Assembly (NCBI GenBank): GCA_016873795.1 | Contig: VGWA01000007.1 | Span: 1-51,644 of the forward strand | Direction: 5' to 3' | From: Ignavibacteria bacterium | GTDB lineage: Bacteria; Bacteroidota; Ignavibacteria; Tepidaquicellales; Tepidaquicellaceae | DNA length: 51,644 bases | Part shown: positions 1 to 51,644 of the stretch, one piece after another | Numbering within the stretch: the stretch's first letter is position 1 | Layout of the letters: every line of letters starts with the position of its first letter | Position numbers and translations under genes: made by a program | Notes under the pieces: model-generated | What the model saw: the letters and a program-made list of their open reading frames with translations, nothing else | The model's database searches: none | Told to the model about the DNA's origin: nothing

Positions 1-61
1 CTCCCTCTGATGTTTTGATTTGGTTTCTGTTAAATCTTTCTTCTAATTCTTTTCTCTTCAT
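1..61 (-). CDS. 5' end of an unidentified gene, cut by the window edge
   Basis: An ATG on the minus strand at 61-59 opens a frame that stays open to the window edge, giving MKRKELEERFNRNQIKTSEG. A purine-rich AAAGGAAAG lies about 7 bases upstream of this ATG and would serve as a ribosome binding site. The fragment is charged and probably helical. Twenty residues are too few to assign a family. It lies on the same strand as, and downstream of, the propeller genes. Confidence 0.4.
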   Translation of the reverse strand, partial: MKRKELEERFNRNQIKTSEG

Positions 62-78
62 TGTCGTCTTTCCTTTCA

Positions 79-98
79 CTTATTTTTGTAAAAATAAG
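79..98. repeat. AT-rich inverted repeat between genes
   Basis: CTTATTTTT (79-87) and AAAAATAAG (90-98) are perfect inverted copies separated by GT. The repeat lies between the stop of the first propeller gene and the start of the partial gene at 61. It could be a weak hairpin or a protein-binding palindrome. There is no GC stem, so a strong terminator is unlikely. Confidence 0.35.
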
Positions 99-121
99 CA
101 TTTCTCAGACGACAAATGTCG

Positions 122-1345
122 TTATTTTATCATCAACATTTTTTTCGTCTGGACAAAATTACCTGTAGTCATCCTGTAAAAATAGATTCCGCTTGAAAGG
201 TTTCCGCCGTCGAACCTGATTTCGTATGTTCCGGGTGCAAGTTTTTCGTTTACGAGTGTTATCACTTCCTTTCCCAGAACGTCATATACAGTTATTTTTG
301 CCATTCCACCATTTAACATTTGAAATTTAACATTTGTCATTGAATTAAACGGATTGGGATAGTTTTGACCTAACGAATAAAATTCGGGAACGTTCTCTGA
401 TATTTTCTGTATTCCGATGATATCCGAAAGTGAACGTCTCCAGATTGACTGAGTTGATGTTCCTGCATAGATAAAATTATTCACAATTATTAATGCATCA
501 ACTACAGGAGTAGTTACAAAGCCTTGATTTTTTTCACTCCAGTTAACGCCGTTGTTTGTTGATAGATAAATTCCGTTGTTTGTTCCTGCAAATATATTAT
601 TAGAATTTACAATTAAAGAATAAACACTTGAACTGTTTATAAATGTCTGAGCCCAGTTGTTCCCGTTATCTGTTGTGAAAAATATTCCGTTGGCGTCTGT
701 GCCTGCGAATAAAATATTTCCATGTGTAGTAAGAGATAGAACTAACTGATTATTTAAAGAAGTTTGAACCCAGTTTATACCGTTATTGGATGTAATATAA
801 ACACCCTGATATGTTCCTGCAAAAATATAGTTTCCGCTTACCGTAAATGAACGAACTCCAATTGTTGTATCGAAATTAGTTTTATTCCAATTTATACCGT
901 TATTTGTAGAAATGTAAATACCCGCATAAGAAAAAGGAGTTACGTACGTGCCCGCGAATATATTGTTTCCGTTGACAAGCAAACTCTGTACGTTTTTATT
1001 GTTTAAGGAAGATTGAATCCAGTTTATGCCGTTATCTGTGGAGAGCCAAACTCCGTTTAAATCTGTACCGGCGAAAATATTACTGTCTCTTGCCGCTAAT
1101 GAAAATACGTTCTTATTGTTTAACATTGTTTGAATCCACATTGTGTCCCCCGAGCATGAGTATATTCCGTTTTGATATGTACCTGAAAATATTTTGTTTC
1201 CATAATTAGTGAAGCAATATATAAATCTATCCGGTGCTGTTGTCATTCTTGTCCATTGTGCGATGCAATCATCAGTTGTAAAGGTATTATTCAAAATTGA
1301 AAATAGTAATACAATCAAACTAAAAATTTTTATTAAATTTTTCAT
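122..1345 (-). CDS. Secreted seven-bladed Asp-box propeller protein, T9SS sorted (copy 1)
   Basis: The 407-residue protein begins with a hydrophobic signal peptide (about residues 1-25). It carries seven repeats of about 40 residues, each ending in a form of S-T-[ND]-N-G-x-N-W, an Asp-box (BNR-like) motif; the seventh is degenerate (SIWRRSL). Seven repeats fit one seven-bladed beta-propeller. The last 80 or so residues form a type A T9SS sorting domain (QNYPNPFN, VYDVLGKE, SGIYFYRM, ending KKMLMIK), so export and surface anchoring or release are expected. The start has an AGAGGA site 7-8 bases upstream, identical to that of the next gene. The 3' end is almost identical to the two genes upstream, showing recent duplication or conversion. 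No catalytic residues are recognisable; a binding role is a guess. Confidence 0.85.
   Translation of the reverse strand: MKNLIKIFSLIVLLFSILNNTFTTDDCIAQWTRMTTAPDRFIYCFTNYGNKIFSGTYQNGIYSCSGDTMWIQTMLNNKNVFSLAARDSNIFAGTDLNGVWLSTDNGINWIQSSLNNKNVQSLLVNGNNIFAGTYVTPFSYAGIYISTNNGINWNKTNFDTTIGVRSFTVSGNYIFAGTYQGVYITSNNGINWVQTSLNNQLVLSLTTHGNILFAGTDANGIFFTTDNGNNWAQTFINSSSVYSLIVNSNNIFAGTNNGIYLSTNNGVNWSEKNQGFVTTPVVDALIIVNNFIYAGTSTQSIWRRSLSDIIGIQKISENVPEFYSLGQNYPNPFNSMTNVKFQMLNGGMAKITVYDVLGKEVITLVNEKLAPGTYEIRFDGGNLSSGIYFYRMTTGNFVQTKKMLMIK
352..444 (-). repeat. Mosaic segment shared with two paralogues
   Basis: Bases 352-418 are identical to 1681-1747 in the second propeller gene. Bases 411-444 are identical to 3072-3105 in the third, where the second gene differs. 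The junction falls just before the sorting domain. This patchwork is what gene conversion or recombination between tandem paralogues would leave. Confidence 0.7.
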
Positions 1346-1750
1346 TTTACTATCCTCTTTTTATTTTTTAAAAAAATGTTTATTATTACTATATATTTTG
1401 TTAAAATTCCCGATAAAATTGAACCGTGATTTTCGATAACTTGACTTTCGTCACTTTATCATCAACATTTTTTTAGTCTGGACAAAATTACCTGCAGTCA
1501 TCCTGTAAAAATAGATTCCGCTTGAAAGGTTTCCGCCGTCGAACCTGATTTCGTATGTTCCGGGTGCAAGCTTTTCGTTTACGAGTGTTATAACTTCCTT
1601 TCCCAAAATGTCATACACAATTATTTTTGCCATTCCACTATTTAACATTTGAAATTTAAAATTTGTCATTGAATTAAACGGATTGGGATAGTTTTGACCT
1701 AACGAATAAAATTCGGGAACGTTCTCTGATATTTTCTGTATTCCGATTAT
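1346..1750 (-). repeat. Duplicated spacer plus sorting-domain 3' end (copy A)
   Basis: The 105-base spacer 1346-1450 differs from 2678-2782 by one base (T at 1441 against G at 2773). The adjoining 300 or so bases, encoding the T9SS sorting domain of the upstream gene, are also highly similar between copies. The shared spacer includes the AGAGGA ribosome binding site. The repeat period is 1332 bases, about one whole propeller gene. Confidence 0.8.
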
Positions 1751-2677
1751 ATCACTAAGGTTTCTCCGCCAAACAGCCGCAGTTTGTGTTGCAGCAAATA
1801 TATAGTTGTTAGCAATCAATAAAGAGTTTATCCTTTTATTTCCTATGATTCCAAGTCCTTCGTTCTTTTGTGTCCAGTTGACTCCGTTGTTTGTGGAAAC
1901 ATAAAATCCGGAATCTGTTCCTGCAAATATATAATTCCCGTATGTTGTCAAACTTCTTACCGAAACGAAATTTAAAGACGTAATTGCCCAGTTAGTACCG
2001 TTATTTGTCGAACGATAAATTCCGTGATCATGAGTCCCAGCAAAAATATTACTGCCACTGATTGAAATTGAATATACAACCGATTCGTTAAAAAGATGTT
2101 CCGTCCAGTTTGCACCATTGTTTATCGAAAGACATAATCCCAGTCCGTTTGTTCCTGTGTATATATTATTTCCGTTTATTGTTATCGCCCAGACAGTTCC
2201 TGCATTTGTGCTTAAATTTGTTGCAGCCCATGACTGTCCGTTATTTGTGGAAATATAAAGTGGTGTAGTGCCGAATGTTCCTGCGAAAATATAATTTTGT
2301 GAGTTAATTGCTACAGCATAAACAGTCTTATTTCTCAGACCTGTTGTATCCCAGTTTTGACCGTTATTTGATGAATGATACACACCTGCATTAGAGACAC
2401 CTGCATATCCTTCATTGCCGCTTGTGGCAAAAGAATAAGTGCAATAGCCAAGATTCGACTGATACCAGTTAACACCGTTGTTTGTAGTGTAGTTAATAAA
2501 ATTACCCATACCGGCCAGAATATAATTGCCGCTTATGGCTAAACAATTTGCCATAGATATGCTTAATCCGTCAGACATCTGTACCCATTGAGTTCTGCAA
2601 TCATTAGTTAATAATGTGTAATTCAGAACAGAAAAAAAGAACAAAACTAGTAAAAAGAATTTTATTAAATTTTTCAT
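1451..2677 (-). CDS. Secreted seven-bladed Asp-box propeller protein, T9SS sorted (copy 2)
   Basis: The 408-residue paralogue has a signal peptide (MKNLIKFFLLVLFFFSVLNY), then seven repeats with Asp-box signatures such as STNNGQSW and STNNGTNW. The seventh is degenerate (AVWRRNL). It ends with the same T9SS type A domain as its neighbour. The sorting domain is nearly identical to copies 1 and 3, but the propeller blades are clearly diverged, so the N-terminal part has evolved or been exchanged separately from the tail. The start is supported by AGAGGA upstream. It is separated by 105-base spacers from both neighbours on the same strand. The ligand is unknown. Confidence 0.85.
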   Translation of the reverse strand: MKNLIKFFLLVLFFFSVLNYTLLTNDCRTQWVQMSDGLSISMANCLAISGNYILAGMGNFINYTTNNGVNWYQSNLGYCTYSFATSGNEGYAGVSNAGVYHSSNNGQNWDTTGLRNKTVYAVAINSQNYIFAGTFGTTPLYISTNNGQSWAATNLSTNAGTVWAITINGNNIYTGTNGLGLCLSINNGANWTEHLFNESVVYSISISGSNIFAGTHDHGIYRSTNNGTNWAITSLNFVSVRSLTTYGNYIFAGTDSGFYVSTNNGVNWTQKNEGLGIIGNKRINSLLIANNYIFAATQTAAVWRRNLSDIIGIQKISENVPEFYSLGQNYPNPFNSMTNFKFQMLNSGMAKIIVYDILGKEVITLVNEKLAPGTYEIRFDGGNLSSGIYFYRMTAGNFVQTKKMLMIK

Positions 2678-3080
2678 TTTACTATCCTCTTTTTATTTTT
2701 TAAAAAAATGTTTATTATTACTATATATTTTGTTAAAATTCCCGATAAAATTGAACCGTGATTTTCGATAACGTGACTTTCGTCACTTTATCATCAACAT
2801 TTTTTTAGTCTGGACAAAATCACCGGCGGTCATCCTGTAAAAATAGATTCCGCTTGAAAGGTTTCCGCCGTCGAACCTGATTTCATATGTTCCGGGTGCA
2901 AGTTTTTCGTTTACGAGTGTTATAACTTCCTTTCCCAGAACGTCATACACAATTATTTTTGTTGTTCCTGCATTTAACATTTGAAATTTAACATTTGTCA
3001 TTGAATTAAACGGATTGGGATAATTCTGTTCCAAAGAATAAGATGACGGAATGTGCTCTGAGATTTTTTGAATTCCGATG
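2678..3080 (-). repeat. Duplicated spacer plus sorting-domain 3' end (copy B)
   Basis: This is the second copy of the spacer and sorting-domain block described at 1346-1750. Its spacer contains a small inverted repeat, GTGAC-TTTC-GTCAC, beside the stop codon of the third propeller gene. The block's 3' portion (about 3025-3070) diverges from copy A and then rejoins the copy 1 sequence. Confidence 0.8.
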
Positions 3081-4864
3081 ATATCCGAAAGTGAACGTCT
3101 CCAGACAGAATGACCTGAAGTCCCGGCAAAAATATAATTATTTGCTACTGATAATGTATTGACTTCCGGTACTATTGTGAAGCCCTGATTTTTTATAATC
3201 CAGTAAACCCCGTTATTTGTAGACAAATAAACTCCGTTTACTGTTCCTGCAAAAATATTATTTGAGTTTACAGTTAAACCAAAAACACTCAAGTTATTCA
3301 AAGAGGTTTGATTCCATTCTGTTCCGTTATTCGTTGTTAGAAACACTCCAAACCCAGAGATTCCGGCGAATATATTTGTTCCCGAGACTGCAAGTGAATA
3401 AATGAATAAATTTGTCAATCCGTTATTAACCGCCGTCCAGTTTGTGCCGTTATTTGTTGACAGAAAGACTCCACCTCCGAAAGTTCCGGCGAAGATATTT
3501 ATTCCTGAAACTGCAAGTGAAGTAACATTAGGGTTTGTCAATCCGTTATTAACCTCTGTCCAGCTTGTACCGTTATTTGTAGATAAATACACACCACCGA
3601 AAGTGCCAGCGTACAGGTTTGTCCCTGAGACCGAAAGTGATAGAATATATTGATTCATTAATCCGTTATTTACAGGAGTCCAGTTCATTCCGTTATTTGT
3701 CGATAAAAACACACCGCTGCCATAAGTTCCTGTGAATATGTTAGTACCCGAAACGACAATAGAGAATATATTTAAATTTGTTAAGCCGGTATTAGTTTCT
3801 ATCCAGTTTGAACCGTTATCTGTAGATAAAAATATACCATTGTTAGTTCCGGAGAATATATTCGTTCCCGAAACAGCTAGAGTTCTAATATTTTGACCTG
3901 TTAGGTTGTAATTAATTGCAATCCAGTTTGCACCGTTGCTTGATGACTGAAACACTCCACCGTTGGTTCCAGCTAAAATATTTGTTCCGTAAACTGCAAG
4001 TGATAAGACAGTTTGACTTGTTAATCCATTATTAATCGTTATCCAGTTTGTACCATAGTTCGTTGAAAGGAAGATTCCGTTACCGTCGGTTCCCGCAAAT
4101 ATGTTATTATCAGATATTGCAATAGCAAAAATATTATGATTTGTTAATCCGTTATTGACGGCATTCCAGTTTGAGCCGTTATTTGTAGAAAAGAATATTC
4201 CGCCTCCGTCAGTACCAGCAAAGATGTTTGTTCCTGAGATTGCAATGGACAGGATGACAGGGTAAGTTAATCCGTTATTAACCGCTGTCCAGTTTGATCC
4301 GTTATTTGTTGATAAGAAAACACCGCCGTTAGTACCCGCAAATATATTTGTTCCTGATATCGCAAGTGAATGTACATAATGATACAAAAGACCTGCATTA
4401 ACATTTATCCAATTTGAGCCATTATTTGTAGATAGGAAGACTCCACCTCCGTAAGTGCCGGCGAATAGATTTGTTCCTGAAACTGCAAGTGCACGAATGG
4501 AAGAATTTGTTAATCCGGTATTAACAGTACCCCAGTTTGCACCATTATTTGTTGATAGGAAAACCCCTCTGCCATCTGTACCAGCGAATATATTTGTTCC
4601 CGACATTACAAGTGATTTTACGGATTTATTTGTAAGTCCGTTATTAACTGCAGTCCAGATTGTGCCGTTATTTGTTGACAGAAAAATCCCGCCTCCTTTA
4701 GTTCCGGCGAATATTTTTGAGCCGGAATATGCAATGCAATAAATATAACCTCCGTATGGTCCGTCAGTCTGTGTCCATTGTGCCTGACAATTATCAATAT
4801 TTAATGAAAAGTATGTAATAATAAAAATAAAAATTACAAAAAGAATTTCTTTTAAGTTTTTCAT
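2783..4864 (-). CDS. Secreted fourteen-repeat Asp-box double propeller, T9SS sorted (copy 3)
   Basis: The 693-residue protein has a signal peptide, about 560 residues of repeats, and the shared T9SS sorting domain. I count 13 clear repeats of 42-43 residues (core G-V-F-L-S-T-N-N-G-x-N-W, then NNGLTN and SGTNIFAGT) plus one degenerate repeat (SVWRRSL), 14 in all. That equals two seven-bladed propellers, against one in each neighbour. Blades 1-11 are much more alike than those of the neighbours, which implies recent internal amplification. I chose the ATG at 4864 because the paralogues also begin MKNL; an in-frame ATG at 4876 adds MYKL. Neither has a clear ribosome binding site. It lies 38 bases after the copy 4 stop, so the two are probably co-transcribed. 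Confidence 0.85.
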   Translation of the reverse strand: MKNLKEILFVIFIFIITYFSLNIDNCQAQWTQTDGPYGGYIYCIAYSGSKIFAGTKGGGIFLSTNNGTIWTAVNNGLTNKSVKSLVMSGTNIFAGTDGRGVFLSTNNGANWGTVNTGLTNSSIRALAVSGTNLFAGTYGGGVFLSTNNGSNWINVNAGLLYHYVHSLAISGTNIFAGTNGGVFLSTNNGSNWTAVNNGLTYPVILSIAISGTNIFAGTDGGGIFFSTNNGSNWNAVNNGLTNHNIFAIAISDNNIFAGTDGNGIFLSTNYGTNWITINNGLTSQTVLSLAVYGTNILAGTNGGVFQSSSNGANWIAINYNLTGQNIRTLAVSGTNIFSGTNNGIFLSTDNGSNWIETNTGLTNLNIFSIVVSGTNIFTGTYGSGVFLSTNNGMNWTPVNNGLMNQYILSLSVSGTNLYAGTFGGVYLSTNNGTSWTEVNNGLTNPNVTSLAVSGINIFAGTFGGGVFLSTNNGTNWTAVNNGLTNLFIYSLAVSGTNIFAGISGFGVFLTTNNGTEWNQTSLNNLSVFGLTVNSNNIFAGTVNGVYLSTNNGVYWIIKNQGFTIVPEVNTLSVANNYIFAGTSGHSVWRRSLSDIIGIQKISEHIPSSYSLEQNYPNPFNSMTNVKFQMLNAGTTKIIVYDVLGKEVITLVNEKLAPGTYEIRFDGGNLSSGIYFYRMTAGDFVQTKKMLMIK
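3100..4790 (-). repeat. Coding tandem repeats, unit about 129 bases
   Basis: The repeat region of the double propeller shows a DNA periodicity of about 126-129 bases. A recurring segment reads TCCGTTATT(A/T) then CAGTTTG(T/A), the reverse of the NNGL and NW codons. Unit lengths are multiples of three, so gain or loss of units keeps the reading frame. The similarity between units makes this a probable site of slippage or unequal exchange. Confidence 0.75.
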
Positions 4865-4902
4865 TAGTTTATACATTCAAAAATTTTACAGTATGAAAAT
4901 TT

Positions 4903-6117
4903 TTATTTAGATAAAATCATTTTCTTGGTAAGATTGAAGTTTTTCGCAGTCATTTTGTAGAAATAAATTCCACTTGACAGGTTACCGGCGTTGAAAATTA
5001 CTTCATATTTTCCGGGTGCAAGATTTTCGTTTACGAGAACTGCTATTTCTTTTCCGAGAATGTCATAAATTTTCAGGGAGACATTTCCGGATTCCGGGCA
5101 TTGGAATACAATGGTTGTCCGTGGGTTAAAGGGATTAGGAAAGTTTTGTTCGAGGGAGTATGACAGCGGTATGTATCCCGGTTTTTTTGTGATGCCGGAA
5201 ATTATTTCGTCTAAATTCCTCTGCCAGACTGAGTAATCCCATGTTCCTGCGAAAATATAAGTATTTGTCGTGATTAATGTACTCACAGACATATTTCCGA
5301 AGCCCTGATTTTTTTGTATCCAGGTCTGACCGTTGTCCGTTGAGAGGTAAACACCGTTTTGTATCGTACCGGCAAATATATTGCTGTCTTTGACTGTGAG
5401 AGATAAAACGGATTTGTCGTTAAGGGAAGTTTGTATCCAGTTTATTCCGTCGTTTGTGGATAAATATACTCCGTGATAATATAGTCCCGCAAAGATATTG
5501 TTTCCGCAGACTGCAATTGACCTTACGTATTTATTGTTAATTTCAGTCTGAATCCAGTTGGCTCCGTAGTTAGTCGAAAAATGAATTCCGTGTTGATATG
5601 TACCTGCGAAGATTTTATTGTCTTTTACTGCAAGGGAATAGACATCCGGAACGTTGAGAGAAGTTCTGATCCAGTAGTAGCCGCTGTCCGGCGAGAAATA
5701 GACGCCGTCGTTTGCACCGGCAAAAACATATCCTTCGGATAAAGCAAATGCACGAATTATTTTATTATTGAGTGAAGTCAGTATCCAGTTTGTTCCGTTG
5801 TTCGATGACAGATATACTCCATTTGCAATTGTTCCGGCAAGTGTGCTATTTCCGCAGATTGACAGGGCTGTTACATAACCTGTGTTAAGGGATGTCTGAG
5901 TCCAGTTAATTCCGTTATTTGTTGTAAGCCTCACTCCGAAATCGTAAGTACCGGCGAAGATATTGTTTCCGCTTATTGCAATTGAATATATTGTGATATT
6001 TCCCATCCCGCCTGACACTTGAAACCATTGTCCGTTGCATTTACCGGCAGTAAATAAAAAATTTATAAATATAGAAAGAAAGATGATAATACCTGAAATA
6101 TTTATTATCTTTTTCAT
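4903..6117 (-). CDS. Secreted seven-bladed Asp-box propeller protein, T9SS sorted (copy 4)
   Basis: The 404-residue protein has a signal peptide (about residues 1-28), seven Asp-box repeats (LTTNNGINW to the degenerate SVWQRNL), and a C-terminal T9SS type A domain (QNFPNPFNPRT, IYDILGKE, SGIYFYKM). It is the most diverged of the four. Its sorting domain reads NPRTTIVF rather than the NSMTN of the others and ends KKMILSK. It is the first gene of the minus-strand array and probably the start of the transcript. No Shine-Dalgarno is visible upstream of the ATG. Confidence 0.84.
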   Translation of the reverse strand: MKKIINISGIIIFLSIFINFLFTAGKCNGQWFQVSGGMGNITIYSIAISGNNIFAGTYDFGVRLTTNNGINWTQTSLNTGYVTALSICGNSTLAGTIANGVYLSSNNGTNWILTSLNNKIIRAFALSEGYVFAGANDGVYFSPDSGYYWIRTSLNVPDVYSLAVKDNKIFAGTYQHGIHFSTNYGANWIQTEINNKYVRSIAVCGNNIFAGLYYHGVYLSTNDGINWIQTSLNDKSVLSLTVKDSNIFAGTIQNGVYLSTDNGQTWIQKNQGFGNMSVSTLITTNTYIFAGTWDYSVWQRNLDEIISGITKKPGYIPLSYSLEQNFPNPFNPRTTIVFQCPESGNVSLKIYDILGKEIAVLVNENLAPGKYEVIFNAGNLSSGIYFYKMTAKNFNLTKKMILSK

Positions 6118-6531
6118 TATACAGAATTTATATTAAATTATTTTTTATCTTTGACTAACACCAGTGCGATTATTAATATACCGCTCATTTGATTTTCATA
6201 TTATTCTTGAACGAAATGTAATAACATTAATTTTTTATTACAAGTAAATAATTTATTAAATATTGCGATATTTTTTAAATAGTTGTTTTTTATGTAAAAT
6301 ATATAAAACCGTAAATAAAAAAAGGTTGCCTCAGGGATATTAAAATTCTGAAGTAATAGTGAGCTTATTACGGATAGTAAATATATGATAAAGATTCAGC
6401 GCCTTATAATTATATCAGTGCAGGACAAACCGATAATTTGTTGAATTGCAGTTTACTAATAGATATTTTTGATCAAGTTATTATTACCTTAATGAAACGA
6501 ATGAAGTAAATCAGTTAAAGCCCGGTAATAT
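6118..6531. other. Non-coding stretch, 414 bases
   Basis: Very AT-rich. It holds the presumed promoter region of the propeller array but shows no convincing -35/-10 pair. One small inverted repeat, GTAATA (6353-6358) and TATTAC (6366-6371), could form a weak hairpin. The decamer GGTTGCCTCA near 6324 recurs near 7395 in the next long gap. I see no gene. Confidence 0.5.
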
Positions 6532-7323
6532 TCACTGTGTCTGATATATAAATTCATTTATATAACTTCCTCTTCTGCCCTGAATTTTATAATTGATGGA
6601 TTCTCCGCTGTTTGTATAAGGAAATATTTTGAAGTAATACATTGTTTTAGGCATTAGTCCTTCAAAAGTGCAGGAATTAGAACTTGATGATACATTTACC
6701 GTATAGAGATCATCATTTTCCGGAATTCCGTCAACAGGTATTGAAATAAATTCAAATCCAACCACACTTGATTTGATTAAGTATCCGTCAGGTTTTATAT
6801 CGCCCACTTCTTCAGTCCATACGAGAGTAATAGATGTTGAGGTTTTAACGGCAGTAAAAAATGATTTAATAAAAATTTCAGGTTCGGGCTTCAGTGTAAT
6901 TATGAAATATTCAGCAGGTGGAGAATATATTTCCGAATTATTAATAACGCAGAAAAAAGTGAAATAATAAGTGGAAAATTCTTTTAATCCTGTAACTGTA
7001 AATTCTTCTCCGAAGTCGTTATAAATACAAAGAGCATTAGAATCGTTCTCATACATAGAACCTTTCCCGAAGGAATTTGCAGATAAATATGAAAAAGTAT
7101 TTGTAGAAGGTTTTCCTGTGATAATTTTTGACCCTTGTTTTGCAAATATCAGAATTGATTGATTTTCTTTACTGAAATTATCCGGCAGTCTCCAGGAAAT
7201 ATAAAGCATGTCAGTTTCACAGCCTATGTAACTTATTCTTATATCTTCGGGAGGTTTTAACTCGCATAAGAAAGCAGATTTGCAGGTAATAATAATAAAC
7301 AGTATTAAGTGGAACGTTTTCAT
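6532..7323 (-). CDS. Secreted protein with two fibronectin type III-like domains
   Basis: The 263-residue protein starts with a signal peptide (MKTFHLILFIIITCKSAFLC). Two FN3-like domains follow: about 23-140 (begins PPEDIRI, contains W-R-L-P, ends LKEFSTYYFTFF) and about 150-260 (S-I-T-L-V-W, then LMPKTMYYFKIFPY). The W near the first third and the tyrosine-rich 'TxYYF' strand near the end are FN3 hallmarks. There is no T9SS sorting domain, unlike the neighbours, so it may stay in the periplasm or be a lipoprotein; a cysteine (SAFLCELK) at the signal peptide end would permit the latter, though the lipobox is poor. Function is not evident; adhesion or protein-protein contact is typical of FN3. 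Confidence 0.7.
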   Translation of the reverse strand: MKTFHLILFIIITCKSAFLCELKPPEDIRISYIGCETDMLYISWRLPDNFSKENQSILIFAKQGSKIITGKPSTNTFSYLSANSFGKGSMYENDSNALCIYNDFGEEFTVTGLKEFSTYYFTFFCVINNSEIYSPPAEYFIITLKPEPEIFIKSFFTAVKTSTSITLVWTEEVGDIKPDGYLIKSSVVGFEFISIPVDGIPENDDLYTVNVSSSSNSCTFEGLMPKTMYYFKIFPYTNSGESINYKIQGRRGSYINEFIYQTQ

Positions 7324-7504
7324 TTTACACCGTTTTATTAAATATAATATAATTAATTCAATTATTCAAATCAGTAAAATTTTAGAGAATGTTTCGACCG
7401 GTTGCCTCATAATAAAATGTATATTATCATTATTCTTTTCACAATTTTGATTTTGAACTCATAAAATTCTCCGTTTTTATTATGTTTTTATATGTATATT
7501 TACG

Positions 7505-7571
7505 GTTACTTTTTTTATGAGTCAACGATTAATTTATACCTGTCTGATAGTTATCTTTTTTATGAGTCAAC
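7505..7571. promoter_or_regulatory. Pair of direct repeats with TGAGTCA cores, possible operator
   Basis: GTTACTTTTTTTATGAGTCAAC (7505-7526) and GTTATCTTTTTTATGAGTCAAC (7550-7571) match at 20 of 22 positions. They start 45 bases apart, close to four helical turns. They sit 210-280 bases upstream of the gene at 7782. The spacing on one face of the helix suggests a protein-binding site, but no regulator is known. Confidence 0.35.
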
Positions 7572-7766
7572 CTGCAGCATCGAATGTTTTAATAAATCAC
7601 TTGATATATCATTATAATATTTATAACTTTTATATTATAACGGTGCGTTCTTTGTGTATTGGAAACGGTCTGAAAAACTTATAATGACACTTAATACATT
7701 ATATATGAATGGTCAGGAAAATATTTTTATTCTGTTTTTTAAATAAAATAATTCAGACAACAAATT

Positions 7767-7773
7767 ACGGAGG
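7767..7773 (+). promoter_or_regulatory. Strong ribosome binding site
   Basis: ACGGAGGG precedes the ATG at 7782 by 8 bases. Such a clear Shine-Dalgarno is uncommon in this window, where most starts have none, and it fixes the start of the membrane-anchored protein. Confidence 0.7.
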
Positions 7774-7781
7774 GTATATTT

Positions 7782-9020
7782 ATGTTTTCGGAAATAAGAC
7801 GCTTGCCATTGTTTGCTATCGATATATCTATTGGAGTTGAACTGATAATTATTCTGGTAATTATGGCAATAATTGCTTTGATATTTATATTTTGGTGGAT
7901 TGACCGAAGTAAGTCGAAGAAAGCGTATAAAGAAGATTACAAGAAGTTTATGACCGAGCACGATATAAGCAAATTGAAATTAAATGACTTAAAAAAATTC
8001 AGTGAAAAATTCGGTCCGATACCGGATATGAGTGTGATTACATCGGCTGTGTTTGAGGTTTATGAAAACAAGCTTAGGGAATATGTAATACAAAACACGG
8101 AGCATTTTTATTCGGAAGTAAAAAATCTGAGGGATATAATAGATATTGAGTTAAAGGAGAAGAACAGAAGAATAAAATCAGATAAGAAAATAGGGCTTGG
8201 TTTATACAAAGAAATACTTGATAAGTTTCTTGAGGATAATATATTGACGAAGGAAGAGCTTGACAAGTTAAACGAGATCAAGGAATATTTTTCATTGGAT
8301 TTAAGTGAAACCAAGGCGTTGATAGAGCAAAAAGGAAAAGATAAATTCAGCGGAATGGTAGATGATTTTCTTCAAGACGGTTTTCTTTCGGATGAAGAAA
8401 AAAAATATCTTATCCATTCGGTAGGGGATTTGAAAATCACGAGTGATGAAGCGAAAGCAATTTTTCTTTTAAAAGCAAAGGAAAAACTCGAACAGTTTGG
8501 AAACTCGCTTATAGAAAAGGCACAGGATGAAATGATATCTGACGATGATTTTGCAGAATTTTTGAGTATGGCAGTGAATTTCAACGTATCTTCTGAATCT
8601 TTTTCCAGGTTCGATGTTCTGAAAAATTATAATGAAAACTATAATATTGAACACGGTATAATAAAAGCAGTCGAACCGGATGAAGATATACTTGAAAGCG
8701 GGGAGAAATGCTTCTATATCGGACCGGTAAATTTATATACTCATAAGATAATTGGTTCGGTCGAAGAACATTCACCGGAAATAAGAGGTAAAATTTATTT
8801 AACCAATAAAAGATTAATCGTAAAAGGTATTGGGGGAATCAGGGAAATTCCGTTCAGGGATATTGTTGTCTTTCTGAGGGAAAAGGAAGGTGTGATTATT
8901 ATCGAAACAGTAACAAAACACGATTATTATATTCTTTTTACGGAAGAGGGCGACAAGAAGAAGACAATGAAGATATTTTATAAGGTCTATAAGGAAAAGG
9001 ATAAGATAAAAATAATATAA
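7782..9020 (+). CDS. Membrane-anchored protein with three helical repeats and a PH-like C-terminal domain
   Basis: The 412-residue protein has one N-terminal membrane helix (about 18-39) followed by a basic stop (DRSKSKK), so the rest is probably cytoplasmic. Residues 145-190, 191-236 and 237-282 are three helical repeats, each with an acidic turn of the type F-L-x-D-x-x-L-[TS]-x-[ED]-E (FLEDNILTKEE, FLQDGFLSDEE, AQDEMISDDD). These recall TerB-like acidic repeats. Residues about 305-405 resemble a bacterial PH/GRAM domain (GKIYLTNKRLIV is the usual signature, then IPFRDIVVF). The combination suggests a lipid- or protein-binding membrane sensor or scaffold. It stands alone between convergent and divergent neighbours. 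The fold assignments rest on motif recognition only. Confidence 0.65.
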   Translation: MFSEIRRLPLFAIDISIGVELIIILVIMAIIALIFIFWWIDRSKSKKAYKEDYKKFMTEHDISKLKLNDLKKFSEKFGPIPDMSVITSAVFEVYENKLREYVIQNTEHFYSEVKNLRDIIDIELKEKNRRIKSDKKIGLGLYKEILDKFLEDNILTKEELDKLNEIKEYFSLDLSETKALIEQKGKDKFSGMVDDFLQDGFLSDEEKKYLIHSVGDLKITSDEAKAIFLLKAKEKLEQFGNSLIEKAQDEMISDDDFAEFLSMAVNFNVSSESFSRFDVLKNYNENYNIEHGIIKAVEPDEDILESGEKCFYIGPVNLYTHKIIGSVEEHSPEIRGKIYLTNKRLIVKGIGGIREIPFRDIVVFLREKEGVIIIETVTKHDYYILFTEEGDKKKTMKIFYKVYKEKDKIKII

Positions 9021-9065
9021 TATCTGAAATTCCCTGTAGTAAAAAGTTTTTATTTGTTTTTTTTC

Positions 9066-11591
9066 CTATCTGATGAGAATCATTTTCTTTATGTCGGAAA
9101 ATTTTTCTGTCTTTAAGGTATAAAAATATGTTCCCGAGGGCAGCGATTCAGCATTGAACGATATAATATAAAACCCTGCTGAAAGTTTTTCGGTTATTAA
9201 ATTTTTTACAGTTCTACCCAGTATATCGTAAATTTTCAATTCTACAAAACCGGATTCGGTAACTGCAAACTTTATATTTGTTTCAGGATTGAAAGGATTC
9301 GGGTAGTTTTGTTCGAGTTTGTATTCTGTTGGTATTTCTGTTCCCTGCTTGCTTATTCCGACGTATGTTGTCCATCTTGCGGTTTCTACTATTGCATTAT
9401 AAAGAGTAATTGTGACAGTGGAATCGTTTCCTGTACTGTCCGGTGATGTGTATGAACCTGTTCCGTTTCCTGTCCATCCGCGGAATTGGTACAACGTTCC
9501 GTTATAATTAAACAATCTTGATAATACTCCGAATGTTCCGGTTGCGGCAGAATCATAAAATATGTTTCCCCCGAAAGTATTTCCTACAGTTGAATTTATG
9601 ATTAATTTAAACTGGACTTTATAATATGCCGTCAGGTTCATAGTACCGTTTACCGATATATTGTGTGTTGTATCTCCGAAATCTGACCAGTTTAAAAACA
9701 CATACTGATTACCGCCCTGTACTTTCGGGCTTACCGCCTGTATATTCATTACCGTTCCTGTCGGAACTGTAAATAATTTTCTTGTTGTGTATTCAATTCC
9801 GTCAACTTTATAAGTAACAATTCCCTCGCGGTTTGTTCCTATGGAAACACTTGACATATTTACGAGTACGTACAAATATCTTCTGTGTACGGGTGTTCCG
9901 TCTGAACCTGCACCGTATACAGCAATTTTATAAACTCCAGTAACCGCAGACGCAGGAGTTGTTATTTTGAAGTTCAGCGAATCCGGATAACCCGTCAGCG
10001 AATCTTTTCCGATGAAGTTAAAATTGATATTTCCTGAAGGGGGAGCAGAATCGAGTACCGCAGTGAATTTTACTCTGTCGTTAAAAGGTCCTTTAACGGA
10101 CGGTATTTTAATTCTTATGATTGCACTGTCGTTGTTTGTAAGAGAGAGGTTATCTTCTGAAATCGTCATCGCAAAATCCGGATAATATCCGGAATAACTT
10201 CCCAGATTATTCTTTCTGGCATCCATCCAGCAGTGCCATGCAGTTTTTCGGGTCGGATTGTTGCCAATGTAATCTCCTATATAATATGCCTGACCGCTGC
10301 CCTGACCGACTGCCATGTTGTTTGGATTGAAACTTACTGTTGTAACAGGTTGATTTGGCAGAAATGAACTGCCTCCGTTTGTTGATACTGCACTGAATAT
10401 TTGTGTCATCAGATTTCCTGTTGTGTCCACTCTTGAATCATACCATGTAACTATAATTCTACCGTTTAAATCTACCGATACGGCAGGCATCCATTGATCT
10501 GTCGTTGTCAAATCATCGTTGACTCTTAAAGGTGTTGACCAGGTTTGACCGTAATTTGTGGATTTTACCATAAATATGTCTGCTTTGTCGGCTCCTGCAT
10601 TCGGGTTAGCGGCATAAACCACATATACATTGCCTCTGTATGTTCCGTAACTGTTATCTGCTGCCATTCGCGGAAAGTAATCCGTACGGATGCAGTTTTT
10701 TACCGTGTATCTGCCGTTGCAAATTGTACCGGGACCGACTATATAAGGTGTTGCTAGTGTATATGCACCGAATGTCTGTCCGCCGTTTGTTGAACGATAT
10801 ACTATTATGTATCCGGAATACGCTGCGGCAAAATATACCGAACCGCCCTGTAAGGATTCTCCCGGTCCGACAGAAATGTACGCCCCCTGGTCTCCGGTTA
10901 ATGTGGTTGCAGCAGACCAGGTTTGTCCACCGTCTGTACTCCGGCAGAATCTCATACCCGATGAACCGAACTGACGCCAGCCCATATATAAGTAATTACT
11001 GTAAGGTCCGGCTGTCTGGTCTGATGAAATCCACTCTTTATCGGCAAGTCCTACCGTAGTTGAGTAAACACTTACAGGCGGAAGCCAGCTGATTCCTTTA
11101 TTTGTTGATTTTACTACGGCAATTCCGTATATGTTTCCGTTTTGATATAATGTCCCGTAATACACATTCCCGAGACTGTCGTAAGTTAATACAGGGTCAC
11201 CGACAACGTTGTATCCTGTGAATGACGGAATATTTTTTGTCCAGTCAATACCGTTTAAAGTATAGTATAAATTATTTATGTTAAAAGCGCATACTGCATT
11301 TAACGGGTCACGCGGATTTGAAACTATATAAGGTTCGCCGAAATCGACTCCCAGATAAAAATTATCATAGCCGCCTGTTGTTTCGACTATACTCATAGTT
11401 CCTTTCGGTGATATTATATAGTTTTCCGGTTGCTTCACTACTGAAGGCAATTGTGAATAATCGGGATCATCTATCTGTGAAAACGACTGCCAGTTTATCA
11501 GAAATATAAACAGAAAAATGGCTGTATATATTTTGTAATTTTGTTTACTGTTAAAATTTTTTAACGCTGATTTGATAATAAATTGATTCAT
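9066..11591 (-). CDS. Large secreted sialidase-fold (BNR) protein with T9SS sorting domain
   Basis: The 841-residue protein starts with an N-terminal signal anchor (about 20-40, ending WQSFSQ). Residues about 60-480 form a sialidase-superfamily propeller with Asp-boxes such as SGMRFCRSTDGGQTWS, STNGGQTF and STNYGQTWS. Residues about 490-590 look like an Ig-like or NPCBM-type strand-rich domain, and 590-750 like a repeat-type cell-surface domain (YYKVQFKLIINSTVG). The C-terminus is a T9SS type A domain (QNYPNPFNPET, IYDILGRT, SGTYFYTLK). The classical RIP motif and arginine triad of true sialidases are not obvious, so an exo-sialidase activity should not be assumed. It is convergent with the PH-like gene, with only 45 bases between them. 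Confidence 0.78.
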   Translation of the reverse strand: MNQFIIKSALKNFNSKQNYKIYTAIFLFIFLINWQSFSQIDDPDYSQLPSVVKQPENYIISPKGTMSIVETTGGYDNFYLGVDFGEPYIVSNPRDPLNAVCAFNINNLYYTLNGIDWTKNIPSFTGYNVVGDPVLTYDSLGNVYYGTLYQNGNIYGIAVVKSTNKGISWLPPVSVYSTTVGLADKEWISSDQTAGPYSNYLYMGWRQFGSSGMRFCRSTDGGQTWSAATTLTGDQGAYISVGPGESLQGGSVYFAAAYSGYIIVYRSTNGGQTFGAYTLATPYIVGPGTICNGRYTVKNCIRTDYFPRMAADNSYGTYRGNVYVVYAANPNAGADKADIFMVKSTNYGQTWSTPLRVNDDLTTTDQWMPAVSVDLNGRIIVTWYDSRVDTTGNLMTQIFSAVSTNGGSSFLPNQPVTTVSFNPNNMAVGQGSGQAYYIGDYIGNNPTRKTAWHCWMDARKNNLGSYSGYYPDFAMTISEDNLSLTNNDSAIIRIKIPSVKGPFNDRVKFTAVLDSAPPSGNINFNFIGKDSLTGYPDSLNFKITTPASAVTGVYKIAVYGAGSDGTPVHRRYLYVLVNMSSVSIGTNREGIVTYKVDGIEYTTRKLFTVPTGTVMNIQAVSPKVQGGNQYVFLNWSDFGDTTHNISVNGTMNLTAYYKVQFKLIINSTVGNTFGGNIFYDSAATGTFGVLSRLFNYNGTLYQFRGWTGNGTGSYTSPDSTGNDSTVTITLYNAIVETARWTTYVGISKQGTEIPTEYKLEQNYPNPFNPETNIKFAVTESGFVELKIYDILGRTVKNLITEKLSAGFYIISFNAESLPSGTYFYTLKTEKFSDIKKMILIR

Positions 11592-11711
11592 AAAATATTT
11601 TTCAAGTTTTTGGCTGTTAATTATTATTGTTAATTATGAACATCAGGTCTTTAAGAGTATAATACACCCTCTTTTGAAATATTCCAATCGAGTAAAACTG
11701 AGATTCAAATT

Positions 11712-12086
11712 TTATTTCAAAATTTTTTTAATAGTTTTCATCAGATTGGAACTGTCCATCGATTTATGAACATAAAACGAATTCGAAGTACGCGATGCTT
11801 TTTTTACTGTTTCCTTATTGTCATCTCCGGAGTAATATACAACCGGTACTGTCGAGAAATATCTGATCTTTTCTATAATCGGAATACTTTCTTTGCCTTT
11901 AGATAAATGAATATCGGCAAGAATCAAATCGGGTTCCTGTTCTTTTGTAATTCTGATTGCTTCATCTTCATCTTCCGTGACCCCGATTAATTTATATCCT
12001 TTATGGCTCAGCATAAATCCTGTTAATTTAGCGCTTATTGCTTCGTCTTCAATCATCAGGATTTTTTTTATTCTTTGTAGTTCCAT
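11712..12086 (-). CDS. Single-domain response regulator (CheY-like receiver)
   Basis: The 124-residue protein is a receiver domain with no output domain. The acidic pocket is E13-D14, the phosphoacceptor is D58 (in LILADIH), the conserved hydroxyl residue is S86 (YYSGDD) and the conserved lysine is K108 (YVHKSMD). All positions needed for phosphorylation are present. It probably relays a signal from a histidine kinase to another partner by protein contact. No kinase gene lies nearby. It is divergent from the WYL regulator at 12262 and lies 120 bases downstream of the sialidase-fold gene's start, so it may be transcribed with that gene. Confidence 0.88.
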   Translation of the reverse strand: MELQRIKKILMIEDEAISAKLTGFMLSHKGYKLIGVTEDEDEAIRITKEQEPDLILADIHLSKGKESIPIIEKIRYFSTVPVVYYSGDDNKETVKKASRTSNSFYVHKSMDSSNLMKTIKKILK

Positions 12087-12184
12087 TGTTTTTAATATTT
12101 TTTTACAATATAAATATTAAAAATAAATAAATTAAGTAAAAAATAACCGTACAACCATGTTATTACATGTTGCAGAATCTTAGT

Positions 12185-12217
12185 CAAGGACGACCTTTGG
12201 GACATATTTTGTCCTTG
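12185..12217. promoter_or_regulatory. Inverted repeat between divergent regulators, possible operator
   Basis: CAAGGAC (12185-12191) and GTCCTTG (12211-12217) are perfect 7-base inverted copies with a 19-base spacer. They lie 45 bases upstream of the WYL regulator start and 99 upstream of the response-regulator start. A dimeric WYL protein could bind here and regulate its own gene; this is inference from position. Confidence 0.4.
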
Positions 12218-12261
12218 TGAAATATTCTTAAATATATGAACTTGTAATAAATTTATTTTTT

Positions 12262-13263
12262 ATGAAATACAAAAAAGCGATTATCAACAAAACGCTGCTT
12301 AAGAGGTTGTCAATAATAGATAATGAGATAACAAAAGGTTGTTTTCCGAATAAGAAAAAAATTGCTGATTTACTTAACGTCTCGGAAAAGACGGTACAGA
12401 GAGATATCGATTTTATGAAAACGGAATATAATGCACCGGTGGCTTTTAATTTCAAAAAAAAGGGTTTTTATTATTCGGATAATAATTTCAGCTTGAATAA
12501 AGTTACTATTGACAAAAACGATTTTATATCTCTTGCCGTAATTGAAAAAATCCTCGAACAGCATAAATTCAGTCCTTATAAAAAATACTTCGAAAAACTT
12601 TATGATAAACTGTCGTGTATTTATAACGACAAAGTATCCGTCAGATTAAACGATTTAAATGACATTTTACATTTCTCACCTTCCGTAATTAAGGATATTA
12701 ATGAAGAAAATTTCAAACTCCTTTTGGAAGCATTGAAGTTTCAGAAACCGGTTAAAATCAGATATCAGTCGGGAGTTTCTAAAAAATTCACTGACTGCAT
12801 AGTTAATCCGTATCATATCAGGAATTTCCGGGGTGACTGGTATCTCATAGGTTATTCGCAAAAAGATAAACTTGTAAGTGTTTATGCACTCGAACGTATT
12901 TTTAACATAAAAATTATTAATAAATACTTTAAAATTATTGGTGATTTCGATGTCGATGAATTTTTTAAAACCGGCTATGGGATGTTTGAAGAATCCGATG
13001 TGTATAACGTAATTCTGAAATTTTTACCGGAAGCAGCAGTGTATATAAGAGAAAAAAACTGGCACCCGACACAAAAAATGACCAGGAATCCTGACGGAAG
13101 CATAACTGTGAAGATGACCGTGAGTAACCTTGAAGAGGTTTTCCACTGGATATTATCATACGGAAGATACTGCAAAATAATTTCTCCCGATGAGTTAAAA
13201 GATATGATGGCTAAAGAGTTGAAAGCGGTGTTGAAAAATTATAAGAAACCTTCAGATTCTTAA
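12262..13263 (+). CDS. WYL-domain transcriptional regulator with N-terminal HTH
   Basis: The 333-residue protein has an N-terminal winged helix-turn-helix (about 12-72; KKKIADLLNVSEKTVQRDID is the recognition segment). A linker follows, then a WYL domain (about 145-225) containing the literal tripeptide W193-Y194-L195 in GDWYLIGY and the usual R-F-x-x-x-x-I-V-N-P-Y-type stretch (DCIVNPYHIRNFR), then a WCX-like C-terminal region. WYL regulators commonly sense nucleotides or nucleic acid and control DNA repair, defence or metabolism. The target here is unknown. MarC follows 83 bases downstream on the same strand. A 7-base inverted repeat upstream could be its own operator. Confidence 0.9.
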   Translation: MKYKKAIINKTLLKRLSIIDNEITKGCFPNKKKIADLLNVSEKTVQRDIDFMKTEYNAPVAFNFKKKGFYYSDNNFSLNKVTIDKNDFISLAVIEKILEQHKFSPYKKYFEKLYDKLSCIYNDKVSVRLNDLNDILHFSPSVIKDINEENFKLLLEALKFQKPVKIRYQSGVSKKFTDCIVNPYHIRNFRGDWYLIGYSQKDKLVSVYALERIFNIKIINKYFKIIGDFDVDEFFKTGYGMFEESDVYNVILKFLPEAAVYIREKNWHPTQKMTRNPDGSITVKMTVSNLEEVFHWILSYGRYCKIISPDELKDMMAKELKAVLKNYKKPSDS

Positions 13264-13346
13264 GTGTCTTTGATATCCGGTAATAAGTAATTTAATTTTT
13301 TAAAATTTTTTAAGATATATAATTCATTATATAAAAAAATTTAAAA

Positions 13347-13973
13347 ATGGATATTCAAAATTTCGATGATGTTCTCGTTGCCCTTTTAGCGATAGTAAAT
13401 CCAATTAGTAAAATTCCGTATTTTCTGGATTATACGGAGGAACTCGATGCACCGCAACGGAACAGAATTGCTTATATTACTTCGTTTTCGTCTTTTATAA
13501 TATTGACGACAGCAATGTTAACAGGGACTCTTATACTTCAGACTTTCGGGATAGAAATTTCGTCATTCAGAATTGCAGGCGGTGTTATGCTTTTTCTGGC
13601 AGGTTTATCGATGATTCACAGCAGCCCCGGGAAGAAGAGTTTTGTTGTTAAAAAAGACTTTTCGGAAATTATTTCAATTGCAATAATTCCGCTTGCTCTT
13701 CCCCTGACTGCAGGACCGGGAGCAATTTGTACTGTGATTCTTTTTTCGGAAGGTGTCGGTAATTTAGAAAATGTAATAACATTATTTGTGTCAATTTTGA
13801 TTTGCTGCCTGGCTGTTTATGTAACTTTGAGATTATCTGTGAGGATTATTAAATTGCTGGGACAAATCGGGATGAATGTTATGACAAAAATTATGGGTCT
13901 GCTGACAATTGCAATCTCGGTTCAGTTTATTACAAAAGGACTTGCCGAAATTTTCACAAATTTAGTTAAATAG
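13347..13973 (+). CDS. MarC-family integral membrane protein
   Basis: The 208-residue, very hydrophobic protein has about six membrane helices. Hallmarks are the early VALLAIVNPISKIPYFLDYT segment, the SFRIAGGVMLFLAGLSM helix, the IPLALPLTAGPGAI motif, and the C-terminal MNVMTKIMGLLTIAISVQFI. Length matches the family (about 200-215). MarC/YhgN-type proteins sit in the inner membrane and have been proposed as transporters, but their substrates are not settled and the old link to antibiotic resistance was withdrawn. It lies 83 bases after the WYL regulator and may be co-transcribed. Confidence 0.92.
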   Translation: MDIQNFDDVLVALLAIVNPISKIPYFLDYTEELDAPQRNRIAYITSFSSFIILTTAMLTGTLILQTFGIEISSFRIAGGVMLFLAGLSMIHSSPGKKSFVVKKDFSEIISIAIIPLALPLTAGPGAICTVILFSEGVGNLENVITLFVSILICCLAVYVTLRLSVRIIKLLGQIGMNVMTKIMGLLTIAISVQFITKGLAEIFTNLVK

Positions 13974-14094
13974 AAAACGAAACTGATTTTATAGTTATTG
14001 TTTTCACATATATTAAAACAGGTGTATGAGATTAGTTCCTTTGTGAATGTTAAATGCATTTATATTTTCGATTTTTTTTTTAAATTTTGATATT

Positions 14095-14122
14095 AAAATC
14101 CTCTTAATTTAAGGGATTTTTT
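14095..14122 (+). terminator. Probable intrinsic terminator after marC
   Basis: AAAATCC-T-CTTA pairs with TAAGGGATTTT (one-base bulge, small loop) and runs into TTTTTT at 14117-14122. It lies 120 bases after the marC stop, on the strand that would end the WYL-marC transcript. Confidence 0.5.
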
Positions 14123-14127
14123 ATCAC

Positions 14128-14172
14128 TTTCCTTCCGGGTTCGTTAAACCTTTCAGGAAAGGAAAATTTTTT
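14128..14172 (+). terminator. Second hairpin with T-run just before the redox operon, possible attenuator
   Basis: TTTCCTT-CC (14128-14136) pairs with GG-A-AAGGAAA (14156-14165), with a one-base bulge. The enclosed loop contains GGTT (14138-14141) and AACC (14147-14150), which can form an inner stem. TTTTTT follows at 14167-14172. The T-run ends 26 bases before the ATG at 14199. It may be a second terminator for the upstream transcript, or an attenuator in the leader of the operon. Confidence 0.45.
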
Positions 14173-14198
14173 AATACTATTTATATAAATATTTTATT

Positions 14199-15068
14199 AT
14201 GTATAACTTTGTGTCACTCAGCTTAAGTTGTCCACACTGCGGAAAGTCATTAATGGACAATCAATATCCTGTCGATAATGAACCCTCCATTAAATTGAGA
14301 ATTAAAATTGCAAATAAAGATGGTACAATCTGCCTTAGTTCGATATACGGAAGTTATAATTATATTTGCGATATTGATACTCCGAAAAATGAACTTGCTG
14401 AGATATTTTGTCCCCATTGTGATGTAATATTAAATACTAATGCGGAATGTAATATATGTAAAGCTCCAATGGTGATGTGCTATCTTGATATGGGCGGAAA
14501 AATCAATATCTGTTCAAGAACAGGATGTAAAAACCATAATGTCGTATTTGATGATTTGTCTAATGCTCTGAATAAACTATATCAGGTTTATGGTTTTCAC
14601 ACACATCACGAACATATCGAGAAATCAAAACAACCGTTTGAATCCGTTACTGATGAAACAAAAGAAGAAAAAGAAATTCTCGAAACAGGGACTTTTCTGC
14701 AGGCTTACTGTCCTTTCTGCCGAAGAGCATTAATAGAAAATGATATACTGAAATTAAAGATAGTTAATGAAAAAGGGGTTGGATATATAGAACTGAGTCC
14801 TTTTCTTAATGTATTTTCTTCTAAATCAACAGTATTTCTTGCTGAAGGCAAGCCGGTGGGCGACCTGAGATGTTTTCATTGTGATGAGAGTTTGGTGCTG
14901 AAAGATAAAAAATGTGAACTCTGCGGTTCTCAGACTGCACGAATTCATATAAGCGCAAGAAGTAAACTTATTGATTTTTATATTTGCTCTAAAAAAGGCT
15001 GTCGATGGCATGGCCTCAGTGAAGATGATATAAACGAAATTAAACTCGATGACAGCCTTGAATGGTAA
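14199..15068 (+). CDS. Internally duplicated zinc-knuckle protein at the head of a redox operon
   Basis: The 289-residue soluble protein has two homologous halves (about 8-125 and 168-285). Each carries four cysteine knuckles in the same order: CPxC (C11/C14; C171/C174), C-x-x-C-D (C71/C74; C225/C228), C-x-x-C (C84/C87; C239/C242) and C-S-x-x-G-C followed by H (C105/C110; C263/C268). The linker has a histidine cluster (HTHHEH, 134-139). The pattern implies two or more structural zinc or Fe-S sites in each half. I do not recognise the family. It is followed by the NuoE-like gene after 138 bases on the same strand, so a role in assembly, metal supply or regulation of that complex is possible but unproven. 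Confidence 0.7.
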   Translation: MYNFVSLSLSCPHCGKSLMDNQYPVDNEPSIKLRIKIANKDGTICLSSIYGSYNYICDIDTPKNELAEIFCPHCDVILNTNAECNICKAPMVMCYLDMGGKINICSRTGCKNHNVVFDDLSNALNKLYQVYGFHTHHEHIEKSKQPFESVTDETKEEKEILETGTFLQAYCPFCRRALIENDILKLKIVNEKGVGYIELSPFLNVFSSKSTVFLAEGKPVGDLRCFHCDESLVLKDKKCELCGSQTARIHISARSKLIDFYICSKKGCRWHGLSEDDINEIKLDDSLEW

Positions 15069-15206
15069 TATTAAAGTTTTTTCCTTATCTTTAATTTCAT
15101 AGTATCACGTATAATTTGAGTAATGATAAATTTTTAAAAAAAGTACTCTCTGATTCGCTTATAAAAAACCTGTATTACTTAACGGAAAATAATAAAATTA
15201 TCAGTA

Positions 15207-15818
15207 ATGAGAATAGAAAGAATAGAAAAACAACCTGAGGTTAAGGAACTGATAACCGAACAGAAAATTGACCTGAAACTTCTTGACCCGCTCATAAAAA
15301 GGTTGAGTCATAAAAAAGGAAATTTAATTCCTTTACTGCAGGGTACACAGGATATTTTCGGCTACATCCCTCCAGATGCTTTAAAATATATTTCCGATGA
15401 ACTGGGACTTAAAATGACTGATATGTACGGAGTTGTAACATTTTATGCTCAGTTTAAATTGAAACCTGTCGGAAAATATATAATTAGAGTTTGTCACGGT
15501 ACAGCCTGTCATGTGCAGAATGCTGATAAAATCAGCGATGATTTGAAAACATTTCTCGAAGTGAAGGACGGAGATACAACTGTTGACGGGATTTTTACGC
15601 TTGAAAGCGTTGCATGCCTTGGATGCTGTTCACTTGCTCCGGTTATGATGATAGGTGATGACACATTCGGAAAACTTACAGGGAAAAAGGCAGTTGATGT
15701 CGTTAAAGAAATCAGAAGAAAAGAAAATCTTTCGGCTGATGAAAATTTAACTAAGAATACTATAAGTACAATTAACCTGACTAAAGTCCTAAAGGCAGGC
15801 AAGAAGGCAGGAAATTAA
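15207..15818 (+). CDS. NuoE-like [2Fe-2S] subunit of an NAD(P)H oxidoreductase
   Basis: The 203-residue protein has the thioredoxin-like [2Fe-2S] fold of the 24-kDa subunit. Cluster ligands are C96-x4-C101 (CHGTAC) and C137-x3-C141 (CLGCC). The N-terminal helical segment with LLQGTQDIFGYIPPDALKYI and the MYGVVTFYAQF motif is typical of NuoE, HndA and HydC-type subunits. It carries an extra C-terminal tail of about 35 residues. It should pass electrons to or from the FMN site of the following NuoF-like subunit, 62 bases downstream. No Shine-Dalgarno is seen. The complex is probably soluble, since no membrane subunits (NuoH, L, M, N) are nearby. Confidence 0.9.
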   Translation: MRIERIEKQPEVKELITEQKIDLKLLDPLIKRLSHKKGNLIPLLQGTQDIFGYIPPDALKYISDELGLKMTDMYGVVTFYAQFKLKPVGKYIIRVCHGTACHVQNADKISDDLKTFLEVKDGDTTVDGIFTLESVACLGCCSLAPVMMIGDDTFGKLTGKKAVDVVKEIRRKENLSADENLTKNTISTINLTKVLKAGKKAGN

Positions 15819-15880
15819 GAATTAAAAATATATAGAAATTACAGAACTAAAGTCAACTGGAAAAATAAATGTAAAATTAA

Positions 15881-17659
15881 ATGTCGAATACAAAAGTTAT
15901 AGTCGGTCTCGGAAGCTGCGGACTTGCAGCAGGAGCAGGGAAAGTTTATGACGAACTTTTTAGGATTCGGGAGGCAGATAAACTCGATTTCGAACTTAAA
16001 AAAACAAGCTGTATCGGGATGTGTTTTAAAGAGCCGCTGGTGGAAATTATTGACGAATCCGGCTCATATATGTACGGAGAAGTGGATATAAAAAAGGCAG
16101 ATGAAATAGTCGAGAAACATATTGTGAATTTGTCTCCTGTGAAAGAGTACATTGTTCAGTCAGATACGTTCGAATCTCCTTTTAAAAATTACTTCGAAGG
16201 GCAAGTAAAAATCGCATTGCGAAACTGCGGATTTATCGACCCGGAATCAATTGAAGATTATGAAGCAAGAAACGGATATAAAGCAATTAAAAAAATTGCC
16301 GAAGAAAAAATCAGCGTGCAAGACGTCATAAAGACTGTACTTGACTCCGGCTTGCGGGGACGCGGGGGAGGCGGATTTCCGACAGGACTTAAGTGGAAAT
16401 TTGCTAATAACAGCACATCCAAAATTAAATATATTATTTGCAATGCAGATGAAGGCGACCCGGGTGCTTTTATGGACAGGTCAATACTCGAAGGCGACCC
16501 GCATTCGGTTCTTGAAGGAATGATTATAGGTGCATATGCTATAGGTGCAACAGAAGGTGTAATATACTGCAGGGCTGAATATCCTCTTGCTGTTAAGCGG
16601 CTTAATATAGCGCTGAAACAGGCAAGAGAAAAAGGTTATCTCGGGAAAGATATTTTAGGAATTGAAGGTTTTGATTTAGATATATATGTAAAAGAAGGAG
16701 CGGGTGCCTTTGTATGCGGAGAGGAAACTGCTCTGATTGCATCGGTTGAAGGCGAACGCGGTATGCCGAGGAAAAGACCTCCGTTCCCGGCTGTGTCGGG
16801 ATTGTGGAAGCAGCCGACAAATATAAATAATGTCGAAACATATGCAAATGTCCCGTGGATTATTATTAAAGGTGCACAGGCATTTGCAAAATACGGAACT
16901 GAAAAAAGTAAAGGAACAAAAGTATTTGCTCTGACGGGTAAGATAAAATACGGCGGACTCGTTGAGGTTCCTATGGGAGTCTCGATTAGAGATATAGTCT
17001 ATAAACTTGGCGGCGGCATTACCGGTGATAAGAAATTTAAAGCTGTTCAACTCGGCGGTCCGTCCGGAGGCTGTATACCGGAATATCTGTCGGATACACT
17101 TGTGGATTACGATTCGGTAACTGCTACCGGTGCAATTATGGGATCGGGTGGAATGGTGGTGATGGATGAGACTACATGCATGGTTGATATTGCAAGATTT
17201 TTCCTGGATTTTACTTGTAAAGAATCCTGTGGGAAATGTACTTTTTGCAGATTGGGTACTAAGCGAATGTTGGAAATCCTGACCAGGATTACAAACGGCG
17301 AAGGTAAAGAAGGGGATATTGAAAAGCTTGAGGAACTTGCTGTTAAAATTAAAGACGGTTCTCTTTGCGGGCTTGGTCAAACAGCGCCAAATCCTGTGCT
17401 TACAACAATAAAATATTTTAGAGATGAATATGAAGCTCACATCAGGGATAAAAAATGCCCGGCACTGAATTGCAAGAAATTATTAACATACGAAGTTATT
17501 TCTGAAAACTGTACCGGATGTATGGTATGTAAAAAGAATTGTCCTTCAAATGCAATCGAAGGAGAAAAGAAACAGGTACATTTTATTAAACAGGAATTAT
17601 GTATTAAATGCGGTGAATGCTTTACAAGATGTAAATTCAACGCTATAAAAGTTTTTTAA
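15881..17659 (+). CDS. NuoF-like FMN/NADH-binding subunit with C-terminal 2[4Fe-4S] ferredoxin
   Basis: The 592-residue protein has a thioredoxin-like N-domain (about 5-90; only three cysteines, C13, C44 and C48, so the usual [2Fe-2S] cluster is uncertain). It then has the NuoF core with the FMN loop GRGGGGFPTGLKW (160-172), CNADEGDPGAF (187-197), the NADH loop GAGAFVCGEETAL (273-285), and the [4Fe-4S] ligands C450, C453, C456 and C496. The C-terminus adds a two-cluster ferredoxin (C544/547/550/554 and C574/577/580/584). This layout is that of HydB, HndC and StnB in soluble, often electron-bifurcating complexes, not of respiratory complex I NuoF. Five bases separate it from the next gene. Confidence 0.93.
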   Translation: MSNTKVIVGLGSCGLAAGAGKVYDELFRIREADKLDFELKKTSCIGMCFKEPLVEIIDESGSYMYGEVDIKKADEIVEKHIVNLSPVKEYIVQSDTFESPFKNYFEGQVKIALRNCGFIDPESIEDYEARNGYKAIKKIAEEKISVQDVIKTVLDSGLRGRGGGGFPTGLKWKFANNSTSKIKYIICNADEGDPGAFMDRSILEGDPHSVLEGMIIGAYAIGATEGVIYCRAEYPLAVKRLNIALKQAREKGYLGKDILGIEGFDLDIYVKEGAGAFVCGEETALIASVEGERGMPRKRPPFPAVSGLWKQPTNINNVETYANVPWIIIKGAQAFAKYGTEKSKGTKVFALTGKIKYGGLVEVPMGVSIRDIVYKLGGGITGDKKFKAVQLGGPSGGCIPEYLSDTLVDYDSVTATGAIMGSGGMVVMDETTCMVDIARFFLDFTCKESCGKCTFCRLGTKRMLEILTRITNGEGKEGDIEKLEELAVKIKDGSLCGLGQTAPNPVLTTIKYFRDEYEAHIRDKKCPALNCKKLLTYEVISENCTGCMVCKKNCPSNAIEGEKKQVHFIKQELCIKCGECFTRCKFNAIKVF

Positions 17660-17664
17660 AATAT

Positions 17665-20600
17665 ATGATGGTAACTGAAAAAATTACAATGGATAAACTT
17701 AATATAGTTTTAAACGGAAAAGTTGTTTCAGGATTTAAAGGAGAATCTATTCTTCAACTGGCAAAAAGATACGGAATTGAAATTCCTACACTATGCAACG
17801 ACGAAAGACTGGAACCGTATTCCTCATGTTTCTTATGTGTTGTGGAAGTTGAAGGAATGAGAGGTCTGCAGCCTGCCTGTTCCACAAAAATAGTGGAAGG
17901 TATGAAAGTAACAACGGATAACGAAAAAATAAGGAGTTCACGAAAGTCTGCACTGGAACTGCTTGTTAGTAATCATTATGCGGATTGCATAGCACCCTGC
18001 AAATTGACCTGTCCTGCAGGTGTGGATGTACAGGGATATATTGCATTAATCGATAAAGGTAAATATAAAGAAGTGGTCGGATTGATAAAACAGACAAACC
18101 CTTTCCCGGCTATTTGCGGAAGAGTATGCGTAAGGCCGTGCGAGTTAGCTTGCCGCAGAAATTTACTTGAAGATGTAGGTGTTGGTATAGATTATTTAAA
18201 GAGATATGCAACGGATAAAGAATTCGAATCGGGTGATATTTATATACCTTCAGCGAAATTGAACACGGGTAAAAATATCTCCATTATCGGAGCAGGTCCC
18301 GGAGGACTTACGGCTGCTTATTATCTTGCTCTTGAAGGACATAATATTGATGTTTATGAAGCTCAAAAACACCCCGGAGGTATGTTGAGATACGGTATCC
18401 CTCCATACAGACTACCGAATGATGTTATTGACCGTGAAGTAAAATGTATTACCGACTTTGGAGTTAAAATTTATTATGAAAAAAAACTCGGTGAGAATTT
18501 AAGTTATCAAGATTTGAAAAGTAAATATGATGCATTAATTCTTTCCATCGGTTCACAGTCAGGTTCAAGAATAGGATGTGAAAATGACAATGCCGGGAAT
18601 GTGTTATCTGGGATAGATTTTTTGAGGAATATGGAGATTACCGGACAGCATTATGATTTTACAGGAAAGAAAGTTGCTGTTATTGGTGGCGGAAATACAG
18701 CAATGGACTGCTGCCGGACTGCTGCAAGATGCGGTGCTGAAAAAACTTATATAATATACAGAAGAACTGAAAAAGAAATGCCTGCAAATCCGATTGAAAT
18801 TCACGAATCCAGACTTGAAGGCGTGGAATATATGTTTTTAACCGCTCCGGGAAAAGTAAATGTCGATGAAAAAGGATGCCTGAAATCCCTTACGTGCTTT
18901 AAAATGCAGCTCGGTGAACCGGATGCTTCAGGAAGAAGGAGACCCGTAAAAGTCGATAATTCAGAGTTTGAAATTGAACTCGATTATATACTTGCGGCAA
19001 TCGGTCAAAAGACAAATGTAAATTTTATTGACAATATCAATAATAACTCGGACGAAAAACTGATTTTAAACAAATGGGGTGATATCGAAGCAAATAAGAT
19101 AACTTTACAAACTTCAATCAAATCCATTTTTGCAGCGGGTGACAGCGTTACCGGACCTGCTACTTTAATAGAAGCAATAGCCCAGGGCAGGAAAGCTGCA
19201 GGAAGCTGCCACCAGTTTGTTATGGGTTTACCGGTTACAGGTGAGAAGTTTGAGTTTATCAGCAGAAAAGATAACTTCAAAAAACAAGTATCGGAAGACT
19301 ATGTAGGCAGATTTAGAGAACAGGAGAGAGAAGAAATGCCGACACTCGACCCGAAAGAGAGGAAAAATTTTAACGAAGTAGAGCTCGGATATGATGATAA
19401 GCAGGCAGCGGGAGAAACGGAAAGATGCCTCGAATGCGGATGTGCCGCTAATTTTATCTGCGATTTAAAAAAATACTGCACGGAGTATAACGTTGACCAG
19501 AAAAAATATTCTGGTGAATTTAAAAACCATGATGTCAATTTTTCTCATCCCTTTATCGAAATTGACAATAATAAATGTATCCTTTGCTCAAGATGTGTAA
19601 GAATATGCAGAGAGATTGTAGGCGCAAATGCACTCGGACTTGTTAACAGGGGATTCGAAACTTTTGTTGCTCCCGGCATGAAAAATTCACTTCTCAAAAC
19701 CGATTGCGAATCCTGCGGAATGTGTATCTCTGCATGTCCGACAGGTGCGATTTCCGAAAATGTAATTTTTAAACCGGGACCCTACGAACTCGATTCATTC
19801 GATACTATTTGTAATTATTGCTCAGTAGGATGTGAAATTACACTTCATCATAAAAACGGATTTTATATGAAAGTTACTGGTAAAAACGGGGTCGTTAATA
19901 CCGATGGAAATATTTGCCGCTTTCCGAAGTTCGGTTATAATTATCTGAATGATAAAAAAAGAATTCTTAAGCCGCTACTGAAAACAAACGGTAAATTTGC
20001 GGAAATATCATTCGAAAAAGCATACGAAATAATCTGTGAAAAAATTAAGAGCGTAATGCCTGATGAAAACGTATTTTTTGCTGGAGCCCGCCTGTCTAAT
20101 GAGGAACTGTATCTTATTCAAAAATTTGCACGAGCGGCAGTTAAAACAAATAATGTATCGAGTTTTCACTATTTGGGCAGAGAAAATGGTTATGCTGATA
20201 TTTGCAAATCCAATGTTCCTTTTTCACAGATAAAGAATGCAAATAAAATTTATCTGGTCGGTTCGGAAATTAATTATGAAAATGCTGTTGTCGGATATAT
20301 GATTAACGATGCAAAATTGAAAAATAATACTAAAATAGAACTTGTTACGGATAATGAAAACAGCAGGATGATAAAAAAAGTGGACAGAGTTCTGTTTGTA
20401 AAATCATATTATTATTTTATCAAAGCACTGAATCACTATATCCTTTCGAATATGCTCGAAAACAGGATGTTTATTAATGATAAAGTCAAAGGATTCGATT
20501 CATATAAGAAATCTCTGCTTGAAGAAGATTTTAACTCAATACTTAACAAGTCCGGTGTATTTTTCGAGAAGAGACTGGTAGATTTTGCGAATGATTATAA

Positions 20601-21390
20601 TAATACGATGAATGCGATAATTGTATTTTCGGAAAGACACATTTCTTCTGATGCGGCTAAAGAAATCCGAAATCTTGCACTGATAACCGGAAAACTAGGG
20701 AAGACATCAGGCGGTATTATATGTCTGAAAGAAAAAAATAATTCTCAGGGCTTGTTCGATATGGGAATAATGCCGTCTTCGAGTGTCGGGGGCAGAAGCA
20801 TTCTTGACCCCGCTCTGATAACAGAAATGAAAAAACTTTGGATTATTAAAAAGCTGCCGGAAAATGTTGATAATGATTTGTACAGCTCGATTCAGAATAA
20901 TAAAATAAAAAATTTATTTATTTTCGGTGAAGACCCTCTTGGTTGTGCTGTTGACAAAGAGAAAATAAGGAATCTGATTAATAGAACAAACTTCAGGCTT
21001 GTGCAGGATTTCTTTATGACCGAAACTGCAGAAACCGCAGACTTGATTTTGCCTGCATCTTTCCAGTTTGAAAGCGGAGGTAGTTATTCGAATGCACAGA
21101 AGTTTGTCGTTACTTATGATATGCAAAGAGAACCGTTGATTGAGAAAAGAATTTTCGGGCAATTGACGGATTTAATGAGTAAATTCGGCGTGATAAATAA
21201 ATTCGATTTTTCGCATGATATCACAATGGAAATTGCAGCTTTACTTAAAAAATTACCTGATGATGTTGAGGGTACATCCTTCAATCTCGAATATACCGAA
21301 AAAAGTAATTGCAATCGTATGTTTAATTACGGATGTGATAATTTAATCAAAATCTTTGAAGAGTATTTTAATTCGAAATTAAATTTATGA
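17665..21390 (+). CDS. Fusion: NuoG-like [2Fe-2S] domain, GltD/NfnB-like NADPH-FAD module, ferredoxin and inactive molybdopterin-type domain
   Basis: The 1241-residue protein starts with a [2Fe-2S] domain (C44, C55, C58, C72). A GltD/NfnB-like Fe-S region follows (C108 to C163), then FAD (GAGPGG, 209-214) and NADPH (GGGNTAMD, 341-348; YRRTEKEMP) sites and the closing AGDSVTGPATLIEAIAQGRKA. A two-cluster ferredoxin (C637/640/643/647; C680/683/686/690) comes next, then a molybdopterin-type [4Fe-4S] motif (C715, C718, C722, C750) and about 470 residues of molybdopterin-oxidoreductase fold. No catalytic Cys or Sec of a formate dehydrogenase is visible, and there is no hydrogenase H-cluster. Two pyridine-nucleotide sites in one complex (NADH on NuoF, NADPH here) fit an NADH/NADPH transhydrogenase such as Sporomusa Nfn, or the Geobacter SfrAB/EF type. 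The start could also be the ATG at 17689. Confidence 0.87.
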   Translation: MMVTEKITMDKLNIVLNGKVVSGFKGESILQLAKRYGIEIPTLCNDERLEPYSSCFLCVVEVEGMRGLQPACSTKIVEGMKVTTDNEKIRSSRKSALELLVSNHYADCIAPCKLTCPAGVDVQGYIALIDKGKYKEVVGLIKQTNPFPAICGRVCVRPCELACRRNLLEDVGVGIDYLKRYATDKEFESGDIYIPSAKLNTGKNISIIGAGPGGLTAAYYLALEGHNIDVYEAQKHPGGMLRYGIPPYRLPNDVIDREVKCITDFGVKIYYEKKLGENLSYQDLKSKYDALILSIGSQSGSRIGCENDNAGNVLSGIDFLRNMEITGQHYDFTGKKVAVIGGGNTAMDCCRTAARCGAEKTYIIYRRTEKEMPANPIEIHESRLEGVEYMFLTAPGKVNVDEKGCLKSLTCFKMQLGEPDASGRRRPVKVDNSEFEIELDYILAAIGQKTNVNFIDNINNNSDEKLILNKWGDIEANKITLQTSIKSIFAAGDSVTGPATLIEAIAQGRKAAGSCHQFVMGLPVTGEKFEFISRKDNFKKQVSEDYVGRFREQEREEMPTLDPKERKNFNEVELGYDDKQAAGETERCLECGCAANFICDLKKYCTEYNVDQKKYSGEFKNHDVNFSHPFIEIDNNKCILCSRCVRICREIVGANALGLVNRGFETFVAPGMKNSLLKTDCESCGMCISACPTGAISENVIFKPGPYELDSFDTICNYCSVGCEITLHHKNGFYMKVTGKNGVVNTDGNICRFPKFGYNYLNDKKRILKPLLKTNGKFAEISFEKAYEIICEKIKSVMPDENVFFAGARLSNEELYLIQKFARAAVKTNNVSSFHYLGRENGYADICKSNVPFSQIKNANKIYLVGSEINYENAVVGYMINDAKLKNNTKIELVTDNENSRMIKKVDRVLFVKSYYYFIKALNHYILSNMLENRMFINDKVKGFDSYKKSLLEEDFNSILNKSGVFFEKRLVDFANDYNNTMNAIIVFSERHISSDAAKEIRNLALITGKLGKTSGGIICLKEKNNSQGLFDMGIMPSSSVGGRSILDPALITEMKKLWIIKKLPENVDNDLYSSIQNNKIKNLFIFGEDPLGCAVDKEKIRNLINRTNFRLVQDFFMTETAETADLILPASFQFESGGSYSNAQKFVVTYDMQREPLIEKRIFGQLTDLMSKFGVINKFDFSHDITMEIAALLKKLPDDVEGTSFNLEYTEKSNCNRMFNYGCDNLIKIFEEYFNSKLNL

Positions 21391-21851
21391 CTGAAATGGA
21401 AAATTTTAAATCAATAGACGAAGTCCTCGATTTTGCGATGAAGAAAGAACAGGAAGCAGTTGATTTTTATATTATGCTTGCTTCGCAGTTGAAGAGCGAG
21501 GAAATGAAAAGTGTTTTTGAAGAATTTGCACTGGAAGAAGTAAAACATAAAGCTCGTCTGCAAAAAATTAAAGATGAACGTCTCTTCGAAATTCCGGTCG
21601 AGAAGATTGCCGATTTAAAAATCAGCAACTATGTGGATAATATTACGGTTCGTCCGGATATGAGTTATCAGGATGCTCTTATGCTTGCTATGAACAGAGA
21701 GAAAGCCGCCTATAAATTATATATTCGACTTGCATCGAAAGTAAATAATACTGCACTGAAAGATATTTTTATATCACTTGCTAACGAAGAATCAAAACAT
21801 AAACTCCGATTCGAACTCGAATACGACGAATATATACTCAGGGAGAATTAA
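21387..21851 (+). CDS. Ferritin-like diiron protein (rubrerythrin family without rubredoxin domain)
   Basis: The 154-residue protein is a four-helix bundle with two copies of the iron-binding pattern: E23-x4-Y28 with E51-x2-H54, and E105-x3-Y109 with E135-x2-H138. Rubredoxin CxxC pairs are absent. Such proteins reduce hydrogen peroxide or store iron, taking electrons from a separate donor. Its ATG overlaps the TGA of the preceding subunit (ATGA at 21387-21390), so translation is coupled. The oxidoreductase may therefore be its electron source, or it may protect the complex's clusters. The coupling is seen directly; the partnership is inferred. Confidence 0.88.
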   Translation: MTEMENFKSIDEVLDFAMKKEQEAVDFYIMLASQLKSEEMKSVFEEFALEEVKHKARLQKIKDERLFEIPVEKIADLKISNYVDNITVRPDMSYQDALMLAMNREKAAYKLYIRLASKVNNTALKDIFISLANEESKHKLRFELEYDEYILREN

Positions 21852-21945
21852 GTTAATACTTATAAATGTCTTTAAGTAAATTAATAGATAGAATTGACCT
21901 GAAAAATTTTCTTTATGCTAATAATAGAGTAATAAATTAATTTTT

Positions 21946-21953
21946 AAAAGGAG
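21946..21953 (+). promoter_or_regulatory. Strong ribosome binding site serving an ATT start codon
   Basis: AAAAGGAG at 21946-21953 ends 8 bases before the ATT at 21962. It is one of the best Shine-Dalgarno sites in the window and decides the start of the alpha/beta hydrolase. Confidence 0.65.
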
Positions 21954-21961
21954 AAATATAA

Positions 21962-22762
21962 ATTCCGAACGTTAAGATAAATAATATAGATTGCTATTAT
22001 GAGATTCACGGGAAAGGCAGTCCGCTTATGCTTATTTCAGGACTTGGGAGCGACAGTCAGAGCTGGCTGCCGGTACTTGATGTTCTGGCAGAATATTTTA
22101 AATTAATCATTTATGACAATCGTGGTGTTGGGAGAACTAAATATCCCAAAGGTAATTTTCAAATTTCCACAATAGCAAAGGATGCTGTTTGCCTGCTTAA
22201 AGAATTAGGGATTGAAAAAGCAGACATATTGGGGCATTCTATGGGCGGATTCATTGCTCAGGAAATAGCAATAAAATATCCTCAAAAAGTAAATAAATTA
22301 ATACTTATAAGCACATGCTCCATATTATCGGAGAAGAATAAATTAATATTTGAAAATTTCAAAAGGATTTTAGAAAGAGGAAACTACGAATTATTCATCA
22401 GGGAATTTTATAAACTAATTTTTACAAAAGAATTTCTGAACAACAGGGAAAAAGCAGAATCAGCAGTTAAACATGCAATAAATTATCCGTTTCCTGTAAC
22501 TGCCGAGGGATTCAATTTGCAGGTGGAGGTTATAAATAATTTTAACTCACAAAGCAAATTAGATAAGATAAAAGCGGAAACTATTGTTATATCAGGGATA
22601 GAAGATATTCTGATAACAGCTGAAGAGATAAAGTACTTAGCAGATAACATTCCAAATGTTAAAAAAACTCTCTGTTTGGAAAATGCAGCCCATTCCATTC
22701 ATACCGAAAAGCCTGATGTATTTACGGCTTCTGTATTAAAATGTCTGAATCAATATAATTAA
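21962..22762 (+). CDS. Alpha/beta hydrolase (3-oxoadipate enol-lactonase-like), apparent ATT start
   Basis: The frame is open from 21962, immediately after an in-frame TAA (21959-21961). The first ATG is only at 22028, inside the first beta-strand. Reading from ATT gives (M)PNVKINNIDCYYEIHGKG, which matches the conserved start of this family (usually MPxVxVNGIxLYYExHG). A strong Shine-Dalgarno sits 8 bases before ATT. The catalytic triad is visible: the nucleophile Ser in GHSMGG, an Asp in SGIEDILI and a His in AAHSIH. The oxyanion loop is SGLGSD where HGxGxD is usual. The 266-residue length is normal. The natural substrate is unknown; the family includes lactonases, esterases and dehalogenases. 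It lies 110 bases after the diiron gene. Confidence 0.85.
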   Translation: MPNVKINNIDCYYEIHGKGSPLMLISGLGSDSQSWLPVLDVLAEYFKLIIYDNRGVGRTKYPKGNFQISTIAKDAVCLLKELGIEKADILGHSMGGFIAQEIAIKYPQKVNKLILISTCSILSEKNKLIFENFKRILERGNYELFIREFYKLIFTKEFLNNREKAESAVKHAINYPFPVTAEGFNLQVEVINNFNSQSKLDKIKAETIVISGIEDILITAEEIKYLADNIPNVKKTLCLENAAHSIHTEKPDVFTASVLKCLNQYN

Positions 22763-22790
22763 GAAGCTGTAATGAATGGTTGGGAACACG

Positions 22791-25703
22791 TCATTTTGAA
22801 TTTAAAAGTATTTTTTTCAGGAATCTGCCTGTGTGGGAATGAACCGAATTTGCGATTTCCTCAGGTGTTCCCTTTGCCACAACGTATCCGCCTTCATCTC
22901 CGCACTCCGGTCCCAAATCTATTATGTAATCGGCGCATTTTATCAGCTCAAGGTTATGCTCAATTACGATTACACTGTTCCCTTTTTTTATAAGTTTATC
23001 GAAACATTTTAATAGTTTTGAAATGTCATAATAATGTAGACCGGTTGTCGGCTCGTCGAATATGAAAAGCGTATTCTCGTAGTTATTTGCAAATGCTATG
23101 TGATATGCCAGTTTTAATCGTTGTGATTCACCTCCTGATAAGGTCGAACCGGATTGTCCGAGTCTGATATATCCTAATCCCACCTCATCAAGGACTCTTA
23201 ACCTTGTTGTAATTTTTGGGTATTCTTTAAAAAATTTTATTGCTTCATTTACTGTTAAGTCTAATATTTCGCTTATATTTTTGTAAATGCTGTTGTTACC
23301 GCGGACTTTGATTTCAAGTGTATCTTTTTTATATCTTTTGCCTTTGCAAGCTTCACACTCGAGCAGAATGTCTGCCATAAATTGCATCTCGACCTTTATG
23401 AAACCCGTTCCTTCACATTCTTCGCATCTTCCTCCCGGTACATTGAAAGAAAAATATCCCGGGCTTAAATTCCGTTTCCTTGCTTCTCTTACAGATGCAA
23501 ATAAATCTCGTATTTCGTCGAATCCTTTAATGTAAGTTACCGGATTGCTACGCAGTGTCCGTCCTATTGACGTCTGGTCAACAAGCTCTGTGAAATCAAC
23601 ATTGTTGATTCCATCTATTCTGTCATGCTCACCGATTTTTTCGTTGTAGTATCCTTCAAGATTCTTTTTTAAAGCTCCGTATAATATCTGGTTTATCAAT
23701 GTTGACTTACCGGAACCGCTTACGCCTGTAACACAAACAAACATGCCGAGAGGAATTTTAACATCGATATTTTTAAGATTGTTTTCCCTTGCTCCCTTTA
23801 TTGTTATGTATTTTGTTTTGTCGTTTGTTAATCTTCTGCCCGGAGGAATGTGAATATTGTCTCTCCCGTTCAGGAATCTACCCGTTATTGATTTTGTATC
23901 TCTTAATAATTCATTATAACTTCCCTGAAAAATTATCCTGCCGCCGTGCTCGCCTGCATATGGTCCTATATCAATTATTTCATCTGCCTCGCATATCATG
24001 TCTTTATCATGTTCAACAACTAAAACCGTATTGCCTAAATCTCTGAGTGATTTTAATATAGTTATAAGTTTTTCGTTATCCCTCGGATGCAAACCTATGC
24101 TCGGTTCGTCTAATACATATACCGAACCTACTAATGAAGAACCGAGAGATGTTGATAAATTAATTCTCTGTGATTCGCCGCCGGAAAGCGTATTTGATAA
24201 TCTGTCTAATGTCAGATATGTGAGCCCGACATCCAAAAGGTATTTTAACCGGTATATTATCTCCTCAAGAATTCGTTCCGATACTTCCTTCTCATAATCT
24301 GTTGAATTCAGATTTTTAAAAAAATTGAATGCCTCGGTTATGTTCATCCTTACAACATCGAATATGTTTTTACCGTTAATTTTTAAATAAAGAGCTTCCT
24401 TTCTTAATCGTGAACCTCCGCATGTACCGCACGTTGTATACGCCCTGTATCTGTTTAGTAAAATTCTGTAATGTATCTTGTAAGAAGCCTCACGTTCTAT
24501 CATTTTGAAAAAACGGTGTATTCCTATATACTTTCTTCCTCCCTTGAACACGTACTCTTTTTGTTTTTGAGTTAAACTGTAAAACGGAATTTCAACATCA
24601 ACACCGTAATTTTTTGATTCTAAAATCAAATCGGTTAAGTGCTTTGAATGTTTTGGGGTTGTGAAAGGTACTATGGTTCCCTGTATTATCGATTTGTTTT
24701 TATCCGGTATAACTAAATTATAATCTATGTCCATGGTTCTCCCGAATCCCTGGCATTTCGGACAGGCACCGAATGGATTATTGAAAGAAAATAACCTCGG
24801 TTCCGGCTCCTCAAATTTTATTCCGTCTGCTTCAAGATATTGATTGTAGTTGGTGTCTTTGAACTTACCGTCCGTCTCTTCCCTTAATATCAGATATCCG
24901 TTTCCTTCCCTGAATGCCATTTCAAGCGAGTCGTGGAATCGCGATGTTGTGTCGCCGTTTTCGATTTCGTATCGGAATCTGTCTATTATTATTTTAAAAT
25001 GATATTTTGTTTTTCCTGATTTTAAACCTGACTTTGTAAATAAATTTGTTAAATCCTTGTCACTATAATCGTTTGTATCATAAATAATGTCTCCGACAAA
25101 TATTTTATAATAACCTTTTGATCTTAATTCGTTGATTTTTATTAAAAAGTCCGTTTCTGTTCCGGATTCGTTGTTTACTAGTATATATATTATCGGCAGT
25201 TTGTGTTTCTTTTCGCTTTTATATCTGTTATAAAATTCTTCGGTTATCACTTGAGGTGAATCTTTTTTTACCGGTTTACCGCTTACGGGTGAATATGTAA
25301 CCCCGATTCTTGCATAAAGCAATCTTAAATAATCATAAATTTCTGTTGTCGTTCCTACCGTCGAACGCGGATTTCTGCTGCTTGTTTTCTGTTCGATTGC
25401 CATTGATGGCGCCAATCCTGCAATATAATCTGCATCCGGTTTTTTCATCTTTTCTAAAAATTGCCTTGCATAGGATGATAAGCTCTCTACGTACCTTCTT
25501 TGCCCTTCGGCGTATATTGTATCGAATACAATGGAAGATTTGCCGGAACCGCTTACACCGGTGAATACAATTAGTTTGTATTTCTGAATATCAAGATTTA
25601 TGTTTTTTAAATTATTTACACGAACCCCTCTTAATATAATAAATTTTCTTGTATCCGGAAGATTTTCGGTTGTCTTTATTTTTGTATTTGAAACTCTTCC
25701 CAT
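22791..25703 (-). CDS. uvrA: Excinuclease ABC subunit A
   Basis: The 970-residue UvrA is the damage-recognition ATPase of nucleotide excision repair. It has two ABC modules: Walker A GVSGSGKSS at 49-57 and a second GVSGSGKS in the C-terminal half, and two LSGGESQR signatures. Zinc-binding cysteines occur in the first module (CPKC and CGTCGGSRL) and in the second (CEECEGTGF and CEACKGKRY). The DEPSIGLHPRD and DEPTTGLHYYD Walker B regions are intact. The length is slightly above the usual 940. The gene is convergent with the alpha/beta hydrolase, 28 bases apart. No uvrB or uvrC lies in the window. No SOS box was recognised upstream. Confidence 0.97.
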   Translation of the reverse strand: MGRVSNTKIKTTENLPDTRKFIILRGVRVNNLKNINLDIQKYKLIVFTGVSGSGKSSIVFDTIYAEGQRRYVESLSSYARQFLEKMKKPDADYIAGLAPSMAIEQKTSSRNPRSTVGTTTEIYDYLRLLYARIGVTYSPVSGKPVKKDSPQVITEEFYNRYKSEKKHKLPIIYILVNNESGTETDFLIKINELRSKGYYKIFVGDIIYDTNDYSDKDLTNLFTKSGLKSGKTKYHFKIIIDRFRYEIENGDTTSRFHDSLEMAFREGNGYLILREETDGKFKDTNYNQYLEADGIKFEEPEPRLFSFNNPFGACPKCQGFGRTMDIDYNLVIPDKNKSIIQGTIVPFTTPKHSKHLTDLILESKNYGVDVEIPFYSLTQKQKEYVFKGGRKYIGIHRFFKMIEREASYKIHYRILLNRYRAYTTCGTCGGSRLRKEALYLKINGKNIFDVVRMNITEAFNFFKNLNSTDYEKEVSERILEEIIYRLKYLLDVGLTYLTLDRLSNTLSGGESQRINLSTSLGSSLVGSVYVLDEPSIGLHPRDNEKLITILKSLRDLGNTVLVVEHDKDMICEADEIIDIGPYAGEHGGRIIFQGSYNELLRDTKSITGRFLNGRDNIHIPPGRRLTNDKTKYITIKGARENNLKNIDVKIPLGMFVCVTGVSGSGKSTLINQILYGALKKNLEGYYNEKIGEHDRIDGINNVDFTELVDQTSIGRTLRSNPVTYIKGFDEIRDLFASVREARKRNLSPGYFSFNVPGGRCEECEGTGFIKVEMQFMADILLECEACKGKRYKKDTLEIKVRGNNSIYKNISEILDLTVNEAIKFFKEYPKITTRLRVLDEVGLGYIRLGQSGSTLSGGESQRLKLAYHIAFANNYENTLFIFDEPTTGLHYYDISKLLKCFDKLIKKGNSVIVIEHNLELIKCADYIIDLGPECGDEGGYVVAKGTPEEIANSVHSHTGRFLKKILLNSK

Positions 25704-26048
25704 ATGTTCTATACTTGACTTTTGATTTAAATTAAACTTTAAAGTTACTTAAATTAATCTCTTTAATAAATTGAAAAAATGTTCTTTTTTACTGATTCGT
25801 TTGTTATAATCTCCCTGTACAAAACTACCCTTTTTGTTTTATTGGTAAAATTATTGCATTATTAATCGGATTAATATGTTCTATATTATACTACAATTAA
25901 TATTTTTCGGATAAATACTTATCACGTTTTTTTGATACATAAACTTTCGTGTCAACCCTCCTGAAGCGAGATAAATAATACTCGTTTATATTAATAATAA
26001 ATAGAAATATTTTTTTACTGCAAAATAAATTTTTAATTTAAAAATTTT
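25704..26048. other. Divergent intergenic region, 345 bases
   Basis: This AT-rich region lies between uvrA (minus) and the nitronate monooxygenase (plus). It contains a perfect inverted repeat TATTAATC-G-GATTAATA (25860-25876), a candidate operator, and a 12-base direct repeat ATATGTTCTATA at 25702 and 25874. No open frame or RNA gene is recognised. Confidence 0.45.
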
Positions 26049-27170
26049 ATGAAAAACAATTTTATAAAAGAATTGCTAATCGGTGATTTGAAAGCCTCCT
26101 TACCTATAATACAGGGCGGTATGGGTGTCAGAATATCACTTTCCGGACTCGCTGCGGCTGTTGCAAATCAAGGGGGTATCGGAGTTATTGCTACTGCGGG
26201 TATAGGTATACTTGAACCCGATAATTATACTGACTGGCTGGGGGCAAATATCCGTGTCCTGAAATCGGAAATTAAAAAAGCAAGAGCACTGACAAAAGGA
26301 ATAATTGGTGTAAATATTATGAGGGCATTATCCAATTATGCCGATATGGTAAAAACTGCAATTGAAGAAAAAATCGACATAATATTTTCAGGTGCCGGGC
26401 TTCCGCTTCACCTTCCGGAATTTCTGAATAATAATTCCAAAACAAAACTTGTTCCTATCGTTTCATCAGGAAGGGCAGCTCAGATTATAACAAAGAATTG
26501 GACTGAAAAATATAACTATGTACCTGATGCCATTGTAGTTGAAGGACCAATGGCGGGAGGACATCTTGGTTTTAATGAAGAAAAAATATTTAAATCGGAA
26601 TTTTCATTGGATATACTGATACCTGATGTTATAGAAGCAATAAAACCTTTTGAAGAGAAATATAAAAAGTATATACCCGTAATAGCCGCAGGCGGTATCT
26701 ATACGGGCAGAGATATCTATAAATATTTAAAAATAGGCGCTGCAGGTGTTCAGATGGGAACGAGATTTGTTGCTACTGTTGAATGTGATGCATCAACCGA
26801 ATTCAAACAGGCATATATTAACGCTCATAAAGAAGATATTATAATAATTAAAAGTCCTGTCGGTATGCCTGGGAGAGCAATTCGAAATAAATTTATTGAT
26901 GATGTAAATGACGGTAAAAAACATCCTTTTAAATGTCCGTATCATTGTATTATTACCTGCAATTATAAAGATACACCTTACTGTATTGCATTTGCGCTGC
27001 TGAATGCATCAAAAGGAAATCTTGATAATGGATTTGCGTTTGCCGGTTCTAATGTATATCGAATTAATAAAATTGTTTCAGTTAAAGAATTAATTGATTC
27101 TTTAATTGATGAGTATGAGGTGATGTCAGAAATTCCGTATCGACTGACAAATACTGCCGCCCTGCCGTAG
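26049..27170 (+). CDS. Nitronate monooxygenase family FMN enzyme (2-nitropropane dioxygenase-like)
   Basis: The 373-residue TIM-barrel protein has the family's opening PIIQGGMGVRIS (19-30), the SGAGLPLHLP segment, the catalytic-type histidine H172 in MAGGHLGF, the FMN phosphate motif AAGGIYTG (about 217-224) and GAAGVQMGTRFV. Members oxidise alkyl nitronates or act as enoyl-ACP reductase-like FMN enzymes (FabK relatives). The C-terminal 90 residues include several cysteines (KCPYHCIITC), unlike the shortest family members. It is a single gene followed after 82 bases by the secreted phospholipase-like gene. The start ATG has no visible Shine-Dalgarno. Confidence 0.9.
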   Translation: MKNNFIKELLIGDLKASLPIIQGGMGVRISLSGLAAAVANQGGIGVIATAGIGILEPDNYTDWLGANIRVLKSEIKKARALTKGIIGVNIMRALSNYADMVKTAIEEKIDIIFSGAGLPLHLPEFLNNNSKTKLVPIVSSGRAAQIITKNWTEKYNYVPDAIVVEGPMAGGHLGFNEEKIFKSEFSLDILIPDVIEAIKPFEEKYKKYIPVIAAGGIYTGRDIYKYLKIGAAGVQMGTRFVATVECDASTEFKQAYINAHKEDIIIIKSPVGMPGRAIRNKFIDDVNDGKKHPFKCPYHCIITCNYKDTPYCIAFALLNASKGNLDNGFAFAGSNVYRINKIVSVKELIDSLIDEYEVMSEIPYRLTNTAALP

Positions 27171-27252
27171 ATATCTTTATTACAAAAAGAAAAATAATTC
27201 ATTGGAAAAATTTTAAATTATTTGTTAATTTAGACTTTAGATAAATACCAAT

Positions 27253-29031
27253 GTGAAAAACATTAATTTTGCAATAAACCCGCTGCTAACAGTTCTTTTG
27301 CTTCTCTCGTTTTATTCAGACTCCATTGCATGGGATTACGGTGAGCATAAAGAAATCGGCGATAAAGCTTTTAATAGTTTTTCGTCCTGGGTAATAAATG
27401 AAAAATATTTTAAAGAAGAACGGGAGTTTTTGGAATTTTTCAGAAAAGCAATTGGACTGGAGTATAGTTATACGGAAAAAACATATTATTTCAAACAGCT
27501 TTCTGCTAAAGATAATATAATAACTTACGGAGCACTGAACGGATTATCGGGCGACCATGAACAAAACCCGCTGGCTCTCGAAGAAGACTTAATGTATACC
27601 CGCTCGACTCTTAATCAAATTATTGCCTTGCATAACGAATATATTAAGAAGTTCGGTACCGGAGCTCCGAGTACTGAGATAATGCATTATGACATCAAAT
27701 TTGCATGGTTTGCTGCTGTTGATCTTTCCCATTTCTATGAATACGGTGTATCCTATGATGACCAGCTGAACGATTTTGAGAAAGAACATCTCATTAAACT
27801 TTTGAAACCCGATTATGTTGAACAAGTCTTTAGTGATTTGAAAAAAACAAATTCTTTATGTAAATATGTGACGCTTCATTCTATGGCTGTCTATCTTGCT
27901 GAAATAGCAGGCAATACTATGGCAAAAGATTCGCTTGAAGCATATAAATATTTATATTATGCTTTTCTGTATAATGCTTTTGCTGACCATTTTTTGGAAG
28001 ACAGCTTTTCGTCCGGTCATCTTGTGGTTAACAGGTCTATATTTACAGCCCTTATCAATAACCGGGCTCTCCACGATTTCTATTGTGAAAACGGTATGGA
28101 AGTGATTAATCTCAATGGGGAAAAATGGAAACAGTACGGGGATAGAAATTTTAATAAGTATCATTCGGAATGGGAAGATAAATCAAGCTATTTGCAGATT
28201 GAATACCCGCCTTTAACAAAAAATTCGGAAAGAATTATAGATGCCGTTACATTATCTGTTTCTGAGGTTTTTCAAGCTTTCCGGACATCTATGGAAGAAC
28301 CAAATAGAAAAAAAATAATCGAAAGAATGCCGTCAGGTAAAATACTTTATTATAAGTTTTTTATAGAGAATTTTAAGGCTCTTAGTTTGGTTCCCGTACC
28401 GTTCGGAACAGACCTTTTATATTACAACGTTAAATCGAAAAATAAAAAAGAATTACAGAAAACTGTTGAATCAATCCCTTATAGAAATTATATCAGAAGC
28501 AGAGTCGCTAATTCATTACTCGTAGGACTTGGGGGAAATTTTACAAAAAATTCCAAAGGTGAGTATACCAGTATCATTGAACTTAGATTTAACCTTGGTA
28601 CAAATTTCTATTCGTTTAATTATAACTATGAATTGGAAAAAAAAGGTACGATGGATAGTTGGTTCGGTCCGACTGTTTCCTTTCAAATTGGAAATACTGA
28701 AATGTTTAAAAAGAAAAATGACTACACTGCACTGAAACTCGGAGTAAATAGTATTTACGATATCTGGCTTTCCGAAAGCAGATTTTTCAGTGTTTATGAT
28801 TATCTGGAAACAGGAATTCAATGGGATAACGGAATAGCAAGAGCCGTTTTTACGCCTTCAGTCGGTCTGCAGTTTGGCTCGCTTATCGGAATAAAATATT
28901 ATGAATTGCCGATATGGATCAGAATACCGTTGGAACTTCTTTTACCTTTGAAACTCAGGTTTGGTGCCGATTATGTCCCCACCAAAAAACCCGACTACCA
29001 CCTGATTGGCGAAATCGATATACTGTTCTGA
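27253..29031 (+). CDS. Secreted Zn-phospholipase C / S1-P1 nuclease-like enzyme fused to a predicted outer-membrane beta-barrel
   Basis: The 592-residue protein starts at GTG; the ATG two bases earlier is closed at once by TGA. A signal peptide (1-26) would leave W27 as the new N-terminus. W27-x4-H32 matches the W1/H6 zinc ligands of P1 nuclease and phospholipase C. H246-x3-D250-x5-H256 (DHFLEDSFSSGHL) matches the P1 ligands H116, D120 and H126 exactly in spacing. Other candidate ligands are D101, H160 and H209. Residues about 400-592 alternate in strand style (FNLGTNFYSFNYNYELE, LKLGVNSIYDI, FTPSVGLQFG) and end in a terminal Phe, as outer-membrane barrels do. A zinc hydrolase tethered to a barrel is inferred; the substrate (lipid or nucleic acid) is open. 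Confidence 0.7.
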   Translation: MKNINFAINPLLTVLLLLSFYSDSIAWDYGEHKEIGDKAFNSFSSWVINEKYFKEEREFLEFFRKAIGLEYSYTEKTYYFKQLSAKDNIITYGALNGLSGDHEQNPLALEEDLMYTRSTLNQIIALHNEYIKKFGTGAPSTEIMHYDIKFAWFAAVDLSHFYEYGVSYDDQLNDFEKEHLIKLLKPDYVEQVFSDLKKTNSLCKYVTLHSMAVYLAEIAGNTMAKDSLEAYKYLYYAFLYNAFADHFLEDSFSSGHLVVNRSIFTALINNRALHDFYCENGMEVINLNGEKWKQYGDRNFNKYHSEWEDKSSYLQIEYPPLTKNSERIIDAVTLSVSEVFQAFRTSMEEPNRKKIIERMPSGKILYYKFFIENFKALSLVPVPFGTDLLYYNVKSKNKKELQKTVESIPYRNYIRSRVANSLLVGLGGNFTKNSKGEYTSIIELRFNLGTNFYSFNYNYELEKKGTMDSWFGPTVSFQIGNTEMFKKKNDYTALKLGVNSIYDIWLSESRFFSVYDYLETGIQWDNGIARAVFTPSVGLQFGSLIGIKYYELPIWIRIPLELLLPLKLRFGADYVPTKKPDYHLIGEIDILF

Positions 29032-29050
29032 ACTTTCCTTGCTGAGCGTC

Positions 29051-30112
29051 TTATTTAATTAAACTCATTTTTCTAACTTCACTGAATCTGCCTGCAGATA
29101 ATTTGCAGAAATAAGTTCCTGATGGGTGTTTTGAAGCATCCCATTTAATTTCATATATCCCGGGTATCAGAAATTCGTTTATGAGTGTCTCTGTCTCTCG
29201 TCCCGTAATATTGTATATTATTAAAGAAGTGTTTACCGATATCGGAATGTGAAATCTGATTATAGTCGAGGGATTAAACGGATTCGGATGGTTTTGTTCT
29301 AATAAAAAATTTTCCGGCTTAATGCTGGATATATTTTTTATGATTGTAGGTTGAACTAGTTCCATAATATCTCCCGGTATTGATATCGAATAGGGTAATC
29401 CAAGGGTATCCAGATTAAATTTAATCGAAGGTGAATGCTTTTTTATAAACCATACATCCTGTGCTATCCATGAAGTGTCGGGCTTTTCGAAAATTTTTAT
29501 CGGGATTATACCTAAGAACATATAACTCAGATTAAAATAATGTACGAATTTTTTTGCAGTGTATGTTCCGTTTACCGTGCTGACACTCTGGTCATTCAGA
29601 CGTCTCGCTTCAACTTTTATTCTCATAGGATAATTTGTTCCGTTAATACTTACAGTAGTATCTTTTTGGAAAAGGGTATATAACGAATTTACAGCCTGTG
29701 CAAATCTGTAACTGTTATACCATTTTTCCAACGATTTTATCCATTGATAAAACCCGAGTGTGTCAAATAATGTTGAATCAAGCATGTTTGTAATTTTCAA
29801 ATATTCCCATGCATTCGTAGTCTGAAAATTGTAAAAACCTGAATCTGTATACGGGGCATTTTGTGTCAGATTTATCAGATTCTTTTTGGATAGTACTATA
29901 CTTGCAAGTAATTGCTGGTAGTTTTCTACTACGGCAAATGAATCTATTCTGTATGTCGTTAGTGTCGTCACAGGATTGTTATTGCTGTCTAAAGGTGTAA
30001 CTTTGAAATACCATTTGTAACCTGTGCTTGCAGGAAAATATGTCGAAGCATTCTGACTGTATGCTTGTAATGCCGTTAATATAATTATTAGGAATAATAA
30101 TTTTACTTTCAT
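29051..30112 (-). CDS. Secreted protein with T9SS sorting domain
   Basis: The 353-residue protein has a signal peptide (about 1-18, MKVKLLFLIIILTALQAYSQ). The body of about 250 residues has no family I recognise; it begins YFPASTGYKWYFKVTPLDSN, a phrase seen in many secreted proteins of this group, and is rich in predicted strands. The C-terminus is a T9SS type A domain (QNHPNPFNPST, IYNITGRE, SGTYFCKLSAG), so it should be exported across the outer membrane. It is convergent with the phospholipase-like gene, 19 bases apart, and is a single gene. Confidence 0.78.
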   Translation of the reverse strand: MKVKLLFLIIILTALQAYSQNASTYFPASTGYKWYFKVTPLDSNNNPVTTLTTYRIDSFAVVENYQQLLASIVLSKKNLINLTQNAPYTDSGFYNFQTTNAWEYLKITNMLDSTLFDTLGFYQWIKSLEKWYNSYRFAQAVNSLYTLFQKDTTVSINGTNYPMRIKVEARRLNDQSVSTVNGTYTAKKFVHYFNLSYMFLGIIPIKIFEKPDTSWIAQDVWFIKKHSPSIKFNLDTLGLPYSISIPGDIMELVQPTIIKNISSIKPENFLLEQNHPNPFNPSTIIRFHIPISVNTSLIIYNITGRETETLINEFLIPGIYEIKWDASKHPSGTYFCKLSAGRFSEVRKMSLIK

Positions 30113-30401
30113 AACTTTTTTATTTGTTTAAAATTAAACAAATTCATTAATAATTAAAATCCTAAATTCAGTTTTTTGTTGTTAAATAATTTTAAACAAA
30201 TGATATTTTCTTATCTAAGAACTCTTCACAGACTTTATTCCGAACTTGTTTTAGTGACTTTAAGTATTAACCTGTGAAATCTAAAATTCATAGCTCTGTC
30301 AATTCATTAAAATTTCAGGTATTTCTATAACCATATTATTATCGAAATATGCTGTAATTAATAACTTAATTTAATCACCTAATTTTATTAAAATTGTAAT
30401 T

Positions 30402-32513
30402 ATGGAATTGAAATTTTTGAAAGGAGTTGGTGAGAAAAGAGCCGAAGCTTTTAAAAAAATAGGTATCTCTGCTGTAGAGGATTTTCTGAGATTTGTACCG
30501 AGAATTTATATAAAAAAAATATCTATAAAGGATTTTCAAAATAAATTAAACGAAAATGTCATAATAAAAGGTAAGGTTTTTGATATCATTCCTCCTGTTA
30601 AACAAACACATCCGGTTAATGTGATTGTTGCAGATGAGACCGGTTATATGGATATTCCTATGTTTGGCAAAAGTGAATTTCGTTCTAAACAATTTATTAG
30701 AAATCAGGATTATCTTTTTTGGGGTAAAACCGATTATAATCATTTCACAAATATGTATTCAATCGGTTATAGAGACCATTTGAGACTGAATTTAAAAGAT
30801 GAAAATGATTATAAATTCTCAAATCTTAATATATTTCCTGTTTATGAACTTGCGGGAATTTTGAAAAAAACGTGGATAAAACCTCTGTTGCTAACCCGAA
30901 TAACATACAATGCTTTTGCTTTTCTCCTGAAAAATAAATCTGAATTTGTCTTTGAAAATATTCCTGATTATATCTTAGAACAGGAAAATCTTTCTGATAA
31001 GAAAAAATCAATCATAAAGATAAACTTTCCCAAGGAAGCAAGCGAAATCGAGACTGCAAGAAAAAGGCTTGCGTTTGAGGAATTATTCTATCTTGAATTG
31101 ATTCTGGCTCTGAAAAAAAGAAGCGTGAAAATAGAAACGAAAGGAATTTCGTTCAGCGTTGACATTAAAAAGTTGACAGATAATTTTGTTAAAGCACTTG
31201 CATTCGAACTTACGAATGCACAGAAAAAAGTCATTAATGATATTTATAAAGATATGATATCTTCCAATGTGATGAACCGTCTGCTTCAGGGAGATGTCGG
31301 AAGCGGGAAAACAATAGTTTCGATTTTTGCTATGCTCATTGCGCTCGAAAGCGGTTACCAGACTGCATTAATGTGCCCGACTGAAATTCTTGCGGAACAG
31401 CATTATTATACCGTGTCACGGTTTATTGAAAAATATAATAAGGCCTCCGGTACCGATTGGAAAGTTGCTATCCTTGTTGGAGGACAAAAGAAAAAATTGA
31501 GAGAAGAATTGTATAACAGTATTAGAAACCGGAAAACCCATATTATCGTGGGTACACATGCCCTTATTCAGCAGAAAGTGGAATATAACAATCTTGGTCT
31601 TGTCATTATTGATGAACAGCATAAGTTCGGAGTTTTGCAAAGAGCTGCTTTAAAAGAAAAAGGATTGAATCCCGATGTTCTTGTTATGACGGCTACCCCT
31701 ATACCAAGAACATTGTCCCTGACTGTATACGGAGATCTTGATGTTTCTGTGATAGATGAACTTCCGGGAGGACGAAAACCGGTCAAGACTTATCTGCGAT
31801 ATGAAAATGACAGGAGAAATGTTTATGAATTTGTCAGAAACGAGGTAAAAAAGGGAAAACAGGTGTTTGTTATTTATCCGATAATCGATGAATCGGAAAA
31901 ACTTGATATAAAATCTGCTGAGAAAAATTATCGTATTATTAAAGAAAAAATATTCCCGGATATTCCCGTCGGAATGGTTCACGGAAGATTATTATGGTAT
32001 GAGAAAGAAGAGGAAATGAAAAAATTTGTGGAAGGAAAAATTAAAATTCTCGTTTCAACAACCGTTATTGAAGTCGGTATAGATATTCCAAACGCTACAC
32101 TTATGATAATAGAAGATGCTCAGAGATTCGGTCTGTCGCAGCTGCATCAACTGAGAGGTAGAGTCGGAAGAGGTGCTCTTCAATCGCATTGTGCTTTGAT
32201 TGCGAAAAACCTTGATGAAACTTCCGAAAAAAGATTAAAGATTTTGTGTGAAACTACGGATGGATTTCGTATAGCGGAAGAAGACCTCGAAATCAGAGGT
32301 CCCGGTGAATTTTTCGGCACAAGACAATCCGGGATTATCAATTTTTCGGTCACGGACTTGCAGCGTGATAAAAATTTGCTGATAAAAGCAAGAGATATTG
32401 CTTTCGGGATCGTAAAGAAAGACCCCCAGCTCAGATTGCCGGAACATCTTAATATAAGAAAATATTTTCTTGAAAATTTTAAAGATGCGTATTATTTGAT
32501 GAAAATTGCTTGA
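30402..32513 (+). CDS. recG: ATP-dependent DNA helicase RecG
   Basis: The 703-residue helicase rewinds stalled replication forks and branch-migrates Holliday junctions. An N-terminal HhH-like helical part (LKGVGEKRAEAF) is followed by the wedge OB-fold (about 53-125). The SF2 motor has Walker A GDVGSGKT (297-304), DEQH (404-407), TATPIPRT (motif III) and QLRGRVGRG (motif VI). The C-terminal RecG segment with LEIRGPGEFFGTRQSG is intact. The length is normal. No Shine-Dalgarno is seen. The glycosyl-phosphate transferase follows 59 bases downstream. Confidence 0.96.
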   Translation: MELKFLKGVGEKRAEAFKKIGISAVEDFLRFVPRIYIKKISIKDFQNKLNENVIIKGKVFDIIPPVKQTHPVNVIVADETGYMDIPMFGKSEFRSKQFIRNQDYLFWGKTDYNHFTNMYSIGYRDHLRLNLKDENDYKFSNLNIFPVYELAGILKKTWIKPLLLTRITYNAFAFLLKNKSEFVFENIPDYILEQENLSDKKKSIIKINFPKEASEIETARKRLAFEELFYLELILALKKRSVKIETKGISFSVDIKKLTDNFVKALAFELTNAQKKVINDIYKDMISSNVMNRLLQGDVGSGKTIVSIFAMLIALESGYQTALMCPTEILAEQHYYTVSRFIEKYNKASGTDWKVAILVGGQKKKLREELYNSIRNRKTHIIVGTHALIQQKVEYNNLGLVIIDEQHKFGVLQRAALKEKGLNPDVLVMTATPIPRTLSLTVYGDLDVSVIDELPGGRKPVKTYLRYENDRRNVYEFVRNEVKKGKQVFVIYPIIDESEKLDIKSAEKNYRIIKEKIFPDIPVGMVHGRLLWYEKEEEMKKFVEGKIKILVSTTVIEVGIDIPNATLMIIEDAQRFGLSQLHQLRGRVGRGALQSHCALIAKNLDETSEKRLKILCETTDGFRIAEEDLEIRGPGEFFGTRQSGIINFSVTDLQRDKNLLIKARDIAFGIVKKDPQLRLPEHLNIRKYFLENFKDAYYLMKIA

Positions 32514-32572
32514 TTTTTATTTGTCTAAAAAATCATTAATATAATGTTTATTTTACATATATAAATAAATTT

Positions 32573-33985
32573 TTGAAAAATTCCTCATCCAAAATAGAGA
32601 TTTTAATTCCCTTACTAACCGTAACGGTTGATGCAGTATCAATTTTTCTTGCATATTTAATTTCATACTATATCAGATTTTATTCTCCGTTTACTTCGAT
32701 TGTATCGGTTAAAAGCGGAATACCGCCAATTGAAGGTTATATTTGGTTTAGCATTGTAACTATTCCTGTATGGCTTGCCGTATTCCAGTCTTTTAAGATG
32801 TATAAATTAAAAAGAAATGTTTTTATAGGCGATGAATTCACTTCGATAATAAAAAATGTTACTATAAGCATGCTTCTGTCTATTGGTATACTGTTTTTCT
32901 TCAGAGAGTTTCTTTATTCAAGGGTCGTTTTCGTCATTATTTGGTTTGTGTCGGTGTTTCTAATGACGATAGGAAGATATTTGGTCCTTAAACTCGAAAA
33001 AACTTTTTATAATAAGAGAATCGGAGTGAAAAATATTGTAGTGGTCGGTGATAGTGAAATGGCAGATAAGATTTATAAAAGATTTTCCGTCAGTACTTAT
33101 ACCGGCTATAACGTTATTGGCTATGTGGCTGAAAAGAAAATTGAGTATGAAAAACAGAAAAATTATCTTGGAAATTATGATGACCTGCCTGAAATTATAA
33201 GTAAATTTAACATAGAAAAATTGTTTATTGCTCTGAAAACATCACAACATTCTGATTTATTCCTGCTTTTAAAAAAATGTGAGGGAATAAATGTCGAATT
33301 TATGATGGTTCCTGATTTCCTCGAGTTAATAACAAGCAGATTGAAAGTGGAAGAAGTCGACGGTATTCCGATTATGAAGATAAAATCTTTACCGATAAAC
33401 ATCTGGAATGGAGTTTTAAAAAGAACTTTTGATTTCGTTCTCTCTTTGTTGCTTTTAATTATTACTTTCCCGCTGATTTCAGTTATCGTAATCCTGATTA
33501 AACTTACATCTAAAGGACCTGTACTGTACAAACAGGAAAGAATCGGACTCGACGGCAGAAAGTTTATGATGTATAAATTTCGCTCAATGTTTGTCGATGC
33601 TGAATCACGGGGTCCCTCCCTTGCTGTGCCCAATGATAAAAGAGTAACGAAAATCGGAAGGTTGCTGAGAAAATTCAGTCTGGATGAAATTCCTCAGTTC
33701 ATTAACGTTATTAAAGGTGAAATGAGTATAGTCGGACCAAGACCGGAAAGAGAATTCTATGTTAACCAGATGAAAGAAACGGTACTGAATTATCTCGAAA
33801 GACATAGAGTTAAGTGCGGTATGACAGGCTGGGCTCAGGTAAACGGTCTCAGAGGTCCGGGGACGTCTATACAGGACAGAATTGACTATGACATATATTA
33901 CATCGAAAACTGGTCTTTGGCTTTTGATGTGAAAATTATATTAAAAACATTTAAAGAAATTTTCTTCTCGAAATTTGCATACTAA
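32573..33985 (+). CDS. Polyprenyl-phosphate sugar-phosphotransferase (WbaP/WcaJ-type initiating transferase)
   Basis: The 470-residue protein transfers a sugar-1-phosphate to undecaprenyl phosphate, the first step of exopolysaccharide or O-antigen assembly. It has four N-terminal membrane helices (about 10-125), a CoA-binding-like Rossmann domain (about 140-250, IVVVGDSEMADKIY), a fifth hydrophobic segment (about 285-310), and the bacterial sugar-transferase domain with the family motifs KRTFDFVLSL, YKFRSM, KIGRLLRKFSLDEIPQFINV and GPRPE. The start is TTG at 32573 with no ATG nearby in frame. No other glycan genes are in the window. The gene at 33989 follows after 3 bases. Confidence 0.93.
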   Translation: MKNSSSKIEILIPLLTVTVDAVSIFLAYLISYYIRFYSPFTSIVSVKSGIPPIEGYIWFSIVTIPVWLAVFQSFKMYKLKRNVFIGDEFTSIIKNVTISMLLSIGILFFFREFLYSRVVFVIIWFVSVFLMTIGRYLVLKLEKTFYNKRIGVKNIVVVGDSEMADKIYKRFSVSTYTGYNVIGYVAEKKIEYEKQKNYLGNYDDLPEIISKFNIEKLFIALKTSQHSDLFLLLKKCEGINVEFMMVPDFLELITSRLKVEEVDGIPIMKIKSLPINIWNGVLKRTFDFVLSLLLLIITFPLISVIVILIKLTSKGPVLYKQERIGLDGRKFMMYKFRSMFVDAESRGPSLAVPNDKRVTKIGRLLRKFSLDEIPQFINVIKGEMSIVGPRPEREFYVNQMKETVLNYLERHRVKCGMTGWAQVNGLRGPGTSIQDRIDYDIYYIENWSLAFDVKIILKTFKEIFFSKFAY

Positions 33986-33988
33986 TTT

Positions 33989-34348
33989 ATGATTGCCGTA
34001 GTAATTTTTTATTTACATGTTGTCTTTGCTGTTTATATTTTTGCAAAATCGTACCAGACCGAGGGATTGATGACTGCTTTCCTGAACCTCGTTTTTATTG
34101 TAATTCTTTTTACGGTTGGATGGACAATCTCAAGTTTTTTTATCGGATTCTTTATCTCTGATTTGGGTTATGTAATTAATTTACCACAAAATAAACTTCT
34201 TTTCGGAATTATTAAGTTGTCCGGATTTTATATACCTCTGGGCGACGGAACAGCAAGATTATTGCCAAAAGATTCCATTTCGCTTGTCTTACTTTCTGTT
34301 ATTGAATTATTTTTTTACCGTTTTTATTATAAAACTACTAATGTCTGA
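33989..34348 (+). CDS. Small integral membrane protein
   Basis: The 119-residue protein has three or four hydrophobic segments (about 2-20, 30-58, 65-85 and 95-115). I do not recognise the family. It starts 3 bases after the sugar transferase stop and is probably translated from the same message, so a helper role in that membrane enzyme's pathway is possible. It is convergent with the metallophosphoesterase, 3 bases apart. Confidence 0.65.
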   Translation: MIAVVIFYLHVVFAVYIFAKSYQTEGLMTAFLNLVFIVILFTVGWTISSFFIGFFISDLGYVINLPQNKLLFGIIKLSGFYIPLGDGTARLLPKDSISLVLLSVIELFFYRFYYKTTNV

Positions 34349-34351
34349 AAT

Positions 34352-35641
34352 TTAAATCAGAGTGAATTTTGTAATTTCTGGTGAACAGTTTAATCTTACA
34401 GGTAATCCCACCGAACCAATACCCCTCGATACGTACATATGTGTTCCGTTTTCCGAATATAATCCGCTTACATAAGGGCTGAATGCCGAAGCAAGTGATA
34501 GATTGAAATCTGATACCTTTACCAACACAACCTGCCCTCCGTGTGTATGACCGCTTACAATCAAATCTATTCCTCTGTTCTGCATATATTTGAAAAAATA
34601 TGGTTTATGGTATAGTAATAATTTTGGCAGCTTTTCAAATTTGAGATTTTGGTACTCTGCAAGATTTTCTGCTTTTTCCAATGTTTTCTCGAAGTATTCC
34701 ATGATTTTTCCGTTGTAATTCGAACCGCCCGCACGGGTGTCTTCCATTCCTAATATTGCTATTTTTTCATTATTAATGTCAATGATTTCTGCTTCGTTCT
34801 TTAATAATCTTACCTGTGTGTTTTGCGAGATTACTTTTGTTATGTAATCAGGATCGGAAAAATAATCGTGGTTGCCTAATATTGCATATACTCCCTTTCT
34901 TGATTTCAGCCTGTTTAATGGCTCAATTAATTCATTTGCTTCTTCTTTTTGTGAATTTGTCAAATCTCCGGCAATGAATATAAAATCACTGTCGAGTCTG
35001 TTTATTACTTCCGTGTATTCAAGCAGCTTTTTTGAATCTATAAACGGACCTATGTGTATATCACTGATTAATACTATCGTAGTTCCCTTCAATGATTCGG
35101 GTAGATTTTTGATTTTAATTTCCAGATTCGTTATTTCATAATCATCTTTGTTGATTACTCCTATCGTCGAACCGATAAAAGCATAACCTGTTATGAACAT
35201 TGCCGATGTCGATATAAATTTTCGTCTCGAATAATCAAACTTTTGTATCTGTTTCTTTTCTTTAATCTGATTGTACTTTTTCTTTAAATATGAAATCTTT
35301 GTTATAATGTACCTTGTAATTTTAAAAGGAAGTTTTATTATTTTTCCTGCTAATAAATATAATCCGATGAAAAAAACTGATGCCTGAAAAATAAAATAAG
35401 GTACTATGATTATGTAATAAATAAATTTAGGATAACCCGTATAATCGAATTTTGTAAGGATTGTATATATTAATGGAATGTTAAATACTATAAAGGGAGT
35501 AATGGTAATCAGGTTTAATGTTTTTCCTTCTATCTGATTTCTTTTCAGATAATTCCGGAATGTTTTGTATACGAGCAGTTGTAGTCCGCCTAATATTATT
35601 ATGACAACGGAAAAAAATATTATTCTTGACAGTAAGTTCAT
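34352..35641 (-). CDS. Membrane-anchored calcineurin-like metallophosphoesterase
   Basis: The 429-residue protein has three or four N-terminal membrane helices (about 5-25, 42-63, 73-100) and a basic linker. A further segment with SRRKFISTSAM (138-148) resembles a twin-arginine signal placed internally, as in YkoQ/YaeI-type proteins. The C-terminal domain has the full metal-binding set: D194-x-H196 (SDIHIG), GDLTN with D226, GNHD (N257, H258), a later His in YHKPYFF, and SGHTHGGQ. The family cleaves phosphoesters, and some members (YaeI, LpxG/LpxI-like) act on lipids. The substrate is not evident here. A tRNA-Lys gene begins 138 bases upstream in the opposite direction. Confidence 0.9.
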   Translation of the reverse strand: MNLLSRIIFFSVVIIILGGLQLLVYKTFRNYLKRNQIEGKTLNLITITPFIVFNIPLIYTILTKFDYTGYPKFIYYIIIVPYFIFQASVFFIGLYLLAGKIIKLPFKITRYIITKISYLKKKYNQIKEKKQIQKFDYSRRKFISTSAMFITGYAFIGSTIGVINKDDYEITNLEIKIKNLPESLKGTTIVLISDIHIGPFIDSKKLLEYTEVINRLDSDFIFIAGDLTNSQKEEANELIEPLNRLKSRKGVYAILGNHDYFSDPDYITKVISQNTQVRLLKNEAEIIDINNEKIAILGMEDTRAGGSNYNGKIMEYFEKTLEKAENLAEYQNLKFEKLPKLLLYHKPYFFKYMQNRGIDLIVSGHTHGGQVVLVKVSDFNLSLASAFSPYVSGLYSENGTHMYVSRGIGSVGLPVRLNCSPEITKFTLI

Positions 35642-35779
35642 TAAAAATCCATATTTATACTATTACTTTTTTAACAAAAACATTAAAAAATTAATTCTAA
35701 TTAAACTGCGATTAATAAAAATTTTCAGTGATTCTATTAATGTTATTGAAAACTAATTCTATTTTGGTTAATTTTAATT

Positions 35780-35852
35780 GCACTCTTAGCTCAGTTGGTA
35801 GAGCAAATGACTCTTAATCATTAGGTCGAGGGTTCGAGTCCCTCAGAGTGCA
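35780..35852 (+). tRNA. tRNA-Lys (anticodon CTT)
   Basis: The cloverleaf is complete over 73 bases. The acceptor stem is GCACTCT with AGAGTGC. The D arm is AGCTCAGTTGGTAGAGC. The anticodon stem AATGA/TCATT carries loop CTCTTAA, giving anticodon CTT (lysine, codon AAG). The T arm is GAGGGTTCGAGTCCCTC. The discriminator base is A, and CCA is not encoded. A -35 like TTGAAA (35746-35751) and a -10 like TAATTT (35769-35774) are 17 bases apart just upstream, but they would leave almost no leader, so they are only suggestive. Confidence 0.96.
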
Positions 35853-35855
35853 CTA

Positions 35856-35891
35856 AAAGACGTTTCCTGTCGGAAAACGTCTTTGTTTTTT
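35856..35891 (+). terminator. Intrinsic terminator after tRNA-Lys
   Basis: AAAGACGTTT (35856-35865) and AAACGTCTTT (35875-35884) form a perfect 10-base stem with a 9-base loop. GTTTTTT follows (T-run 35886-35891). It ends the tRNA transcript and leaves only 11 bases before the queA ATG. Confidence 0.85.
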
Positions 35892-35902
35892 AAACCCGTA
35901 TT

Positions 35903-37105
35903 ATGAATAAAAAATTTCTGCTCTCGGATAAATTTTCTTATACCCTCCCTCCCAATAGAATCGCCTTGTTTCCTGCGGAGTCAAGAGAAGAATCCAAATT
36001 GCTGGTTTACCGTAATAAAAAAATTTTTGATGATGTATTTAAAAATATACCGTGTTATGTTGAAAAGGAAAATATTTTAATAGTAAACGATACAAAAGTA
36101 ATTAAAGCAAGATTGTTATTCCGAAAAACAACCGGTGCTGAAATAGAAATTTTTTGCCTTGAACCGTATGAGTTTAATAAAGAAGAAAAGGGAATTTCAT
36201 ATTGGAAATGCCTTGTCGGAAACGCAAAAAAATGGAAAGGAGAAATACTGGAAAGGGAAATAAACGTTAATAATAATATTTTCCGGTTCAATGCGGAATT
36301 GTGTTCCAGGGAAAAAGACTGCTTTATTATAAAATTTCGTTGGACTAAACCCGATTTAAACATTTACGATATTTTAAACAGTACGGGCGAAATTCCCTTG
36401 CCTCCTTATATTGACAGGAAAGCGGAATTTGACGATGAAATAAGATATCAGACTGTATACGCTAAAAAATATGGTTCTGTCGCTGCCCCTACGGCAGGAT
36501 TGCACTTCACACCGGAAATAATTAAACGGATTTTACAAAATGGTATTGATGTACTGAACGTGACTCTTGATGTTTCTCTTGGTACTTTTAAACCCGTTAC
36601 AGAAAAAAACTTGTTTGATTATGAAATACATTCTGAAAAGTTCAGGTTTTCCGAATTATTCCTCCAAACACTGATTAATAATATTAATAAAAAAATCGTT
36701 GCCGTGGGAACAACAACAACAAGAGTTTTGGAAACAATATACTGGATGGGGTATAAACTTGTTGCTGAAGGGAAGTTGAATACGAATTTGAAACAGTGGG
36801 AAGTATATAATTTGAAAGATTCCGGAATTATTCATAAAGAATTAATATTGAATGAATTTCTTAAATTTATGAAAAGAGAAAATCTAAGTGAGATAAATGC
36901 AGCTACAGCTTTGATGATAATTCCTGGTTATGATTTTAAAATAACTGACGTCTTAATTACTAATTTTCATCTTCCAAAAAGCTCTCTGCTTATGCTGGTT
37001 GCGGCATTTATCGGTAATGAATGGAAAAATGTTTATAACCACGCTCTGGAAAACAATTATAGATTCCTGAGTTACGGTGATACTTCAATTTTGTTTAAGT
37101 GTTAG
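35903..37105 (+). CDS. queA: S-adenosylmethionine:tRNA ribosyltransferase-isomerase (queuosine synthesis)
   Basis: The 400-residue QueA transfers and rearranges the ribosyl part of SAM onto 7-aminomethyl-7-deazaguanine at the wobble base of tRNAs, giving epoxyqueuosine. Family landmarks are the N-terminal YTLPPNRIALFPAESREESK, IVNDTKVIKARLLF, GEIPLPPYI, the AAPTAGLHFTPEII signature, and HLPKSSLLMLVAAF near the end. It is longer than the usual 340-360 because of insertions around 75-125 and 280-320. The start lies 11 bases after the tRNA terminator, so its promoter must overlap the tRNA region, or some transcripts read through the terminator. Confidence 0.95.
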   Translation: MNKKFLLSDKFSYTLPPNRIALFPAESREESKLLVYRNKKIFDDVFKNIPCYVEKENILIVNDTKVIKARLLFRKTTGAEIEIFCLEPYEFNKEEKGISYWKCLVGNAKKWKGEILEREINVNNNIFRFNAELCSREKDCFIIKFRWTKPDLNIYDILNSTGEIPLPPYIDRKAEFDDEIRYQTVYAKKYGSVAAPTAGLHFTPEIIKRILQNGIDVLNVTLDVSLGTFKPVTEKNLFDYEIHSEKFRFSELFLQTLINNINKKIVAVGTTTTRVLETIYWMGYKLVAEGKLNTNLKQWEVYNLKDSGIIHKELILNEFLKFMKRENLSEINAATALMIIPGYDFKITDVLITNFHLPKSSLLMLVAAFIGNEWKNVYNHALENNYRFLSYGDTSILFKC

Positions 37106-37319
37106 TATTTTATTAAAAAACAGTGATTTTTTAAGAAAATATTTTTTTTTAATTCTAAATTCTTATATTGACTTAAAGATATTTTTATTTTATTTTTTAC
37201 TATATGAAATATAAGGAATTTTATACTTTTAGAATAATGCCGAGGGAATGTCAACCATCGGGAGATTGTGATATAAAATAAATTTGGTAAATTCTTTTAT
37301 AATTTAAATTTATATAAAT

Positions 37320-38633
37320 ATGGAAGAGAAAAAAACTAACTTATTTGAGGATTCGACTGTTACGGATCCGGAAACCCAGAAAAGGATCGAACAAAAGGTA
37401 AATGAACTGATTGAAAGCAATGCTACGATTGTCCAGATTAGGAACTATATTGAAAATAAAAGCATGGAAGATATAGAGAAGAGGAAATGGGGAATATTTT
37501 TAAAATCAGGTTTGCCATCATTCATCGTTTTAATTGTATCGTTCTTCTTTGATGTTGGTACTGTTCCTATATTAGGTAATGTTGCCGATGGACTTGCAAA
37601 GATGATTTATCAACCTGAACAGATAATAGAGGCAAAAGAAAGCGTGGCGGTTCATGCGGTTACTTTATGGTGGTTCCCGCTTATTACTTATGTACTGTTT
37701 ATGTTCTTTGGATGGATTGCTCATAGAGAATTGAAGAGGGAAATTGAGTCAGCAGTAACCTCCGAAAGAATGATTGACTATATAATCGAAAAATATACCG
37801 GTATAGTCGACGGCATAGGTACTGCACTTCCGTTACTCGGTGCTGCAATTCTGTTGATTTCTATTAAATTGGGTCCGACAATATTCTTGGGATTTTCGGT
37901 ACCTTTTGAAATTAAAGCAATCGTAATTCTCGCAATGGCAAAACTGTTCGGCGGTGTTTTTGAATCACTCGGTCTTGAATATCAGGCGATAGTTCAGAAA
38001 ACAAGCGTTATCGAACAGGAATATTATCATGGACTACAGGAAAAAATGCAGATTGACCTGTTAACTGAAATTAAGGAATCCAACGAAAGACTGTTCACCA
38101 AGGCATTGGCGGGCGGAGATAGAGCAGCTTCTGGATTTACCAAGGAAGACCTCCAAAAAATGTCTGATCTTGTTAAAAATACTACAGAGTTAAATGCTGT
38201 GTTTACTAAAAACATTGTTGAATTTAAAAATGCCGCAGCAGGATTAACCGGTGTCAAGATTTTTGATGCCGAATTCAGCAAACAAATTGAAAGCGCAGCC
38301 GGCTCACTGAAAACAATTGCTCATGCTGTGGAGAATTCTTCAAAAGACGTTCTTGCTACAATTAAGAGTCTTGCCGATACTCTCGTAATGGCAACCGACG
38401 GCATAAAGCAATCGGCGGATTATTCTAAAGATTATACTGTTACATTGAAAGAAAGTCTGGAAAGTATCAGAAATATTGTTGCAGAAATTAATAACATAAA
38501 GCTTCCCGATGAAAAAATTATGAAGGAACTTCAGATGACAGCTCATTTCCTGAACGAAACGATTAATAATCTGAAAGATGCGGCTGCTTCTAAGAGTCTG
38601 GAGAACCTTGTATATCTTGCTGGAAAGAGATAA
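37320..38633 (+). CDS. Four-TM protein with long helical cytoplasmic tail, candidate MotA/ExbB/GldL-like channel subunit
   Basis: The 437-residue protein has hydrophobic segments at about 59-77, 112-134, 162-190 and 198-220. The last two form a hairpin rich in Gly and small residues (GTALPLLGAAILL; AKLFGGVFESLGLEYQAI), reminiscent of the channel helices of MotA, TolQ and ExbB. The 215 residues after it are charged, helical and coiled-coil-like, with no signal-transduction motif I can name. The gene is followed after 33 bases by a one-TM protein with an extended periplasmic part and then by a predicted outer-membrane protein. In Bacteroidota the T9SS motor is a GldL-GldM pair with a similar arrangement. 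Assignment to that class is an inference. A ZorA-type tail also comes to mind, but no ZorB partner is present. Confidence 0.5.
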   Translation: MEEKKTNLFEDSTVTDPETQKRIEQKVNELIESNATIVQIRNYIENKSMEDIEKRKWGIFLKSGLPSFIVLIVSFFFDVGTVPILGNVADGLAKMIYQPEQIIEAKESVAVHAVTLWWFPLITYVLFMFFGWIAHRELKREIESAVTSERMIDYIIEKYTGIVDGIGTALPLLGAAILLISIKLGPTIFLGFSVPFEIKAIVILAMAKLFGGVFESLGLEYQAIVQKTSVIEQEYYHGLQEKMQIDLLTEIKESNERLFTKALAGGDRAASGFTKEDLQKMSDLVKNTTELNAVFTKNIVEFKNAAAGLTGVKIFDAEFSKQIESAAGSLKTIAHAVENSSKDVLATIKSLADTLVMATDGIKQSADYSKDYTVTLKESLESIRNIVAEINNIKLPDEKIMKELQMTAHFLNETINNLKDAAASKSLENLVYLAGKR

Positions 38634-38666
38634 AACTATAATTTTTAAATTTAATTTTAAAAGACT

Positions 38667-39584
38667 ATGCATAAACGAGATGTAAAATTCATCATCTATC
38701 AGGTATTATACATAACCCTGTTAGCGATATTAACTTTGAAGGGTACGGATATCAATCTTGAAGAGGTTGTCGATAAAACAAAAGTTGTTGAAAAGGCAAA
38801 GCTGGATTCAATGAGAGCAGCAATGGATACATTGTTGAAAAAAATGACTCAAACAGTTGATTCTTCCGAATACTTGAAACTTTTGGAACAGATGGCTGCT
38901 CTTCAACATCAGCAAATTATTCAGCAGCCATCGTTTCAGACAGGCGGAGTTTACATTCCTCCCCCTGGGCAGCAGCAACAACAACAACAGCAACAACAGC
39001 AGCAGCAACAACAGCAGCAACAACAGCAGCAGCAATCTATTAGACTGAATCCTCCTTCAAATATAAAACAGTTTTCGACTTATGTGTTTTCTAATCCGAA
39101 CGACCAGCCGATGGAAGTTGTCGGCGACGGACAGGTATTAGGAACTATTCCGCCGAAAGGCTCCAGACCCGTTAAAATAGGAGGACAAAAATCATTGGTT
39201 CTAAGAATAGGAACTTCAAGCTCTGCTCCCGCAAGTACGATTCCAAATGAAAATCCCAGTGTAACAGTATCCGTTAACGTTCCTATGGGCGGTGGGATTT
39301 CTGTTAGGTCATTAATGGGAAAATCTATATTCAAAGTTTCTATCAGCGACGATGTCCCTCAAAGTGTATCGGTTGGTGTAACCTCAGGTCCGGCTACTAT
39401 TTCAAAAACTTCGGATAATGTTTATTACGTTAATTTGAATAAGGTATTTGCAAACGAAGATGCTTACGACAGATGGCGTGAAGGCAAATCCAAACCTTAT
39501 AATCTGTCAATAGGAATTACAGTGAAAGATATAAACGGATACTCAAGAACTTTTAATCAATCCGTTACTTTCGGAGAGTGGTAA
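38667..39584 (+). CDS. One-TM envelope protein with 22-residue glutamine tract, candidate GldM-like partner
   Basis: The 305-residue protein has a short basic N-terminus (MHKRDVK), one membrane helix (about 8-25, FIIYQVLYITLLAILTL) and a helical segment (31-85). A proline-glutamine linker contains 22 consecutive Gln (residues 102-123). The C-terminal part, about 180 residues, is strand-rich (about 124-305). The N-terminus resembles that of GldM, where a basic residue precedes a helix ending in ALN-x-SKE. The rest lies outside the inner membrane. It is 33 bases after the four-TM gene and 66 before the outer-membrane gene, so the three look like one operon. The C-terminal family is not recognised. 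Confidence 0.55.
   Translation: MHKRDVKFIIYQVLYITLLAILTLKGTDINLEEVVDKTKVVEKAKLDSMRAAMDTLLKKMTQTVDSSEYLKLLEQMAALQHQQIIQQPSFQTGGVYIPPPGQQQQQQQQQQQQQQQQQQQQQQSIRLNPPSNIKQFSTYVFSNPNDQPMEVVGDGQVLGTIPPKGSRPVKIGGQKSLVLRIGTSSSAPASTIPNENPSVTVSVNVPMGGGISVRSLMGKSIFKVSISDDVPQSVSVGVTSGPATISKTSDNVYYVNLNKVFANEDAYDRWREGKSKPYNLSIGITVKDINGYSRTFNQSVTFGEW
38970..39035 (+). repeat. CAG/CAA trinucleotide tract encoding 22 glutamines
   Basis: Twenty-two consecutive Gln codons, a mixture of CAG and CAA in irregular order. Changes in copy number would keep the frame and alter only the length of a periplasmic linker. The mixed codons should slow replication slippage compared with a pure CAG run. Long polyglutamine is uncommon in bacteria. 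Confidence 0.95.
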
Positions 39585-39650
39585 GATTAAATTTGAGATT
39601 GATTTATTGTTTTATATAGTATATTTTAACATTTAAATAAATATAAATAT

Positions 39651-41279
39651 ATGAAAAATTTCTATACACCTTTGTTGTATTTCGTTATTATTCTATTTCT
39701 GATGATTTTCCCCCAACTTGCAGGGGCGCAGGTTGAAGAGGAAAATTATGACCCGGAATACAGAATATTAACGAAATTCGTATATTATAATACAGTAGAA
39801 GACCCGGATTCAACTTTATCGATAACTGTTGATTCTGTAAGCGGACAGATAAGCTATAATGTCTCTTATAAAGACGTGAACATAAGTCCGAGATTTTGGA
39901 CTCAGCCCCTTGCCGGAGTTACTCCCGGACCCGGTGACGGCGGAGTAACTACAACGACACCCCGTGACACTGCTCCACCTAAAGTATTCGGTAAAGCAAA
40001 GATAAAATCCGAGATTCTGGATATGGATGACGCTCAGACATTCAGATTCTTCAAAGTCGGTTATATGGCAGAGAATCCTTCTGATTCTACTTTTATAATT
40101 ATTTTACTGGAATTGGGATACGATAAAGCGGATATTCTTCCGAGTTCCAACATTGTCGTTGATTATGATGGGGATAGAGTATGGATGGGTGATTATGATA
40201 TTGAGGCTATGTTACCTTTTGCTCCCGCTGGTGAATCTGTCTTTACAAGATTATCAACACAATTACAGGAATTTCTTTTGAACTATTCCGATAAAGCAAA
40301 TAAAATCAACCTCGGAAAATCCCCAATCAATCTTGCAACGGTTTTCACTTTTTATCCGGAAAACATTAAACTAAAAGACCTAGTCCAGCCTCCGATGAGA
40401 TACAGCAGGGGAATTCAGACAACAACCGCATATATTAATCCTTATGCACAGCTTTTCGGAGGTGAACCTGTCGGAATTCCTATAAAAGAATCGGTCGGTT
40501 TTTCACTCTTTCAGGGTACTCCGTATTCCGGTCCTTTTGAATGTGATAGATTAGGTGCTGCTTTTAATATTTTAGGCTTTTCTGTTGGAGTATCTACCCG
40601 TATAAAAGAAACTGTGTGGATGAGAAAAGATACCGTAGTACTTGATAATCACATCTTCGGATATTATAATAACATATATACTCCATGGCTTGGTCTTGAA
40701 CTTAAATATGTGTTTCCATTCGGAAATTATTTGGAACTGGGCTATTTTCAGTTCCTCAGTGACGGCTGGTGGGGTAAAGAATACCCTATTGTAAAGGTTG
40801 TAAATCAACAGGAACTGAGAAAAAGAGGATATCAAAATTATGATTCGGCATTACATTCAAATGACCCGACTTTGTTTATGAAAAATAATGATATTGCCTA
40901 TGGCGGAAATTTCTTCAACTGGGAATTAAGATATCCGTTCCAGATTCTGAGGTCAACAAGAGCCAAAGTATATGCTGCGCAGTATTTTGGAGAGTTTCAT
41001 TTTGGATTCACAGGCAGGGATTTGCAGGTAAGAACCCCTAAAGGTATCGGAGTTTTTGATTTAAGAATTGACGCAACAATGAAATCACAAAGAAGAGATT
41101 TTCAGATTTTAATCGAAACTCTTATCGCTGGATTTTCGGAAGACTTTGCAATGACTTCATTTGCTATTGGTCCTTCTTTGCGTCTGGGTAAGAGACCGTC
41201 CGGTAAATTCGGTGCGTTGACTATAGCAATCAATCTGAGGTTGAAACTCGGTGACTTTACATTAACTAAAGGATACTAA
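39651..41279 (+). CDS. Predicted outer-membrane beta-barrel protein
   Basis: The 542-residue protein has a signal peptide (about 1-26, ending LAGAQ) and a strand-rich body. The N-terminal 230 residues look soluble (with a Pro/Gly/Thr-rich loop at about 90-115). The remainder alternates aromatic and polar residues in short strands (FSLFQGTPYSG, LELKYVFPFGNYLELGYFQF, FHFGFTGRD, LTIAINLRLKLGDFTL), as in membrane barrels. I do not recognise the family; length and context differ from PorP/SprF. It follows the candidate motor pair and is closed by a strong terminator 22 bases after its stop, consistent with it being the last gene of a three-gene operon. Confidence 0.6.
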   Translation: MKNFYTPLLYFVIILFLMIFPQLAGAQVEEENYDPEYRILTKFVYYNTVEDPDSTLSITVDSVSGQISYNVSYKDVNISPRFWTQPLAGVTPGPGDGGVTTTTPRDTAPPKVFGKAKIKSEILDMDDAQTFRFFKVGYMAENPSDSTFIIILLELGYDKADILPSSNIVVDYDGDRVWMGDYDIEAMLPFAPAGESVFTRLSTQLQEFLLNYSDKANKINLGKSPINLATVFTFYPENIKLKDLVQPPMRYSRGIQTTTAYINPYAQLFGGEPVGIPIKESVGFSLFQGTPYSGPFECDRLGAAFNILGFSVGVSTRIKETVWMRKDTVVLDNHIFGYYNNIYTPWLGLELKYVFPFGNYLELGYFQFLSDGWWGKEYPIVKVVNQQELRKRGYQNYDSALHSNDPTLFMKNNDIAYGGNFFNWELRYPFQILRSTRAKVYAAQYFGEFHFGFTGRDLQVRTPKGIGVFDLRIDATMKSQRRDFQILIETLIAGFSEDFAMTSFAIGPSLRLGKRPSGKFGALTIAINLRLKLGDFTLTKGY

Positions 41280-41300
41280 TTCCTGCATAATTAGTTTGAT

Positions 41301-41329
41301 AAAAAAACCCGCTTTAAGCGGGTTTTTTT
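41301..41329. terminator. Bidirectional intrinsic terminator
   Basis: AAAAAAA-CCCGCTT-T-AAGCGGG-TTTTTTT is symmetric: CCCGCTT (41308-41314) pairs with AAGCGGG (41316-41322), flanked by seven A and seven T. It serves both converging transcripts. The last two T bases lie inside the rsmB stop codon (minus-strand TAA at 41330-41328), so terminator and stop overlap. Confidence 0.92.
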
Positions 41330-42857
41330 ATTGCTTTTTTATCAACCTCGCGGCAAACCCTCCGTCTGTCTTGTGTGTATGAGGAAATACCTCCATAAAT
41401 CCCTCCGTGTTTACTACTTGTTCAGGGAGATAATTTCCCGCATTTTCAATTTTGAAATCCTGATTTTTTTCAAGGAATAATTTTACTACTTCTGAATTTT
41501 CCTCCTGCTCGGTAGTGCAGGTACTGTAAACTAAAACACCTCCGGGTTTAAGGTATACCTTGGAACTTTCAAGAATTTCGATTTGAATTTTCTGTAGCTC
41601 GATTATGTCTTCAATTTCCCTTTTCCATTTAATATCCGGCTTTTTGGTAATTACGCCGAATCCTGAACATGGTGCATCAACAAGTACTTTATCGACTCTT
41701 CCTATCAGTTTGCTTTTTAGAGTTTCACTTTTTGGTTCCGCTATGTCGTCGTATAATAATATCGTGTTTTTTATTCCTAGTCTCTCAAGATTGGCTTTTG
41801 TCGTTTCTACTCGTGATAAATATTTGTCTAAAGCGATAATTTTTCCGGTTCCGTTCATAAGTTCTGAAATATGAGATGTTTTTCCGCCCGGTGCCGAACA
41901 TACATCCAGTATGACTTCATTTTCTTTCGGTGATAGTAACAATGATACTAAACCTGCACTATCATCCTGTATCGTGAAATAACCTTTTTTGAAGTATTCG
42001 TCTTCGTAAATTTTTGACATTGTCTTTGTTGAAAAAAAATTTTCTATGTACGGCGATTTTCTGTATAATAAATTCTTTTCTTTCATAATTTTTTCGAATT
42101 CCTCAGAGGTAATTTTTTGAGTGTTTACTCTTATCGATAAAGAAGGTCTGATATTATTTGCCTCGCATAACTTTTGTGCTTCGTCGAATCCAAAACGGTT
42201 TATCCATCTCCGTACCATCCAGTTCGGATGAGATTGGATTATTCCGAGATAGTTTACTTCGTCTATTTCTCTCGTAGGCCAGACTAATGAATCGAGTGTC
42301 TTGATTATCGTTCTTAATAATCCGTTTACAACTCCCGCGTGTTTTTCTCCCCGCGTTCTTTTTACAAATTCTACAGCTTCGTTTACCGCTGCAGAATATG
42401 GAATTTTGTTAAGAAATAAAATCTGATATAGTGCCACTCTTAATGCATTTTTCACTTCGGGTAGGCATTTCTCGTACTGACCCCTGTAAAATCCGTTTAA
42501 AAACCAGTCAAGACGTCTCATCCATCGGATTACTCCGTGTGTTAATTCATTTAATAAAGACTTATCAAAATCGTTTAACGTCGAATTTCTTAATTCCGAA
42601 TCAACCAGTTTATCGAGATATGAATCGGTCCTTTCGCATCTGCATAAGATTTTTACGGAACATGACCTCGCATCCGAGTAAAGATTTTTATTTGAATTAT
42701 ATTCTTTGAATTGTTTTTTACTGCGTGTGAATTGTTGTTTTTGAACAGTCGTTTCGGGAGTTTCCGGTTTCAGTTCCGTGTTTAGTGCATTAGTATCATC
42801 GTTTTTACTATCTGTTTCGGAATTTTCACCGTTTTTTAAATTATATTCTTCATTCAT
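41328..42857 (-). CDS. rsmB: 16S rRNA (cytosine-967-C5)-methyltransferase
   Basis: The 509-residue protein methylates C967 of 16S rRNA with SAM. It has a NusB-like N-domain (about 60-200) and a RsmB/NSUN methyltransferase domain with the SAM motif LDVCSAPGGKTSH, the acidic LDKYLSRV, DAPCSGFG (first catalytic cysteine) and YSTCTTEQEENSEVV (second). It has a low-complexity, acidic N-terminal extension of about 60 residues (rich in N, E and T) not usual for the family; there is no in-frame Met between it and the NusB domain. It ends with KLIKKQ just inside a shared terminator. The DinG-type helicase lies upstream on the same strand after 85 bases. Confidence 0.93.
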   Translation of the reverse strand: MNEEYNLKNGENSETDSKNDDTNALNTELKPETPETTVQKQQFTRSKKQFKEYNSNKNLYSDARSCSVKILCRCERTDSYLDKLVDSELRNSTLNDFDKSLLNELTHGVIRWMRRLDWFLNGFYRGQYEKCLPEVKNALRVALYQILFLNKIPYSAAVNEAVEFVKRTRGEKHAGVVNGLLRTIIKTLDSLVWPTREIDEVNYLGIIQSHPNWMVRRWINRFGFDEAQKLCEANNIRPSLSIRVNTQKITSEEFEKIMKEKNLLYRKSPYIENFFSTKTMSKIYEDEYFKKGYFTIQDDSAGLVSLLLSPKENEVILDVCSAPGGKTSHISELMNGTGKIIALDKYLSRVETTKANLERLGIKNTILLYDDIAEPKSETLKSKLIGRVDKVLVDAPCSGFGVITKKPDIKWKREIEDIIELQKIQIEILESSKVYLKPGGVLVYSTCTTEQEENSEVVKLFLEKNQDFKIENAGNYLPEQVVNTEGFMEVFPHTHKTDGGFAARLIKKQ

Positions 42858-42942
42858 AATATCAAAATTAGTTAAAATCGTTTTCTTATGATATGCATTA
42901 AAATATGAGAATTATTGGGTTGTATAAACAATGATTATATAA

Positions 42943-44955
42943 TCAAATCAGCTCAATTGGGCACGGCTCGATGCTGTTGATAAAAAATTTTCCGTATGGT
43001 CTTGATATTATCCGCGTATCAAGTATAGCAATTATTCCTTTGTCGTTTTTATTTCTTATGAGTCTTCCTATACCCTGCCTGAATTTCAGAATCGCTTCGG
43101 GCAGAATGAAGTTGTTAAAACTGTTTTGTCCCGACTTTTCAATATAATCAATTTTCGCACGAATTAATGGATGCTCAGGCACCTGAAAGGGGAGTTTTGT
43201 TATTATAAGATTGCTTAATGATTCGCCGGGTACGTCTATTCCTATCCAGAAACTGTCAAGTCCGAACAATACAGAATCTGTATCCTCTTTGAATGAATTA
43301 AGCAGATTTTTCCTTGATAATCCTTCCCCCTGTGTAAAAACCTGTATATTATACTTTGATAGTGTATTCTTTAATTCAAAACTGATTTTTTTCATTAGTG
43401 CGGAATTTGTGAAAAGTATTAGTGCTTTTCCTTTTGTCATTTTAATGAAATATTCTATCCAGTATTTGATCTTTTCCTTGTATAACAAATCCGATTCTTT
43501 TCTCGGAATAGGAATATCTCTTGGTATGTATATCTTCACCTGTTTGTAAAAATCAAATTGCGTCGGAAGTCTTAATTCATGTGCTGACTCCGCACCAAGC
43601 CGGGATTTGAAATATTCAAAGCTTTCGTTTATACTTAAAGTGGCACTCGTTAAAACACAACTGTTGCCGGATTTAAAAATGTTGTTTCTGAAATAGTCGG
43701 ATAGATCCAGGTTTGTCGAACAAAGTGTAATATTACTGTCTTCTTTTGTTGAAGAAAGTTCTATCCAGTATACAAAATCGCCTTTTTCTGTTTCATTTTC
43801 CAGTGTAATGAATTCATCTATTAGCCTGTTAAATTCTGCAAATTTAATTATGTAATCGTTAAGCTCGTTTAACTGATGCTCATCTTTGCAGGCATCCCTT
43901 AACGGTCTTAAACATTTTATCAGATGGTTAAATTCGTCGTTCAAAATGTTTTCAAATGAGTTTCTCTCGTATATCCTTGCTGCTGTTTTTGGTTCCTTTT
44001 CGCCTTTGTGTCTGTAATACTTCTTTTTTAGAGTTTGAAAAAAAAGATTGTTTAATTCGAGCAGATTGATAACTGTGGGTATAATATGCAAAGAATTAAA
44101 GGAATTCAGAAATCCTTTTCTTTTTTTATCATTGTAAAGTCTCGTCAAATGATATTTAATCATTTCTCTCGATATTGTTGGATACAAATGTTTTGCGGCA
44201 ATATTTTCAAGTGTCTGTGCTTCGTCAAAGATTAGAAAATCGTTGTGAAACAAGTATCCGTCTTCCTGCTTTGTACCGCGTGATTTTCTCTTGTATTCGT
44301 TAAATCTGAATAATGTAAAAAATAAATAATGGTTTATTATTACTATATCGGATTTTGCTATATCGAACTTTGCCTTTTGATAAAAACATTCTGTATCTTC
44401 ACCTCCGCAGGTTTTACTTGTGCAAATTCCGTGTTCAGCGCAAATGTTGCTCCATAAATTATCCGGAACTTTGAAATTAATGTCGGATGTAGTTCCGTCT
44501 TTTGTGTTTAAAAACCAATCGTATATTTTATCGAGTATTTTGGTTTCGTCCTCGTCAAAAAGGGATTTTGTGTTGTTCATTGCCTTTCTTAATCTGTGCG
44601 GGCATATGTAGTTGTTTTTCCCTTTTATTAAACTCGCTTTAAAATCAATCGGCAAAAAATCCTTTAAGAAAGGTATATCCTTAAAAATTAACTGTTCCTG
44701 AAGATTTATTGTGTTCGTGGAAATCACCGCCTTCTTTTGGTATTTTTTTGCGTAATATATCGACGGTACTAAATATGCAAATGATTTTCCGATTCCAGTC
44801 GGTGCTTCAATGAAAATATGTTCTTTGCTCAGTAAACAGTCGTAAATGGATAATGCCATTTCCGTTTGTGATGTGCGAAACTCGTAATCCGGAAAATTTT
44901 TCGAGAGAATTCCTTGCTCTAAGAAAAAGTTTTCTATTTTTTTTCTATTCTCCAA
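42943..44955 (-). CDS. DinG-family (XPD-like) ATP-dependent helicase with iron-sulfur cysteines
   Basis: The 670-residue SF2 helicase has the Q-motif region (SQTEMALSIYD), Walker A EAPTGIGKSF (50-59) and the DEAQ box (244-247; DEAH is more usual). Four or five cysteines between motifs Ia and II (C118, C172, C178, C183, C190) fit the [4Fe-4S] cluster seen in DinG and XPD. C-terminal motifs include VLTSATLS, FGLDSFWIGIDVPG and FRQGIGRLIRN (motif VI). Such enzymes unwind D-loops, R-loops or G-quadruplexes and help resolve transcription-replication conflicts. No 3'-5' exonuclease domain is fused. Confidence 0.92.
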   Translation of the reverse strand: MENRKKIENFFLEQGILSKNFPDYEFRTSQTEMALSIYDCLLSKEHIFIEAPTGIGKSFAYLVPSIYYAKKYQKKAVISTNTINLQEQLIFKDIPFLKDFLPIDFKASLIKGKNNYICPHRLRKAMNNTKSLFDEDETKILDKIYDWFLNTKDGTTSDINFKVPDNLWSNICAEHGICTSKTCGGEDTECFYQKAKFDIAKSDIVIINHYLFFTLFRFNEYKRKSRGTKQEDGYLFHNDFLIFDEAQTLENIAAKHLYPTISREMIKYHLTRLYNDKKRKGFLNSFNSLHIIPTVINLLELNNLFFQTLKKKYYRHKGEKEPKTAARIYERNSFENILNDEFNHLIKCLRPLRDACKDEHQLNELNDYIIKFAEFNRLIDEFITLENETEKGDFVYWIELSSTKEDSNITLCSTNLDLSDYFRNNIFKSGNSCVLTSATLSINESFEYFKSRLGAESAHELRLPTQFDFYKQVKIYIPRDIPIPRKESDLLYKEKIKYWIEYFIKMTKGKALILFTNSALMKKISFELKNTLSKYNIQVFTQGEGLSRKNLLNSFKEDTDSVLFGLDSFWIGIDVPGESLSNLIITKLPFQVPEHPLIRAKIDYIEKSGQNSFNNFILPEAILKFRQGIGRLIRNKNDKGIIAILDTRIISRPYGKFFINSIEPCPIELI

Positions 44956-45079
44956 ACTGATATATGAGTTTTATATAAGAAAATAATAATAAATTTTATT
45001 ATCAATTTATAAATAAATCAATTAAATTTTTATACTGTTTGTTGTATTGTATAATATTATTTTTAAAAAAATTTGATTT

Positions 45080-45619
45080 ATGCGTAAACTGACACATCCG
45101 GAAATCAAAGCACAGAGAAAGCAACTGCCGGAAATAGAAAAGTTCAAACGCAATCCTGTTTATGTATTATGCGAAAACATTCGAAGTATTTTCAATGTCG
45201 GTGCTATATTCAGGACTTCAGACGGTGCATTTATTCAGAAAGTGTATTTAACCGGCTATACACCGCACCCTCCGAGAAAAGAAATAGAAAAAGTAGCCCT
45301 TGGTGCAACACTTAGTGTACCCTGGGAATATCATAAAGAACCTGTAGGAATAATTGAAAATTTGAAAAAAGAAGGAATTAAAATTTGTGTTCTTGAAATT
45401 ACCGATATGAAAAGATATTACTGGGAAATTGATAAGAATGATTTCCCGGTCTGTCTTATCGTTGGTAATGAAATAACCGGAGTGTCTAAGGAATTGATAG
45501 AATTATCCGACTTTTCTCTCGAAATTCCAATGTTTGGTATGAAACAATCTTTAAATGTTGCCGTTGCTTTCGGTATTGCTGTCTATGAAATGGTAAAGGT
45601 GTTGAATTTTAAATCCTAA
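45080..45619 (+). CDS. SpoU/TrmH-family RNA 2'-O-methyltransferase
   Basis: The 179-residue SPOUT-fold methylase has the three family motifs: NIRSIFNVGAIFRTSDG (motif 1), LIVGNEITGVSKELIELSD (motif 2) and MKQSLNVAVAFGIAVYEM (motif 3, forming the knot). It lacks the N-terminal substrate-binding extension of RlmB. The target (tRNA G18 or a rRNA ribose) cannot be told from sequence alone. It is divergent from the helicase gene and is followed by a 326-base gap. Confidence 0.92.
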   Translation: MRKLTHPEIKAQRKQLPEIEKFKRNPVYVLCENIRSIFNVGAIFRTSDGAFIQKVYLTGYTPHPPRKEIEKVALGATLSVPWEYHKEPVGIIENLKKEGIKICVLEITDMKRYYWEIDKNDFPVCLIVGNEITGVSKELIELSDFSLEIPMFGMKQSLNVAVAFGIAVYEMVKVLNFKS

Positions 45620-45945
45620 CCGCATTGTACCTGTCTGATTAATCACTTGTCGTACCTGTCTTCACCTGTCATTCCCGCCCCGCCCCCTAGTACTCTGGGA
45701 TTAAACTCCGGCGGGTGATACCTGTTGACTGATTTTAGGTTTGACTTTAGTCGGATTATCCGACCTTCAAATGTCTTCATTACCCGATTTGGTTAAAAAG
45801 AATCCTTCAACAGTTATTTAATATATTTTTTTTGATATATTTATAACTCCAATTTTACCTCTAAAATAATCTCTGTATTTAATGTTTAATACAAAATTTA
45901 CAGACCTGAATTAAATTACCCTTTCTTAAAATATTCTTAACAAAA
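45620..45945. other. Gap with a GC-rich hairpin island and ACCTGT repeats
   Basis: No open frame of useful size. Four copies of ACCTGT(C/T) start at 45629, 45654, 45664 and 45720. Between the third and fourth is a GC-rich patch where CCCGCC (45674-45679) can pair with GGCGGG (45710-45715). A perfect inverted repeat GTCGGAT-T-ATCCGAC lies at 45750-45764. The remainder is AT-rich. Base composition differs sharply from the rest of the window, so this could be a remnant of a dispersed repeat or a structured RNA. Confidence 0.5.
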
Positions 45946-46914
45946 TTAATTTTCCCTGCTTGATATAAAACTGACAAGGTCAAGTAATGATTTTTTTGAT
46001 TGACTGTCGTTAAAACTTTTCAGGGATGTTTTTGCAATCTCGGAGTATTCCTTAATTTTCGTAACGGTGTATTCAATGCCGCCGTATTCGTTTACAAATT
46101 CATATACCGATTTGAATTTTTTGATTGAATCACTCTTAATTAATTTCATAATTTCGACGGCTTTTTTTCTCGGTGCATTGTTAAGGGAAATAATTAAAGG
46201 CAGCGTAAACTTTTTTTCTTTTACGTCATTTCCTGTTGATTTTCCGAGTAAAGCTTTCCTGCCTGTATAATCGAGTAAGTCATCCCTTAATTGAAATGAT
46301 ATCCCGAGATTTTCTCCGAAATCCGAAATATTATTAATTTTATTTTCGTCTTTTGTTGTACTTAAAGCTCCTAATCTGCAGCATGTTCTGATTAGTGAAG
46401 CAGTTTTATCTTTTATTATTTTAAAGTAAGTTTCTTCAGTTGCATCGAAATTTCTTGCTTTTTGAATTTGCAGGAGTTCTCCTTCGCTCATTCTCTTTAC
46501 TGCTTCTGAAGTCGTTTTAAGAAATTCGAATTCGTTGTTGTCAAGAGAAATCAAAAGACCTCTCGATAATAAAAAATCACCTATTAATACTGCAGCTTTG
46601 TTTTTCCATTTTGCGTTAACGGATAATAAACCGCGGCGCGTTTTTGCGTCGTCTACAACGTCGTCGTGTATTAACGTGGCAGTATGTAAAAATTCAACTA
46701 ATGTGGCGGCTGTATATGTGCGTTCGTTTACTTCTCCGCATAGTTTGGCGCATAATATAACAAGTATCGGGCGGATTTTTTTCCCTTTTTGAGATAATAT
46801 ATATTTCGTAATGATATCAATAAGCGGAACGTTTGATTTCAGCGATTTTCCGAAAAGTCTCTGAAAAGTTTCCAGTTCGTGTTTTATCGGCTCTATGATG
46901 TTTTTTAAATTCAA
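45946..46914 (-). CDS. Trans-polyprenyl diphosphate synthase
   Basis: The 322-residue all-helical isoprenoid synthase builds long-chain polyprenyl diphosphates (quinone side chains) from FPP or GGPP and IPP. The first aspartate-rich motif is DDVVD (84-88, followed by RRG), the second DDLLD (211-215), and the diphosphate-binding GKKIRP motif precedes. The residues before the first motif (VEFLHTATLIH) are not bulky, which fits a long-chain product. It overlaps nothing; tatC ends 4 bases upstream, so the two share a transcript. Chain length cannot be read from sequence. Confidence 0.94.
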   Translation of the reverse strand: MNLKNIIEPIKHELETFQRLFGKSLKSNVPLIDIITKYILSQKGKKIRPILVILCAKLCGEVNERTYTAATLVEFLHTATLIHDDVVDDAKTRRGLLSVNAKWKNKAAVLIGDFLLSRGLLISLDNNEFEFLKTTSEAVKRMSEGELLQIQKARNFDATEETYFKIIKDKTASLIRTCCRLGALSTTKDENKINNISDFGENLGISFQLRDDLLDYTGRKALLGKSTGNDVKEKKFTLPLIISLNNAPRKKAVEIMKLIKSDSIKKFKSVYEFVNEYGGIEYTVTKIKEYSEIAKTSLKSFNDSQSKKSLLDLVSFISSREN

Positions 46915-46918
46915 GATA

Positions 46919-47686
46919 CTATTGCATTAGTTCTTTTGATTCTTTCTTTTGTGATAACTTGCATATTAATATACTTATTTCATAAAGTATAAGTAAAGGA
47001 ATACCTAATAATAATTGATTTGTTATATCCGGAGTCGGCGTCAATAGTGCTGCCAAAAAAAGAATTAATACTATTGCGTGTTTCCTGTATTTTCTCATAA
47101 AATGAGGTTTTAATATCCCTATACGGGATAAAAAAAAGGAAATCATCGGTAATTCGAATACTACTCCCGCAATAAGTAAAACCGAAATTATAAAATTGTA
47201 ATACTCATCAGCAGCCATTCGGTTTCTTATAATGTCTGTCCCGAATTGTGCGGCAAAACCCAACGCCGTTGGAAGCATTACAAAATAAGCAAAAATTACT
47301 CCCGTGATAAAACATAAAGACGAAAAAATAACTATACCGGTTATGTATTTTCTTTCTTTTGGTTTAAGTGCAGGCTCTATGAATTTCCACATCTGATAAA
47401 AAATATTCGGAATGCTGAGTACTACTCCGGTTGTTATAATTACTTCCATATATAATGTAAACTGTCCGAATGGTTTTAAGTTCTGTATTTCGAGAACAGG
47501 GTCAGTTTTGTATAACGGGGCAAGTAAAATGTTTTCCATTATGTAATTTATAAAAATACCGGCTATAACGGCACAGATAACAACACCGATTGCAGCTTTG
47601 ATTATTCTCCATCTCAGTTCTTCAAGGTGCTCGAGAAAAGACATTTGCTTTTCCCCGGATTCGTTGGTGTCTTTATTTTCTTCCAT
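46919..47686 (-). CDS. tatC: Twin-arginine translocase subunit TatC
   Basis: The 255-residue TatC recognises twin-arginine signal peptides and forms the translocase core in the inner membrane. It has the usual [14 protein letters not shown] start of the first cytoplasmic segment, six membrane helices, and conserved FxxxxVLPxAL ([17 protein letters not shown]) and F-E-L-P motifs. I took the ATG at 47686; an upstream TTG at 47695 would add three residues. The start overlaps the glyA stop by 14 bases, so translation is probably coupled. The charged N-terminal tail ([13 protein letters not shown]) is longer than in E. coli. No tatA or tatB gene lies in the window. Confidence 0.95.
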
Positions 47687-48968
47687 AAAAACCAAATTGT
47701 GAAGTCAGTTTCTTTACGTCTTCTGCAACTCCATTTTTGATTTTTTCATCTTTAGGATTGGTAATTATTCTGTTAATAAATTCGGCAATCTGTTCCATTT
47801 CCTGTTCCCTCATACCTCTTGTTGTAAGAGCAGGAGTCCCGAGTCTTATTCCGCTTGTAACTAAAGGACTTTTATCGTCAAAAGGAACTGCGTTTTTATT
47901 GCAGGTTATACCGACTTCGTCTAACGCTTCCTGTGCGGCTTTACCTGAAATGTTTTTATTTCGCAAGTCAATTAACATAAGATGATTGTCGGTACCGCCT
48001 GATATTACTTTATAATCCATTGCTACCATTTTTGCTGCAAGTGCTTTCGCATTTCTTATGATTTGCTCTGCGTATACTTTAAAACTGTCATCCAGTGCTT
48101 CCTTGAATCCCACGGCTTTGGCTGCTATGACATGCATAAGAGGTCCGCCTTGTACTCCCGGAATTACCATGGAATCTATTAGTTCGCTCATCATTTTTAT
48201 TCTTCCCGATTTAGGTGCTTTCAGCCCAAACGGATTTTCATAATCTTTTCCTATCAATATCATGCCGCCTCTCGGTCCCCTCAGTGTTTTGTGAGTCGTT
48301 GTGGCAACGATATGACAATAAGGAAGCGGATCATCAAGCAGTTTCTTCGCAATTAATCCGGCCGGATGTGCTATGTCGGCAAATAAAAAAGCTCCTGTTC
48401 TATCTGCAATCTCACGGAATATTTTATAATCTATTGTTCGCGAATATGCGCTTGCTCCTACAGTAATCATTTTCGGCTTTTCTTTCAGTGCTTTATCTTC
48501 TACTTCATTGTAATCTATGTAACCGGTATCAGGATTTATACCGTAACTGATAAAATTATACAACTGTCCGGAAAAATTCACAGGTGAACCGTGTGTAAGA
48601 TGTCCGCCGTGGGATAAATCCATTCCCATTACTTTGTCTCCGGGTTTTACTAATGTGAAATATACAGCCATATTTGCCTGACTTCCCGAATGCGGCTGGA
48701 CGTTTGCATATTCCGTTCCGAATAATTTTTTGGCTCGGTCTCTTGCAATATTTTCGGCAACATCGACGTATTCACACCCGCCGTAGTATCTTTTTCCGGG
48801 ATAACCTTCGGCGTATTTGTTTGTCATAACTGAACCTAAAGCTTCCAACACTGCAGGAGATACGAAATTTTCCGAAGCAATCAGTTCTAATTTTGATGTC
48901 TGCCTGCCTGTTTCGTTCTCAATTGCATCGAAGATTTCAAAATCGAATATTTTAAGGTTTTCTTTCAT
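47673..48968 (-). CDS. glyA: Serine hydroxymethyltransferase
   Basis: The 431-residue PLP enzyme interconverts serine and glycine and loads one-carbon units onto tetrahydrofolate. Landmarks are [32 protein letters not shown], the PLP-lysine K227 in [13 protein letters not shown], and the C-terminal [15 protein letters not shown]. The length is slightly longer than the usual 415. It lies 11 bases after rpiB and overlaps tatC, in an operon rpiB-glyA-tatC-polyprenyl synthase on the minus strand. Confidence 0.97.
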
Positions 48969-48979
48969 CGGTATTGATT

Positions 48980-49417
48980 TTATTGAATTATATTATTTAC
49001 TTTGTTTACTCTTCTTATGTGCCTTTCTTCATTTTCAAAGTCTGTGTTTAAAAAAACTTTTAAGCATTTTACAGCTGTTTCCGGCTTTATAAAATCTGCT
49101 CCGAAACAAATAACATTCGCATCATTATGACGTCTTGTCATTTCTGCCATTTTTTCGTTCAATACGTTTGCTGCCCTTATACCCTTGTATTTGTTTGCAG
49201 GTATACAAATACCCATCCCGCTGCCGCATATTAATATTCCTCTATCTGATTCACCGCTCGATATGTTTTCGCAAACTGCTTTTGCATAATCCGGGTAATC
49301 CACACTGTTGTCGGAATATGTTCCGAAATCTTTATACTTTAATCCTTCATTGTCTAAAAATTGCTTGATTGTTTCTTTTAATCTGTAACCTCTGTGGTCG
49401 GTTCCAATGGCTATCAT
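48980..49417 (-). CDS. rpiB: Ribose 5-phosphate isomerase B
   Basis: The 145-residue RpiB/LacAB-fold enzyme interconverts ribose-5-phosphate and ribulose-5-phosphate in the pentose phosphate pathway. Active-site elements are [12 protein letters not shown] (D7, H8), the catalytic cysteine C64 in ICGSGMGI with the anion-hole glycines, and RRHNDANV with H97. It is the first gene of a probable four-gene operon. The start is ATG; an ATG (I-A-I-G-T-D) start is usual for the family. Confidence 0.95.
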
Positions 49418-49469
49418 TATGTAACTATTTTGTAATTTGTTGTTAAAATTATGCTGCAGTTTTTGAATT

Positions 49470-50744
49470 TTATTCTTCTCTTGCTTTTATAAACCAGAGT
49501 TCTCCAAAATTAAGTCCGGCTGCTATTCTGAAATTTTCATCCTGTATCAGACCATTATTGCGTGACCCTCTGATGTAATAACTTAAACTGATATCGATGG
49601 AATTATCCCCGTATAGCGGAATATTTATTCCTGCTGTTATTCCGTACCTGTTAATATTATCATTATTGATTTTAAAGTATGACCTGTCATAAAAGAAACC
49701 GAATCTGTAAGTTAAATCTTCTAAAACGGTTCTGTCTGATCTGTTTGGAGGTTGTATTTCAAAACCGATTCCAAATCTGTATGCATCTTGATAATTTTCC
49801 TGTTTTACGTTTGCTACTGAAAATTTACTCCATTGCTGAATTAAAAGGTCTGCCGACATTAGAAATCTTTGACCGAATTTATTTGTAATACCGAAACCGA
49901 ATGCCTCGGGAAAACTGATGTTGTAGTAATCACTGACAGAAGTTGTGTCAAAACCTATTGACGAACCGGTTATTGTTTCGTATGTCGAATATAGTTTGCA
50001 TTTCGTTTGATAAATAAAACCGATTGCCAGATTGTTGATTAAATCGCTTTTAAAAAATGAACCGGCATCAAAAATGAAACCGGCTTTAAAATATGAACCG
50101 TCAAAGTTATTTTGATACTTCTGATATGTATTTATAAAACCTGATGTGTTGAAATTATAATACTTTAAATCTACTTTGTTTCCGAATGCATAATTGTACT
50201 CTGCGGCAAGTGTGAGTACTTTGAATACTTTATATGACATCCCCGCATTGATTCTCGAAAGACCGCCGCTGCCGTAAAAATTCTTCTTATATGGTACTCC
50301 GTTCGAATATGCCTGATTCGTAATCTTATAATTGATGTTTGTAATAGGATTGAAACCGAGTGTCAGTACCCACCCGTTATTCTGACTGAAAGGAATGCCT
50401 ATATTAAAACCATTGACATTCAAATCTGAAAAACGAGAAGAAATATTATTATCGGATGATTTTTGAAGATAATATTCTGCCGATGCCGTTAAATTAGTAA
50501 AAGATAATCGTGAGTTGGAAGCCGGATTCATATTGTTAACATAATCTCCGTAAAGTGCAATCCCCTGTATTCCCATTGCATCTGTTCTTATGCTCGAAGA
50601 ATAAATGTAATCGCCTAATCCGTAAATATTGTAAGGTGAACCGGCACTGAACTCATCCTGTGAATATGCAGTGATAAAAGAAAATAATATAATGATTAAA
50701 GTAATGGTATAAATGTAAGTCTTATTAATATATTTTCGGAGCAT
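49470..50744 (-). CDS. Outer-membrane beta-barrel protein, FadL/OmpP1-like
   Basis: The 424-residue protein has a signal peptide (about 5-27, ending ITAYSQ). The early segment SPYNIYGLGDYIYSSSIRT followed by NNMNPASNSRL is typical of FadL-like hydrophobic-compound channels of Bacteroidota and Chlorobiota. The body is a string of amphipathic strands (FNIGIPF, WVLTLGFNPITNIN, LTLAAEYNYAFG, GITAGINIPL). I chose the ATG at 50744; a TTG at 50753 would add three residues. It starts 5 bases after the stop of the preceding partial gene, so both probably share a message. The cargo is unknown. Confidence 0.75.
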   Translation of the reverse strand: MLRKYINKTYIYTITLIIILFSFITAYSQDEFSAGSPYNIYGLGDYIYSSSIRTDAMGIQGIALYGDYVNNMNPASNSRLSFTNLTASAEYYLQKSSDNNISSRFSDLNVNGFNIGIPFSQNNGWVLTLGFNPITNINYKITNQAYSNGVPYKKNFYGSGGLSRINAGMSYKVFKVLTLAAEYNYAFGNKVDLKYYNFNTSGFINTYQKYQNNFDGSYFKAGFIFDAGSFFKSDLINNLAIGFIYQTKCKLYSTYETITGSSIGFDTTSVSDYYNISFPEAFGFGITNKFGQRFLMSADLLIQQWSKFSVANVKQENYQDAYRFGIGFEIQPPNRSDRTVLEDLTYRFGFFYDRSYFKINNDNINRYGITAGINIPLYGDNSIDISLSYYIRGSRNNGLIQDENFRIAAGLNFGELWFIKAREE

Positions 50745-50749
50745 AAAAA

Positions 50750-51644
50750 TCAATTTCTTATTGTGTACCTTATTGTTAGTCTTGGTCTGAGTGACGGTTC
50801 GGGATTATCCGAAGAATAAAAAACAAATTCATCAAGATTCGTTGTTTCGGTTGTATTGGATAACATAATTCCTAAATTCGGATATACTCCGCTTGTCCAG
50901 TTCTGAAAAATGTAGTTTAAATAACTGTTATAAGTGATGTAATTCTTTAAATTAGCGTAAAATATGTAACCGTCTGTTTTGTATTCTGTTGTATCAGTCA
51001 GCATTTCGATATACAGTCTTCTGTCAAAAGTCGAGTAAAATGATGATGCAGTATCGATTGTAAATTCAAGATATGCCTGATTTATAATTGAATTTGCCGG
51101 TAATTTACTCAAATCAAACCTCATAATGTGTCTGTATGAAACACCCGAAAGTGTTATAAATCTTTGATTTGGAATAATTGTTGAAGGGGCTGTGACGAGA
51201 GAAGTACCGTCAAGACTGTTGAAATATATAGTATCGGTTTCTGAATTCTTTGTTAATATTACTTCAATGTACGGTGTATAACCCGTAGCTGAATTGATTG
51301 AGTTGAATGCTTTAATCGTGTTGCAATTTGTATTTGGAATAAATGCAATACCGTAATTTTTAATCGGATAATTTATCGTATCGGCACTGTAATTCAGCCA
51401 GTCTCTGATTAGATTCGTGTCTAATGCAATGCTTACCGTGATAGTGTCCGTCGGCGTTCCAGTGTATGTACCGACCTGAATGTCGTAATCTGCCGGTGAA
51501 AATTCATCGTATTTAAGAGTCGAAATATCTTTGTAGTTTATTATCCTGTAAATGTTGAATGAAGTTGTACCGAGCGAATCTTTAAAATAATAATTGTTAT
51601 ATTTTAGATACATAACCGCCGATAGTACGGTGGAGCTGTCATAG
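50750..51644 (-). CDS. Secreted DNRLRE/CBM96-like strand-rich protein, N-terminus outside the window
   Basis: The frame stays open to the window edge: before the Met at 51613 come YDSSTVLSAV, so the real start lies beyond 51644. The visible 298 or so residues have phrases typical of DNRLRE-type strand domains (VLSAVMYLKYNN, FNIYRI, MRFDLSKLPANSIINQAYLEFTID, LRPRLTIRYTI). The stop is 5 bases before the start of the FadL-like gene, so it is upstream in the same operon. It has no T9SS tail at its end. The ligand and full length are unknown. Confidence 0.6.
   Translation of the reverse strand, partial: YDSSTVLSAVMYLKYNNYYFKDSLGTTSFNIYRIINYKDISTLKYDEFSPADYDIQVGTYTGTPTDTITVSIALDTNLIRDWLNYSADTINYPIKNYGIAFIPNTNCNTIKAFNSINSATGYTPYIEVILTKNSETDTIYFNSLDGTSLVTAPSTIIPNQRFITLSGVSYRHIMRFDLSKLPANSIINQAYLEFTIDTASSFYSTFDRRLYIEMLTDTTEYKTDGYIFYANLKNYITYNSYLNYIFQNWTSGVYPNLGIMLSNTTETTNLDEFVFYSSDNPEPSLRPRLTIRYTIRN

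Follow-up and report, generated by a model that had tools for sequence, protein, structure and literature searches.

A conserved three-gene envelope unit of Ignavibacteria with features of a divergent proton-driven motor

Genes A, B and C lie in a 51,644-nucleotide stretch (the window) of contig VGWA01000007.1 from an Ignavibacteria bacterium (assembly GCA_016873795.1). They are genuine genes forming one conserved unit; a first-pass annotation had described them as a three-gene envelope cluster. From their sequences we propose that this unit probably encodes a trans-envelope machine, a divergent relative of the GldLM/MotAB kind that is driven by the proton motive force and acts on an outer-membrane partner of its own. 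The genes share a strand, are separated by only 33 bp (A-B) and 66 bp (B-C), and are followed by a strong intrinsic terminator that closes the unit (Table 1). Gene A, whose homologues are detected well beyond chance, is present in 47 of the 245 genomes of the class Ignavibacteria and was not seen in the other 198. Gene C is present in 49 genomes, including all 47 that contain A. B and C adjoin A in homologous loci, nearly all of which derive from Ignavibacteria, and the A-B-C order is kept in nearly all retrieved loci long enough to reveal it.

Table 1. Features of the A-B-C unit, in window coordinates
Feature	Position	Strand	Description
Gene A	37320-38633	+	ORF, 437 aa; putative ring (stator) subunit; four TM helices; both termini predicted cytoplasmic; AF2 model
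A TM3-TM4 hairpin	37803-37949	+	Residues 162-210; best conserved part of A
A codons E197 to K199	37908-37916	+	In TM4; both residues invariant (88/88)
A cytoplasmic tail	37950-38630	+	Residues 211-437; long helices, variable length, last ~70 residues conserved
Gene B	38667-39584	+	ORF, 305 aa; putative axle subunit; one TM helix, then periplasmic part
B TM helix	38682-38744	+	Residues 6-26; alignment of 76-77 sequences
B polyglutamine run	38970-39035	+	22 residues, in linker; among aligned B sequences shown, this genome only
B tandem Ig/cadherin-like domains	39063-39581	+	Two beta-sandwiches, residues ~133-305; AF2 pLDDT about 90 or more; Foldseek
Gene C	39651-41279	+	ORF, 542 aa; exported; signal peptide, N-terminal domain, beta-rich C-terminal region; putative outer-membrane barrel
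C N-terminal domain	40038-40391	+	Residues ~130-247; elsewhere also alone or fused to other proteins
C beta-rich region	40413-41276	+	Residues 255-542; beta periodicity; profile conservation
Intrinsic terminator	41297-41333	+	Strong; 17-pair stem; downstream of C

The earlier statement that the cluster matches no known family holds for A, B and C, none of which has a convincing match in Pfam, NCBIfam or PADLOC. Neither these proteins nor their homologues matched any motor family in searches of Pfam, NCBIfam and PDB sequences. The MotA/TolQ/ExbB model PF01618 matched nothing in the window or in 53 members of the triad, although it does recover the ExbB-type protein of the host genome, which contains one MotA_ExbB-family protein. 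Likewise, A and B are unmatched by the curated GldL and GldM models (TIGR03513 and TIGR03517).

A resembles a ring subunit in its topology and conservation. The four-TM protein with a channel-like hairpin and helical cytoplasmic tail described by the first-pass annotation is recovered in an AF2 model and an alignment of 88 sequences, which give four hydrophobic helices with a TM3-TM4 hairpin leading into a long cytoplasmic helix. The tail has strong alpha periodicity (z 5.9). Nine hairpin residues are invariant in all 88 sequences: P171, L172, G174, A175, P195, E197, K199, L204 and A205. Of the conserved charged residues that the first-pass annotation suggested looking for in TM3 and TM4, TM4 has E197 and K199, both of which are also retained in short A variants of ~230 aa. 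By analogy with GldL E49, which is strictly conserved and lies in the last TM helix (PMC8986121), E197 is a candidate proton-carrying carboxylate. The equation of the two residues draws on a gapped alignment that is not significant and on the fact that each lies in the final TM helix of its protein. A Foldseek search with A returned no match below E 0.001; 18 of the best 50 matches, none of them significant, are TolQ, ExbB, MotA or PomA chains, with TolQ the most frequent motor subunit among the matches listed and GldL itself absent from these 50.

The triad might instead be no motor at all but a passive structure spanning the envelope, whether scaffold, channel or signalling relay. Ion flow is predicted rather than observed, homology to any motor is not significant, and the very long helical tail of A, which has a weak MCP-like coiled-coil match, might act in scaffolding or signalling. 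However, invariant E197 and K199 within a TM helix would be costly for a mere anchor, and the hairpin and the order of ring-like gene and axle-like partner match those of motor pairs. We consider a passive role unlikely.

B has the single TM helix and large external part previously ascribed to it, with a linker between the helix and two Ig-like domains. K7, F8, Q12, L14, Y15, K25 and G26 in the helix are nearly invariant (71-77 of 76-77 sequences). D5, kept in 74 of 77 sequences, lies between R4 and K7 at the edge of the membrane, just ahead of the helix. Foldseek matched B to Ig/cadherin-like folds, which are too common to place it, and this line was dropped. Some genomes encode the TM and Ig parts of B as separate proteins, which complicates the picture of a rigid axle.

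The only hydrophobic helix in C is an N-terminal signal-like one, and C matches neither GldN nor any Pfam family. Its prediction as an outer-membrane protein was upheld as regards export, and a moment test found beta-strand periodicity in its C-terminal region (z 3.6 at 165 degrees); a cruder count of beta strands was not above shuffles, so the barrel stays putative. Two related genomes encode fusion proteins in which the N-terminal domain of C is joined to the second, distal Ig domain of B: L054_9 (E 1e-9 for the C domain and E 3e-25 for the B domain) and L053_6 (E 3e-3 and E 7e-16). These fusions suggest that B meets C. In four Ignavibacteriaceae genomes (L229, L231, L232 and L234), paralogues of C adjoin SLBB/Poly_export and Wzz/Wzc-type proteins, a polysaccharide-export context that is seen for these paralogues and not for the triad itself.

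GldLM/PorLM is among the known systems closest to the triad. In both, a gene for a ring-type subunit precedes one for a one-TM partner, and the ring subunit has a strictly conserved Glu in its last TM helix followed by a long cytoplasmic tail. Weak sequence resemblance accompanies this plan. Residues 165-186 of A, compared with GldL TMH1, scored 27.6 without gaps against at most 16.9 in 15 control families (permutation p 0.003), and 27.6 with gaps against at most 24.0 in 21 controls (p 0.025); the B TM helix scored 18.3 against the GldM TM helix, with controls at or below 14.6 (p 0.07 / 0.03), all of these being modest p values from tests designed in this analysis and uncorrected across several comparisons. 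The best alignment of GldL to A spans TM3 only. In the same profile comparisons the ExbD TM helix aligned no better than shuffles. No hhalign comparison with GldL, GldM, ExbB or ExbD was significant, A-GldL and B-GldM included, a null result that is uninformative because GldL and ExbB, both accepted subunits of 5:2 rings, also fail to match each other. The triad differs from GldLM in that A has four TM helices rather than two, while B is a 305 aa protein with two Ig-like domains and GldM has ~510 aa and four periplasmic domains. It also lacks GldK and GldN as well as matches to TIGR03513 and TIGR03517, and its third gene encodes a beta-rich exported protein. Of the motor parallel drawn by the first-pass annotation, the conserved TM4 charges, the GldL-like TM3 and the presence of 5:2 ring subunits among the best folds speak in its favour, but its link to the type IX secretion system (T9SS) is not supported.

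In that account the triad would be the T9SS or gliding motor of the lineage, standing in for GldLM after the loss of GldKLMN. Canonical gldL and gldM are indeed absent from the host genome, as are gldK and gldN. The GldL and GldM models gave nothing above cut-off in the 245 class genomes, nor did those for GldK and GldN in the 41 tested. Across the phylum, by comparison, 18 of 80 are picked up with the GldM model; canonical proteins are detected with those for GldL and GldN, and the GldL and GldM models work on controls from Bacteroidia. Neither a full gldKLMN set nor a lack of conserved polar residues in the helices, together named beforehand as grounds against a motor, was found. SprA is present in 242 of the 245 genomes, and Melioribacter and Ignavibacterium have been described as having PorV, SprA and Plug only (PMC11705866). 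The window also encodes T9SS substrates; at least six had been claimed, and a T9SS sorting domain is so far confirmed in four window proteins. With the TM resemblance of A to GldL, these observations would fit such a motor. However, the near-universality of SprA set against the 47 genomes with A means that most T9SS-bearing relatives manage without the triad. Further, no T9SS gene lies beside the triad in the window, no GldK or GldN gene occurs in the triad gene neighbourhood, and C does not match GldN. The T9SS role was set aside as the main reading on distribution and is, in our judgement, quite unlikely.

Other ion-driven systems share parts of the plan. As in MotAB and PomAB, A has four TM helices with a hairpin of the last two, and MotA and PomA chains occur in its Foldseek list (not significantly); in contrast to these systems, the triad has no PF01618 match, B lacks an OmpA-type peptidoglycan-binding domain, and its TM helix has no mid-membrane acid, D5 being at the edge. 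ZorAB of the Zorya defence system has a ring subunit with a long cytoplasmic tail, like A, but the triad gave zero matches to PADLOC defence models and the partner C is an exported beta-rich protein. TolQR-TolA-Pal and ExbBD-TonB offer the precedent of an inner-membrane pair working on an outer-membrane partner, and many TolQ chains are in the Foldseek list. A Tol-Pal-like machine could tie the two membranes and the cell wall to one another, or draw the outer membrane inward during division. Genes for LysM and small lipoproteins flank the triad in most members of the window triad's own family, which is consistent with such a role, as is the general plan of a multi-TM/one-TM pair with an outer-membrane partner. 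No such LysM or lipoprotein gene, however, lies beside the window's own triad or in other triad families; no peptidoglycan-binding domain was found on B; there is no family match or TonB/TolA-like protein; the ExbD TM helix does not stand out from shuffles in alignment; and the genome has a separate MotA_ExbB protein of its own. We regard this role as improbable.

In the proton-driven machine that we favour, several A subunits would form a ring around a B dimer. Protons would pass via E197 of A, with D5 of B as a second candidate, and their passage would turn or bend the B axle. The distal Ig domain of B would then contact the N-terminal domain of C, gating or moving C in the outer membrane. 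The occurrence of its paralogues in polysaccharide-export clusters suggests, more tentatively, that C may serve export across the outer membrane. It is possible, though we hold this only tentatively, that the triad founds a family of its own among proton-driven envelope motors, only distantly related to GldLM, with its own outer-membrane protein in place of GldK/GldN, TonB or Pal, and perhaps driving outer-membrane export.

sprA is near-universal in Ignavibacteria, yet curated models reveal the motor genes in no sampled genome, an absence previously noted for two genera (PMC11705866). The A-B-C triad is a concrete candidate for part of what powers the envelope machines of Ignavibacteria, and may add a new branch to the small ion-driven 5:2 motor family.

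Three consecutive genes of the window, here called the triad, encode a four-helix membrane protein of 437 residues (A, the putative ring subunit), a 305-residue protein with one TM helix (B, the putative axle) and an exported beta-rich protein of 542 residues (C, the putative outer-membrane partner), with gaps of 33 bp between A and B and 66 bp between B and C. A was recovered from 47 of the 245 sampled Ignavibacteria genomes by a single-sequence search and again from 47 with a profile built from 29 A sequences, while a C profile found C in 49, all 47 A genomes among them. A scan of 84,980 species yielded 79 distinct loci, titled as Ignavibacteria, Ignavibacteriae, Ignavibacteriales, Melioribacteraceae, Chlorobi or Bacteroidetes MAGs, plus one 'UBP2' bacterium. 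In the latter (L131), a candidate bacterium taxonomically apart from the other matches, B and C are present and A is matched by tblastn only. Gene order is A-B-C in the first 30 regions fetched, wherever region length suffices, and in the public loci too, except on short or masked contigs and at one locus with a mis-called A. LysM and small lipoprotein genes usually flank the triad in the window's family. The first-pass annotation recognised no family for the C-terminal domain and the barrel. A, B and C have no convincing match in Pfam, NCBIfam or PADLOC, nor do their aligned homologues in Pfam or PDB sequences. No earlier description was found among the papers searched on T9SS, Ignavibacteria and 5:2 motors, a set that lacks preprints and many journals. 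The triad is a conserved, undescribed three-gene unit.

Features of the triad, its surroundings and related loci
Feature	Position	Strand	Remark
A	37320-38633	+	ORF
B	38667-39584	+	ORF
C	39651-41279	+	ORF
22 consecutive glutamines in B linker	38970-39035		mixed CAG and CAA codons
Intrinsic terminator	directly past C		17-pair stem
queA-like and rsmB-like genes	one on either side of the triad		named by reading sequence only
Four T9SS type A sorting domain proteins	1454-2677, 4906-6117, 9069-11591, 29054-30112 (- strand)		TIGR04183 above cut-off
Secreted proteins fusing the N-terminal domain of C and the distal Ig domain of B	L053 5354-6163; L054 8499-9341

The AF2 model of A (53 sequences) has a mean pLDDT of 69, with a poorly predicted tail and blocks of 78-98 over most of the TM3 (149-184) and TM4 (186-264) helices. 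The conserved charged residues sought in these helices are there: across 88 aligned sequences E197 and K199 are invariant, as are P171, L172, G174, A175, L179, F189, P195, L204, A205 and L209, and D164, T168 and K208 nearly so. Foldseek against the PDB gave no match at E < 0.001, and the top matches are coiled coils aligned to the tail. TolQ, ExbB, MotA or PomA make up 18 of the 50 matches listed, which is suggestive but short of proof; there is no GldL chain among the 50. The genome carries one MotA_ExbB-family protein elsewhere, outside the triad.

GldLM itself lacks clear sequence homology to MotAB (PMC9389320). With alignments of 12 (GldL) and 18 (GldM) Bacteroidota sequences, hhalign found nothing significant for A-GldL or B-GldM; the test is low in power, since GldL-ExbB also fails it. 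Our own profile comparisons used control TM families and permutations preserving hydrophobicity classes, and all p values are uncorrected. Ungapped, A 165-186 scored 27.6 against GldL 14-35 (15 control families at most 16.9; p 0.003) and B scored 18.3 against GldM (controls at most 14.6; p 0.07), with p 0.12 for ExbB-A and 0.85 for ExbD-B. Gapped, GldL-A again scored 27.6, above all 21 controls (highest 24.0; p 0.025), with p 0.03 for GldM-B and 0.075 for ExbB-A. The GldL-A alignment spans TM3 and the glutamate lies outside it. E197 is placed in the last TM helix of A, as is the essential, strictly conserved E49 in TMH2 of GldL (PMC8986121).

B has its single TM helix at residues 6-26; K7, F8, Q12, L14, Y15, K25 and G26 are nearly invariant, as is D5 just ahead of the helix, at the membrane edge. 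A helical, weakly predicted linker and two domains that are Ig-like by Foldseek (pLDDT about 90 or more) make up the rest. C opens with a signal-like helix, followed by an N-terminal domain; residues 255-542 show beta periodicity (z 3.6 at 165 degrees) and no alpha signal. Strand counting in C gave no gain over shuffles, and C presumably resides in the outer membrane. Two genomes, G132 and G070, have a split B and encode another secreted protein in which the N-terminal domain of C precedes the second Ig domain of B (L054_9, with E 1.1e-9 for the C domain and 3.4e-25 for the Ig domain; L053_6, 0.0031 and 7.4e-16). Four further genomes have another split of B, with a secreted protein resembling its second Ig domain (hhalign probability 49). 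These fusions and splits argue that the two domains function jointly.

Variant clusters (L042, L050, L051, L052) have a short A (~230 aa where complete), a short B whose Ig part is seemingly a separate protein, and two additional secreted proteins upstream of C. The N-terminal domain of C bears no family name and is mobile: it also occurs in short proteins (about 120-260 aa) and within larger ones, of which one carries TPR repeats and another has an RHS-repeat match (among L226_9, L228_5, L230_8, L235_6, L227_7, L237_7 and L238_5). Several genomes hold C paralogues without A or B, and those of four Ignavibacteriaceae (L229, L231, L232, L234) lie in polysaccharide biosynthesis/export clusters beside SLBB/Poly_export and Wzz/Wzc (tyrosine-kinase)-type proteins. 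Our favoured reading, held with moderate confidence, is that the triad forms a divergent motor of the GldLM type, coupled to an outer-membrane partner of its own. We infer its motor activity, its ring stoichiometry, the path of the ions and the role that C plays.

A role in T9SS export had seemed attractive, and canonical gldL and gldM are indeed not detected: their models exceed cut-off in none of the 245 class genomes, and those of GldN and GldK, the latter without a positive control, in none of 41 searched. As controls, the GldM model has matches in 18 of 80 genomes drawn from the whole phylum, and canonical proteins score high with the GldL and GldN models. Of the T9SS proteins, Melioribacter and Ignavibacterium are reported to have only PorV, SprA and Plug (PMC11705866). 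Class-wide, a T9SS translocon is detected and its known motor is not. Four Ignavibacteriaceae loci (L045-L048) encode, a few genes ahead of the triad, a UPF0164 outer-membrane protein, PorV-like as judged by eye from its N-terminal motif. The triad cannot be a class-wide T9SS motor. With SprA over cut-off in 242 of 245 genomes, GldL and GldM in none, and A in 41 of the 44 listed genomes of its order's two families, it is a candidate motor within that order.
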